DNA from: Powellomyces hirtus
Taxonomy: Eukaryota > Chytridiomycota > Chytridiomycetes > Spizellomycetales > Powellomycetaceae
Assembly (NCBI GenBank): GCA_025526995.1
Contig: JAHLKG010000012.1
Coordinates: forward strand, 766,417-830,416
Length of the DNA: 64,000 nt
Direction of reading: 5' to 3'
The notes beneath the pieces were generated by a model, which had not been told where the DNA came from, did no database searches, and saw nothing but the letters and a program-made list of their open reading frames with translations. Shown here in pieces: positions 1 through 64,000 of this stretch (the stretch's first letter is position 1; each line of letters begins with the position of its first letter). The translations under genes were made by a program, and so were the position numbers.

Positions 1-3000
1 GAACCTCTCCGGACTGTGTACGGGCACTTATGGTGGTCAGAGATATTTGGTATGGATGTTGACGTCAGGAACGATTAATTGTCAGTACCAGCGCATCCCT
101 GACCGCGTGCTTTTCCTCGACGTCTAGGTCTATGGGAGCGGAGCGAGATGCATTGTGTACACGGCCGAGAACAAGCTGGTGCAAGTGTTGCGTAATCCAA
201 GTGGAGATCACCTTGGCGCTTTAGCAGTGGCTTTCGATAGCGAGAAGGGCTTTGTAAGTCTGCACTTTGAAAGTGCCGCTCGCAACTTGAAAAATTTTCG
301 CCAGCAAATGGATCTTAGATGCTGCGATTCAAATAGATTGTGGCTTCATTTGGTCCGGAGGTTATTTTCTTCGTCCCTCAGAAGAGTCCAGAGGAGGTAC
401 AGTGACCTGCCCATTGGTGCACACTGCCCAGGCGGTCATTGATCACATCCTTTTAGGTCCAATGGATCTTCAAATCTTCTACTCTTCACGACTTTGCTGT
501 AAGCGCACTATCTTGGGGTCCGAAAGGTCAGTAATGACTTTGTTGGACAGGAGGAGTATGAAACTGAACGCGCTCGCTCGATATACAGGCCAGCTTCTCG
601 TGGCCGGAAGAGATGTTGGGCTCTGGCATTTCGATGAGACTGACTCAGAGAATCCGAGTTGGAGTAAAGACTGGAGTTGCAAGTACGCGCCAGTGACACG
701 CCCATTGCCATCCTCTAAGCGGTTATTTGAAAGAGCTTCTTTTGCAGCGTTGTGTCAGAGATTATCAAAGCGGACTTTTCTCCCGATGGTCAATTCTTTG
801 CAACGTTGAGCCAAGTGGGTTTGGTCTGAAGCCAGTGGCTTTAAAGTAGTCCGTTGACTTTGATTTTACAAACTAGAGTGACCGACTGCCAAAAGTTTGG
901 TATAAAGTGAACTCGGGTAGGTACTAGCATCTGGATTGTATGGAGGACTTGAATCCACTTCTCACCTTGATGAAAGCCGACTTCAGCCCGAACTTTCCGA
1001 CGTACCAGTTTGCATATCTGCCACATCCTACCTGCGTTAAGAACATCAGTTGGAGGAGAAGGCAGATAAAGACCGGGCAGTGAGTACTTGCGACCTCAAT
1101 TCGTCCCAATTTTGTCACTCTCATTGATGAATGGCTGAGCAGGGGCCTGGACGAGAATGTGCTAATGACCAACTCACACGATAATGTCACTCGGCTCTGG
1201 TGCCTAATGGAGCCGATTCAACCATTCCGATTCCACCTCGGAGCCGTCATTGATCCAGCTACGGCCCATATGGTGGACGGGAAGTCGGCTCCTGTTGGCG
1301 AGAATGTCTGCACGATGCACTGGTTAACGGGAAAAGAACTCCACGATGCTATCAATCAACGTGAAGAGGAAGAAATGCGGTTTGCGACGAAGAATGCGAA
1401 CCGGAAGCCGGGAACCACACTGCTCAAGACCAAAAAGCTGAAAGATGCGCTCAAAGGATATTCTGATATCCTGTTTCACACTCAAAAAGATGGGTCTGTG
1501 GTCTTCTGGGGGATACAACATTTGACTTGTCATCCAAGGAGGGCGCCCAAAGTTCTTACGATCATGAAATCGGACAACACGTTGCCCCCAACCGATTTTG
1601 ACTTCTTCCAGCGGACAGTTCTTGTCTTCCACAACGACTGGGGCACCCGGGAATCTGGTAGGACTGCAGATTTCCGTGCTGACGCGCGGCTGTGATAGTG
1701 GCCACAGTCTCCCTGCTAATAGAAGCAGCTATCTTCTTTCCGGCTGAGCTTCAGCTCGTTGCACAGAGGCAGGACGGATCATTGAATGCATACACGATGA
1801 ATCTCGATGACTTCTTCGCAACATCCTGGATGACGCCTCGACTTTCTCTTAAACACTCATGGAGTGGGCATCGCGATTCGACGATGAAAGTTGTGAGGCA
1901 TCCGAATCTGCCATTTGTCGCTACAGTTGCAAAAGATGGAGAGATCATAATCTTTTACAATAGCGTTCCTATGGTCAGCAGGCAATTCTGGTGTGGCTTC
2001 GAAGGATGACCGCAACTAAACTCTTTGTGCTGTGTGCTCATTTTCAGAACGGGCTTCGGACAACGGATGGTCTTTCCGCCGTCACAACAATATCTCCCGC
2101 TGCGGAGAGCTCGCACTCCCAAATCGCGTGGCTGCCTCATGGTAATGAAAAACCCAATCCGAGCTGATTTGTACGCTACTTGACTCCGTACCTCTGTAGG
2201 GTCACACTTCGTTCTTTTTCAAAAGGGCATACTCTCGATATATACTTTGAGCGGCAGCTCAAAGATCCACATAGGAGAGTTGAAGGGATATGATAACGAG
2301 TATCCGCTACTGTTCCTTCATGCCTATGTTGACCCCAATGCCAAAATCTTATCGGGAGATGATCTTGAGGAACATCAATTGCTGGTCCATCTTATTGGCG
2401 TCAGTGGGAAATCCAGCACTGTCTTTGTTTGGGCTCTCAAATTCGAGGGTATGAATCTCGGGCAATTTCTTTTGACTACATCCATTCACTGATGAAGGCC
2501 CTCGACTTGCATAGGCAGCGCCTTACAACGACATTCGCTGATTTCAAAAACTTCCTTGTTTGGGGGTCTCGGATTGGATGACGTATCGCTTCTCCGGGCG
2601 CTTCCTACCGACGATCTATGTCTCATTCATTATCCTCAATCGCCGATGGGTGCACATCTGTTTGTAACGTACTCCAGCGATAAATTCATGCGCTTCTGGC
2701 ACTGCTGTGATGGCAGTCTAGCTTCCCTGCCAGACTCATCCGACTGGGCTAGAGAAGCGCTGCAAGAGGGTGGTGAAATGAAACCATGGCGAATTGTAAG
2801 CGAGTTTGAGTACCCGATGGATAACCTGGAGGCGCTTGAGACCGACGCGTTCGGGAAGATGTCTACAGGTACGTGATTGTTGCTGCAGCGCTGCGTGTTC
2901 TAATGTTAATGCTGCCTTTTTGCCGCTACAGTGTCGGCGTCAAATGGCTCATCCATCTTGTCTATATGGGGAAACGAGGCGACCGGCCTTGAGATGAAGC

Positions 3001-6000
3001 AAGAATGGACCACGACGCTAAAGTGCGGAGCATGCATACTATGGTACTCAAATGTCGATTGCTGACGCAGCATATACAGCGACACGGTGATAGCACTGGA
3101 TTGGTACTTTTCATCGGATGGGCAGCACCTCCTTGCCGTGGGAATGGCCAATCGCGTCCATGTTTATTGTCAGCGCCGATTAGCCAGCGTGCACGATACT
3201 CCAACCTGGGACCGCATAGGTGATGTAGAAATATCCTGGTAAGCCATCCCCAAGTCCGGTTTCTGTTTCTGAGATGATTAACGAAGACCTGTGGTTCAGG
3301 CAGGATATGACGACCACAGTCGCTTGGCTTCCCACTGGTTCGCTGATGATCGCTACTAAACACAACATGCTGGTGTATGACAAGTGGATGGATACTAGTC
3401 GCGATATTGGTTCGTTTGCGAAGCTTATCATGTGGGCTACGACGCCTCTGGTCACACTTTCCAACCTGTCAATTATCAGATGACATCAGCTCCAGTGCTT
3501 CTGCCGACACCACTCCTCAACAAACTTTCTCCATCGTCGACCGCAAAAATGGAAGGCTGCCGGATCATCATCCGCAACTGCTCATTCAATATCTCCTATG
3601 GGGTAACCTTCTTTGAGGCACTTGTGGTGGTCAAGCGGGCGGTGCATATCTAACGAGTGATTAGGAAAGTACGATTTTGTGCGCTATAGTCTGTCCCTGC
3701 TTCATTGCTTTGTGAAGATGATGGTGGACGCTGGACGGACCATCACCGAAACGCCTGTCCCATTGTGGAGAATCTTTGCTGATGACGAGGTAAGCTTTAA
3801 TCCATCCCAGATGGTGATTCGGTCACTCACAGACCATTTCCACCGTGATCCATTATATAGGTCAAGGCACAGCGAGAGCAGCAATACGACGCTCTTTTCG
3901 ATTTTGGTGATGAGGCAGGGCAGTATGTATCTTGAACGGGGGCCCTTCATCTTCCCTGCCACTCTCTGACGATTCATTGCGTGTTAGAAAGGAGCTCAAA
4001 GTTGGCGAGTTTGACGATGACGAAGCAGCGTTCCTGTCTGAGCATTTGACGAGGATATCGTTACCCAATATCTCCAATATCGATCAGATGCTTCTGCTTG
4101 CTGTGATCGATACGTTGGTCCAGGTATGTCTGCGTTTTGTCGGCGTTTTAGTGAAAGTATGGAAAACTTGTTGACCTCTTTCATCGCCCAGGTGGAAAAA
4201 CAAAAGAGATCGCTTGACGAGAACGGAGTCCGATACGTTCTGTTCATGCGCCTCTTCATGTTCTCGCAAAAGTCGTTCCCACCGCAAATGAAACCGATGA
4301 ATCTCACTTCTCGAGACATTGCGTGGGGGTTTTTCACAGATTCTCAGGTAACACGTGGAATCTCACAAATTAAATGCGAGGCGAAGAAACCAATCCTGAA
4401 ATTCTTCCCCAGGACATCTTGCTTGACTTTATAGCGCAATCCTTCAATAACAAAATAATGTGGAGCGATGCCAAAGCGCTGGGATTGGGTTACCTGCTGC
4501 GGAACCCCGACACCATGCGCAGAACCATGGAAACCATTGCGAGAAATCAGTACATGGGCAAAGATGACACACGAAATCCAGTAGACTGCTCATTGTTTTA
4601 CATCGCGCTGCGGAAAAAGAACGTGCTGTTAGGACTGTGGAAACTTGCCAGCTCGCATCCGGAGCAGGCCGCCATGCTGAGGTTCCTGGCAAACGATTTC
4701 GAGGAGGAACGATGGAAAAGCGCTGCACTGAAGAACGCGTTTGCGCTACTGGGAAAACAGCGATACGAATACGCTGTATCCTTCTTCCTTCTGGCTGACA
4801 AGTTGAAAGACGCGGTGAGCGTCTGTTTAAAGCAGCTGAATGATCCTCAATTGGCGACGATTCTTTGTCGCTTGTACGAAGGCGAGGATGGTCCTGTCCT
4901 GACGGAAACCTATAACACCTACATCCTCCCGGGCGCAATTGCAAAAGGTGATCGATGGTTAGCCACCATGGCTTTTACGATCATGAAGCAACGGGATAAG
5001 GCGCTCTTTGCCCTGTTGCACCCACTTGATGAACTGTTGCCTGCGCAATCAGACTCGGTGCCGCCTCCGACTGATCTCGCTCCATCCTACTCCGATCCAG
5101 CCCTCTTGGTCTTCTATCATTATCTGCGGCGCTCGTATCGAGTCATGCGCGTGCCTCAACCGCGCATCCCAGCTGACGTGGAAACTGATTTCGTGTACCG
5201 AAGTGCGCAAGCCTACGAGCACCTCGGATTACCCGGCCTGGCCTTGGACATCATCCGCAAAGCGGACGGTTTAATCGGCCAGTATCTAGGCGATGAAGGC
5301 AGCTCGGGAGTTGCTGAGCTCAAAGCGCCCCCTGCCGACGACGTTGCTGGAGGCAATCTGAACATGGATCTGTGGCGTGAACCTGTGTCAAAGTCCGTCG
5401 ATGTAGGAAAAACTCAAACGGCTGGAGGCTTTGATTGGGGTGAACGTGTCTCGACCGCCAAACTGGAGAGTAAAGCTGATGCTTTTGACTGGGGTGAGCC
5501 TGTTGCGAAGAAGACTCCAGTTGAGCCTGAGCCAGGCGGCTATGATTGGGGAGCGCCTGAGACTAAGGCAACCAGCGGCGGCGGTATTGATTGGGGTGAA
5601 CCAACCACAAAGTCGTCTGATGGAGGCGGCTTGGATTGGGGTGAGCCGGTTTCTACCACCGTCGGAAAGAGTTCTCTCGATGACGAATTCGAGGCTTTCA
5701 AGCGGAGTCTCGGTGCTGGGTATGACTCCGCTGGCGAAGAAAATGGGGACGAGGACGACTTCGACGACGGAGAGCCCGGAGAAGGGTCATTCGGAGACGA
5801 GGGTGAAGCGTCATCACCACATGCAGTTGTCACTGCGTCGGAGCCGCCGGACCCCAAACGCCTTCTGCGTTTTGAGCTTGAAAAGCGCAACATGCGACTT
5901 TACAAGTGGATGCTGGCTATGCGGATCGTTCAAGCCGTGTACAAGTCCATCTCGATCGTTTCCAAAAACCGAGAGGTCCTCCAAGAGGAGCCCACCTTCC

Positions 6001-8865
6001 GGGATTATTTCACATTGTTGCTGGACGGCATGCGCACCCTTCTGGAAATTGTCGAAATGCCCGTCGAAGTCATGAATCGCATCCTCGCCATGCGATGTCG
6101 GGAGATGGATGCTATCGCCGCCTACGTCGAAATCGTGCCCTTGCATGGCACCTTGAGAGACTACTTGCCGTCCGTGGAGCGTTTCTTGGCGGAGGAATGC
6201 AATACCCTTGCGAGGTTGGCACTAAGTGACAATCTCGATGGAAAGTCTCAGGCTCCGGCATATGTAGAATCGCTCGCTCGGTATGATCCGAGTGTGGATG
6301 GACTGGTTAACGCAACCACTGAATCTTGTGTCCGTTTGTAGGCAACTGCTTTTGTTCATTGTGCGATGGACGGAGAAAGCCTCACTAGAGAATGGCTGCG
6401 CTCTGAATCGCACCATTGCATGTCAAACGTGCGTCACAGCCTTCATGACCTTGACGGTCGGTGCACTCCGAAGCAAAGATTATCAGATGCTACAATTGCT
6501 GGTTGATCTATGTGATCGATTCTTTGATCTTCTCCTTGCCGGAAACGTGGACAACTTAACTGTTATCCTCATGGAGCTATCTGTTCCGCGTGCCCCACGG
6601 CTTCACGATCCTGATGCAGATGGTGGATATGGCATGGACGCCGATAGTGGACCTGACGAGGACGATTTTGAAGAAAAGAGTCCGCTCAGAGACCAGTTTC
6701 AGGCTGAAGTGGCTATTATGTGCGATGCGCTCATTGCCATCGTCTCGTTCCAGCACATTGGCCTCACCTTCGACAGATACCTGGCGCAGTTGCGGAGTGG
6801 CGGGTTGAATCCGTCTGATGAGTCTCATGGTTTCCTTTGCGATGCGGTCTTAAGACCGACCAGTATTTTACTGCATACGATGCAAAAAGCACTGGCGAAG
6901 GAGTGGGTCTGCGGAGGCGTCAAAATCGGTACGTATACAATATTTGTCCCATTGATACCAGTCCATTCCGGCACTGATCGGTTGTTATTCGCGCAGAAAA
7001 AATCCGGAAATATTTGGACACGCATGAGAAAAAGAAACTCTGGGATACTCTGAAAAAGACCATCAGCGTCCGCAAAATGATCGAGTTTGTGATGCAGGCC
7101 CGCGAGGATGAGGAGCCGCCAAAACCAGCGCCAGCGGAAGATTTTAACAGTGGGGAGGCAAAAGATCTGACGGTGGACACGACCGCGGAGCCGCTGCAAG
7201 AGGCGCCAGAACTGATTTATCGCACGGCGGACATCATACATACTTTCGCTTTGAACCCGGTAAGTATGGCGCGCATGGGTTTTAAACCTAGGGTTCAATG
7301 ACGATAGTGTCTCATATAAATCTCTGCAGTTGGATCAAAACCATATGGCTATCGGCACTCATCGCGGCATTCTGGAAATTGACGTGATGAGCGCTGTTAA
7401 CTTTTTCCAGGTTAGGGAAGTGTGCTTTAAAATCAATATCTATGACGACATCTAAAGCTAGAGATTGCTGCCCCAACAAATTTGTAGCGCAGAGGAACAT
7501 TCACCGACATTCACCAGTCAGTGGATGACATTGCCGTCCGGTCAACTGCGGCACGCAAGTCGGTAGATCAGCCACCACTTGATCTCGACAACGCGAGTCA
7601 TAAGCCCACCGTGAAGCGCCGTGACACTTTGACCCGCAAGCTCAGTTTCGACTCGATGCAGAAAGCTATCGAGAACAACATGCGCAGTCTGCGCACCGAA
7701 AGCAGCCTCACAGACTTGAATGCGGGACGAGGCATCAACCACACCGTCCCGGGAGTCTCTTCACTCTCTTCCCACCCAACACTCAACTATTACCTCGCTG
7801 GAATCAGCGATCCGCCCACCACGCCCGCCGTGGTACAGCTTTACCAATTCGGGCAGCCCCGAGAGCTCGTGACGTACACATCCGGCACGACAGCGAGATT
7901 CACCCGATGCCGATTTGACCCCTTTGGAGTCCGCTTTGGCGCCAGTGACTCCAAGGGAGATGTTTATCTGTGGCGATTTGATGCCAGTGCTGACGCATCC
8001 CGACCTGCCATGGTCGTGCCCTGTCATTCGTCGTTCACCAACGATTTTACATTCCTGAATTCAAGCAGCTTGCTTGCCACCGCGGGAGTATCAACAAATA
8101 ACCAGTAAGTATGAATGATGCTGTGATAGCGGTACGTTGGCTGAGGTTTTTATGTTTTTTTCTCTAGAAACGTGTGTTTGTGGGATACACTGCTGCCTAC
8201 ATCTCGGGCACGCGTGAAAGGTGCGTGAACGAGCGACCGGTTAAAATTAGTTATAGTTGATGCTCTTGCTCATGCATCTTATCCCATCTGCAGGCTTCAA
8301 TGTAGCGGAAGGCGGCGCATATTCGTTGGTTTACTCTCCACGGCATCAGTTGCTGTTCTCGGGTGGAAAGAAGGGTGATATATGTATGTCAAGGCGGATA
8401 TTGACTCAAGAGCAAAGAATGCAATTGCGGTCGCTTACTCGAATCTTCACTTAGTTGTCTTTGACACGCGAGAACGGACGCTTGTGGATAGTTTCCAGGC
8501 ACACGACCATCTGGTCAAGTCGCTCGCCGTGGACTCCGAGAACGGTTATCTCGTCTCAGGATCCATGGGTGGTGATCTCAAGGTAACAACAAGAAGAACA
8601 GGCAGGCGCAGTCGAGTTTCCAATTGTGATCCTGACAGCCAGTCCTTTCTTCTCCTAGCTCTGGGATCTTCAAACGTTCAAGGAACAAAGCACATGGACC
8701 TCTGACCGCCCATCATCAGCGTCCCCAAACCGTGCCTCGGCCACTGACAAGACAGGTCTGTCATCATATGGTATCATGCAGGCGGAGGTGGTCCAAGGTT
8801 CGGTATATACTTGTGGTGCGGATGGGTGCGTGCGCCGGTACGCTCCCCATGCCGCACAGAGATAG
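1..8865 (+). CDS. rav1: Rav1/DmX-like (rabconnectin-3) subunit of the RAVE complex, 5' end not defined
   Basis: Multi-exon homologue of Rav1/DMXL, the large WD40 scaffold that with Skp1 (and Rav2 in yeast) promotes assembly of the V1 and Vo parts of the vacuolar H+-ATPase at endosome/vacuole membranes. Visible pieces are N-terminal beta-propeller exons (127-2900; for example VQWIFKSSTLHDF near 465 and HDNVTRLW near 1175), the conserved Rav1 C-domain in a long exon from about 4413 to 6340 (ALGLGYLLRNPDTMRR, then RYEYAVSFFLLADKLKDAV), and a C-terminal WD40 set (7521-8865; AVDSENGYLVSGSMGGDLK joined across an intron to LWDLQTF). The intron ending near 4412 joins FFTDSQ to DILLDF. The last exon reads to TAG at 8863-8865. 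The first supported coding stretch starts near 127 after a TAG acceptor, and the true start is probably upstream of the window. Five DWG-type repeats lie at 5431-5650. Family identification is firm; exact exon borders in the first 4 kb are not. Confidence 0.85.
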
Positions 8866-9854
8866 GAATGGGAAGCACATATACAAGGGGAGCACAAGCT
8901 GTATAATGGGAATTTGAATGATATCTCTGCTGCGCAACTGGTTTCAAATTGTTTCTTGTGATAGCCTAAGAATGTCAAACCATGACTAAAAAGCTTGAAA
9001 AACGCCACCACTAGCACAGCAAGGCGAATATTATGGATGAGGAAGGCCGTGTGCCTGACCACTAGTTCAATCGAAATACTTAACAACTGTGGTATCGGAA
9101 CGGAGCAGAAGAGCGAAACACGGAGTCCCATTTGTTGCGAATTGACGCATGCAAGAACATTTTCGTCTCTTCGCCCGGCAATGCCGGTATCAGGAAGTCA
9201 CATCATCTCAATCCGAACTCACAACACAATGCATCGCTGCTTTCCCTTCGACCGACTTCCTTCCAGCATTTGGCTGGTAAGCCTCCCCAGCGAATTCCGA
9301 ATTGCCAATTATCGCAACAGATGGAATAAAGGCAGTGAGTGTTCCCCGTGTGGCCTGTACAAGCTGCATACAACATAGCAAATGGCTCCTACACGGTCCT
9401 CACATTCCTTGCCAGAGGAGGTGGAAAGGTTCTAAACGAGTGTTTGTATAGGCTGTGACGTGCAAATTCCTCTGTGCAGTGTCAACCAGGGTACGACAGT
9501 TTCGGAGCCTCGGTCCCGACGCGCTGTGGAGCCTGACACTCGGTTTGACACCTGCGCTGTCAATGATCCGTCGGTAAGGCCAGGCGGTATAACGGTATCC
9601 ATTCTGAATCTTTCGTTTGGCACTTGGTACAGCCTACAGTACAAAAATGGAAGCACCACAGCGATGGTTCTAGGGATGGCGATTGACGTTCATGCCCGCC
9701 GTTGAAGGACGTACTCCTTTTCGTTCAGGTTTGTTATGTTTCGGTTGTAGGGTTTCCACCTGCGTTTTGTGCTTTCTGGTTTCGCGAGGGACATTCCATG
9801 GCAACAGCGCGGGCGTTTTGCTGTCGCCTTTTGTAAAACGTCAATGTAAGGATC
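8866..9854. other. Intergenic, no recognised gene
   Basis: Between the end of rav1 and the first minus-strand ORF. Short ORFs occur on both strands (for example 9132-9329 and 9460-9705) but none shows a recognisable motif, consistent splice signals or protein-like composition. The first part is probably the rav1 3' untranslated region. Confidence 0.5.
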
Positions 9855-10169
9855 CTACACATAAGCTGCGTTGTCCACGACCGCATCCTCTATCATCTGG
9901 TAAATAAGGTTCTTTGTCACTGGAAAGGGGTAGGACACAGCATCGTTGCCCACTGGTGACATGTATCGAAGGACAATTTCATTGGTGAAAAATCGCTTGA
10001 TCTGATCACCAATGTAGACATACTCCATGTCATGGATGTTCACCAAGATGCTATTCCCAACATCGCGTGGTGCACCTGAAGTGTTGTAGTACAGCCCAGG
10101 TGGATCGCTAGCGGCGTTGCAATCAATGTTGCTGCTACCACAAGAGACGGCATTTTGAAGTTGGCTCAC
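9855..10169 (-). CDS. Small hypothetical protein or terminal exon
   Basis: A 104-codon open stretch whose protein composition looks plausible (acidic and aromatic, with one Cys pair in the first 20 residues, e.g. CGSSNIDC) and which ends at TAA/TGA near 9855. A CAG acceptor-like site precedes it at about 10170, so it may be the last exon of a gene that starts further right. In an overlapping frame an ATG near 10152 begins a hydrophobic, signal-peptide-like run, which leaves the frame ambiguous. It lies downstream of, and on the same strand as, the 547-residue ORF. I do not recognise a family. Confidence 0.25.
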   Translation of the reverse strand: MSQLQNAVSCGSSNIDCNAASDPPGLYYNTSGAPRDVGNSILVNIHDMEYVYIGDQIKRFFTNEIVLRYMSPVGNDAVSYPFPVTKNLIYQMIEDAVVDNAAYV

Positions 10170-10304
10170 CTGTGTTGAAAGTAGAATGTGGAATTGAGGA
10201 TGCTCTCCCTACGTACAATGCACAATGAAGGATAAAGGGGAGCTAAGGAATGGAGGGGATGTAAATGATGGAAATGGATGGAAGAGATGGAAGGGAGTGC
10301 ATGA

Positions 10305-11948
10305 CTACTCAATATGCAAAATGTCGCCCTTTTGAAAGAATCCCCATCCACTTCCGTTTCCAGGCCGTGCAATAAGATCCTCCGACTGCACTTTGCCACC
10401 TTGAGTGTAAACTAGAATTATGTCTCTCTTGTCGCTTTCCAGACCGTTTCCGTTGTTGATTTTGTTGCCATCATCATCACCGGCATCACCGGCATCATCA
10501 TGAAGATTATCGCCATTTGTCTCATCATCATCGCCGTGGTCAACGTCGGTATCTACCATCTCATCGATTCGCCTTCGCTTTGGCGGATTCCCAAGGAAGT
10601 AGCCAATGCCAACATGTTCATCTTCGTGCCCGCCGAAGACTTGTCCCTCGACCTCTGCATTCAGAACTCTCTTTGCGATATGGTTGAAATTTGGAGACTC
10701 GACTCCAAGTTCGGTACATATCGCCTGGAGGATGTTGCCTACGATACATGAGAGCCATCCAGGACAAGTAGTTTCATGACATCCACCCGGGTGAGTCAAC
10801 AAACGGGCATGCAAGTAGCAAACTTGTCCAACAACCAAACATCGAGGATGATGGGCAGGGATGTATTTAAAGATAAAACCATCGATGCCGAGATTCCCAC
10901 GAAGGAGAGTGTTGAGGAGATCCTCGATCAGTACGTGACGGGTCATATCTGCGCTTCTGGATCGCTGGAAGATGCTGCCCATATGTTCCTCATACGTCCC
11001 AAGGTCTTGCTTGAGAATGCGAAACAAATCAGGTGAGACGGTCACAAGCTGGTACTTTCGGTCGCTCGCAGGTTTAGGTACGTTTCGGGGCCATGGGTAG
11101 CACATTTCGCCGTGTCGCTCCTTGAAGTAGCTTGAAAGGTGACGGGTGATAACAGGGTGTTTCGCGATATAGTCTGCCTCGTAGAATGATTCTTGAGAAT
11201 TGATCTGATCGTAGAGAAGACTGATTTTGCTCGGGGCAGTTTTCAAAGCAGCGTCCCACAGGCCGAGCATCCCTTCAAGAACGACGCCCCATTTGCCGCT
11301 CCAATTGCCTGGGTTCTCGTGAAATAGGTTGATACCGCAACGGAGGGACAAAGGTCCTTCTTGAACATTGACAAGGGAGTGGCGGAAGAAGACATGCCCT
11401 GCAAGAGCCGACTTGTAGTCGAAGAGCTGGCCGATCTTAGGGTCCTCGTGAATGATGCTTTCGGACTCTGGAATCGATATATACAGCAGTTGCGAGATCA
11501 AGGTTTCGAGAACCTCGTCCTGGATATTCCCGATCCGGAGAAGGAAGCCTTCATACCGGTGTCGGGCGGCACTGGTGTTCCAGGCAAGCGCCCCTCCGTA
11601 TTTGCCGGCAGTTACCGCATTCCATTCGGTATCGCCCGCTAGCAATTGCACAGAGCATCCATTCTTGATCAGTTGAACGACTCGTAGGGTTTGATTGAGA
11701 TGAGAATCAAGGATGTGACTGATTCGGTCAATGTAGGTGATCTCAATCGAACCGCTATTGGGGAATGAGATAGCGGATGCTGAGGACCCAGTGTTGCTGA
11801 TAAGATATGGGGGTTCTCCGGCTTTTCGAAAGACTTGGACTCGCCGCTGCCAGACAGGGCTGAGCCCATCTCGCAGCGTAGAAGATGTCCAACGATTGCA
11901 GAACCACTTAAGAGAATCGACTGTATCAGCAAACGCCATGCAGGACAA
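10305..11948 (-). CDS. Unidentified 547-residue protein with acidic C-terminal tract
   Basis: Intronless open frame of 547 codons from ATG at 11946-11948 to TAG at 10305. The N-terminal two thirds looks like a folded domain with mixed hydrophobic and charged residues (RRVQVFRKAGEPPYLIS near residue 35; YLHARLLTHPGGCHET near residue 385). Around residue 465 comes a basic PPKRRRIDE patch that resembles a nuclear localisation signal. It is followed by a strongly acidic, low-complexity run (DDDE/DDAGDAGDDDG), and the protein ends in a short folded-looking segment. I see no catalytic motif I can name and no transmembrane helix. The length, composition and lack of competing frames argue for a real gene. 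Upstream exons on the minus strand (for example an 80-codon ORF at 12213-12455) are possible but unsupported. A nuclear role is inference from the KRRR patch only. Confidence 0.55.
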   Translation of the reverse strand: MSCMAFADTVDSLKWFCNRWTSSTLRDGLSPVWQRRVQVFRKAGEPPYLISNTGSSASAISFPNSGSIEITYIDRISHILDSHLNQTLRVVQLIKNGCSVQLLAGDTEWNAVTAGKYGGALAWNTSAARHRYEGFLLRIGNIQDEVLETLISQLLYISIPESESIIHEDPKIGQLFDYKSALAGHVFFRHSLVNVQEGPLSLRCGINLFHENPGNWSGKWGVVLEGMLGLWDAALKTAPSKISLLYDQINSQESFYEADYIAKHPVITRHLSSYFKERHGEMCYPWPRNVPKPASDRKYQLVTVSPDLFRILKQDLGTYEEHMGSIFQRSRSADMTRHVLIEDLLNTLLRGNLGIDGFIFKYIPAHHPRCLVVGQVCYLHARLLTHPGGCHETTCPGWLSCIVGNILQAICTELGVESPNFNHIAKRVLNAEVEGQVFGGHEDEHVGIGYFLGNPPKRRRIDEMVDTDVDHGDDDETNGDNLHDDAGDAGDDDGNKINNGNGLESDKRDIILVYTQGGKVQSEDLIARPGNGSGWGFFQKGDILHIE

Positions 11949-12031
11949 GGAAATATTGTGGTAATCGACAAAATCCTTTTATTTGCAATGTGGGGAGGTT
12001 CCCTTGTCGCAATGGGCGGGTCATGGTTCAT

Positions 12032-13098
12032 AGCATCTTTTATACAACGCGCTTAGTTAGGGTTAGGGTTCACTTACGTGCAACGGTGACAGGGGCCTGA
12101 AGACCCTTGCATTCTGGTATCGATACAACGCGCTACATGGAGGGATCGTCGTGTGATTGTCATGTGCTCATCAACTTACAAACGTGCGAACATTCAGCTA
12201 GCTTTTTCACGACTATCCCGCCCAACAAGCGGCTGCACAGTCAGTTTCACGCAAAAGAATCTCAGTCCTTTCGTTGATGGCTTGGCTTTTCCCAATAGCG
12301 GACGCTTTCGCAGCATGGAGGTACTCCAAAATTTCTTTCTCGAGACTGTCCCAGTTTGCTTCCTGGAGAAGATATTTCCAGGTGAAAGCAGCAGGGAGGC
12401 GGCCGCGATGGAGGAAATCTAGTAGCATGAGGGATGCGTGCTGAATATGTTGCACGCTTGACTGTCTCTATGCCACAACACTTTTTCGATAAAAGCTTGC
12501 CTTGTTAAGCTTTGATTCTCAGCGGCGATTGAGGTCGAGACGAATGCGGCTATGACGGGCAGCGCTGGTAGCTGCAGTGTCGTTGTTGCGTTGTCGGTTG
12601 CGTTTGCCGGCCTGGCTGTTGTATTCTAGAACTTTTGTCCCATTTCATACCCTCACCACAGCGTGTTTGCTAGCTAACTGAATAGATAAGATAGATAGAC
12701 AAGTTGAGCAGATAGGTAGAAAGGTGTTGACAAGAGAAAGCGACTACTATATATTTCGAATCCTCAAAAAGACCTGCAAGTGCCCCGCAAAGTCATTAGA
12801 GCACGCAGCACAGACACGACCGCAACCCGATCTCATCATCTAAAAGTACAAATGCAAAATGCAAAATGTGAGAACAAGAAACTCTCTACAACTAGCTATG
12901 TGACTGTGAAGAAGAACTAAAATAAATTACTCGCGGTGAGAAAAAGGAGCGGGGTAGCGGCCATCTCCGTGCTTGGTGCCAAGGGTTTTGCGGGTTGGGA
13001 GCAATTAGCAAATTTACTTCTCGTACTCGCAAGGTTGCAAAGCGTGCCGGGCGGAACAGACCTGGGATAACCGCAGAAGAGATTAGCGTATGGCCCAT
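12032..13098. other. Intergenic, possible extra minus-strand exon and a telomere-like motif
   Basis: Contains an interstitial TTAGGG motif at 12057-12070 and an 80-codon minus-strand ORF at 12213-12455 (starts MQHIQHASLMLLDFLH) that could be an upstream exon of the neighbouring unidentified gene or a remnant. The rest has short A/T-rich microrepeats (GATA-like near 12687; a doubled AATGCAA near 12850) and no recognisable gene. Confidence 0.4.
12057..12070. repeat. Interstitial telomere-like motif
   Basis: TTAGGGTTAGGGTT, just over two units of the same hexamer that caps this chromosome. It lies about 110 bp upstream of the minus-strand 547-codon ORF. Confidence 0.7.
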
Positions 13099-16000
13099 TC
13101 ATGTATGCGCAACAAAATGGGCGTTTCTGCATACCCGCTTGGCCAATTGCCCCGTGGTTCCATCCAGTCCAACGACTTTCCACGAGAATTCAACGCCAAA
13201 TGTTTGTTTGATGGCGTACACGATGCGACGCGCGACCACCTCCTTGTATTTGGCATAGGAAGCTGGAGCAAGCAACGCGGTTAGAACACCCATGCTGACC
13301 AGGAACCTAGGGCCTGCACAACAAACAAGCAGATCGTGCACACTCACAGACATCCAGACAATTGTCGACCTTGACGCGGTCCATGATGTTGTCACTGGCC
13401 TTGAGCTCCTGCTCGCCTCCGGCAACATCAATGTCGGCGCACGTCTCCACAATCTTCTCCAGGGCCTCCGTGACTGCTTTCTCTTCTGCCGCAGCAGTCT
13501 CAGCGCTGCTCTCTTGCCACTGATATTCATCGGCAACGATCTCAAAGACCCGGCTGATGGCAATCACATCGTGCTTGCCCTGGTAGTGGTATCTGGCCTC
13601 GTACACACCGACCGCCCACGGCAGACGATCGTTTGAGAAAGTCAGCTGTCCGCGAACCACAGAGTGCGCCATGCCAGACTTCTCATTGATGGTGCTCGAC
13701 AGTTCCACGGGTACACGGCCGATGGAGTGCCCAGCAGCACTGGGTTTCACCAGAGTCACACCAGCAGACTCGCTATCAGCATCCCATTCATCTTTAGAGC
13801 CGCCAGTTACAAACATCCAGCGGCCTTGACTCTTTGTTGTAGTCAGCGCTGTGTTGGGGTTAGCCGTGGCTGAATACAGTCCGATCCAGTCCCTTGCAGT
13901 TACAGTGTCGGTGGCAGCTGTAAACTCTATCACGATGGGTTGGCCGAGACGGAAAGTGGCTGGTTCATCTGCTCGACAGCTCGGAAATCGAACAGAATAC
14001 AGATCCACAGGAACGACCGCCGATCGAGTGTCGCCACTATCAATGTACATGATGAGCACTTTGGGATGCAAATACACGAAATCAACCACCACTTACACGA
14101 GTTTCAGAGCTGTTTCACCAACCATGGCTCGCATCCGGGGACGCGCTTGGTCGACGAGGTCCTCCAATTCCTCGATGATCCGCTCCACAGCCATGGGAAG
14201 GTTCTTGCTAGAATCCCGTCTGGTATTTTTTATGCCTTTCTTCTGACCGTCTTCTTGCGACGAGACGGAGAACTGAGAATCAATCGAAGCCTTATTGCGT
14301 AGTCTCATGCCATCTTGAAGTCTCGAGGGACTGTCCGACGCTACGGAATCGACCTCATCTTCACTTTCTGGTGGAGTCATATCCAAGGCCTGGCCACGGG
14401 CAGCTTTTCTTCCGCGGGCCCGGGCGACGAATTCTTTCCAAGCTTCGGGTCCCATGACTTTTCGCAGCTCTTTCTCGCCAGTTTTCTTGACGTCTTTAAT
14501 ACGATTCAGCACGTCCATCAAGTCCAAATCTTTGGCGAGTTTCTCGACACCCCGTCCCATGTCTCCTACTTTGCTTTTGAGCACACGCTCAACACCCGCC
14601 TCTTGGCGAATTTGCGATCCGTACATGCGCCGCATATGCGGTTGCTCCACATAGCGCAAAAACAGCCAGTTTGATACCTGGCCAAATAGCGTAATGGCAT
14701 ACAATGCAGGAGATCCACAGGTCATCGCGATTCCCCAGCACGAGAAGGTATAAAGAAGGGGGTTATCGAGGTAGCGGTACAAGCCGCTGTAGACAGGACC
14801 GCTTCGGTATCGTAGCTCATCAATGAAGAAGTCACCGTAGAACCATCCTGATGATCCGATGACTTCGTAGATAGAGACGGCGATCCAAGAGTGTAGAATG
14901 ACAAACAGCTACACAAACGAAGATGAAAGCATGAGAACACCGCAAGCCACACCAACGGAAAAGCCGTCGCAACTTCTTACCGCTCCAAGCGTAGCACGCA
15001 AGAGGAACATGTCAGACAAGATACTTTCAGGAATAACGAAGAACCGCAGCGCACAGATGATGAACGAAACGTATGACATCATTTGTGTGGTGTTGTAGAT
15101 GCTGAAAACATGGCAACATGAGGATGCCAGCGTGGGACTCGGGGCGCACATGCAGGAGGTTACTTACACTTTCCAATGCTGGAAAGCATCTCGAGGAGTT
15201 TCGCCATGCTTGATGAAATGTCGGTTCCACGTCCGGTGGTTGCTTTGCAGGTACAGGATGGCCCCCAGTCCGTAGGTATGCACAAAACGCCAGAACAGAG
15301 TTTGCCTGTGTGGGTGCCTCGAATAAGCCTGTGTTGAAGAGGTTACTGTAACGTGCGGCGAACCTACCCAACATAGAACCAGAATTTCCAAGAGCAGTCG
15401 ACAGGACCAACAGCGAGAGCCGCGATACAGGTGTACGCCACAATGGCGACGGTTTGCAAGTCGGTGCTGCGGAACCAGTCCAAGTTTTGGAAAACAATCA
15501 AATCGCGTCCAAAGTATTTGTTGAGGGAGCTCCCACTGTCACCAGCTGAAAAATGAAACAGTTATGTGAGAAAACGGCTGGTCACCAAGAGTACCGGTAC
15601 AGCAAAGATCATACCCTTCTTCTGCACGGGGGGATTGTATGTTTTGTCGATGTGAGGGTTTTCCACAACGTGCAAGAAGATCATCTGTGCGGCATGAGCG
15701 GCCAAACTGACAAAGAGCACCCAGTAGCTCTGGGCGATTAAAGCCGTTGCGTAGAATCCAATGTATCCGACAGAGTACATTGGATGTGGTGCCATTTCAA
15801 AGACACCATCGAATGTCAGCGAGGCATCCACCAGGAAGAAGAAATCGCCCCAGTCTGAGTGAGAAAAAAAATGGAAGCCAGTAAGCAAACCACCATGTCG
15901 CATCACTCTCTCTTTCCTGGTTGACCATGACACAACCACGACACAACTTACACCAGGCAAAGTCCTTGACGACTCGATGAGCATCAGTTTTGACCCACAG

Positions 16001-16868
16001 GTTGAACAGGAGCATCAATATCCCGGCAGCGTAGCGTAGAGCGTCCATCCAGCCATACCCGCCCTCGGGGGACTGGTAGTAAGACACGGCAAAAACAATG
16101 TAGCTCGTAAAGTCATTGACGAGGATAACATCCACCAAGCCTCGGTAGAGAATCCAAGTATTGAATTCCAAAGGCATCGCGTCATAGTCGTAGGGAGCGC
16201 CCTTCTTGCTCATTTTTTTTGTGATCTGGTTGACGAGAAACTGGGCCCATTTGGTTCTGGGCTTTTCCGCGTTGGTGGGACCAAGTCCGACCTTTTTGGC
16301 TAGACGGACGAGGCCACGGTCTTTGCTTTGGGCGTTCAAGAGGACCCCGAGGCCGCCGTTGTACATGCATCGCCAGAAAATGAAGATGGCCAGGAACGCC
16401 TCGCGGGGGGTGTTTGTGAAAAAGAACAATCCAATGGTCGTTCCCATGATGCCAAGAGTGATCCATTCTGGCATGGTTTTGGTTTCGCTGGGCGAGAACA
16501 GTGTCTGGATCAAGTCGTGGGTTTCGGGCACCGAAAATACTGAAAGTCACAAACAGCAAATCAGAATGCACCGTTTGGGAGACAGTCCCCACTGCCAGAC
16601 TCACCTGTCCCGTCGGGCACTCGTCCAACAGTTTCGTCAGATGTGGCGGCCAGAAGCGCTTCTGCAGGAATGGGAGAAGGGGTGTTAGACAAGAAGGGTA
16701 TTGCCTTGTTCACGGAGGAGTAAGCGGGCGCCTATTTGCGAGGAATTACTTGCCGTTCGACGCGGCGACATTTTTAGTTTCGGGAACCTTTAAACCCTTG
16801 ATGCCGATTCCGTTGAGCTGAGTGACGCAGGGTAGGTCGGAAGAGGAGGCAGAGTCGAGGACTGGCAC

Positions 16869-16903
<35 letters not shown>

Positions 16904-17009
16904 GAAAAGGGGTGTCGTCCGACTTTTGGGTGATGGTGGTGGCGGCCGTCGGGGGAGCTTCTTCGGCAGGCGTAAGGCCCGCAGCGGCGACATCAGCAGA
17001 GGGAGCCAT
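13099..17009 (-). CDS. cho2: Phosphatidylethanolamine N-methyltransferase, Cho2 type
   Basis: Integral ER-membrane enzyme that makes the first SAM-dependent methylation of phosphatidylethanolamine in phosphatidylcholine synthesis. The spliced product starts at ATG 17007-17009 with a low-complexity N-terminus that includes 12 consecutive Gln (16869-16904). Multiple hydrophobic segments follow, with Cho2 signatures: [22 protein letters not shown] near 16140, then [21 protein letters not shown] and [15 protein letters not shown] near 15800-15640. The second methyltransferase-like half has [38 protein letters not shown] and FLRYVEQPH near 15200-14640. A soluble C-terminal domain (13300-14090; [14 protein letters not shown] and [14 protein letters not shown]) is typical of fungal Cho2. 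Introns are short with GTAAGT-type donors. The last exon reads [13 protein letters not shown] to TGA at 13099-13101; its final 15 residues are less certain. It is divergent from the PQ-loop gene at 17717. Confidence 0.9.
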
Positions 17010-17716
17010 GGAGGGGAGTTGAGCCGAATTGTCCTTTTTATCGACGCCGCACTACAGCCCGTCCGTCTGTCACTTTGCCTTGGGGTTTCTCTGCTGTAAT
17101 TCTCAAGCACGCCCGCACTAACTGGAGTGGGAGAGTGCGGTCAATGGGTCTGTTCGGGCGAGTCGTTCGTTCGGTGGTAGCGCAAGAGAGAGACAAGGAG
17201 TCATCAAAAGAGGCAAAAACGGATGGAGAGAGAGGTGTTGCAGTGTCGTGCAGGGTGATACAGAGCGCCAGTCACGTGCTAGTCCATTCCCACTTTCTGG
17301 GGTTGTGGGGGGGAAAGTGGCTGCGTCTCAGTCAGTCCGCTCCCTTTTCTCCTTCCCTTCTTTCTGGTCTTTTCAAGCGGACGTTCAAAGTGAACAGGCA
17401 AAAAGGGCAACCTTTGCAGCAATCGGCCTAGAATAAGGTGCCGCGATGAATGACTGAATCAAGGATGGCCTAAGTCAAGGAGAGACTGAATAAAAGATAC
17501 ACTGAATAAAGGATAGACTGAATAAAAGATACGCTGAATAAAGGATAGACTGAATAAAAGATCTCTTAATGTGACGCTGTCAAAAGACATCTCCAATTTC
17601 CCAAACGCGTTCGTTCTTTCATCAGTCAGACCGAGTTGGGTACGGTAAAGCTTTCGTTCCTTCTTTCTTTCTCTTTGGCATCCCCCTGCTTTTCTTTTCT
17701 CCCCCCACCCTACGCA
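17010..17716. other. Divergent intergenic region between cho2 and a PQ-loop gene
   Basis: A 707-bp promoter region shared by two head-to-head genes. It contains a CACGTG-like E-box context (GTCACGTGCT near 17271), pyrimidine-rich runs just before the PQ-loop ATG, and five 16-bp tandem units at 17484-17563. No gene is evident. Confidence 0.55.
17484..17563 (+). repeat. Five tandem 16-bp units
   Basis: Units GACTGAATAAAAGATA / CACTGAATAAAGGATA alternate through five copies with exact 16-bp spacing, starting at 17484, 17500, 17516, 17532 and 17548. The alternation of A and B variants suggests growth by duplication of a 32-bp dimer. It lies in the promoter interval between cho2 and the PQ-loop gene. 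Confidence 0.85.
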
Positions 17717-19187
17717 ATGTCCGACGACCAACAACAACAACAACAACAACAGCAACATGCATCAACAACGCTGCCGTCCCTCCTCGCTGGTTACCTGAGC
17801 ATCCTCTGCTGGCTGCTCGTCTTTACCCCGTACGTCGTCGGTCTGACCCTCCCAGTGCGCTGAACCATAGCTGTCTATTGCTGACCGTGTGCATTCTCCG
17901 CGTTTGACTTCCAAAAGACAACTATACCACAACTACAGGCGTAAATCCACAGAAGGCCTGTCGGTCGTCTTTATCCTCACATGGCTTCTCGGCGATCTAT
18001 GCTCCTTTGCTGGCGCTTGGATAAACAAGCTTCTGCCAACTTTGGTATGCATGTGCATGCACGCGCTGCCCCCTGGAATTGCCGGGCCCGTCGTCTCAAC
18101 TTTTGCCTCCCGCCTTTGCTTTTTGTTGGCAACTCTCTGCAGATCGGACTCAGCCTCTACTACGCCGTAGTCGAATGTTTCCTCCTCTTCCAAATGTGGT
18201 ATTACCGCAAACCCAAATCCTCCTCCATCGACATTGACATCATTGATGTTGAAGAGCGCTGCAACCTCCTCTCAAACAACACATCCCTCAAGCAACCCCC
18301 GCTTCCACTGCCACCATCCACTGTACCAACGTACGGCAGCAACTCGCACACATCACTATCATCATCACCACCCTCCACTCCAACACTCGCCGCGTCTCCA
18401 ACAACAACCCGGCTGTGCATGATCACAGCCGGTCTATTGATCCTCAATGTCGCGGGTCGCGCATCATCTGGTTCACACGGTGACTCGTCGCGCGTCTGGT
18501 CCACAAATGCATATACTGCTGCACACGGTCCAAGTCAATGGGAGATGGCGGCGAATGTGTTGGGATACGTTTCAGCGCTTCTCTACAGTGAGTGATGATT
18601 TTCGGAATGTGTTTTCGTTTACTTTTTTTTTATTTTTTCTGATGATCTTCCAACTAATGTGTTCTGTTTCCCCTTGACTCACCAGTCGGTGCTCGGTTCC
18701 CGCAAATATACCTCAACGCCACATCCCGCAGCTGCCACGGCCTCAGTATGCTCATGTTTGGCTTCAGCGTCCTCGGAAACACCACCTACTGCGCAGTACG
18801 CATCCCATCCCCTCCGCCTTGCACATTTTTCCCCCAGGCCACGGAACTTGGTTGGGACGCTAACCTAAACTGAATCCCTCTCCCCGTCCCGTTCTTTTCT
18901 TTTTCTTTTTCCAGTCCATCTTTCTACAATCGACAGACCCAGACTACATCGCCCTCAACCTCCCCTGGATCGCCGGAAGCGCCGGAACATTGTTTCTCGA
19001 TTTCGTCGTCTTGGGACAATTCTACTACTACCGCGACACCACACCATCCACAAGCAACACCAACACCAACACTAACCCCTCTCACAGCCCCGTTACCTCC
19101 TCCTCACCTCTGTTGTCTGCGACCGCCGCACGCGAGCTAGAGGAGAGCTCCCCGTTCGTAGACGACAATGCGCCCCTGGGCTCGTAA
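17717..19187 (+). CDS. PQ-loop repeat transporter (Ypq/Rtc2/PQLC2-like)
   Basis: Seven-helix vacuolar/lysosomal membrane protein of the family that exports basic amino acids from the vacuole. ATG at 17717-17719 is followed by nine Gln codons, then helix 1. Removing intron 17830-17917 restores the first PQ-loop (VFTPQLYHNYRRKSTEGLS); intron 18045-18142 follows GAWINKLLPTL. A long Ser/Pro/Thr-rich cytosolic loop with a histidine-poor, acidic start (18210-18410) separates the two halves. After an intron the second PQ-loop reads GARFPQIYLNATSRS with CHGLS and GNTTY. The final helices end in a polar tail with EESSPFVDDN, and the stop is TAA at 19185-19187. Both PQ dipeptides and the GLS signatures are intact. 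Substrate is inferred from the family. Confidence 0.88.
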
Positions 19188-19410
19188 CGGTAACGGGTTT
19201 GTTGTGGCTGGCTTCAAATGATTTTCCACCTCCCAACTGGCGTATTTCTTGCGTGGGTGTCTCTTGGCGTACCTATGGCTAGATTGGACTTGTCACAGGC
19301 CCGTGGGCTCGTGAAAGTGTTTGTTGGCTGGCTTCAAATGATTCCCGCTCCCAACTGGCGTATTTCTTGAGTGGCTCTCGCTTGGCGTACCCACGGCTAG
19401 AATTGGACTC
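19178..19410 (+). repeat. Two diverged direct copies (about 110 bp) spanning a stop codon
   Basis: Copy A at 19178-19291 and copy B at 19305-19410 share GGGCTCGT, TTGTTG(T)GGCTGGCTTCAAATGATT, CCCAACTGGCGTATTTCTTG and CTTGGCGTACC with small indels. Copy A includes the last two codons and stop of the PQ-loop gene, so the duplication arose from the gene end. The remaining sequence to 19673 has no gene. Confidence 0.8.
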
Positions 19411-19673
19411 GTGTTGTAACACATCGTCTGCTACTTTTACCTACTAAGCCGGTCGTTGGGACCCGGACCCTGTCATCCTTCGTACAGTATATGTAGAGTA
19501 GTGAGAGGCATCTCTCGTTCTAGACTCTGTGATGGCCAAACGTGTTACCCATCAATGAAGCCACCTCATTCTCAATTTGAGATACATCTCACGAAACACA
19601 CACCCGCTCGTTGTCAGATCAACAAGAGACTCTTTATTGTGGTATTGGTTTAGAATTAAAGACAAATACCGCC

Positions 19674-21460
19674 TTACAAATACAATCCTTCAGGTGTGCC
19701 CTCAGTCTTCCTATACAAAACCTTCTCCTTGGCTTTTCGGAGATCTTCAGCAACCACTCTCATTCGGCGCTCACGCAGAGCAAGGAGACCGGCTTCGGTA
19801 CAGATGGCCTGTAATTCGAAACATGTCAGACGTCAAATGCATTTGTGGACGACCGAATAATCACGGGAATGCAACATACCTTAATGTCAGCACCACTCAA
19901 GTCATCTTTGGCCATGACAAACTCTTCCAAGTCCACATCGTCACCGAGCTGCATACGACCGGTATGGATCCCGAAAATGCGACGCTTGGTTTTGACGTCA
20001 GGCAGAGGGAACTCAATCTTACGGTCAATACGACCGGGACGAATCAAAGCCGGGTCAAGTGACTCGATTTTGTTGGTGGCCATGATGACCTTGACATCAC
20101 CCCGAGAATCGAATCCATCCAATTGATTGAGGAGTTCCAACATCGTTCTTTGGATTTCACGCTCACCACCCGAGGTGGAGTCATATCGCTTGGTGCCAAT
20201 GGCGTCAATCTCGTCAATGAAGACAATAGATGGAGCATGTTCTTCGGCGACCCGGAACAGTTCTCGAACAAGCTTGGGACCGTCACCGAGGTACTTTTGA
20301 ATCAGTTCGGATCCCACAATACGGAGGAATGTTGCCGATGTTTGATTCGCGACAGCTTTGGCCAGGAGGGTCTTTCCTGAAAACGACAATGAAATAGACT
20401 GTTAGAATCCGCACTAATCTCACTGATGGCCGTCCACGTCGGGAATATGGGACGCTCACCAGTTCCAGGGCATCCATAGAGAATGACGCCCTTGGGAGGT
20501 TTGATACCCATCTCTTCATACAGCTCAGGGTGAGTCAAAGGCAGCTCCACGGCTTCCTTGATTTCTTGAATCTGAGCCTCCAGTCCACCAACATCCGCAT
20601 AGCTTTCTGTGGGTGCCTTCTCCACCTTCATCACACTGACGGCAGGATCGGCATCATCAGAAAGCACTCCAACAACCGACAGATTTTTATGATGCATCAA
20701 AATGGAGCATCCGGGCTCCAAGATGTCCTTGTCCACAAACGACATGATGCTGACGTAGTATTCAGGTCCTGTGGACGCGGACACAATGGCGTGATCATCG
20801 TCGATGATTTCTTCCAAGCTTCCCACATGCATGGGGCTTCCACGTAGACTGTCAACTTTGGTCCGCTCTTCCTGCAAGAGCAAATTCAATATTGGGTCAG
20901 TTTACCACGGAAGGCATCTTGCAGATGACAGAAGAGACTTCGCGTCCGCCATACCTGCGCCTTCTCCTCCTGTGGCTTCAATCTCTCCTGGTTTTGCACA
21001 AACTCCTCTTGCATCAAGAGATAATCCTTTATGCGCTCCATCTTCAGCAGCTTGAGTCGGCATCTTGTGGTCGGGAAAACTATAAGAAAACGATCGCAAC
21101 AGAGGTTAGACATTTGCTATACCAAAACCCAGCTGCCGCGAGCTCAGAGCATTTCGTCCGATCATCGACGGAGTAGGCACTGATATCTAGAACTCCGCGT
21201 TCCTATTGCGTACCTGGTGGCAGTTTGTGGGCAGCATCAGGTCCCTTTCTCTTCTTTTTGCCCACACGAGTGGGAACCGGTGGCTCCCACTTCTTCTTCT
21301 CAGGTTTCTTGTCCTTTTCCTGATCTTTGTTGTCGCCCCCAGGCGGACCTCCGGGGAGTCCAGATTGGTTCTGACCCTACAACCAGCAAATGCATAGCGC
21401 ATTAGACACGCGTGTACTAGTCGAGCGTGACCGACAGCATCCTGCCCCGTTACTTACCAT
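19674..21460 (-). CDS. rpt2: 26S proteasome regulatory subunit 4 (Rpt2 AAA-ATPase)
   Basis: One of six ATPases of the proteasome base that unfold substrates and gate the 20S channel. The start codon at 21458-21460 stands alone in its coding exon: ATG is directly followed by donor GTAAGT, and the intron ends at 21377. The protein then begins MGQNQSG, matching the Gly2 myristoylation signal known in Rpt2, followed by the basic [18 protein letters not shown] segment. Next come the OB/coiled-coil region, Walker A (GCPGTG/KT, split by an intron), Walker B ([11 protein letters not shown]), sensor (MATNKIE) and arginine finger region ([11 protein letters not shown]). The last exon ends in the HbYX-like LYL and TAA at 19674-19676. 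Family conservation is very high. A Cys replaces the usual Ala/Pro before PGTG in Walker A, which is unlikely to matter. Confidence 0.96.
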
Positions 21461-22571
21461 GTTGCTTCACAGTCGGATGCCTACGGAGATGCCTCTGTGT
21501 ATCCTATGTGAATGTGGTTTGCTGAGGCTTGAGATGTTGTGGGAAGGAAGGGAATGCGATTGCCGATCTTGTGATTGTTGAGAGAATGCCCTTCGCAGCT
21601 TGCAAGTTCGTAATTCGCGTTCCCACCTAAAGGGATGATAAATGAATTTATCATTGCTGGCTTAGATCCCTCTGCTGAGATAAGCGTGGCGGAGTTGCGG
21701 AGCCTCACCTGGCACTCTGCTTTTCGGAAGAACCCCTTTGACAGAATGATCATGCCCTAGGGCGGGACCCTCAAAACGCCACAAGTGGAAAGTATATTCT
21801 GGGAAATCTGGCGGTCGATCATAGAACGTCCAAATCAGCCCTCCGTCGGAACTTTCGGCCTTTGGGAGGAAGTGTGGACCAGAGAATGCGTCGGAAAAAA
21901 CCGTGTGGTCAGTCAAATGCCATTGACCCGAGACTCATAAAGTTCATGTTTGTTGATCAGAGAATACTGTAGTTCTGCCAACAGACCCAGTTGCAATAAT
22001 CTCCGGCATCACCGCTGCAGCAGCGGATGCACCCGTCGACCCAACCGCTATTCGGGACAAGGAAGCCGTCAATTTCCTGAGAACCCAATGGTTTGCAATG
22101 GAGCGTCTGTTTTACCCATCTTTCCACTTAACAGATTAATTCAAGGCTGCCTCCGCTAATGCGAGCTGATTTCGGGGCACATTATGACGGAGATGGACAC
22201 ACTGGGACGACCAGCCTACTAGTGCTTGGTAGGGTCAGGCTGCCGACATACCATCAAGAGATACCATTCACAGTTCTCTCTCGTCATACAAAGGTCGAAG
22301 CAAGTTCCCGCAACAAGAGCTTGTGAAAGCAGGAGATGCAAAGGTTCACCTCAAGGTAAAGCACACGGGGCTTGGTGTACCTTTGGAGCTCTGATATCCT
22401 CATGGGATCTGAGATCTGCCGATGCTCACATGCTCGCTCTCTACCACTCTCAGAACAACCCGTGCTCCCGTTTCATATTGGCTTTTCGCGACCATGCCGA
22501 CTTGGCGGATCAGCGGGCTCACGCCGATGAAGGTATCTAAGCGGCAAGATGACCAAGAATGATACTAAACC
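21461..22571. other. Intergenic, one possible small minus-strand ORF
   Basis: An 84-codon minus-strand ORF at 21662-21916 has protein-like composition (VFSDAFSGPHFLPKAESSDGG near its start) and could be one exon of an unidentified gene. An open minus-strand stretch near 21960-22080 has a Cys-rich reading (GDAGDYCNWVCWQNY). I could not join them convincingly. No other gene is visible. Confidence 0.35.
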
Positions 22572-24098
22572 GTGCCCATGGATGCGCTGACCTCTACGAT
22601 CGATGCTCTGCCAGAGGTTCTCCGGCAGCTGGCGCTCAACCCAGAAATCCCACTTCGTCAACGCAAGATCCGGCGACTTTCACGCGAGCCAACCTTTGTC
22701 GCGCAGGTCAAAGCCCTCGAGGCAGCCGGCAAGCCGCGAAGCACCACTTTTCATCGAACAGTGACCACCCTGGCGATGCCGGAAGAAGCCATAGAAGCCG
22801 CCACGTCCGTGAGCGAGTTTGGATCAATGGCAGTACTGCCTCCGATCATACCGCAACAGCCATCGCAGCAACAACAACAGCAGCAACAACAGCAACAACA
22901 GCCGCCAAGAGTGCCATACGACCAACGCAGCAAGTCGTTTGCAGACGCCCGAGCGTGGATCGAGGACTGTATGCTGTGGAAGATTGGACATGGAGGACCG
23001 GACGGGAGCCGAAGCGAGGAGTACGAGTTCGGGCGCCCAATTGGCGTCGATGATGTGCGGTGCATTATTTTGTTAGCGCTTCCGAGACAGAATTCAAACT
23101 AATCAAAAATAATAATCCTTGTTTCTTCTTGCGGACCACATTGCGCGTCCTAAAAGGACGTGTTCACGAACGCATTCACGGACGTGGCTAAATTCGGGAG
23201 GAACGTTGCCGAGAAATCAATGATGGCTGGATTAGACTCCGGGTTGTTTGAGCTGGGATCTAAGCCGGATGGGCAGGTGCGCAAGACTAAAAAGAAATGG
23301 AAATTCTAAACTGATTCTCAGACTCCAAATCTGATCCGCCATCATCCCCTTGAACCAGACGGAAGACAAAAGTAGTGAAGAGGTGACGAGCGTGACTGGG
23401 TCTTTGATTCGCTTGAGCCAAATCGCAGCAGCCCCGCCGCCGCCGCTCCCACCCATCACCCGGAAACAGCAAAACGTAACTGTCCTAGTCATGCCCTCGC
23501 TGTTCACTTACGAGGTACCTCTAACCAAACTCTATCAGAAGCCCTTACAAAAGCACACGCAAGCACTAAGCACCACCGTCGCCGCAACCAACACGTCCCT
23601 CTCAACTACACTCCACGAACGGACAGATCACCGACTGCTGGCGTGCCGATCGCTCAAGACCGTGCAAGGGGTGTACAAACTGGTCGATATGGACCGCCGG
23701 CGACGCGAAAAGACTCGGTGCGGACATGTGGTGTGGGATGGCATCGTACCATACATGTGGTAAAGTAACCCCTGACCCGTCTGAGAGACCAACTCAGAGT
23801 TGAAACCCCGCGTTTTTCCGTCAGGTACCCCGACGCTTACAAGCTGGTCCAGCAAGCGGCGATGGCACGCCGCCGCTTGCAGATGACGGGTTCCGTCGCT
23901 GCGGTTTCTGATTCCGGATCTACAAGTATACGGAAAGGACCTGTCGGCGGAGGTGGTCTCGGGACAAACAACAACACCATCGGCTCCACTAACAATGGTA
24001 CCAACGTAAATGCTATTGCTGGGACCACCGTTACTGCTGCTGCACCGGCGGTGACAAACGCGGCAGCTATGAATTTTGACCTTTGGAAACTGGAATAA
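22572..24098 (+). CDS. Unidentified protein with polyglutamine tract
   Basis: Multi-exon gene of unknown family. Exon 1 starts at ATG 22572 (or 22578) with an amphipathic segment (DALPEVLRQLALNPEIPLRQR), a PQQPS-rich stretch with 12 consecutive Gln (near 22866-22901), and RAWIEDCMLWKIGHGG. The next open segment (from about 23157, after an AAAAG acceptor) reads DVFTNAFTDVAKFGRN and GLFELGSKPDGQ. A Pro-rich exon follows (23330-23760, PPPPLPPITRKQQNV). It is joined across GTAAAG...CAG to YPDAYKLVQQAAMARRR, giving VPYMWYPDAY. The tail is rich in Asn/Thr/Gly, and the gene stops at TAA 24096-24098. No enzyme motif or membrane helix is seen. The phase between the second and third segments did not resolve by eye, so one junction is uncertain. 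Confidence 0.55.
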
Positions 24099-24410
24099 AT
24101 CGCAAGCGAAGGGTGATATGATGGTTTTCGCATAGGATGCAAAGTAGATAGTTAGGTAGCGCAGATAGTCGCTGGGCTGGATCAAAACAAGGCTCTCATA
24201 TTCCCAAATCTACGGTTACAAGCGTTCTAACAGAACACTTTGACGCCGAGGAGCGCACATGGTACGCGATGAGCAAGTTATATGGGATGACCGGCTGACG
24301 CTAGAAACTATACTTGGGCCAAAAAAAGCAAGTGCGAGAAGAAGGTACGGGCTCGCGGCGAGGGAGCAGGGTATTGTGAAAGGATGGGGCACACTTATGC
24401 CCAACCAAGC
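24099..24410. other. Short convergent intergenic region
   Basis: Separates the 3' ends of the convergent polyQ gene and HP1 gene. No gene or notable repeat seen. Confidence 0.5.
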
Positions 24411-25868
24411 TTAGGAAAGCATGGGAATGGTGTTCGGTTGTTCGTTCACGTTGTCATGCGATCCAGTGTCTTCTTCGTTGCGTAGCGGAGTTATATCCGT
24501 TGTGATTTGTGGGATCGTTGGGGATGGCGCAAGTGTCTTAGTAGTCGATATGGATTTAGCGACTGTTTCCGTTGTGGTGACATTCAGAGTATCGGGTGTA
24601 GCCTCAATCGAGACTACGGTATTGGTTATCTCTTCGAATCTCGCATCTCCGGTAGATTTATCCTGGCCTCCGATGTCGTCCAATCCAGTCTCCTTTACGG
24701 CGGATTCCGTAGCTTCGGCTTCATTGACATCGGCATCTTCTTCTTCTCCCGTGCGTCTGAATTTGATGTGCGATTCATAAAATCTGATCATCTGGAAAAG
24801 TCAAAAGATGTTAACAACTCCTGCTGTCAGCGAGTCGAAACCAAATAAACACCTACAGCCTGCGGACACTTCTTGTTTGCGATTGGCGAGGGATGAGCAC
24901 TCCTGATTCCATTCTTCCATTTGATAAAGACCATCAGTTGACCCTCGACATACTCTTCAACCGTGTCAATTTGCTCAACATGGTCTTCCCAGGAAGACAA
25001 TGCGGCGATGTGAGGGCTGATACTGTCCTCGGTGTATAGTTGTCCATCTGCCTCTTCGCCATCCCCATCATCCGCATCATCCAACGTCACAACATCGGAA
25101 TAGTTTACAGAGGCGTCTGATTTCCGCAGGCGGCGGGGCGAGACTGCTCGGTCGGGGCGTCGTGCTTTTTTGACGAATTTGCGGGAAAGGAATAGCTCTG
25201 CTTCGTCCTCGTTGCCTACATCAAACACAGGATCCACTCCACCGCCGTTAGACTGCCGGTTTCGTGCCCCAAGAGCCGTGCGTTTCCTCTTCGCACCGGA
25301 CGAAGCAGGGGTGGAAGGGTTATTTTTCCAGTATTCATCAATCAATTCTTTAGATTCAATGTTTTCAGCGGGCTCCCACGTGTTGTCTGAAGATGGATAG
25401 CCTTTCCATTTGATAAAGAACATGAGTTTGCCCTAACGTAAAAAGAAACAAATAAACGCTGTTGTCCACTCGAGGGATACACGCGGTCAAATATCAAAAC
25501 AGCTCAGACAGGTGACCGGGACGGCGGAATGCGTCCTTGAGCACCTTCATTCCGCCTCTTCCGCACCAGACATTCTTCGTCCGGCCCTCCGTCCCAGCAG
25601 ACAAACTCATTCCAGGAAGCGGACAGGTTGAGACTCGTGCGCTCACCTTCACTTTTTTGTGGGCAACCAGTTCCTCCACATCATAAATTTCGTCGTCGGC
25701 GCCGTCGTCGTCGTCGCCTTCGCCATCTTCCTGATCTTGGTCTTTCTCGGGCTGGTCGTCTATGACCTCCTCGACACCCTCAGCGTCGTGTCCGTTGGGA
25801 CCTGCAACGTTGTCCTCTTCCCCGCTGCTGATCGGATCTTCCACGTTGCGAGCCTTTGTGGCGGACAT
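24411..25868 (-). CDS. Heterochromatin protein 1 homologue (chromodomain plus chromoshadow domain)
   Basis: Reader of H3K9-methylated nucleosomes that nucleates heterochromatin. Three exons (25868-25647, 25432-24857, 24791-24411) join in frame to 392 residues. An acidic N-terminal tail (DQEDGEGDDDDGADDE) leads to the chromodomain (IYDVEELVAHKKVKGKLM, then FIKWKGYPSSDNTWEPAENI). All three aromatic cage positions (Tyr, Trp, Tyr) are present. A basic hinge (GAKRKRTALGARNR; KKARRPDRAVSPRRLRK) is followed by the chromoshadow domain (WEDHVEQIDTVEEYV, LMVFIKWKNGIRSAHP, KKCPQA joined to MIRFYESHIKFR). A Thr/Glu-rich tail not usual in HP1 extends another 110 residues. ATG is at 25866-25868. The domain order is diagnostic for the Swi6/HP1 family, so confidence is high. 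Confidence 0.93.
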
Positions 25869-26888
25869 TTGTTTTAGTCAGAACGGGGCAAGTTTTTCCA
25901 ATCTCTGTTTTGATGCGCGTTGTCGAAAAGTAAGTCTGTCCATGTGGGAGGGAAGGCGACAGGAGAGCTTGCTGCTGTTCGGACAAAACCATCCGCGTTC
26001 ACGTGACTGAGTAGTGTCCCAATCCTAGTATGCCCTAGAACTAGCCCGCTGTTCATTCTGTTGGTCGACGTCGTTCATGGAGATGAATTGCTGGATGTGA
26101 AGTAAAGTAAAGCAAAGTACGCAAATGGGCGAGATCAGGAAAAAGTTCAAGTTCAGCCCGGCACTAAGTCATCCCTCGTCAATGCCCTCGGGGCTCGATG
26201 GGCCGGCACCCAACACCCAACACCCAACCTCAAAAATGTCATCGATTTCTCGTGCATTCATGATCAGCCAGATCCGCCTCAGAAATTAGCTATATGTAAA
26301 GCCCCATGGTATGCCAGATCCACATAACGGGCCGATGAAGCACATCACTTGTGGTCTTGTGGTCTTGTTCTCCCCAAGCCGATCACATTGGCCTTCCTCC
26401 TGCGGCTCGTCCGTGTGAGAAAACCCAGCAGGCTCGCCCTTGCATCCGTGCTCTTCTTACATAGTAGCATTAATCGGATGAGAAACTCGACCCCACAGTA
26501 ATTCGTTAAGGTCTGGAATCCCGCGTTAAGCTTCTGCTGTAAACAAAAGTTAGGATCCTCAATTCGCGGGCGCGTAACTAAGCCACTTTTACCTAATTGG
26601 AACGTGAAGCGGAATTTACACGGTTTTTGCTGAGTTCAATTCTGGTCAGCATACGCAACTCATCAACACAACAACAACAACACCGATATGCCATTCGCCA
26701 CCGATAAATTACTTCACTCATCTCACCTACAACCCGAAAGTGCCATGTTCGTGGTAGGAAATGCTCCTGGCGAAATTGAATCGGTCTGCCAATACTGGAG
26801 CCGTAAATCTTGAGCGTTCGATGTTGTTGTTTACACTAACGCCCTTGCATTGTCAATCACCACATAGAAGCCTGTCGTCGCAAACCTG
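25869..26888. other. Divergent intergenic region between HP1 and a Whi5-like gene
   Basis: About 1 kb of promoter-type sequence between two head-to-head genes. It holds a tandem ACCCAAC run near 26209-26228, a doubled GTGGTCTT near 26353, and ACAAC runs near 26666. No coding sequence recognised. Confidence 0.5.
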
Positions 26889-28444
26889 ATGGCTGCAGTT
26901 CATTCACCAGCCTCAGTGTTACCACTCATGTCTTCCGAAGGAGTAGCGACCACACAATGTTCTTTCGTCCCACGCACCCCGCCACGCGCGAATGCATCAT
27001 TTTTCGGTGAGCAACCTGTGCCCTCGCGCTCCAAAAATATCAACAAAGAGTACACATACGGCTCCTGCGTATTTATTTTGGATGGACGGGCTACGAACGA
27101 CTTTCGAACAAGACCTCCAGTCTCATCATCTGCTTTCTTGCACGGGCGCGCATCATCCACATGCGTGCCAAAAGAGCATAAAACCATTGACAGCTCCAAA
27201 GCAACTCGCGAAGGAAAGCTTTTGAATACCATTAAAACAACAAGCCCTCCAATTCCAAATGACAGGGAGGGGCGCACAACAGATGGAGCCGCATCGTTGA
27301 GAAGATACCGCGAGCAATTGTCATCACATTTGCTGGCCACAGCCCATCATGCATCTTTCGGGTCGCGAGAGCCGACGCGAGATACGTCTAGGGATCCTGT
27401 TACGTTGTCCGAATGCGGTTATGCAGGAAAGAGCTCCCGTCCGAGCCCTTTACCGAATCCATCGATGGAGAGAATAGAACCAACTTGCGCTGCAATGGAC
27501 ATCACCATCCCGGCGCAAATCCAGAGCACTAAATGCGAACGCGTGAGACAAGTCAAAGCGGAACCCTTACCACACTCACTAAAAAACGTTGCTAAGACCC
27601 GGGACCAAATCGCAGTGGAAAACGTTTTGAGGAAAGCCCCGTATCAAAAGGTAAAGACATGCTCTCAACTATGGATTCTTGGAGAGAAACTGACGGGTTT
27701 TTTCATCCACTTTGTACACCATCAGCATATGCAGGAGCTAAGTGCTCGTCTCCGATACGCTCTATTCAAAGTTCAAAATGGATGGGAGCGTAAAACCCTA
27801 CCGGAAGTCCAGAGGGATTTCGTAAAGGAGACTGATTTAGCGACGTCTTTCCAACACCAACAATCTCCAGTGTCGCGGCCGAAACGAGGGAGAGATTCCG
27901 GTAGGGTGTTTTTCTTGAGCCCCGTAATGGGTAGAAAACAAGTAACTTACTGTGAACGTTCTTAGATGCAATTGATCCGACGCCTGAAGCAAAAAAGCGA
28001 CTGGGAACGAGAACGAGAAGTAGAAAGATGAAGGAAGAACAAATGGACGTAGAGGCTCCAACCACACAGGACATGGTCGACTCCGATATGTACACAGCAG
28101 CGATGGTTCTCCAGTCCTTTCGACAACCGAATTGCACAGTCAGTAGCCCACCATCTAAGCGCCAAAAGTCCGCCATTCAACCGCAAAAGCAACAGAAGCG
28201 AGCCACCCCGCGAAAGAAGAGTCATCGTTGGACACCACCCGTAAAGGAAGATGTTGCGGCGCAGCCGAACGGTGGACGTGCTGGCGTGACATTGCCTTCG
28301 CCCCACCCAGCAGAGTTCTGCACTCGCGCAGGAACGAGCGCTCATTGCCCTAGCTCTGGATCTTCCAACACACAAGCAAACTATGCGGCACCATGGCCAT
28401 CGCCATGCTACGAACCAATCCACAATATAAGTAGTACTGTTTAA
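26889..28444 (+). CDS. Candidate Whi5/Nrm1-like G1/S transcription regulator
   Basis: Three exons (26889-27650, 27735-27900, 27966-28444) join in frame to 468 residues. The first intron ends CAG at 27734 and joins NVLRKAPYQK to ELSARLRYALFKVQNGWERK, followed by TLPEVQRDF. This short block resembles the GTB/Whi5 motif of fungal Whi5 and Nrm1, which bind SBF/MBF-type transcription factors and repress G1/S genes. The second intron joins RGRDS to DAIDPTPEAKKRLGTRTRSR. The rest is low complexity and rich in Ser, Pro, Thr and basic residues, with SPPSKRQK and SRPKRGR patches that look like nuclear signals or CDK-type sites, as expected for a disordered regulator. ATG at 26889 is the first in frame. 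The assignment rests on one motif of about 30 residues; an unrelated disordered nuclear protein is the alternative. Confidence 0.6.
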
Positions 28445-29523
28445 ACTCTTAAAATTTTTCACATATCATAACATATTCATCAATTCAACCGTGTATGACA
28501 TCGTCATCTGATGTTTGGAGATTTTTTGGGATAGCAGGCTTGCACTACCATCTATATGTAAACCTGCGAAGTCTGCAGACCGCCGCATCTGGAGCGTGTG
28601 AATCCGACGCGATGGGAATATCGGAAGTTCGCCATGGCCTATCCCACAAGCCCCCAAACTGCCTAATAATGGTACCTACTCTAATTTTGGCTGCTCTTGA
28701 AAATGCTCATTTTTGCGCTTTTTTGGTGCTCTTACACAGGTCCATGCTTCGCCATGGCACACGCCATACCTCTTGGATCGAGCTAAAAGTGGTACATTTC
28801 CATCTACTTTCTGCGTTATCTTTGAGCTTGTGCAAGCCATTAAGCAAATGGGTGTTTTTTTCTGGCTCTGCTAGCAACCTGCAAACTTCAGTTAGAAAGG
28901 GTGTCCGTTTTCCGCTTCGCTTGCCCCCTAAAGGCCTCGCTGCGAAATGCAGGTACTACATCTTCACGAGAATACTCTGGAGATTGTTTTGGAACATGGG
29001 TTTACGTTGCTTGCTTCTTTTACGAGTGGGCTCTGCCAAATCTCGTGTTTTGCGCTATCTTCCAGAGGAGTGTGACCCTCTCTTGGTTCCCTAGCCCGTT
29101 AGAAGCCGCCGCTGCACATCCACAGCGTACAAATGTTCTGTAGATGGCGTTGGTGCTTGGCTTTGCACTGTTTGGTTTCTTTGCGGAGCGTTATCTTGGA
29201 CGACCGATGTCAAATCTTGGATTTTGCGCTGTTTTTCTTACTCTTTTCCCTTGCTAGCCTGTTACGCGCCTTTTAAACAAGAAATGAGGCGTATGTTTTC
29301 TAGTCAATGCTTGCCCGAACGTTCTGGATTATGTGCTCATCCCGTTAGCGCTGCTTCTGGGTGAGTCATGCCCAGGTCCGTGTTTTTGCACCCTAACCCT
29401 AACCTTAAGGACGAGTTGATCTTCATTACCGGAAACATCGCCGGCGATGCACAATGCCCTTCGAAAGACAACAACGTCGCAATGGTTGTGCCGGACGCCA
29501 ACCCTTCGCCTGCCTCGCGATTC
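28445..29523. other. Intergenic, T-rich, no convincing gene
   Basis: A long plus-strand open stretch at 28495-29094 has erratic composition and no motif, and I do not call it. Parts of 28680-29270 look like weakly related copies (TTGGATTTTGCGCTGTTTTTC near 29216 versus TCGTGTTTTGCGCTATCTTCC near 29042), suggesting an old duplicated sequence. A telomere-like motif lies at 29391-29404. Confidence 0.35.
29391..29404. repeat. Interstitial telomere-like motif (C-strand)
   Basis: CCCTAACCCTAACC, in the opposite orientation to the chromosome-end repeat. It lies just beyond the 3' end of the decayed carotenoid-oxygenase-type gene. Confidence 0.7.
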
Positions 29524-31250
29524 TCAACGCCCCAAAAACTTGGTACCCGCCCGCATAACGGCTCGCTTCCACTCGGGCAGCTGAATTTCGTCGGTGGCAC
29601 ATTCGCCGGCGGGCAGTTCGATCTGACTTTCTATCTGCTCCTGACCCAACCAGATCCCATGGAACCCGTTGGGTACTCGGTACGGCATAGTAACTTCAGC
29701 CAACTGGGTCATATCCTCCGTCGACACCACGATGAATGCCGACTTGCCGGTGTGCTCGTGATGATTAAAGGTGATGAGGTAACCGTCGCCCAGCGGAGCA
29801 TTTGGGGATTTCGGAACGAAGACGGGCTCCCCGCCAGTGATATCCGCGCTGTAGGAGAATTGCTTGACTTGACCGATGGTAACGTCAAAGCGCAAAAGCC
29901 CGTTGGGTCCCTTGCCGGCGAGGGGGTGGGTCGGTGGAATAGCGTGCTGCAAAGACGACCGGAGGCCGTCTGCATGGGCCACGAGTGTCGACTTGGGGAA
30001 ACTCGGTTGCGAACTTTGTCTCACTCAATCGACACTTGGTCATTTCTTTTGTGCTTAAGTTGAACGAGAATTCAAACAGCTGCGGGTGGTCTTGAGTGTA
30101 GGTCTCGTCGACCTCTTTTAGGTTTACCCTGGAAGTCCAGCAAGCCAGGAGGTTAGCTTGCCACGGGAATGATGCCGAAGCGTGAAGGAGTGGAGGGTTC
30201 AAAGTCATTCATGGGTTTGCCATGTACGAAAGGCCGTGTGGAATCAGCGAGCAGGGGCAAGTCCATGAAGATGCTTGGGTGTAATCGCAAAGTCATGGGC
30301 CATGCAGGGTCGAGCTTGGCGGATTGGGAGACCGTTGACTAGCATCTTTCCGTTGGGGGCGACCACAGAATAGTATAGGTGGGGTGAGCATCCAATTTGT
30401 AGCCAAACAGGGTCATTTCGCCCGTTTCCGAGGAGATCTTGGGATGCGCAGTGACCTCCCTTGCTTTGTCACTCAGTTGACCCTCGAAATGGTAATTTCC
30501 CACGGCCTGCAAGGTGGGAGAATGAATGTAGACGGGTGTGCTGCCTTCCATCAAAGACAAGAGCCGGCCATTGAAGAACGTCAGTGCGGTATTTGCAGTA
30601 CTGAGAAAGTCGATTCCCGTCAGGTAGCGTAGGAATTTAAGATGCGAAACTGCCTAAGAATGTTCTAGTATCAGGACGATGACCATTGTGACCTCGATTC
30701 GGGGTGCCAATCCAAGTTACCTTCGTCATATCTAGCCGCCCGCCGCTTCCGAGCGTGGCAAGGGAGACATTGACATTGAAACCACTTTCTGATGATTGGT
30801 CAAACAGAGCGGACTTGACCCGGTACTTTTTCGACTCTATGTATTTGTTCACGTAATGCGGTGCCCAGGCCTTGAAAAGCAAGGAATGCACCATGCCATC
30901 TCCGTCTATTTTGAAAGGTGGCCTGTCTGTAAATCAACGCGTGCGCACATATTTGCTAAGACTCCTCGCAGCAGCTGTGACCTACCGAACCACTACACGT
31001 TCCGGCGGGTTGTTAATCTTTAAAATTTGCACACAAGCGCGAGGATATGGCATTCAGCACTTACATGATACGGACGATCGCTATCGACGAAGCGAGGATT
31101 GGAGCCAACCCTCACAAATTGACCGTTTTGTAAGCAGCGCGGTATCTCGCCTTTCACCGCAGCGGGGGCAATGGCGACCAAGTCATGCTCATCCTTGATT
31201 GGCGCAAAGCTGCCCGACAGATAAAAGTTGGAAGCTTGATGTTTTGCCAT
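29524..31250 (-). pseudogene. Carotenoid/stilbene cleavage oxygenase family, broken
   Basis: Member of the RPE65/carotenoid cleavage dioxygenase family (non-haem iron enzymes that split conjugated double bonds), but apparently inactive. From ATG 31248-31250: GEIPRCLQNGQFVRVGSNPRF, then after an intron IDGDGMVHSLLFKAW, and VTAHPKISSETGEM with the first iron His. MAHDFAITPK (second His) is followed by a frame change near 30273 to SIFMDLPLLADSTRPF. Between RFGIIP and NLLACWTSRVNL (near 30165) the segment that normally carries the third iron His (FHxxNAWEE-type) is missing and the frame shifts again. Another shift lies near 29950-30000. The end retains GGEPVFVP, DGYLITF and RVPNGFHGIW (fourth His). 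Such breaks cannot be explained by one normal intron. A sequencing-error explanation would need several independent errors. Confidence 0.75.
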
Positions 31251-32119
31251 GTGTGTTTTCTTTGGCTGATCGTGCGCGGCCGACCCCACGCCCCGCCCGT
31301 GCACACGAGATTGTCCTAGGAGGAAGGGAGTGACGGGCCTCACTGCAGGGAGCGGCACGCCCCGGTCGGAAGTGTGAGCGAGCATTGTCGACGAGGGGTT
31401 GGTCCCCGGCACGTGACCTCCTGTGCTGACGTGATCCGTGGCCCCGACGCGTCGACTTTCGGTACGCTCTCCAAGCGGTCGGAAAAGCCCAATCCCACCT
31501 TGCTTCCGAGTGCCGTCCAAATAACATTTCCTGACAATTGATTCTAACATCCTCCATGATTGGGTTTCGGCCAACAATCCAAATGGGTAGTTGCGCTGCA
31601 TTTTGTTGTGCCATGATCAACATCTGCGGGCTTCACCGTGGGGAAATTCGCGGCTCAAGCGAGTTCCTCTCTGCCATTCCAAGGCTTGACGATTAAGGAC
31701 GGTCTACGTCAGACTAGATGTATTCTGGTGGGCTCTCATCGATTGCGGTGCCGTTAGACTCGAGAACTGTTGAAATGCCCTGGACTGGGTATCTCTCATG
31801 TTTCCACCATAACAAAAGTACATTGTATTGATTACATAAAGGCAAGGATACATATGGATGAGCAAAAAAACTATATGATCAGACTTCTACCGCTTTGGGA
31901 AAACATCTGCTACTTTGGCAGTCTATGGAGATAGGAACTAGGCCTGCCCAGACGTTGATCGTAACCCTGTCCATTCTAGGGGGCGGCACGTTGTTTTGGA
32001 TTCATTCGCGTGGCGCAGGCAAAGTGGCGTTATCGGCTACTCATGACTTGAGCAGCAAACGGCCATGACACTCACACTCCATTCTGTTCCGAGCACCTCC
32101 CGTTGAGCATCAGACAGTC
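31251..32119. other. Divergent intergenic region
   Basis: Between the decayed oxygenase gene and the histidine kinase gene. Minus-strand open stretches upstream of 31250 (to 31623) are short and without motifs. No gene recognised. Confidence 0.45.
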
Positions 32120-35100
32120 ATGTCTACCACCTCTTCGACCGTTCCGCTGGACCTCCGTGATGGCGGGGAAATGGGAAGGCGGACAAGGGAGTTTGACTGG
32201 TCAAAATTGTCCGTCGGTCCCCGGGAGAAGTGGCCTCCGGCCCTGACCGCTGCCGTCAACATGATTCTCACGAGTCGCTTTCCGTTCCTTATGTGCTGGG
32301 GCCCTGAATAGTTGAGTGCCTAATTTTTTCCGGAGTTGCTTATAGAAGAAACACTTATCTTCCTTCTACTTTGGAAAATAGCGTCGTCTTTTGTAAGTGC
32401 ACAGGTTGTGCTACTTGTGCATGTGGCTTCGTCTTAAAACCACCTTGCTTCCTTTACAGACAACGATGCATACATCCAAGTAATGGGTCCAAAGGTTAGT
32501 GCGGAAAGTGCTTACGTCTTGTATTGCTTGACGAAACTGAAAAATGTCTTGGAAGAGTAGCACCCAGCGCTGGGACTTCTTGCCGTTGAACTGTGGGGAG
32601 AAATCTGGCAGGAGGTCGGGCCCGACTTTGCCAGAGCTTTGAATGGCGTTACGACGTACTCTTCTGATATGCATTTGCCAATGTTTCGCATGGGATACAC
32701 AGAGGAAACGTAACGTGTTTTTTGCTGATTCTTTGTCATTTGGAAAGTGCAATCTAACCGAACTCACAATTCTTTAGATATTTTACCTACTCTATATCTC
32801 CGATCCTCAGTGATCATACGACAAAGACAGTCGGCGGGATTTTGGCTCCATCTTTTGGTAAGGGCGGCAGTCTGCGGTCTTCAGAAACGCGCCTCAATCG
32901 TCGTTGATGTTTCTAAATAGAGGTGACTGGGCGGGTTATCCACGAGCGTAGAGAGCATTGCGTCAGGGAGCTGGGCTCGAAAGCCGGAACCTCCACATCT
33001 TTATTGGAGGTAAGCTGAGCACTTAGCCTTGGATCTTCGAGAGATACTACATAGTTGACCATCGTTGTCACCACAGGCTTGTTCTTTAAGCGCTGAATGT
33101 CTCGCTCTAGTTCCTTTCGATATTTCATTTTCAATGATATATTTCTTGGAAGCAGATCAGATGACATTGTCTTTGAAGGCGACATCGGTACGTAATTGTC
33201 CACGAAGTGTCGCGCATTCCCGGCGAATAACCATATCCATCGACAATTATTCAGGGGATTGATGCGAATCACGCACTAGCCGTTCCTACTATATTCATTG
33301 GGGGACCTATGCCTGGCTCCCTTGAGCGCATTACCGATGTGCTGCGGACGAAAGAAGCAATTGACATCCCACTATCTGTTGATTTGGGCCTTCCCGGCGG
33401 CGCTTGGCCCGAAAAGCCCGTAGAAGCCATGATCCTACCGATCTTGAAAAATAACTTGGATCTGCTGGGGATCGCAGTGCTTGGAGCGAGTCCCAGGCGA
33501 AGACTGGATGCTCTTTATCGCAATTTTTTTACTCTGATTGTGCGGCAACTGTCGCATAATCTGTGCGCCGCGCAAAGTTACGAGGAAGAGCGACAGAAGC
33601 GAGAGACTCTCGCTGAACTGGATCGCGCAAAGACTACTTTTTTCAGGTGAGCGAAAAACCTGGTAAAGTATGGGTCGACGAGTGTTGAACGGCTTTGTTT
33701 CTCCTTTCAGCAACATCTCGCACGAATTAAGAACGCCGCTGACCCTAATACTTGGGCCTGTGGAGGAAATGTTGCGAGGGAACAGCGTTTCTGCTACCAT
33801 TCGTAAAGAACTGGAAATAGTCCAGCGAAATGCACTTCGCCTGTTAAAACTGGTTACGAGCTTGTTGGATTTTTCCAGAATCGAGGCCGGGAGAATGCAG
33901 GTGTCCTACCGGCCGACAATCCTTGGCCACCTTGTTGTTGATGTTTGTGGGGTATTTCGATCCGCTATAGAACGAGCAGGACTCGAATTTGTGGTTGACG
34001 TTGTCCCATGTGACCAGCCTGTTTATGTGCACAAGGACTTTATAGAGAAGATGATGTACAACCTTCTAAGCAATGCGCTCAAGTGCACATTTACGGGCCG
34101 GATAACCGTGCTTTCTCGGCAGGTGGACCAGCAGGTAGAAGTTTCTGTTTCCGATACAGGCGTTGGGTGCGTATGGTGCTTGCATTTATATGCTCTTACC
34201 ACTCTGATCTCAAATTCCTCTCTTGTTTATTTGATTTTCTTAGTATATTAGACAAAGACCTACCCGAGATATTCAAGAGATTCTACAGAGTGGAAGGTGG
34301 CAACCGAAGAAGCAACGAAGGAACTGGGATTGGGTTGGCACTAAGTCAAGAACTTGCGAAGCTCCACGGCGGAACTATCACCGCGAAGTCCAAATTCGGC
34401 GAAGGGTCCACCTTTACGCTGACGATACCGCTGGGACGCTCCCATTTGCCATCAGATCGCGTCATCGAGTTGCCTGACGATACGTTGTCCTTGGGTGACA
34501 TGGACTCGCAATTCTTGGAGGAGGCAATGGGATGGTTGTCAGAAAACGATGATGCGTTAAACTCCGGCCCTTTTGTTTCCACCAAAGAAAATCCGTCCGG
34601 GTGGAGCCCTACCTGCTCTTCCACCACCGGCGCCGCCGCCCCGGAACCCTATGTCCTGGTGGCGGACGACAATAATGACATGAGTGCGTACGTGAAGTCA
34701 CTTCTTAGCAAGTCCTGGCGCGTTCGGGTCGTCCGAGACGGACAGGAAGCTCTGGATATGTGCAAGCGACATCCCCCAGGCTTTCTGGTATCGGATATCA
34801 TGATGCCGCGCTTGTCGGGATTGGAACTTGTGAAACATATTCGGGCTGATCCGGTTCTAAGACTAATTCCTATCATTTTATTGTCGGCTCGTGCGGGGGA
34901 GGAGGCTCGAGTGGAAGGTTTGGAAAGTGGGGCGGACGATTACATGTGCAAGCCCTTCAGTGGCAAGGAACTGATTGCCCGAGTTAGGACCCATCTGGAA
35001 TTGGGGAGATTGCGTTCTGAATTGATGCATCTTGCCAGGGTCAGTCCGGTAGGCATTTTCCGCGCGGACGCTTCCGGGAACGTCACTTATCGCTCAGAAC

Positions 35101-37168
35101 GCATGCTGACCCTGTCCGGCGGGGGCGGGAAGGATCCAGCATTATCTAATGTGCATCCCGATGATTTTCCCGAAGTAAGCCGCTGCTGGTATACGAGCGT
35201 AGGAGCGCGTATGGCCTGTAAAGTGGAATTTCGATATCTCCATCCCGATGGCCGGGTAGTCTGGTGTCTCGCACAGTGGTCGCCAGAGAATGACGAGACA
35301 GGGGAAGTTGTGGGATTTTTGGGCGCGGTTACCGATATCTCTGAAAGAGTCGAGATGCAACAACAACAACTGAACGAGGCGGAAGAAAATCGCAAGAGCC
35401 AGGAGTCTTTTATCGACATGATATCGCACGAAATTAGAAATCCAATCAGCGGAATACTGTAAGAACGCACGGCAGTGATGGGCGGGCCAAGCTCATGTAC
35501 TTCACGTTAACGCTTATAATTTTGTAGGGGCTCTGTAGATCTCTTACGAAGGGGAATCGGAGTGAGAGAAAAACACGCCAAGAGGTCCCCCGAAGGACGT
35601 GAAGAAATGCTCACTCAAATAGCGTCGGACGTGGAGTGTTTGGACGCGATCCATTCCTGCGCCACGCATCAGCGTCTGATCGCAGACGATGTTTTGAATT
35701 TGAGCAAACTGAAGAGTGGGTCGTTCGCTATCAACGATAGATTGTTTGACCCAGTCAAGACCATTGGCGACACGGTGAACATGTTCAAGGCACTAATGGA
35801 GGCAAAAAGCTTGTCGTTCACTTCCCGTATGGACTGGGCGCATGGCAAAGTCCACGGGGACCCCGAACGGTTGAGTCAGGTTATGATCAAGTGGGTGCAT
35901 TATCTCAAAAGGTTAGGGTTAGGATGAGTGTACTAAAGTTTAATCCATGGCAAGCCTACTGGGCAATGCCATAAAGTTCACGGAGAAGTGTACCGAGCGG
36001 CGTATCGACATCAGCTTGAGTTCCCGACCTGGGGATGAGCCGACAAGCATCATGCTGTGCGTCGACGTCCGGGATACCGGGATAGGTACATTAATTTTGA
36101 CGCGTTCGTCCTCGCGAGCTGTTGTAACGCCATGGACTTCAAGGAATGTCACAGGAGGTGCAAGAAAAACTGTTTCAACGTTTCTCGCAAGCGACGATCA
36201 GGACGTACCGCGAGTATGGCGGCAGTGGTTTGGGACTGCACCTCTCGAAGCAGATGGTCCAGGTTATGGGAGGCGACATTGGCGTAGAATCCGACCTTGG
36301 CAAAGGCACCAAGATCAGCTTTTATGTTCGCGTGGAGCGCAAGGCTCCAACTGTGCGACTTGAAGACCCAGTCACTTTAGAGCCGCAGTCACCCATTCGA
36401 CGTACCCCGGACGACGGGAATAGCGGTGCGCAGATCAGCAAGCAGATTGATGAGAAATCTATTGCTGTTTTAGGTATGACTTCAGCCCTTTTTGGGAGGC
36501 GGGGAGTGGTTGTAAAGTTGGTTACTAACATGTTTCTATAGTTGTTGAAGGTGAGACTGTTCATTAGATTTTCTAAGCGATTTTTTGTTCTAAACGATAT
36601 GCAGATAATTTGATCAATCAACGAGTGTTGAGACGACAGCTTGATTTGGCCGGGTTTGTTACCCTGGTGGCCAATAACGGGGAGGAAGCCTTACAAACCA
36701 TCAGAAAGTCGAATCCGGTGGACATCGATGTGATCTTAATGGATGTGAGTGGTGTTGTTTTGTAAGGGAGCGCGGTTTAGATTCTGATAGTTTTCCTTGC
36801 GCAGATCGAGGTATGATTTTATATGTTTTCAATTCCTTGCAGGTGTCTCAACCATTTTTCCGCCAATTTTCCTACTATATAGATGCCAGGTACGTACCTT
36901 CCCCCGTAACCCCACCTCTCCTCTCCATGTACTTATCTCTCATACAGTAATGGACGGAACGGAAGCGACTCTGCAGATCCGCGACCGGGAGTCTCGACTT
37001 GGAATCGATGCTGTTCCCATTGTCGGGCTGAGCGGCAACGCGCGTGAGGAACACCGCGAACGCGCCCTGCAATGCGGCATGACGGACTATATTACTAAGC
37101 CGTGTCAGCCGAATGTGCTTTACAGCCTCATCAGGGCTTTAGCTGAGGGGCGGAGAGGGCGGCGATAG
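32120..37168 (+). CDS. Tandem hybrid histidine kinase (two kinase and two receiver modules)
   Basis: Very large two-component sensor. Order: PAS-like sensor (EFDWSKLSVGPREKWP; WGPEYVVFYNDAYIQVMG after splicing; HPALGLLAVELWGEIW); GAF-like segment (ACSLSAECLALVPFDIS; AVPTIFIGGPMPG); first HisKA (NISHELRTPLTLILGP) and HATPase (SDTGVG, NEGTGIGLALSQELAKLHGG); first receiver (VLVADDNNDMSAYV, phospho-Asp in LVSDIMMPRLSG, K in DDYMCKPFSG); PAS/PAC (RVSPVGIFRADASGNV; YLHPDGRVVW); second HisKA (MISHEIRNPISG) and HATPase (NLLGNAIKFT, GGSGLGLHLSK); second receiver (VVEDNLINQRVL; LMDIEMPVMDGTEA; YITKPCQPN). Stop TAG 37166-37168. The many introns include micro-exons of 11, 9, 6 and 7 nt that I placed by restoring conserved motifs. 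Phosphorelay to an HPt protein is expected; the stimulus is unknown. Confidence 0.9.
35911..35923. repeat. Telomere-like motif inside a kinase-gene intron
   Basis: GGTTAGGGTTAGG lies in the 64-bp intron 35891-35954, whose removal joins QVMI to NLLGNAIKFT. Confidence 0.7.
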
Positions 37169-38055
37169 TTTCCTTCGTTTCACAAACTTTGAGGAAGTCT
37201 GGCCTTCGATCTTCACATGGCGTATCTCTAGAAACATTCGTGGTAGAGGACGCTTATTTATTGATTTTGGAAGTAGAATGTAGAGCTAGTCGGCGAAAGC
37301 GCTCGGTAATCCTAAATACGTGGCAAGTCATGGACCCTAAAGTTCCCAACGATGGCTATGAAGAATCTTGACAAACAATTTTGAACGGCATCAGCATCAG
37401 GATACTACTCTTCTGTATTATGAAGCACACCCTGTCCAAGTACGGTGGCAGGCATCTGAGATATGCCAAGGGGGATGCTGGACAACGGGGCGTCTTCTTT
37501 AGCTGTGAGAGGATGCGGAGGTGAGCCGCGACGACATAGATGATATGTGCAAATGACCAGCAAGTTGTTTTGCAAGCTCCCCAATCCTCCAGTTATATCT
37601 CTTGATCAAAGCGGGCATCTCGTCCTGATATTCTTTTCTCTGCCTCCAATAGACCCACTCATTAGAATCAGTTAATTAAAATAGATTTTCGGACATCGAA
37701 GTTCAGACAACTTACATACACCAAGCGTGGATGATAGCGGGATGCGGAATGAATCTATTCTCAGATAAAGCCATACTACTATATTATTGTCCCCATTAGC
37801 CACTCCATTGCACGCTGCAATCATCATTCGGGATGATCCTTGCACATAGTTTGCCTGATCAAACTTGCGCGTTTTCATGCAGATACACTTCGGACGCTCA
37901 ACAGGCGGATACAAGGCTCCAAAAGGAGACGAGGAGATTCCACAGTCAACCTATTCGATGAAAGAATTTTCCACGCCGGCGTTTCACTGACGCACATGGC
38001 ACGCATCTTACCCACTTGGCAGGTAAGGAAACCCTGAATCCGGACCTCACCGTTT

Positions 38056-38070
38056 TTAGGGTTAGGGTTA
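38056..38070. repeat. Interstitial telomere-like motif
   Basis: TTAGGGTTAGGGTTA in intergenic sequence. Confidence 0.7.
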
Positions 38071-39562
38071 TGGAAGAAAGGAGGAGGGTGGTATGGTTAG
38101 AGACGTTTTTCCCATGTCGCTAGCTTTTACACACCACCAAACATGCAGCTCTCGTTGGAGAACACAAGTACTGATAGACGTCCAATATGTGCCGCATTGT
38201 AGTTGGGATCACCTCCCAGCGTGTGCATGGCATCGACGTGTAGAAAGCTAAAAAGGAAGTGAACGAAGATGAAAAATCGGGTCCATGTCAGCATCACTTC
38301 ATCGGCGTCCGAAACAGTGCGAGAGCGCAAGCTTCGAAGTTTGGGATGCTTGGGCTGTAAAGTTGGTTACATGGAACCTTTTCTGTGTCATTGCTCCCAT
38401 TGCCAAGGTTGCGGAAGCTGTGAATCCTTACTAGCCGATTTAGATCTACTCTAGCATGGGCACGAGTCTCTTACATCTCGGTTTGATAAGCAGAGAGCTG
38501 AGGGTAAATCGTGGGCACCCTCGGTGTATCTTTCCTGCCGTTCGGTTGTGTACGACATCCCACCAGCGTACGCAAATTTAGCGGTCGTGCTGAGGTCACG
38601 CTCTCGTGGGTGATTCTGATGCCGCCTTGCCCCTCGGAACATTGGGGCACCAAAGAACGCAAATCCGTGGTGGTCGTGCGTAGGTCCCGTGCCAGAAGGT
38701 CCACAGGAGACAGATGGAAACTTTCGGACATTCGAAGCATCGAGAGACGAAGACCAATGCAAAATTACTAACAATGATGGGTCCGAAGCCATCCTCGCCC
38801 CGATACCCGATTTGGCTGCTCAATTGCTCTGCACTTGCGCTCCATTGGGTGAAGGCTAAGGAAATGGTCTTGCAAGTGAGGCGATGAGCTGTCATAGGTC
38901 CACGAGGTTGACATGGGCGAGCTGGGTGATCTAGTACCTTCTGACGGAACATCGGGAAGATGCGGCTTGGTGAAACTAACGCGGAGAACGGCTTTTGCAA
39001 GTTCCGGTGTTACAAGCGGACTCCCCCACGTTCTGGTGTACGTTTGAAAGATATTCCACAGTCAAGATGGTGTGGATATCAGGTGCAGGGTCATCATCAA
39101 GGTACAGATTTTGTTGTTCAGCCGCGACTCTTGGCAAATGTGCCACGCTTTCGTGTCATAGTTGTAAAAGACGTCTTCCCTTGAAGGTTTGATGATACAC
39201 TGGCTTGCTAGCGCATGTACCGCTCGCAGCCACCAACGAGAAGATTGTGTTAATGATGGTTGGTGTATTGATTCCAAGAGCGTTGCCGACGCACCGTCAC
39301 GGTTGCCTCGCATGTACAGACAGCACCTCTTCGTGTAGGACGCTGCTGCTGTCAAGGTTTACGACAATGGCACACGGTCACAAACGAGAGAAGCGTGTAC
39401 AGTTTTCTACCACTCACGTTCACTGGTCACTGATGACAGGAATGCTTTGATACTTGTTAGTGTATTGATTTCCAGCGTGGGGACGATTATGTTGATTCCA
39501 CGGACTGCCATCATGATGTGAGGTGATAGCGGACAAGGAGTATGTCCCATCGCTGCGAACAG

Positions 39563-39570
39563 TATAAAAA
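39563..39570 (+). promoter_or_regulatory. TATA box of the beta-glucosidase gene
   Basis: TATAAAAA within AGTATAAAAAGATCG, about 66-73 bp upstream of the GH3 start codon at 39636. The position suits a strong inducible promoter with a short leader. Confidence 0.6.
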
Positions 39571-39635
39571 GATCGAAGGAGCGGCGGTCATTTGTCGATC
39601 TTCACCCACTTTCCATCAAAAGCATCCTCTGCACT

Positions 39636-42165
39636 ATGAAGCTCACTGCTTTATCCCTGGCATTTGGCCTCCTCGCAAGCGCTAGCGCCGCGCCCACGAC
39701 ATCCGACGAGGCCACCATTGCAGCCACTCCGACAGCATCTGCCGACGCTACTGCCAAACCGAAACCCATTCCTTCTTCTACTCCAGCCTTCAATGCTGTC
39801 AAGGGAACAGGATCCTGGTCCGCCGCGGTCAAGGAAGCCAAGACTCTGGTTTCCAAACTCACCCTCCTTGAGAAGACTATCCTTGCCACCGGCGTCGGAT
39901 GGGAATCTGGACCATGCGTGGGAAATATTCTCAATATTCCCAGCATCAAATTCCCTGGTCTCTGTCTCCAGGATTCACCTCTCGGCGTCCGCTTTGGTGA
40001 CCGCACCTCCAGCTTCCCAGCCGGCATCAATGTTGCTGCTACCTTCGACAAAGACCTGATGTACAAGCAAGGAGTGGCCATGGGTGAAGAGTTCAGGGCC
40101 AAGGGTATCAATGTAAGTGCCTTGGCCGAAAGTGACCGCCGGAGAGATGTCAGGAGGGCCGATTAACTGAACATATCTCCTTTATGTTGCTACTTGTTTA
40201 GGTCGCCCTCGGGCCAATGATGAACCTCATGCGAGCCCCGGCTGCCGGACGTGCATGGGAAGGCGGTTCCGGTGACCCCTACCTCACCTCCATTACGGCG
40301 GCCGCCACGGTCAAGGGCATCCAATCGCAAGGCGTCATCGCGACCGCCAAGCATTACATCCTGAACGAGCAGGAAACCTTCCGCAAGACCGGGTCTAGCA
40401 ACGTCGATGACAGGACCTTCCATGAGGTGTATTTGCCGCCGTTCAAGGCATGCGTAGACGCTGGCGTCGGAGCCGTCATGTGCGCTTACAACTTCATCAA
40501 TGGCACACAAGCGTGCGCAGACGAGTACGTTATTAACGACGTTTTGAAGGGCGAGTTGGGCTTCCAAGGGGTAAGCGTTCGCCGTACAACTTTGAAAACT
40601 ATCTTTAGTCCTGGTGCTCACCAATCTTGAACAGTTTGTCATGACCGATTGGTGGGCAAACTACGAGGGTATCCAAACGGCTTTGGCTGGTACAGATATG
40701 CTCATGCCCGGAGATGCTATCTTCCCTAATATCACGACGCCAGGTGTGCCACCTTTCAGCTTCCCTGGAGCTGGCACGTTCTGGTACACCAACCTAGAGA
40801 AGCTTGTCAACAACGTAGGTGATAGCGTATTTTTAGATGGCTTTCAGGTCCATTCTAACTGCTTTGATTTATCTTTAGGGAACCATCCCAGCCGCGCTTG
40901 TGGATGACAAGGCTACCCGCATCTTGGCCGCATGGCTCCAGTTGAAACAAAACAAGAATTTCCCCGCGGTAAACTTCGACTCGTGGACTCCCAAGAACAA
41001 CAAGCATGTCGACGCCCAAGCCGATCACGACAAACTTATTCGCCAAGTCGGTGCTGCCTCGACCATCGTGCTCCGCAACACCAAGTCTGTCCTTCCTATC
41101 TCCACCAAGAAAGGTCACTACACAATCTCTCTTCACGGTTCCGACGCTGGACCGGGTATCCACAGCCCCGACTTCTTCCCCGACAAGGGTGGATACGATG
41201 GCACCCTAGCTCAAGGATGGGGATCCGGCACCGCCCCGTTCCCTTACCTCGTCTCACCATACGAAGGTATCTCGGCCCGTGCGCGGGCCGACCACATCAG
41301 AGTGACTTGGGACTTTGACGACTATGACCTCGCCGGATCGCAGACCCTTGCCGACGCTTCTGACATGGCGCTTGTTTTTGTTTCCGCCAACTCTGGAGAG
41401 GAATACATCACCGTCGACGGCAATGTCGGTGACCGCAACAACCTAACCCTCTGGAAGAACGGCGACAACCTCATCCAATCCGTCGCCTCTAAGAACCGTA
41501 ACACGGTCGTCATCGTCCATGCCGCTGGAGCCGTGGACATGCCCTGGATCAACAATCCGAACATCACCGCTGTGATCTATGCTCTCATGCCCGGCCAAGA
41601 ATCCGGCAACGCTCTGGCCGATGTTCTCTTCGGGGCTGTCAACCCCTCGGGTCGTCTCCCCTTCACCATCAACGCCGACAGGACACAGTACGCCGCCGAT
41701 ATAGAGTACAAGTCCTCCGAACCTATGCCGCAAGTAAACTACACCGAAGCCCTCCTCATTGACTACCGCTGGAATGACGCCAAGAACATTGAGCCCGTGT
41801 TTGCCTTCGGCCATGGTCTGTCGTACACACAGTTCAGCTACTCCAACGTCAAAGCCACCGCCTCCTCCTCGGGCAAGACCGCAACCATGTCCGTCGACGT
41901 CAGCAACTCGGGCAAGGTGGCCGGTGCAGAAGTCGTGCAGCTCTACCTTGGCTTCCCTGCTGCGGCTGGGGAGCCGCCCAAGATCTTGAGGCGGTTTGAG
42001 AAGGTCAACATCAAGGCGGGACAGAGGAGAACGGTCAAATTTACTTTGAATGAAGAAGATTTTAGTATCTGGCAAGGTGGCTGGAAGGTTGTCCGAGGAA
42101 CTTTCACGGCGTATGTCGGGGCCTCAAGCAGGGACATCCGGGGCAAGAGTACATTCAAGATCTGA
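39636..42165 (+). CDS. Secreted GH3 beta-glucosidase
   Basis: Hydrolyses terminal beta-D-glucosyl residues, for example of cello-oligosaccharides. Three introns (40113-40201, 40571-40634, 40815-40878) leave 770 codons. A signal peptide (MKLTALSLAFGLLASASA) and a Thr/Ala/Pro-rich linker precede the barrel domain. The barrel reads FPGLCLQDSPLGVRF, FPAGINVAATFDK, APAAGRAWEGGSGDPYL, KHYILNEQE and the nucleophile Asp in FVMTDWWANYEG. The second domain has TIVLRNTKSVLPI and SANSGEEYITVDGN, with the likely acid/base Glu, followed by PGQESGNALADVLFG and NPSGRLPFT. A C-terminal fibronectin III-like domain (FGHGLSYTQF; VQLYLGFP) ends at TGA 42163-42165. The length matches fungal GH3 group enzymes. All expected motifs are intact. 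Confidence 0.95.
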
Positions 42166-43687
42166 GAGCGTCAGTACAAGGCTGCAGCTCTAGATGGTAG
42201 ATAGACAAAAGTTGCATTGTAGTGAAATGTCATGTTAATAAAGTCGGTCGATCCGCGTTCACAAATAATATGAGAAAATGTGATGGGATAACGAGGACGT
42301 CCTGGTCCAAACACGAGACTCGAGAATGCGATTCCCCCGAACTTGCATACTTCAAATGAGAAAAGTCGACAACCATATATTGCAATCCTATGGGAATCTC
42401 AACCCTTTAGCGAACGTGTTCCGGAGGCTTCCAATTACAAGTCACCTGAAACCTTGCAGATTAATGTTGCATGAGATGACACCAATGATTGGCCGGTCAT
42501 GGTTCCCTGTAAGAGCATCCCGTTTTCACGAAAATTGGGAGTGACGGGGACAATCCCGTTGTGTCGTCTACAAGAGCACAAGTCTCCGACCGAAGCCCAG
42601 CGCCGCAGGTATTTGACATGGCTTCACGCATGGTAATATGTTAGCGGTCTATATCATTGGCTGCATTGCATGTTTGCATCGCCAGGAGTGTTCCCTTGCA
42701 TGAATGAAACATCATCTTCGTGTCTCTCGTCGTCTCCTGACCATCATCAGCGGAAACTTTCGATGTGGACTTGCAGAAACCCCTCTGACGGGACGCTGAA
42801 GAACACCAGCACCGTATCTCAAGCACGACCACTCCTCAAGCAGCATCTCCAGAATGCGATGGAGCACTACCGAGGCCCCTGTCTGTAGAAATTCGTACCG
42901 TACTGTCTGGTATGATCACCACGACGTCACGGTAGATTGTGGGCTCCGCTGACGTACGCCGTCATACGCTGGGACTCCAAGTCTCCGACACACAAACCAC
43001 GCGAGCAATGCATGCTGGTACTACAGCCTTGCCATGATGGCGGCTGGGCGGCTTTGCGGCCTGCTATATCATTTCAAGTGTTCGATAATTCTTACATGTG
43101 CTTGTCCCAAGACAGTCACGCCACCCCGGGCGACCAAGTATCATACAATCCCCTTTTTGGGGGTTGAATCATTTACCCACCAATGGTCGTGTCGGTTTGG
43201 CGGGGGTTCTTTTTGTTCCGCGAACAATTCTTCATCTCGTCCCAATGGAGTGATCCCTTGTGGACCTTTGCCGTTTGGCCTCTATTTGTCACTCCGCACT
43301 ACTGCAGGTTCATCAATCCACCAAGGCCGTTGGTGGCTTCGTAAAATGTCCGCATGTCGGACATCCATCCACTAAGAGGTCCCGTGCAATTGTACAAGTG
43401 CCTGTTGATCCCATTTGTCCAATAGCTTTTGGCCGTGTTTTGGTTTGTCCTTCCAGACCCACCCTCGCACATCTAAACAACGCACATATTTGCACATGCA
43501 AGGATGTGGATCCCTCACCACGATATGCAGTAGGGTCGCATGGGATCCTGCCGGTGTTGCGGTACAGGAGACAAAGTTTTGGGAGAAGGCATCGTTTTGA
43601 ATATAAGATAGGCGGCAATGTCTTTGGTCGTGCGTCCAGTTCAACAGCGTCAAGCATATACGATTCATCCGTTCACCTCCAATCAGA
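42166..43687. other. Intergenic between two secreted glycosidases
   Basis: About 1.5 kb with short open stretches in several frames, none recognisable. It is presumably the 3' UTR of the GH3 gene followed by the promoter of the GH16 gene. A short shared phrase (AAGTCTCCGAC) appears near 42581 and 42978. Nothing else is seen. Confidence 0.45.
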
Positions 43688-44835
43688 ATGCATTTCCAGC
43701 CCATTGCGCTCTGTGTCCTCTCCGCGCTTTCGTTGGCCTCTGCGGCCTTACCAGCAACTCCAGCTGGATGGACGCGCAAGTGGGCGGATGATTTTACGGG
43801 CATTGGTCAGCCGTCAGCCTCGAACTGGATTTACAGCCTTGGGACAGGCTATCCTGGTGCAGCGCCGAACTGGGGTACCGGTGAGATTGAGGCAAACACA
43901 AACAGGTGTGAGGCAGCGAGGGACTCGTGAACACGCTATATGCCTTCCGCGCGCCCAGAGTAATCTGACAAGTTTACCATGCGTTCCATAGTCCTTCCAA
44001 TGTCTTCCTCGACGGTTCGGGAAACCTGGTTATCAAAGCAATCCGATCTTCTTCGGGGTCCTGGACGTCCGCACGTATCGAGACCGCCATAAACAACTTT
44101 GCCCCTCCGGCAGGGGGCATCATGGCGGTCGAAGGCCGTCTTAAACTTCCTCAAGTCGCTGTCCCGCAGGGTTACTGGCCAGCGTTTTGGATGCTTGGTA
44201 CCGCCTTCAGGGGAGTCTACACCAATTGGCCAAGCTGTGGCGAGATTGACATCATGGAGAACGTCAATGGCATCAATACTCAATATGGCACCCTGCACTG
44301 TGACAAAGCTCCTGGTGGCGAGTGCAATGAATCAATGGGCCGGGGCGCAAGCATCGCGGGTGGCTCCCCCACTTTGCACAGTGACTTCCATGTCTGTGAG
44401 TATTTCATTTGCACGCTCAGTACCATCAGAGTTGCATCTTTTAAGTATTTCAAATTTCTCGGCCGCAAACCGTTTTCTCATTCGTCGTTCCTTGCCCACG
44501 CCCAAAGACCGAGTGGAAGTCGACCTCTCAGTTTCCCCGCAGGCGATTCGTTGGTATCTCGACGGCGCCCTGTTCCATCGCGTAACGCAATCGGAACTCT
44601 CCCCCGGTGTTTGGAACAGTCTTACTTCGCATGGGTGGTACATCATCCTTAACCTTGCCATCGGAGGCGGCTGGCCTGGTAACCCGACAGCGTCTACGAC
44701 GAATGGAGGGGAGCTTTTGGTCGATTACGTTTCTGTGTACACGAAGACTGCGTCGGGCGGCACACCGCCTAACCCTAACCCTCCGACTCAGTGTGGCGCT
44801 GGATTGATTCCTTGCGGCCCTGCGTGCTGTGAGTA
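43688..44835 (+). CDS. Secreted GH16 beta-glucanase
   Basis: Endo-acting beta-1,3(4)-glucanase-type enzyme. ATG 43688 begins a signal peptide (MHFQPIALCVLSALSLASA). After GTGEIEANTN an intron (about 43905-43990) joins to SPSNVFLDGSGNLVIK. The catalytic region has GRLKLPQVAVPQGYWPAFW, WPSCGEIDIMENVNG (nucleophile and acid/base Glu in the ExDxxE motif), YGTLHC and GGECNE. An intron with donor in HVY near 44395 (GTGAGTAT) ends CCCAAAG near 44511 and joins to RVEVDLSVSP. The C-terminal strands (WYLDGALFHRVTQSEL; WYIILNLAIGGGWPG; LLVDYVSVYTK) are followed by a Pro/Asn linker and a Cys-rich end (QCGAGLIPCGPACC). TAA is at 44833-44835, but GTGAGT at that point could instead be a donor leading to more Cys-rich sequence. 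Confidence 0.9.
44768..44782. repeat. Telomere-like motif within the GH16 coding sequence
   Basis: CCTAACCCTAACCCT encodes the Pro-Asn-Pro-Asn-Pro linker before the Cys-rich tail. Confidence 0.65.
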
Positions 44836-45989
44836 AATTGTGTGCATTGCGCTGTTGTGCTATAGTCGATCGCTACCTACTACGCTAGATTGCTCACACT
44901 CAGTAACGGCCCTCTCGGTATTCTTCCTCAATCTTAGACTCATGCACCATGTACGGCTGCGTCAACGGGCAACTTACTCAAGGCAGGTCGTGCTAGAGCA
45001 AGAGTGGCAACGTTTCAGACCTCCGCGCTTTGGGCAAAACAAGACACGCTCGAACTGGGAAGGAATGGTAGAGAAAGATTCCTTTCGTTAACTAGTTGAT
45101 AGACATCGTGAAATGCGAGTTCTTGTCATGTAAAGCTTTGATTCATAGTTGATTCTGCCTCAATACATGCGGTTGGTTGCCTCAAAACATGCGGAATATC
45201 ATGATCACATATTTGGCTGAGTAAATGACGAGAAGAGATTTGTGTCTTCCACACGATTCAGTGGCATTTCCCTCGATGTAAGGATGCAAGTACCCTTCTT
45301 CTGTTTCTTTTTTCCTGTACTTTCTCAGATTCAGCGAGAATTTAGACCGATAAGCTGGTGCACTGCATAGAAGTCCCAGTCGTGCTCCGTTTCATTTATG
45401 TTGAGGGGTCGCAGCACAAACGGAAGCAAACATGCTTATTGTCAGAGGCGCTGATTTGGTGTCTTGTCTTATTGGTAAGTGAGTGAGTAGCATTGTAAAG
45501 TTTATGGTCCGCATTTTTTATCCCTCTTTTGAGCTGCATTGGCTTAAAAGAACGTGTTACTTGTCCCCCGCCAGCTTCTTCCGCTTTGCCGTCCAAAAAC
45601 CGTTCCAGAAAAACAATCACACCCATCTCGGCTGATTCAGCACTACTCCCACCGCACGTAACCACCGCTGTCTTGCCTCAACGCAACGAGAGTATTTCCG
45701 ACCTAACTGAATAAGTGAACTGTGCAATCGAAATGAAAGAGCACCGTCAATTCCCCATACCCGCGGAATAATGACAAGTGACACAGCCCGGGTGGCTGGG
45801 CATTAAGTAATCACTCCCGCCAGAGCGCGAATTGTCACCAAGACCCAGGAGCATCTTCCTATTTAAATTTATGCCTCAAAGCCTGCGAACGGAACCTCGT
45901 CGTTCTCTTCAATCGAACTACAAGCACTATCCCGCTTCTGACTTCAAAACTCAAATCTCGCCGCCACTTCAGTTTGGCGTATACTGGCC
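44836..45989. other. Intergenic, possible Cys-rich terminal exon of the GH16 gene
   Basis: One frame at about 44930-44996 reads SCTMYGCVNGQLTQGRSC to TAG 44994-44996, resembling the end of a small Cys-rich module. The phase does not match a simple splice from the upstream exon. The remainder to 45989 shows no gene. Confidence 0.4.
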
Positions 45990-48554
45990 ATGGCAGCAGA
46001 AATCTCGCGCGAGGAACACAAGTTGTTGGAGGCAGGCCACCATGATCCCAAGATTAGTGACCTAGCCACCGCATCGGCGCGGAAGGATAAGATCACTCGC
46101 CTACCCGCAATCCCTCTGACGATATTTGCACCGCTGCTGGTGATAGTATCCCTGATCTGCGTCTTACTTCCGGTAAGCAGATTCAGAGCTCACTTGGGTG
46201 ATGGACTCCCGAAGCTTGGACTAATGTTTCTAACGAAACGATCAGACCTTCATTCTGCTCAGTGAGGGTAGTTCTACTTCCACTAATACACTCAGCGACA
46301 ACTACCTGACGACGCTGATGGACAAGGTACGGTGATGTATACAAGTGGGACGAGTTATGTAAAAGGGTCGCTAACACGCTGTCTTTTCGCGGCCCACAGG
46401 TCTCCGGCAACATCACGAATTCCGTTAAAGTGATGTTTCCGGTCATTGAATATCTCACAAGCATGCCGCGCGTCGCGGCTACTTTTGCAACTCGTGAGTT
46501 ACAACCGTTAAAGATTCTGTGAAAACTCTATTGCAGGCATATTTACGCGTTTGAATTGTTCAGCCAACCTTACAAACATGCAAACTGCACCCTGGGGAGC
46601 GGATCTTACACGATTGCATCACAAATACGGATTGGACACCATTGGTTGTATGCAAGTCTTCTGGAAACCTGGTTTTAGGTATGTTGTCAAGCCATCGCAT
46701 GACAACGATAGCAAAGCTAAAGGAATCCAGTAATGCTACTGCCTCAGTATCTCCCCCAAGCAATGCCACCGTCCAATTCAATCAAGTGCGTAAGCGATCG
46801 TCTTGTGCACTGTGGAGGGTAGATACTAAAAGCTACCTTGCATCAAGCTTACCACGTACAATTCGCCCGGAGCCGGGGCCGTCATCGTAAAGACTGATTC
46901 GAACGGTATGGATTCACCTCTTCTCCGTCGTTCTTCACTAAAATGGAACCCCTAATGATCATCCAATCTAGAAACCAATGCTTTGGCTAAAGTCTATGGC
47001 ATACACCCCACAAGTATTGCCTCCTATCGGATGTGATTGCTAATCTTCACCTATTGACCTTTGTTCCCCACAGCTTATAACTACAATCCGAATGCGTATC
47101 TGGATCAAAAATACGTTGCTCCACTTGGATTGGCCACCCTGCAGCAGCTTGGACTGTATCCGCTTTTGAAGCGGACCTTCTGGAATGGTGAGACAATCTC
47201 TCCGAGCTGCGGCATCTTCACAAAGACGCAGATGAAGCAAAGAGGGACGGACTAGATTACTTACTCAAAACTCTTTACTTTAAATATCCAGCTCTTGTTG
47301 GCCCACTGAATACATATCAAGCTTATGTCACAGCGGGACACTACCCTACTGGCGCATCCATGCCTGCTTTTCACTGCAGTGCCGGCATCCGCGTAGATAG
47401 CACCTGGACCAATATTCTCAAGGATAACAGACCAAGTGACGGCAGCAGTGCGTAGAAGAGTTCATATGTGCCTTGGACATTGCGCCATGATTTGAGAGAC
47501 AAAACTAACGGTGGCGCACTTCTTCAGTTATTGCTATGCTCAATGAGACCTTCGGCATTGTCGCGAGCAGTAGCTCGGTGGGGATCCAGACAGCCATGAC
47601 GGGGCAAAACTTCGACATCTCGGCACCCGACCCATTGACACGCGCGCTGCAGGCTGAAGTCCTGAGAACATTTACCAGCTTCGCTGATGCCGCTTCCGAA
47701 TCCGCCATGCGATATGATGGTATCTATCTATCGGGCTATCCCGGACAATGGGTATGAATCATCAATGTAATGCGCAAGAAGGAATGTTTCCGTCTTTCTT
47801 TTCTCACAATACGTTAAATCTGCAGATTCTGTTGACCAAAAGAGTCATGATCAGCTCTTATCCCAACCAAGACAAAGTTTTGGTCATGGCCATCCCTCGC
47901 GCAGTGGTTTGTAACAATGCACTTTGTTGTGCTGGAAGCATCTTTCGCCTAATCGGTCCAAATGACAGGTGTACGAAACCATTGAATCTGCTTGGCGCAA
48001 GGCTTTGCGAGTCTCGATCGGTGTTGCTGTCGGATTGGCCGTTTTCTCCGGTGCAGTATTTGTCCTGGTGGGTCTCCCGCTGCTCAAGCTTGCGAAGGTG
48101 ATGGAAAAGATGACAACGCTTGACTTTTCCTCCCTGGAGAAAACCAATGTAAGCTTTGCTTTCAGAAACCGTGTTGGGCAGACACTTCAAGTAACGCTCC
48201 AACTCTAATCTAGGCGCTTGATGAGAGGAGTATCTTCGCTGAGATTCGACGAGTTCAAGCGGTATTCTCTACGGTAAGATTGAGCTTTCTGTCCATGTCT
48301 CAAATGGTGAGCATATGTCAGACAGTACTGAACACCTTTGTTTGTTTCCCACGTCACAATAGATGGTCAAAGCATTGTGCGTATTTCCTGTCGTCCTTGA
48401 GACTCACTGCTTACATTTAATGCTAAACTCTTATCATGGTTGTTCTAGTGCTGGGGGTTTGAAGAAGAATAAGGAGATCGTCGGCGGCCCAGTGCACGCT
48501 TCTCTTCGTTCGAAACAATCTTCCGAAAACCATACCTCCGGAAAACGTTCCTAG
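45990..48554 (+). CDS. Two-helix membrane sensor with large extracellular domain and HAMP-like segment, no effector
   Basis: Predicted receptor of about 500 residues in many short exons. ATG 45990 starts a short cytosolic tail. Helix 1 (LTIFAPLLVIVSLICVLL) leads to an extracellular region of about 330 residues with a cache-like pattern (TLMDKVSGNITNSVKVMF; YNYNPNAYLDQKY; RVDSTWTNILKDNR; IAMLNETFGIVASSSS; YLSGYPGQW; VLVMAIPRAVV). Helix 2 (VSIGVAVGLAVFSGAVFVLV) is followed by a HAMP/linker-like stretch (LLKLAKVMEKMTTLDFSS, ALDERSIFAEIRRVQAVF, then AFAGGLKKNKEI across an intron). The protein ends soon after at TAG 48552-48554 with a Ser/Lys-rich tail. This juxtamembrane pattern is one I associate with chytrid cyclase-type receptors, but no cyclase, kinase or phosphatase follows here. 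Cache assignment is by pattern, not by search. Confidence 0.65.
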
Positions 48555-48973
48555 ATTCTTCTATATAGAACTTGGGAAGCGCATTGGAAATGGGTATGTC
48601 GGTCAAGGTCATTGCACGCATTTGACAAATGTTGGACGTAGCGAATATGATGTTATTTGTTGTGTAGTAATCTGAACCAAGAAAGAGACGGAGGGAGCAC
48701 AGTAGTGAACGTAACGCATATGGCTTTATTTGTTGTTCAGTAATCTAAACGGAGAAAGAGACGGAAGGGAGCATAGTAGTCCTTGTTATGTTTGAAAAAG
48801 CTTATCAGTCGCTGCCGTAAGAATGAAATCGGATCAAACAAAACAAAGGAATTGCAAAGATACCTCGCTCTTGCCTTCCGTTATTTAGATGCTTCGTCCC
48901 TTCTCCGAAGGCCTTCCTATGTGTACATCTATGAACACGTCCGATATATGCAGCAGCAGTTTGTTCCTTACCA
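48555..48973. other. Convergent intergenic region with a direct repeat
   Basis: Copies at about 48654-48706 and 48727-48780 share TTATTTGTTGT, CAGTAATCT/TAGTAATCT, AGAAAGAGACGGA and GGGAGCAYAGTAGT, with a period near 73 bp. No gene otherwise. Confidence 0.7.
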
Positions 48974-49384
48974 TTATTCGGTAGCCTTACGTGGCACGAA
49001 TGCAACCACACCAACGCCCAGCACGGCAATTCCCGCCCCTATCCAGTCCCATCTATCAGGTACATGCTTATCTACTACCCAACCCCATAAAAGAGATACA
49101 AGTATGAAAACACCTCCGTACGTAGCGAACGCCCGGGAGAACTGTAACATTTGCAAGGTCATGATGACCCCATAGAGGACTAGAATGACCGCCGCTGGAA
49201 TCAGAAGCCAAACAGACTTCCCTACTCGCAAGACTTGCCATACCAACCACCCACCCCCGACCTCACATATCCCACCAACCATAAGCACAGCCAACGTGTA
49301 AAATATTTGCCCAACTGCCCCTCCGAGCGAGTCGTTGTAGAACCCCTCCAACCAAGCGCTGAATCTTGTGGTTTCCCCTGGCAT
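48974..49384 (-). CDS. UPF0060 (YnfA) family small membrane protein
   Basis: Four-helix inner-membrane-type protein of a family best known from bacteria (E. coli YnfA); function is not settled. From the preferred ATG 49382-49384 the product is 136 residues. It has family signatures GICEVGGGWLVWQVLR, AVILVLYGVIMTLQ, FATYGGVFILVSLLWGWVVD and DRWDWIGAGIAVLGV. It ends VPRKATE with the stop at 48974-48976. The open frame extends upstream to 49552, but that part (49385-49552) overlaps a 37-bp direct duplication and lacks family similarity, so the internal ATG is more likely. No intron is visible, unlike nearly all neighbours. Family length is usually about 108 residues, so the N-terminal 25 residues are extra. 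Confidence 0.82.
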   Translation of the reverse strand: MPGETTRFSAWLEGFYNDSLGGAVGQIFYTLAVLMVGGICEVGGGWLVWQVLRVGKSVWLLIPAAVILVLYGVIMTLQMLQFSRAFATYGGVFILVSLLWGWVVDKHVPDRWDWIGAGIAVLGVGVVAFVPRKATE

Positions 49385-49477
49385 ATGACGACTTGTGTTG
49401 AACGCTGTACTTGGAATCCCGGAATGAATGCGTTTAAAATCACCGTAGCGATGATCTTGAGCTGCAACCAAGGGGTC

Positions 49478-49569
49478 ACCGCGCCACCACAAGCCACCGA
49501 AAAACTGGGAGCAGAAGGAAAGAGGAGCAGTTACCGCGCCACCACAAGCCACTGAAAAACTGAGAGCAG
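49478..49569. repeat. 37-bp direct duplication
   Basis: ACCGCGCCACCACAAGCCAC..GAAAAACTG..AGCAG occurs at 49478-49514 and 49533-49569, two or three differences apart, immediately upstream of the UPF0060 gene. Confidence 0.85.
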
Positions 49570-49636
49570 GGGAACCCTACACCGTAAACTGGTGAACACG
49601 TGAGGGAGCCGTGCGGGCGGGCAATGTTGTGCAGAA

Positions 49637-49786
49637 TGTGAGATGGCCACAAAGGCATACATATATATATTTACTTATTGTTTTTCCGCTAGTAAAAAGC
49701 CATATCCCAAGTTAAGGCAGACGCGCCTCATAAGTGATTACCAAATCCTTCATAAGCAAACTCCCCACAAGTCTCAGCTCTATACG
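49637..49786 (+). repeat. Truncated LTR fragment (gypsy type, forward)
   Basis: Starts TGTGAGATGGCC and matches the start of the gypsy LTR at 51186 through GCTAGTAAAAAGCCATATCC and AGTTAAGGCAGACGCGCCTC to AAGTCTCAGCTCT, with scattered differences and short indels. It breaks off at 49786, where a reverse-oriented LTR begins. Confidence 0.8.
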
Positions 49787-50398
49787 TGTGAGGAGCCTAT
49801 GTTTCAAGGCGGGAGGTTATGATTTGAGCGAAGAAAGTGGGTCAGCAGGAAGAAGAAGTTAGAGACGAGAGGTAGATTGTTTTTTTGAATATGGGTAAGG
49901 GTGTATTGATGAGGAATGATATATCTTTAACCGGGAGGTACTTTCCTTCCCTCTTTTATATGATGTGAAAGGGTCCTGATCGGGTGGGGTTATAGGCACA
50001 ATATATGCTATACGGCGTCTTGGGGACCGACGTGACTTTTGGATGAGTTCGGCTATGTGCCGGGGTGTGCTAGTATGTCTAGTGCTAAGGGCAAGAGTAG
50101 AAGTGCTGCTCTGTATGAATACCTCTATCCTTAGTACTAGACTACACGCCTCTGCATATAGACCTAGGAGAATTGTCCTCCAGTGTACCGCAGTAATGGA
50201 GGTGTATACAACTCTGTCCTTTCTCCGGGAGGACCCTGGGGTCCACCCGTTTATATACTCATGCGTTGCCATAGCAGAGAATGCGGCACCTGCCGTCCAT
50301 TCTCTATACATCTGGCATCATACACGAGAGTGATACAAAACACGTGTACTAAACTAACTAACTCTACTAAAGGACCCTTAAATACCGTCCCTTTCACA
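49787..50398 (-). repeat. Reverse-oriented LTR-like sequence
   Basis: The left end, TGTGAGGAGCCTATGTTTCA and the following 10 bases, is the reverse complement of the last 30 bases of the gypsy LTR at 51553-51582 with one mismatch. The right end ...CTTTCACA at 50398 could be its other terminus, giving a 612-bp LTR (read on the minus strand TGTGAAAGGG...CCTCACA). It includes a TATATAA-like site on the minus strand near 50260. I saw no matching target duplication. Confidence 0.6.
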
Positions 50399-51185
50399 AT
50401 GAGCCATGTGAGGAGCCTAATGGCTTTTAGCTAACTTGTGGAGGACGGAGAGATGAACTAGGGATTCTATGGCAGTGTAGTTATTGGAATGTTGAGACTT
50501 GCGTACTCAACGTTTGGTCCTTACATTAGATCCTTACTTGGATTCTCCGACTAGAACGCGTGACCGTCATACCGGTAACGCTAAGAGCTGAATTGGATCA
50601 CGTGTGATCACGTGATTGGAGAAAAAGTAGATTAGAACGGTTGAAGCGAGACATTACCGATAAGACTTTAAGACATAAAAATACATTCACATACATTACA
50701 TCTCCGTGCATCTGACAACGCTACATCGTCATCTGCATCACAGAAGAGCTCTGTAAACCCCCTTTACAAAGTATACTGGAGGCCACATCGAATTCGGCCA
50801 ATCCTCTGCATTTCCGATAAAGTACTGGAAACGCCGATATCTCCAATAGGTTATGAGCCCTGAGACCGGTCGAATTCGAATCATTCTCCCTTCGTAAAAC
50901 CTGTAAACTACAAGTCTTCCGTCGAAATTCAAGTGCCAAGAAGTACCGAGCACACCGTCAAGATGCCTAGTGCAAGATCTCCCATTCAAGGAGTGCAGAC
51001 CCGCCAACAAGCCCGTCAAGCCACACAAGAAGCCCAACGGGGTCCTGACGCTGAAGAAGACGTTAATATAGATGCCTCGATCTACCATGATTCCCACGAC
51101 GCAGATGCCGATGTGGATGAGATGAATCATGGAGAAATTCATGCAGACTCGGCGATAGTACTGTCCGAAGTACCGACTGACATTG
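50399..51185. other. Retroelement remnants upstream of the gypsy element
   Basis: 50407-50480 repeats TGTGAGGAGCCTA and then matches, in reverse, the middle of the gypsy LTR near 51356-51395 (CCACAAGTTAGCTA), so it is a rearranged LTR piece. A plus-strand open frame from 50933 to 51190 (VQTRQQARQATQEAQ, acidic tail) continues upstream across one TGA and may be the end of an older element's polyprotein. Confidence 0.45.
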
Positions 51186-51582
51186 TGTGAGATGGCCATC
51201 ATGGCATATTTATACTTTACTTATTTTCGGCTAGTAAAAAGCCATATCCCAAGTTAAGGCAGACGCGCCTCATAAGCGATTATCCAATCTCTCATAAGCA
51301 TCTCCACAAGTCTCAGCTCTGTCAGCATACCCCCGCAATGCGCAGATGCACTGCCATAGATCCCTAGATCATCTCGCTGTTTTCCACAAGTTAGCTAGAA
51401 CCATCAAACCAAAGAATCTCATATAAAAACGGGAGGAAAGTTCCTTTCAGATAGAGACATCATCTCATCCAATACATCAAAATTGACACATTGAAATCAA
51501 CTTCTCTTTTCATCCCTCTACCCGCTCCTCTCAACTCCAGACCGAAACAACTCCTCCCGCCTTGAAACATAGGCACCTCACA
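51186..51582 (+). repeat. 5' LTR of the gypsy element
   Basis: 397 bp bounded by TGTGAG and CTCACA, a perfect 6-bp inverted terminal repeat. An ATATAAAAAC promoter box lies at 51421-51430. The first 150 bp matches the fragment at 49637 and the last 30 bp matches the inverted copy at 49787. Confidence 0.8.
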
Positions 51583-51595
51583 TGGTAGCACCACC
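51583..51595 (+). other. Primer-binding site of the gypsy element
   Basis: TGGTAGCACCACC directly follows the LTR end. The TGG start and TGGTAGC core fit priming by an initiator-Met-type tRNA, as in many fungal LTR elements. Confidence 0.65.
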
Positions 51596-51660
51596 TTTGT
51601 CCCTCCTGTCAGAACTCACTTCCTCTCGCTCTCTCTTTGATTTGAATATAGTAATCCACG

Positions 51661-52863
51661 ATGGCTGCACCCGGACCTGCCGCCTGGACTTTCCCCGCCG
51701 TAGGCCCTGCTCTGCAGAATGGTCACCGACTCAGTGAAATCACCTTACGAACAACTCTGCTCGCCAATACGAAGACGATCCCATACTTCTCTGGCGAACA
51801 TGACATGGAGCTGATTGATCTTTTCGTCACCACAAACGTCACAGCCTGCAACCACTTCATCACGACTTATACTGGCATTGCCTACAACGAGTTCAATTAC
51901 TTCGACAAGTACGCCATCACCAATATGGACCCTTCAGTTGTCGCTTGGCACGTCGCTATCATGAACAATCTCCGTGTTCAGCCTGCCGTTCCTGCCGAAG
52001 GCGTTGCCGCCTGGTGGGCCACCCAGTTCTATCAACGCTGGATGCCTTGCAACGTCACCAACCGTCTACACCAAGAAATGGCGGCCCTCTCGCTTGGAAA
52101 CTCGCTTGAAGATTACATCCGCGAATTGGAACGATATTGACATCTCGAAACAATCGCTGTTCGTGCCAACGGCAATGCTACGGAACGGCTTCTACTGGAA
52201 AGCGAGATGATCGACATCTTCCGCGCGGGACTTCTCCGTAACTCGACTTACGGCCTTTACCTCGTCCAAGCTCTTCAAAACTTCATGACGATGAGACTCA
52301 CCATTGGACAAGCCGTCACTTGGCCCCTGGCCGTAATCTGCGTCCGAAACGCAACAGCCTCCCGCAATCCGGTCGATGGCTACCTTACTACTCCAGCACG
52401 AGCACAAGCCAAGGCCCCTGCCCGATTCCATCCTTATTTGGGTATCGAACAAGCCCCCTCTCGCACTCCTCGACGTACCTTTCAACAACCTGTACTGGTT
52501 ACTCCTCGAAGACCACCAACTGAAACACAAACATCCAAACAATCCATTCCACAGACACCAAGGAAGAGATCAGGCGTGCCAACCCCAATAACGACTCCAC
52601 AACAAACTCCTACACGTAGACCAGCATTCCCCAGGACTCCAAGACCTCCCAAAACTCCGACAAAACGGGGAAGTGCGTTACTTTGCAAACGATGTGGACG
52701 AAAGAATCACACCATCCAAGATTGTTTCGCCAAACAAGACGTCAACGGCGAAACTCTTGAAGAACGAGCCACCGGTAGTAACTATCCTGTCCGACAAATC
52801 AATCGGATCAGTGAAGTCGAAACCGATGAGCAAGAACAGGATTTTCTGGACGGCTGGGAGTAG
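51661..52863 (+). pseudogene. Gypsy gag (capsid and zinc knuckle), one nonsense stop
   Basis: Reads from ATG 51661 through a capsid-like region (TKTIPYFSGEHDMELIDLF; WWATQFYQRWMP; LSLGNSLEDYIRELER) to TGA at 52138-52140. It continues in the same frame (HLETIAVRANGNATERLLL) to a Pro/Thr/Arg-rich stretch and a CCHC knuckle (CKRCGRKNHTIQDC), ending at TAG 52861-52863. The TGA is most simply a mutated CGA Arg codon. Gag packages element RNA into virus-like particles. Confidence 0.8.
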
Positions 52864-52982
52864 AAATCGGTTCCTCTCAGCTCAATAAGGGACATACTAT
52901 CTTCCCTGAATCCGATATACCATGGATGACATGCAATCGACCACCTGAAAGCCCTAAGGGCAATCCTACATCCATTTGACAA

Positions 52983-54185
52983 ATGGACTTCCAAACGCGA
53001 CTTCAACCCGACAAGGCTTCGAGTGCACCTAGCTGGGTCTTCCGAGTCAAGATGGGTACCAAGCCAATTATAGCCCTTCTAGATACTGGTTGCAATACGA
53101 TGGTTGTTCAAGACCGCATCGCTAGCAAACGAAAACTCGAGAAAAGAGCTCTCGACAAACCATATGATATCGATACCGCCGGCGCCAGTCAAACCATTCG
53201 AATCACCTCCCTCACAACTCAACCAATCCAAATCTTTAATGATGCTTCGCAAGATTACAATCCCGTTGCCTCGTTCCACTTTGAGATTGCGCCTATTGGA
53301 ATCCCGCTCATCTTGGGACTTCCATTCTTTGAAGTGATTGGTAGTTTCACATGTGTTGCTGTCGAGCAACCACACCGCATCCTGTTTACTTTAGATGGAA
53401 AAGCTTTCAATTGTTCATCTCTTCCATCCAAGCGGCACGCTCAGAGTCCCGATTCATTCGGCAAGAAGGCTCAAACGTTCACCATTCACGGAGCTGCTAA
53501 AAGCGTTAAGCGTGAACAACAGAAGCCCTTCCAGGGTATTGCCGCTATCTCGACGAGACGATTCAATAAACAACTTCGACATAAGCAATATCAAGAAGCC
53601 TTCGCAGTCCATATACGCCCTACTACGAAAGATAACAAGGCTGATACTGATCCTTCTTGGCCTAAATTCCTTGACTCGATCCTCCAACGATTCAAAGATA
53701 CTCTCTTCAAGGAAACCGATGAGTTACCTCCTGATTGCGGCGATGATAACTTCCGTATCGACATCATCCCCGGATCGAAACCGGTCTTCCAGGCATTACG
53801 TCCTATATCACAAGATCAACTGAGCGAATTAAGGAAACAACTAGATCACCTCCTCTCAAAAGGATGGATTCAACATTCGAAATCACCATGGGGAGCATCA
53901 GTGGTCTTCGCTGTCAAGAAAACGGGTGGAATTCGCGTCTGTTGGGACTATCGTGGACTGAATGCCGTCACAATCAAGGACCGCACTCCACTCCCCAATC
54001 TTCGAGAAATGCGTAACCAGCTTCTCGGCGCCCGCCTCTATACGCTCATTGATTTGAAGCACGCATACCATCGACTGCTCATCGCTACGGAAGATCGCAA
54101 GAAAACGGCCATCCGTACAAGATTTGGACTTTTCGAATATGTTGTCATGCCCTTTGGGCTTTGCAATGCACCTGGCGCCTTTCAA
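52983..54185 (+). pseudogene. Gypsy pol, first half: protease and N-terminal reverse transcriptase
   Basis: Open from 52983. The aspartic protease motif (ALLDTGCNTMVV) and LILGLPFFE are followed by the reverse transcriptase fingers (LDHLLSKGWIQHSKSPWGAS; VCWDYRGLNAVTIKDRTPLP; YTLIDLKHAYHRLLI; FEYVVMPFGLCNAPGAFQ). The frame is cut in the TTTCAA codons by the copia insertion at 54186 and resumes at 61612. Up to this point no stop codon is present in pol. Confidence 0.85.
54180..54185. repeat. Target-site duplication, left copy (TTTCAA)
   Basis: TTTCAA lies immediately before the TGTTGGGATA start of the copia LTR and is repeated at 61612-61617 after the 3' LTR. Counted as 5 or 6 bp depending on the exact LTR end. 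Excising the element would join GAFQ to RLMNQVL of the gypsy reverse transcriptase. Confidence 0.85.
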
Positions 54186-54687
54186 TGTTGGGATACCAAG
54201 GAGCTCCGGCCGGTCACTCAGAAGCCTTTATTCCTTTGCTTCTATTCTTCTACTTTGGACACTATCGTACTGTGCCATCCACGATTCTTTGGACGGTACA
54301 TGGCTATTTTCATCACTCTGCTACCTACGAACTGTGCCACCTACACGTCTTAAGTGGCACACGGTTCCATGATTAATCCTCTACCACCACGCGTCTTTGG
54401 TGGCACGGTCCCCACTTGGTTCCCATTGTTCTCTTGCATTGTGACATTAGGCCCCTTACGTTCCTTTCATTTGCACGGCTCCTTCATTTCCATTGTTCAA
54501 GAGCCGCTGCTGTCTTCACCCATTTTACTCTTAAGCCCGGGGGCTCTTTACTCCCGCCCCTTGCTCTGAGAGAGATTTATGAAAGACTTGTTATACTATC
54601 GGCAATACACTACCTTTTGCTCTTTGCTACTTGCACCTTTAAGCTTGGCCGTCTAAGCGATTACCCTCCAGCGCACCAACTTGCAAC
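54186..54687 (+). repeat. 5' LTR of the copia element
   Basis: 502 bp from TGTTGGGATA to CTTGCAAC. Compared by eye with 61110-61611 it has the same length and two base differences (near 54212, CCGGCC versus CCGGCG; near 54678, CACCAAC versus CACCGAC). Confidence 0.93.
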
Positions 54688-54700
54688 TGGTTATGAGCCC
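54688..54700 (+). other. Primer-binding site of the copia element
   Basis: TGGTTATGAGCCC directly follows the 5' LTR. The TGG start fits the CCA end of a priming tRNA; the ATGAGCCC part resembles internal Met-tRNA complementarity in copia elements. The tRNA identity is inferred. Confidence 0.55.
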
Positions 54701-54842
54701 TGCTCCTGGCGACCTAGCTACTTTCGCTCAGTACGCATTCGAGCACCCTACACGTGCTTTGCCTTTAGCAGCTTTCACCTTTACACTCTCCCTTCTACCT
54801 TCGGTCACCCACCTCATCTACCAACCCACCTACTACTTCAAT

Positions 54843-56621
54843 ATGGCGGACACCTCAGAGGATGGAGATCGGAATCTAGAAGATTGGGTCAGGGATAATA
54901 AATATCGACTTCCTGATCCAGTGCGTCCACCTACCGTCAAGCGGGCAGATCCTTTGGAAGGACCTTCCTCCCCCAGAGGAGAACGTGCAGCTACTTTCAC
55001 TGACAAGGGAAAGGCATCTGCTGCCGATCCTCAACCCTCTGTACCCCTACCTGACGAACGGCATGCCGCACATGCGACTGGTGATGCTGAAGAACCTGAT
55101 CATCCATCATCCAGTTCTGAGGGTGACCCGTCCGAACCAAGCGATCCCCAGGACACTGCTTCTGAGGGGGAACCTCCCCGTTGGGCAATCCGCATGGCTA
55201 AGGACATCAACACACTCAAAAAGGCTTTCAGTATCCAACGTGAAATCACTGACGGTCTTTGGACAGCCCTCATTGAGACCCACGACTTTATTGAAACGGT
55301 CATGTCTCCTATGATGAGGGGCACTTCTCCAACTAAAGCGCCGGAGGAGGAACCTAACCGTGCCATACAGCATGAGGGCAGCACTTATCCCTTAGCTGAG
55401 CCCATGCATTCGGCCCGTCCGCACGAACGCCTTAGCGTTGTCAGCCCTACACCCTTAGCTGTACCCGCACCTATGTTTCGTGAAGAGACTACTAGACCCG
55501 CAAGTCCGACGACTAGTAGCTATCTCGCCCATGTGGGTCCACCCCTGTCTACTGCAAGTCAGGATGACCCCAATGCCATCAAAGCTATGATCGCTTCTTT
55601 TTCCAAGAACCTGAAGAACTTCTCTGGACGCAACAACAGTGGCCAACCTGACTATCAGAGTCTCTTTGACTATATCCGTGCGTTCAACAACTACTTTTCA
55701 GTTGCCCAGCTCAGTGACGCCAATCAAGTACTCCTGGCTGTCTCTTATCTGACTGGCAAAGCGGCTCAACGTTACCAATCCTACCAATTGGCAATGAATG
55801 CTGGCACCGAACCTTTGATTGCGACTTGGGAACAACTACAGACTTACCTCAAGAAAGCCCACTGCCCTATCGATCATCAGGACGTCATCCTTGAAAAGTT
55901 CTATAATCTTAAACAGGGGAAGCGCTCAGTGGATCAGCTTAACAAGGCATTTCTGGATCTGCGGATCCAACTCCCTCGTCCTCTCACCTCTGAAGAAGAA
56001 CGCAATTTCTACAAGAGGGCCCTTGATCCCCATTACCTTCTGTCAATCACGGCTGGCAATACCGATCGTCAGCTTAGTCTGGCCGAACTTCAAACTACTG
56101 CCTTAAGATTGGAGGCTTTAAACAAACGGATCAATCAGTCGGACTCATCATCTTCTTCAGCCCTTCAGTCTGGCAACAAGAAGAAACAGAAGTCATCTCC
56201 AGCTGCCAATACTGCACCTGTGCCGACTACCCCTTCTGTCGCAGCTCCTGCCACGGCTGAGTCTCCTAAGAAACCTTCTAAACGGGACGCTATTCCAGTC
56301 AAGGCAAATGTGACTTGTCCCTTTTGCTCTGCTACCGGTAAACACAACTATTGGGATTGCCCTAGAGCCACAGACTCCCAAAAGCAAGCCGAACGCAAAA
56401 AGCGCAAATTGGAATACCACCAGAAGCAACTGGCCTCCGCTAATGCAAAGCATTTAGAGCAGCCTCTAATGGCAAACTCAAATGGGTGGTTGATTACGGC
56501 GCCTCTGACCACATGTGCTATCAGGAATCCGCCTTCCTACACCTCAAGCCCATTACCCACACTGTGGAAGTGGCTAACGGTGTTATTGTTGACGCTATTG
56601 GCCTTGGAGACATTTCAGTGA
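54843..56621 (+). CDS. Copia-element Gag
   Basis: 592 codons from ATG 54843 (MADTSEDGDRN); the frame is open further upstream into the LTR, but this is the first ATG beyond the primer-binding site. An acidic/Pro-rich N-terminus precedes a capsid region (FSKNLKNFSGRNNSGQPDYQ; FDYIRAFNNYFSVAQLSD; WEQLQTYLKKAHCPIDHQD; KGKRSVDQLNKAFLDLRIQL-like helices) and a basic Ser-rich linker. A zinc knuckle follows with unusual spacing (CPFCSATGKHNYWDC, CX2CX5HX4C rather than CX4H). The stop is at 56619-56621. It overlaps pol, which lies in the -1 frame. Confidence 0.85.
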   Translation: MADTSEDGDRNLEDWVRDNKYRLPDPVRPPTVKRADPLEGPSSPRGERAATFTDKGKASAADPQPSVPLPDERHAAHATGDAEEPDHPSSSSEGDPSEPSDPQDTASEGEPPRWAIRMAKDINTLKKAFSIQREITDGLWTALIETHDFIETVMSPMMRGTSPTKAPEEEPNRAIQHEGSTYPLAEPMHSARPHERLSVVSPTPLAVPAPMFREETTRPASPTTSSYLAHVGPPLSTASQDDPNAIKAMIASFSKNLKNFSGRNNSGQPDYQSLFDYIRAFNNYFSVAQLSDANQVLLAVSYLTGKAAQRYQSYQLAMNAGTEPLIATWEQLQTYLKKAHCPIDHQDVILEKFYNLKQGKRSVDQLNKAFLDLRIQLPRPLTSEEERNFYKRALDPHYLLSITAGNTDRQLSLAELQTTALRLEALNKRINQSDSSSSSALQSGNKKKQKSSPAANTAPVPTTPSVAAPATAESPKKPSKRDAIPVKANVTCPFCSATGKHNYWDCPRATDSQKQAERKKRKLEYHQKQLASANAKHLEQPLMANSNGWLITAPLTTCAIRNPPSYTSSPLPTLWKWLTVLLLTLLALETFQ

Positions 56622-59600
56622 CATATCAAGGACATGGACTGATCATCCGGGACGTACTTTTCGTTCCATCCTTTCGCCACAACCTACTCTCTGAGCCTAC
56701 TTTGTCAAAGCGGGGAATCAATCTTTCCTTCAAGCGTACCCATTGTTCTATGGACCTACCAGACGGAATTTCTCTTACCATCCCCCGCACACCATCCGGT
56801 CAATTGCCCTTCACCTGCAAACTTAGAACGGCTGCACCGGCCTCCAGCTTGGCACTGGCTACTGGGGCTCCCACTATCCTCTCTTTGGGAGACTATCTCC
56901 TTTGGCATGCTCGACTTGGTCATCCTTCCTACAACCGCTTTAAAGAGCTGGCCACCGCTTTACCTCTTGCCTTCACTTTACCGCCTTCAGACGCCATCCC
57001 TCTTTGTGCTGAATGTGCTGTCGGCAAGGGCCATAGAGTGGCCAAACCCAAAGTCAACCCCACCATCTATCCTGACGATTCCGGCCTGATCCACGTTGAT
57101 CTCTTTGGCCCGGTTTCAACTCCTTCTCTGTCAGGAGCTATCTATTGTCTGGTTATTCTTGACCAAGACACACGTTATTCCAAGAGATACTTCTTAAAGG
57201 ACAAGTCGGCCCATACTGTTCATACCTGCCTATTGGATTATGCTGCCCTCTACAAGACCCAACGTGGCTACCCTATTAAACAAGCCCACACGGATCAAGG
57301 CTCTGAATTCCTCAACGATATAATTCAGGGTTGGAGTGCTTCCCAAGGCATCATCTGGAACACCACGGCTGCTTATTCTTCCTTCCAAAATCCGGTTGAA
57401 CGTACTCATCGTACCCTTGCGGACATGGGACGTACACTGCTCCATGCAGCTCATTTCACTCTGGATTTTTGGGCTGAAGCTTGGAATACCGCAAACTATC
57501 TACGTAACCGTCTACCGGCCCGTGGATATACCAAAACACCCTTTGAAGCTTGGACCGGCATCAAACCTAAGCTGGACCACCTCAAACTCATTGGGTGCAC
57601 TGCCTATGTAACACCGGTTCCTATGAAGAACAAACTCCTTCCACGTTCATGGACTGGCGTTCTTGTTGGCTATGGCCTTTCCTCACCTACCTATCGTATT
57701 TGGAATCCGGCCACCTCTTCCATTGTGGAAACCCGCGACGTCCGCTTTGATGAATCTAAACTATTCTGGGACGCCACTCTTTCCTTGGATCAACTCCAAG
57801 ACTTCACAGTGGCCGACCTTCCCATTGACAATCCCACTGGAAATGACCTCCCCACGTCTGGCTCTGCCGGCAGCTCTTCTGACGAATCTTCCTTATCTGA
57901 GGACGAGTATGAAGTGGAGAAGATCATGCAACATCGCCACCGTCGTGGCAAGCTCCAGTTCTACATCAAATGGAAAGGTTACCCGTCTTCTGACAACACT
58001 TGGGAAGATAAAGATCGGCTTGATCATTGTCACGAACTTCTCAATCAATATCTTGAGGACAATGACTTGGGCAACTCATCACGCACCCGACGCACCCATG
58101 CCTTCCAGACATCTACTGCTACGTCTGAAGCCACTCCTGTGCCTTGCGATTACGATGTACCCAATACTCTCAAGCAGGCCCTTGCTTCTCCCCACCGTGT
58201 CTCCTGGGAAGCCGCCATGCAAACCGAACTTGACTCCCTGACCATTAACAACACCTGGTCAGTTGTTGACCGTCCAGCACCTCCCACCAACGTTGTGGAT
58301 TCCCGCTGGGTCTTTGCACTCAAACGCAATGTGGACGGTACTATCAACAAATTCAAAGCTCGCCTTGTAGCTAAGGGTTTTACCCAACGCCATGGCCTGG
58401 ACTACCAAGACACTTATGCTCCTGTTGTGGGCTGGCCGGCTCTGCGCCTCTTTCTTGCCTTATGTGCGCAGATGGGCCTAGACGCTCATCAACTGGATGT
58501 AGTCACTGCCTATCTCAATGGGCTTATCGACTTTATCATCTACATGGAACTTCCACCCGGCCCATTACGTTCTGCACACAAAGTGGCCTTACTCAACCGA
58601 AGTCTCTATGGTCTCAAGCAAGCCGGTAAACTCTGGAACGATGACATCGATAGTTTCCTTACTACTGAACTTGGCTTTATGCCTTGTACCGGCGAACTTT
58701 GCCTCTACCACAAGCTGGTGGATGGACATCCTATCTTCCTCGTCTTATATGTGGACGATATCATTGTGGCTGCTCCCCGCACTCAGCCTAACCTCCTCAC
58801 GGATCTCAAGGCCAGTCTCTGCACCAAATATAAGATGACTGATGCGGGCAGGCTTTCATACATCTTGGGAATCCGGGTTACTTGGCATCTTGACAGTTCT
58901 ATCTCTTTGGATCAAGAACGTTACATCAAGGACTCCCTCACCCAATTTAACATGGCGGATTGCAATCCTTCTCTCCTGCCCATGGATCCCAACTTACGTT
59001 TATATGACACTGACAATACTGGCCCTCCTATTGATGTCAAATTTTACCAGACTGCTATCGGCACTTTACTCTACGCTTCTGTCTGTACCCGCCCTGACAT
59101 TGCTGCTTCTGTGGGCCTCCTAGCACGTCACATCTCCTGTCCACGCAAAGCTCATTGGACAGCGGTTCAACGTATCCTCAAGTATCTTTGGGACACTTCA
59201 CGTCTTGCTCTGACATACAAGGCATCCGATACTACAGCTCTCCATTGCTATACGGATGCTGATTGGGCTTCTGATCCCAATACCCGCCATTCCACTTCCG
59301 GCTACTGTTTTCTCTTATCAGGAGCCGTCATCCATTGGCGATCTACCAAGCAGACCTGCATTGCTCTCTCTTCTACTGAGTCTGAGTACATAGCTGCTGC
59401 TACTGCTGGGCAAGAAACTCTCTGGTTCTCACGTCTCATGGCCCAAATCCGTCCAGACCTTCCCAAGGCTCCAACTATTGTCCATATGGACAGTGCTAGT
59501 GCACGTCTATTGGCTCACCGGGATACAAATTCCAGACGCACCAAACACATTGACATACGCTACCACGCCATTCGGGACTGGATTCATCAGGAAGAACTTA

Positions 59601-59719
59601 TCCTACAACCAATTGCCGGCACAGACAACTTGGCTGACGTCTTCACTAAAGCCATTGGCAATCCACGATTCACGGCTTTTCGGGATCAACTTGGACTATC
59701 TTTATTGTCTATCGCATGA
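56444..59719 (+). CDS. Copia-element Pol with protease, integrase, chromodomain, reverse transcriptase and RNase H
   Basis: Open in the -1 frame relative to gag from just after TAA at 56441-56443, so expression needs frameshifting; no classical slippery heptamer is obvious in the 178-nt overlap. Protease motif WVVDYGASDHM (Tyr where Ser/Thr is usual). Zinc-binding pre-integrase: LLWHARLGHP and CAECAVGKGH. Integrase catalytic residues: HVDLFGPV, AHTDQGSEF, NPVERTHRT. Chromodomain at about 57905-58068: YEVEKIMQHRHRRGKLQF, IKWKGYPSSDNTWE, with all three aromatic cage residues. Reverse transcriptase: WVFALKRNVDGTINKFKARL, QLDVVTAYLNG, LYVDDIIVAA. RNase H: YTDADWASDP, LSSTESEYIAAA, KHIDIRYHAIRD. 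Ends at 59719. No internal stop. The chromodomain between integrase and reverse transcriptase is not part of the usual copia plan. Confidence 0.93.
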   Translation, partial: CKAFRAASNGKLKWVVDYGASDHMCYQESAFLHLKPITHTVEVANGVIVDAIGLGDISVTYQGHGLIIRDVLFVPSFRHNLLSEPTLSKRGINLSFKRTHCSMDLPDGISLTIPRTPSGQLPFTCKLRTAAPASSLALATGAPTILSLGDYLLWHARLGHPSYNRFKELATALPLAFTLPPSDAIPLCAECAVGKGHRVAKPKVNPTIYPDDSGLIHVDLFGPVSTPSLSGAIYCLVILDQDTRYSKRYFLKDKSAHTVHTCLLDYAALYKTQRGYPIKQAHTDQGSEFLNDIIQGWSASQGIIWNTTAAYSSFQNPVERTHRTLADMGRTLLHAAHFTLDFWAEAWNTANYLRNRLPARGYTKTPFEAWTGIKPKLDHLKLIGCTAYVTPVPMKNKLLPRSWTGVLVGYGLSSPTYRIWNPATSSIVETRDVRFDESKLFWDATLSLDQLQDFTVADLPIDNPTGNDLPTSGSAGSSSDESSLSEDEYEVEKIMQHRHRRGKLQFYIKWKGYPSSDNTWEDKDRLDHCHELLNQYLEDNDLGNSSRTRRTHAFQTSTATSEATPVPCDYDVPNTLKQALASPHRVSWEAAMQTELDSLTINNTWSVVDRPAPPTNVVDSRWVFALKRNVDGTINKFKARLVAKGFTQRHGLDYQDTYAPVVGWPALRLFLALCAQMGLDAHQLDVVTAYLNGLIDFIIYMELPPGPLRSAHKVALLNRSLYGLKQAGKLWNDDIDSFLTTELGFMPCTGELCLYHKLVDGHPIFLVLYVDDIIVAAPRTQPNLLTDLKASLCTKYKMTDAGRLSYILGIRVTWHLDSSISLDQERYIKDSLTQFNMADCNPSLLPMDPNLRLYDTDNTGPPIDVKFYQTAIGTLLYASVCTRPDIAASVGLLARHISCPRKAHWTAVQRILKYLWDTSRLALTYKASDTTALHCYTDADWASDPNTRHSTSGYCFLLSGAVIHWRSTKQTCIALSSTESEYIAAATAGQETLWFSRLMAQIRPDLPKAPTIVHMDSASARLLAHRDTNSRRTKHIDIRYHAIRDWIHQEELILQPIAGTDNLADVFTKAIGNPRFTAFRDQLGLSLLSIA

Positions 59720-59737
59720 CTATATGGCAGTACCTAT

Positions 59738-60640
59738 CTATCTGGGCCTTCCATAACGCTCAATCGCCCTGCCAGTCGTCCCAGGCATCCCTATGACCCC
59801 CATGAATCTATCACCACCTTTACTGTTCACCGGTTCCGTTCCATGGATGTTCTTAGACGAAAAAGACCAGAGAACCCTATGCCTAAGTTGCACCTTCAGT
59901 GCATACTCCGGGTATCGGAATATCCAATCCCCAATCGTTCCTTCATCTTCGACACAGTATCCTATCGTCCAGGGTTGCATATCCCTATTGGTATGATCGG
60001 AAATCTCGAAGTTCTTGGCCAGGAACAAAGGGAAAGTCGGCATGTAGATGTTCAGTGTCTGCGTCAAGCCTTCCCACTGCTCCGGATGATGAACTCTTCC
60101 CAATGTCATCACCCTCTGAGCTACCCTTTTTCCTTCTCTCTTTCGGATCTCTGCTTCATTGTCGGGAGCACGGTACTGGATCTTAAGACTATACTCCGAT
60201 GTGGCCTGTGCCGCAAAATTGAGTGTGTCTCCACTCCTAGCCCCGATCCCAACCATGAGGCCTTTCATGATCTTGCCCTTTCCTCTGGGCATCGGTCTGT
60301 AGCTTTCAGATGCTGCTTTAGCGTCTGCCAGCTGAGCTGCAGCAACTTCCATCGTACCGGCATCGGAACTGGCTACCAACACGGTTTCTTCTGTCTCTTC
60401 ATCCTTGACAATCACCGTTTCGTTATCAGCCAGCACCAGGACCAGAGTTTCCGATTCAGCATTCTTCTTCCTAATCAGAACTCGACTTGTGCGTCCCGTT
60501 TCGATCCGTTTTGTTTCTTCACGTCCGAGGGTCTCCATCTGCTTCTTGACCCCGCCTCGTTTCTTGAAACCGTTGGGCTTGGACATCTTGACTTGGCCGA
60601 TTTTCTGATTTTCCATTTTCGACTTGGGATGGACTTCCAA
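59738..60640 (-). CDS. Antisense ORF in the copia element, 2-oxoglutarate/Fe(II) dioxygenase-like
   Basis: 300 codons on the minus strand between pol and the 3' LTR, from ATG 60638-60640. The N-terminal 50 residues are strongly basic (FKKRGGVKKQ; RKK), as in a nuclear or DNA-binding tail. The C-terminal half reads SDHTNRDMQPWTIGYCV, then GDWIFRYPEYALKVQLRHRV, then NIHGTEPVNSKGGDRFMGVI. This follows the double-stranded beta-helix pattern of 2OG/Fe(II) dioxygenases: HxD (here H-T-N), a Gly/aromatic strand, distal His before a Gly-x-x-Pro-Val turn, and Arg for 2OG. The closest pattern I know is the TET/JBP-like proteins found near fungal transposons. The overlapping plus-strand frame is rich in Ser/Phe/His as expected of an antisense shadow. 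Asn at the metal position may mean loss of activity. Family by motif only. Confidence 0.6.
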   Translation of the reverse strand: MEVHPKSKMENQKIGQVKMSKPNGFKKRGGVKKQMETLGREETKRIETGRTSRVLIRKKNAESETLVLVLADNETVIVKDEETEETVLVASSDAGTMEVAAAQLADAKAASESYRPMPRGKGKIMKGLMVGIGARSGDTLNFAAQATSEYSLKIQYRAPDNEAEIRKREGKRVAQRVMTLGRVHHPEQWEGLTQTLNIYMPTFPLFLAKNFEISDHTNRDMQPWTIGYCVEDEGTIGDWIFRYPEYALKVQLRHRVLWSFSSKNIHGTEPVNSKGGDRFMGVIGMPGTTGRAIERYGRPR

Positions 60641-60959
60641 TTTCCTCAGGACTCTTTTGGAGGGGGCGGCAGTGCCCCTTCCTCCTTTTATATCCGGGAA
60701 TCATTCTTCCATCACCTTCTATCGGCTTCCGTCACACAGTTCCATTTTTATTTCGACAAAAGACTTAGTGAAGGTGGTCTCCTCCTGTTACAAGCTCTGG
60801 ATCCAGATGCGATTTCAACTGCATCTCCCACTAGTTCCGCTCCCCACTTGACACCCGGAACTGGATCTGGTTTTCCATTGCAACAGGACGTGGGATTAAA
60901 GGACAAGTCCCCGACACCCCTGCTACCTTCAGAATTCCGAAAAATTCATCGGGCCCCTC

Positions 60960-61040
60960 AATTACAGCTAGCGGGAATTGAACCTGCGGTTCCATGCCTG
61001 CGTCCCTGCGTCAACCCAGTGCACTAAGTCTCAACCATCC
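60960..61040 (-). ncRNA. tRNA-like sequence with RNA polymerase III A and B boxes
   Basis: On the minus strand TGGTTGAGACTTAGTG (A-box-like) is followed about 35 nt later by GGTTCAATTCC (B box/T-loop). A partial T-stem forms (4 of 5 pairs), but I cannot pair an acceptor stem, so it is not a functional tRNA by eye. It could be a tRNA relic, a SINE-like head or a promoter upstream of the antisense ORF. Confidence 0.4.
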
Positions 61041-61096
61041 CGAAAACAAATTTCGTCTTGACCTTCGGAAGTTCCAATTACCTTTTCCCTTTGCTC

Positions 61097-61109
61097 CTTG
61101 GAGGGGGCG
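61097..61109 (+). other. Polypurine tract of the copia element
   Basis: TTGGAGGGGGCG lies directly before the 3' LTR start TGTTGGGATA, the usual place for plus-strand priming. Confidence 0.7.
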
Positions 61110-61611
61110 TGTTGGGATACCAAGGAGCTCCGGCGGGTCACTCAGAAGCCTTTATTCCTTTGCTTCTATTCTTCTACTTTGGACACTATCGTACTGTGCC
61201 ATCCACGATTCTTTGGACGGTACATGGCTATTTTCATCACTCTGCTACCTACGAACTGTGCCACCTACACGTCTTAAGTGGCACACGGTTCCATGATTAA
61301 TCCTCTACCACCACGCGTCTTTGGTGGCACGGTCCCCACTTGGTTCCCATTGTTCTCTTGCATTGTGACATTAGGCCCCTTACGTTCCTTTCATTTGCAC
61401 GGCTCCTTCATTTCCATTGTTCAAGAGCCGCTGCTGTCTTCACCCATTTTACTCTTAAGCCCGGGGGCTCTTTACTCCCGCCCCTTGCTCTGAGAGAGAT
61501 TTATGAAAGACTTGTTATACTATCGGCAATACACTACCTTTTGCTCTTTGCTACTTGCACCTTTAAGCTTGGCCGTCTAAGCGATTACCCTCCAGCGCAC
61601 CGACTTGCAAC
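61110..61611 (+). repeat. 3' LTR of the copia element
   Basis: 502 bp, same ends and length as the 5' LTR, followed by the right target duplication TTTCAA at 61612-61617 and resumption of the gypsy reverse transcriptase. Confidence 0.93.
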
Positions 61612-63757
61612 TTTCAACGGCTCATGAACCAAGTGCTAGGCGATCTCTACGACATCTGCGTCATCTGTTACCTCGACGACATCCTTATCTTCTCGCCCGA
61701 TCCCTCTACACATTGACAACACGTAGCTGAAGTCCTTCAGCGATTACAAGACCATTCGCTCTATGTTAACGCTGCCAAATGTCAATGGGGCCAAAAGGAA
61801 ATTAAATTCTGCGGCCACCTCTTCAGTGTCAATGGCATGCGGATTGCGGACAGCAAGGTCGCAGCCGTTCGGGATTGGCCAACCCCGCGAACCACAAGAC
61901 ATATCCGACAATTCCTTGGGTTGACAAACTACTTTCTTGACTACATCAAACGGTATGCTGAAATCGCTGCGCCACTATCAGCTTTGCAAGGCATCAAAAG
62001 CGCTTTCGAATGGACGGCCAAGGAGCAAAAAGCCTTTGATGCTCTCAAGAATGCTATCACAAGCGCTCCAGTCCTAGCGACATTCAACCCCGATCATCCA
62101 ATCTATGTTCATACAGATTCATCTGGCTTTGCCATCTTGGGATGGCTAGGACAAACGGCCAATGGAGATTCTCTCCCTATGCCTTTACCGATCCATCGAG
62201 TACGAGCTATGGAGCAACTACCCAAGCTTCGTCCGATCCTTTTCTTTTCGCGCAAGATGAATGGAGCTGAAACCCGATATCCGGTACACGAGCAAGAACT
62301 ACTAGCCCTCGTGAAGTTTCTAAAGACAAACCGGTTCTACCTTATTAATCGGCCCTTCATCGCTCTCGTCGATCACCGATCACTTGTGCATCTGCAAACA
62401 CAACCACACCTGAGTAAACGCCAAGCAGGATGGGTGGAAACCTTACAAGAGTTCGACTTCTCATTTCAATATCTTCCCGGCCGATTCAATACAATCGCCG
62501 ATTTACTTTCGTGAAATCCCACATACGCACCACGATGCATTGAGTGTCAGAAACGATTGATGGTTACAGCATACATGAATACCAACGAGCATCCGTTCCC
62601 GACTACATTCGGATTCAAACGATGGAAACATGAGTTGCTCCAAGATGAATACGCGCTCCACATTACCCAAATGCTCGAAAAACTGGAGCACGAGCGGCCC
62701 GGTCGTTATCGCAGATTCGCCATACGATCCGATGGAATCATCACATACGAGGACGAACGACTTTACGTTCCTTATACGATAAGGCCACATGTTCTCCGAG
62801 AGTTCCACGATGAGCTTCCTAATGGCGGACATCAAGGGCCATTAGTCACTTATGCTAAGATGTTGCGTCGATACTTCTGGCCCAAGATGCAGCAAGACAT
62901 TCGCTCTTTTGTCCGCACCTGCGCCAAATGCCGCTCATTTTCGCGCCCACCACGTAATGGTCTCTTAAGGCCACTTCCCATACCATCGACGGTCAATCAC
63001 ACTCATGGGTTCGATCTTTTCGAGTTACCGCGACCTTGAGGAAGTCCCGAGCGTCCGTTTATCATATGCATTGTTGACTATTTATCAAGCCGAACGCACC
63101 TCGTCCCTGCGGAAAGCACTCTCTCAACAAACGAGTTAATGACCCTCATCTTAAGCCAAGTTTGGAAGCATACTGGCATACCTCTCCTCATCATATCAGA
63201 CCAAGAACCCAGGTTATTAGCAGACCTCTTCTCCGCCTTTTCCAAGTTAACTGGCGTCAAACACGAGTTCGCTACGGCGCGACATCAACAAACTGACGGC
63301 CGAGTAGAAAGAATGATCCAAGTTGCCAAATTTGTCACCCGCAAATACCTTGATTATAGTGGATCCAATTGGCGTGAATTCCTACCATTGGTCGAGTTCT
63401 GCCTCAATTCTATGCCTCGACGCCATCTCAATGGCCTCGCCCCCTTCGAAATTGAACTCAATCGAATGCCACGACCCCCAGGCTGGAACACTAATCCAGA
63501 ACAACTCGCCCAAATGACACCGCCAAATTGAGCTCTTATCTGTCTATACCAAGAACGAGCCGCGGACATCAATTTTACGGTCCAGCAAGCACTTCGTGAC
63601 GAACAAGATTGCTACGAGCAATACTTCAATCAAGGACGCACCCCCATAGCGTTCGAAGTAGGCAATCTTGTCGACCTCAATCGCGAACAACTGGCAATCA
63701 ACTTTGACCAAGTTAAACCCACCAATCTCACCCCCAAGTGGATCGGACCATTCACAA
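61612..63757 (+). pseudogene. Gypsy pol, second half: reverse transcriptase end, RNase H, integrase
   Basis: Continues the interrupted frame: RLMNQVLGDLYDICVICYLDD (catalytic YLDD), then TGA at 61714. Thumb and RNase H follow (CGHLFSVNGMRI; RQFLGLTNYFLDYI; VHTDSSGFAILGWLGQ; YPVHEQELLALV; FQYLPGRFNTIADLLS) up to TGA at 62512, where LSR is expected. The integrase has its zinc-binding HHCC (HDELPNGGHQG, CAKCRSF), TGA at 63037, and catalytic IVDYLS, IISDQEP and DGRVERMIQ, then TGA at 63529. The sequence ends at KWIGPFT next to telomere repeats. All other codons remain in one frame, so decay is by point mutation rather than indels. Confidence 0.88.
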
Positions 63758-64000
63758 GGGTTAGGGTTAGGGTTAGGGTTAGGGTTAGGGTTAGGGTTAG
63801 GGTTAGGGTTAGGGTTAGGGTTAGGGTTAGGGTTAGGGTTAGGGTTAGGGTTAGGGTTAGGGTTAGGGTTAGGGTTAGGGTTAGGGTTAGGGTTAGGGTT
63901 AGGGTTAGGGTTAGGGTTAGGGTTAGGGTTAGGGTTAGGGTTAGGGTTAGGGTTAGGGTTAGGGTTAGGGTTAGGGTTAGGGTTAGGGTTAGGGTTAGGG
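63758..64000 (+). repeat. Terminal telomere repeat (TTAGGG)n
   Basis: About 40 perfect TTAGGG units running to the end of the window with the G-rich strand 5' to 3' outward, as expected for the right end of a chromosome. It joins gypsy integrase sequence at ...CCATTCACAA/GGGTTAGGG. Confidence 0.97.

Follow-up and report, generated by a model that had tools for sequence, protein, structure and literature searches.

A young Ty1/copia retrotransposon of the Spizellomycetales chytrid Powellomyces hirtus carries, between pol and its 3' LTR, an antisense open reading frame that persists across the copies of the family, has homologues outside the element in the same genome and displays an HxD...H pattern invariant across all branches of the resulting protein family. 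We favor, with some reservation, a reading in which this ORF is a captured accessory gene for a 2-oxoglutarate (2OG) dioxygenase-like protein that probably erases a methyl mark near the element copies and thereby relieves their silencing. The cassette itself, the homology, the persistence of the frame and the HxD...H pattern are observed; the fold, activity, substrate, transcription and benefit that this reading entails are inferred.

The window, that is, the whole stretch of 64,000 nucleotides that was analyzed, belongs to contig C12 of the 29.3 Mb P. hirtus genome. The element at 54186-61612 is a young Ty1/copia element of 7.4 kb, with an LTR pair of 99.6% identity, a target-site duplication and, as in Ty1/copia elements, the integrase ahead of RVT_2. 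Its parts are as follows.

54181..54185, no strand: target-site duplication TTCAA, left, same letters as 61613-61617
54186..54688, plus strand: 5' LTR, 503 bp, 99.6% identical to 61110-61612
54681..56621, plus strand: gag ORF (PF19259 at 9e-9, PF03732 at 9e-8)
56486..59719, plus strand: copia pol ORF with Pol_BBD, gag_pre-integrs, rve, SH3, Chromo and RVT_2 (Pfam; RVT_2 at 2e-56)
57908..58057, plus strand: chromodomain within pol, in the integrase-RT interval (PF00385 at 3.5e-17, pol residues 475-524)
61110..61612, plus strand: 3' LTR, 503 bp, from the LTR pair comparison
61613..61617, no strand: target-site duplication TTCAA, right, same letters as the left one

Chromodomains are typical of gypsy chromoviruses; the one observed here belongs to a copia pol, where it separates integrase from RT.

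An earlier sequence-only reading had described a 300-codon minus-strand frame between pol and the 3' LTR of a copia element with a chromodomain, and the present analysis bears this out in full, the element being of copia type with RVT_2 and Chromo at the scores listed above and with rve. The frame (59738-60640) follows the pol stop (59719) and precedes the 3' LTR (61110-61612); it counts 300 codons from a TTG or 320 codons from stop to stop, a length reached in any of the six frames by only 1 of 2000 random sequences (0.05%) drawn from a first-order Markov model of region 59720-61109. The motifs SDHTNRD, PWTIGYCV, NIHGTEPV and DRF are all found in its translation as they had been quoted, and the N-terminus of the protein is basic by eye. 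The ATG at 60616 is the likely start, which yields a protein of 292 aa; 7 of 8 copies retain this ATG and 7 of 7 the stop codon. The ORF and the sites discussed below are:

59738..60616, minus strand: antisense accessory ORF, 292 aa, ATG at 60616 and TAG at 59738 (from the ORF list, the conserved ATG and the homologues)
60686..60692, minus strand: TATAAAA, 76 nt upstream of the ATG, kept in 7 of the 8 copies covering the site
59701..59706, minus strand: AATAAA, about 32 nt past the stop codon and within the end of pol, kept in 6 of the 7 copies covering the site
59987..59995, minus strand: HTN, residues 208-210, which is HTD in C23, C1 and C18 (copy comparison)
59843..59845, minus strand: second invariant His, residue 258, a candidate metal ligand (core alignment)
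59807..59809, minus strand: Arg270 at H+12, a candidate 2OG-binding Arg, which is Arg in the homologue P0001 and Met next to Lys in the homologue P0002

TATAAA and AATAAA occur jointly at such distances in 0.06% of 17,772 sampled window positions. In the favored reading, the accessory gene captured by this copia family would be transcribed from a promoter of its own, in the direction opposite to gag-pol, and the enzyme could then be expressed independently of the transcript that the LTR drives.

Absence from other copies of the element had been named beforehand as an outcome that would count against the sequence-only reading. The ORF is in fact present, complete or partial, in 11 family copies including that of the window, a count that leaves out a 32-residue match at C12:310525, and 10 of these 11 show the same junction to pol or LTR sequence that the window has, C8 being a loose fragment. 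It is open over its full length in C12, C23 and C1 (95-100% identity), carries stops or frameshifts in C6, C26, C8 and C18, and is partial in C9, C10, C12b and C32. On the 3' side of close pol copies (identity of at least 79%; at least six, from 85 of 761 candidates scored), the ORF was found in all five that were looked at, with C18:552637 lying outside these five. The further copia families of P. hirtus are 40-50% identical in pol, and the ORF count covers the close copies.

The comparison of dN/dS across copies, which had also been proposed, gave a low value for the full-length copies and little when all copies were pooled. Among the three full-length copies (C12, C23 and C1), dN/dS is 0.27-0.36, and their 38 single-copy changes comprise 20 nonsynonymous and 18 synonymous changes and no stop, compared to the 24.6, 12.0 and 1.4, respectively, that a neutral model predicts when base changes and CpG context are kept the same (P=0.029 for the synonymous excess, and P=0.011 jointly with the absence of stops). 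These 38 changes in three copies give modest evidence of purifying selection at the sequence level. Pooled over all copies, dN/dS is 0.59 in the ORF frame versus 0.65-0.82 in the five other frames, and this value, which includes the fragment C12b (1.4-2.0 when paired with four of the copies and 0.6-1.0 with three), says little.

These data bear on the alternative of passive cargo, in which the ORF, taken up once from the host or from a transposon, would be copied with the element and bring it no benefit. The decayed and fragmentary copies and the modest selection signal would fit such a history, as would the position of the homologue P0001 beside transposase-like ORFs (see below), indicating that genes of this kind move. 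However, even a copy with an LTR only 84% like that of the window still has both TATA box and ATG, the stop codon and the AATAAA are kept at the frequencies given above, and the three full-length copies are free of stops. We regard passive cargo as quite unlikely.

A protein search of the same genome identified two non-copia proteins homologous to the antisense ORF, termed P0002 (656 aa) and P0001 (607 aa). P0002, an annotated gene, is complete at a single locus, and its coding sequence is, by eye, split by introns. P0001 occurs three times, within repeats that are 95-98% identical across at least 5 kb (L053 at C11:434724, L054 at C11:4701 and L055 at C23:561119), and is adjoined by transposase-like ORFs in the opposite orientation. 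Core alignments of the three branches score 20-24 standard deviations over shuffles, and over the full alignment the P0001 and P0002 branches are 21-25% identical to the antisense ORF. As judged from these alignments, the copia ORF, P0002 and P0001 are a three-branch family within P. hirtus. A broken piece, L057 (C17:603899-604063), with one TAA and 39% identity to the P0002 core exon, is a possible further member.

The ORFs beside P0001 presumably resemble EnSpm/Plavaka-type transposases, as judged by eye from C-x2-C and H-x3-H patterns. Nothing in them exceeded the Pfam cut-off, and an assignment to Plavaka was not retained, the only PF18759 match being on contig C6; as these ORFs have no Pfam name, the EnSpm/Plavaka label is tentative. 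The ends of the P0001-bearing repeat were looked for and not found. The C23 copia copy (L043, C23:549096-556589) sits in the transposase-like part of a P0001-bearing repeat, with a duplication GTTAT seen by eye.

Queried alone against a protein database of 5.8 billion sequences, the antisense ORF had no relatives among 1339 candidates, and P0002 recovered only itself among 1380; a 7-row alignment, scored against the 7998 candidates with the most words in common, recovered P0001 and P0002 only, both from P. hirtus. Viral contigs held no match to the ORF family (nor to the Tet_JBP-like family described below), and a scan of genome contigs for the ORF family gave none; one viral-contig, one genome-contig, one PHROGs and one PDB search (the one returning butyrophilin) used an alignment, A4, in which the HxD of P0001 was misplaced. 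In another alignment, A1, the P0002 row is the genomic frame, so that its first residues are intron and its core is exon.

The homologues also bear on the possibility that the frame is spurious or that the locus acts through an antisense RNA regulating the element. Antisense transcripts of LTR elements can act as RNA (PMC7264820), and the opposite frame is also long: an overlapping plus-strand frame at 59843-61027 encodes 394 aa from its start codon (435 codons stop to stop), has no Pfam match, and over the antisense ORF span has 0-1 stops in C12, C23, C1 and C26 and 3 in C6. This possibility, which we hold to be very improbable, is largely refuted by the homology of the encoded protein to P0001 and to the annotated, spliced gene P0002. 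Since the homologues match the antisense frame, this frame, and not the longer sense frame, is taken as coding, and on such sequence grounds the antisense ORF is a real gene.

Over the 111 core columns, 21 residues are invariant across one representative per branch (the C23 copy, the P0001 frame and the P0002 exon), and H208, D210 and H258 (window numbering) are the only His and Asp residues in this set. The iron/2OG-binding layout that had been noticed in the ORF is thus recovered as an HxD...H pattern common to all three branches, and such a pattern arises in 0.9% of shuffles of the invariant residues over the invariant positions. The two His residues are 50 residues apart in the ORF, 51 in P0002 and 84 in P0001, which has an insert. 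In 2OG enzymes, which share a double-stranded beta-helix fold, a basic residue 10-16 positions after the second His binds 2OG; the ORF and P0001 have Arg at H+12, and P0002 has Lys at H+11 and Met at H+12. The candidate 2OG-type label is therefore based on motif, spacing and conservation.

The triad is whole in P0001, P0002 and the copies C23 and C1, and broken in the window copy (HTN) and the decayed C6 (HVN); in C18 the HTD is kept and the second His is replaced by Tyr. HTN is accordingly a defect of the window copy, as had been surmised. The codons are ACC-GAT in C23 and C1 versus ACC-AAT in the window copy, which identifies the loss as a CpG transition. The window copy is, from its residues, probably catalytically dead.

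In contrast to the motif, no database or profile method returned an oxygenase at a meaningful score. Pfam gave no 2OG-family match for the ORF family, and NCBIfam, PHROGs and PDB sequences gave no oxygenase at a meaningful score; the best Pfam match was Avl9, at E 0.014 at best in 2 of 7 members, below the cut-off and in the N-terminal part of the member shown, and in PHROGs one member matched a family listed as unknown at E 0.11. Hits dismissed as chance were RipA (E 0.5) and butyrophilin (E 1.1) in the PDB, a PDB light-harvesting protein against the P0002 exon (E 0.36), and one phage record found by tblastn with the P0002 core (E 6). The PDB match of the P0001 frame to deoxypodophyllotoxin synthase, which we take to be a 2OG enzyme, spans the second His, at E 1.1, and is not counted as evidence. 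A pairwise test with a partial E. coli K-12 AlkB was at chance level, and there was no Pfam match to AlkB.

Such results would be expected if the ORF encoded a conserved accessory protein of unrelated fold, in which HxD...H is a coincidence or another kind of metal site; the loss of the Arg in P0002 and the shuffle frequency given above can be read in the same way. Against this stands the fact that H208, D210 and H258 are the sole invariant His and Asp residues across branches that have diverged to 21-25% identity, and we consider an unrelated fold rather unlikely.

As a whole, the sequence-only reading is supported in part. As to the more specific proposal of a TET/JBP-type enzyme of the kind that spread with DNA transposons, a homologue of the ORF, P0001, lies three times beside transposase-like ORFs, and a match to a TET/JBP profile is absent. 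By hmmscan, neither PF12851 nor PF20515 matched the ORF family, and the genome scan matched other ORFs only; PF20515 matched nowhere in that scan, controls included. The ORFs recovered by PF12851 (4e-4, below the Pfam cut-off) form a repeated P. hirtus family with HRD...H...R, L058-L061 (C23:199941, C6:241723, C1:161609 and C26:73228; 92-97% identity to L059), possibly another mobile TET/JBP-like gene. It shares with the antisense ORF the genome and the His-His spacing of 50 residues, but has no sequence similarity to it beyond motif and spacing: a profile comparison was at chance level (Z -0.14), with low power, as L058-L061 provide four near-identical rows. A phage tblastn with the Tet_JBP-like core of L059 gave four records at E 0.8-6, rejected as chance. 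TET/JBP membership of the ORF family is thus a hypothesis. PE-type TET proteins are linked by HHpred to known TETs at E 1.4 and 19 only (PMC12730594), indicating that sequence methods can miss such relatives, which is no evidence for the ORF studied here.

In the favored reading, the product of the ORF would be a nuclear-type Fe(II)/2OG dioxygenase-like protein that most likely oxidizes 5mC or 6mA, a methyl mark in the DNA of the element copies or their vicinity. Silencing by the host would thereby be relieved, and the chromodomain of the integrase would direct new copies to marked chromatin. With the window copy as reference, the rate of CpG to TpG/CpA changes is 2.4 to 6.2 times that of other C>T changes in 10 of 10 element copies (L045, L046 and L048 among them; L055, a 90-nt LTR end without such changes, was dropped) and at least threefold in 8, and this faster CpG decay is indicative of cytosine methylation. 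In the genome, 14 matches to DNA_methylase exceed the cut-off, counted per exon or piece. P. hirtus is reported to be among chytrids with >1% 6mA (PMC11258239), so that a target mark exists, while a review describes 5mC as near-undetectable in early-diverging fungi generally (PMC13297926). Either 5mC or 6mA could be the target, and support for an eraser role is circumstantial. Counting against the favored reading are this review, the lack of profile matches, the His-His spacing in P0001, the Met/Lys at the Arg position in P0002 and the Tyr of C18.

Orchid Ty3/Gypsy elements carry an AlkB-type 2-ODD ORF with m6A RNA demethylase activity in vitro (PMC9289625). They resemble the present case as LTR elements in which an additional ORF encodes a proven or candidate 2OG demethylase, but are 25 kb Gypsy elements with AlkB, whereas here the element is a 7.4 kb copia and the ORF is antisense, with no AlkB similarity found. 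The orchid enzyme also lends weight to the alternative that the ORF encodes a 2OG-Fe(II) oxygenase with another substrate, such as an RNA demethylase or a hydroxylase of proteins or histones, with the RNA or chromatin of the element as its target; the HxD...H core alone does not reveal the substrate. We judge such a substrate to be a fairly improbable alternative to a DNA mark.

Fungal DNA transposons carry TET/JBP genes (Kojima 2025, PMC12730594); according to that survey, no retrotransposon with such a gene was encountered, for which a possible reason is offered, and the word 'chytrid' is absent from its main text. The likeness to these carriers lies in HxD/E...H cargo and in P0001 adjoining transposase-like ORFs, and the difference in their being DNA transposons, as opposed to an LTR retrotransposon with putative membership in the enzyme family. 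Dinoflagellate and charophyte retrotransposons captured cytosine methyltransferases (PMC5890265), a similar capture of a host DNA-methylation gene, although that cargo consists of writer enzymes and here of a candidate eraser.

Antisense ORFs between pol and the 3' LTR (aORF-3R) are known in plant elements, an upstream promoter of its own being reported for the one in maize Grande, and Boty of Botrytis is cited as carrying the antisense gene brtn (PMC7264820, PMC11963269, PMC8365987). The P. hirtus ORF has the same position and orientation and is conserved in most copies, as is characteristic of aORF-3R. Among these sources, a 2020 review reports no clear similarity of aORF-3R-type ORFs to other proteins, and in Retand 72 of 104 antisense ORFs contain known domains, mostly TRP28 (57), of unknown function. 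What sets the P. hirtus ORF apart is that it has non-element homologues and bears a motif of catalytic type.

There is thus precedent both for antisense ORFs downstream of pol and for an LTR element that carries AlkB. Among the papers listed from the open-access literature, which leaves most subscription journals outside, titles and abstract openings yielded no dioxygenase in copia and no TET/JBP in chytrid retrotransposons. We tentatively suggest, as a doubtful but possible extension of the favored reading, that this would be the first case of a retrotransposon equipped with a TET/JBP-like enzyme that erases DNA marks. It would combine a chromodomain reader with an eraser from a family whose members are distributed over a gene of the host, a DNA transposon and an LTR retrotransposon. 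If true, a copia eraser would remove the limit, remarked on in the 2025 survey, that retrotransposons carry no TET/JBP gene, and the same enzyme would have been captured by unrelated kinds of element within one genome. The role of antisense ORFs after pol would become testable by enzyme assay, and a 'reader plus eraser' element would reside in a genome reported as unusually 6mA-rich.

Some further features of the locus were observed. The gag of the copia element matches the Pfam models Ty3_capsid and Retrotrans_gag rather than a copia gag model. By eye, gypsy-type pol pieces flank the element (52983-54353 and 61837-63531), an arrangement that suggests a nested insertion within a gypsy-type element. 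Finally, a 12-nt periodic repeat with Leu-Gly and Pro-Asn frames extends over 63697-64000 and reaches the window end.
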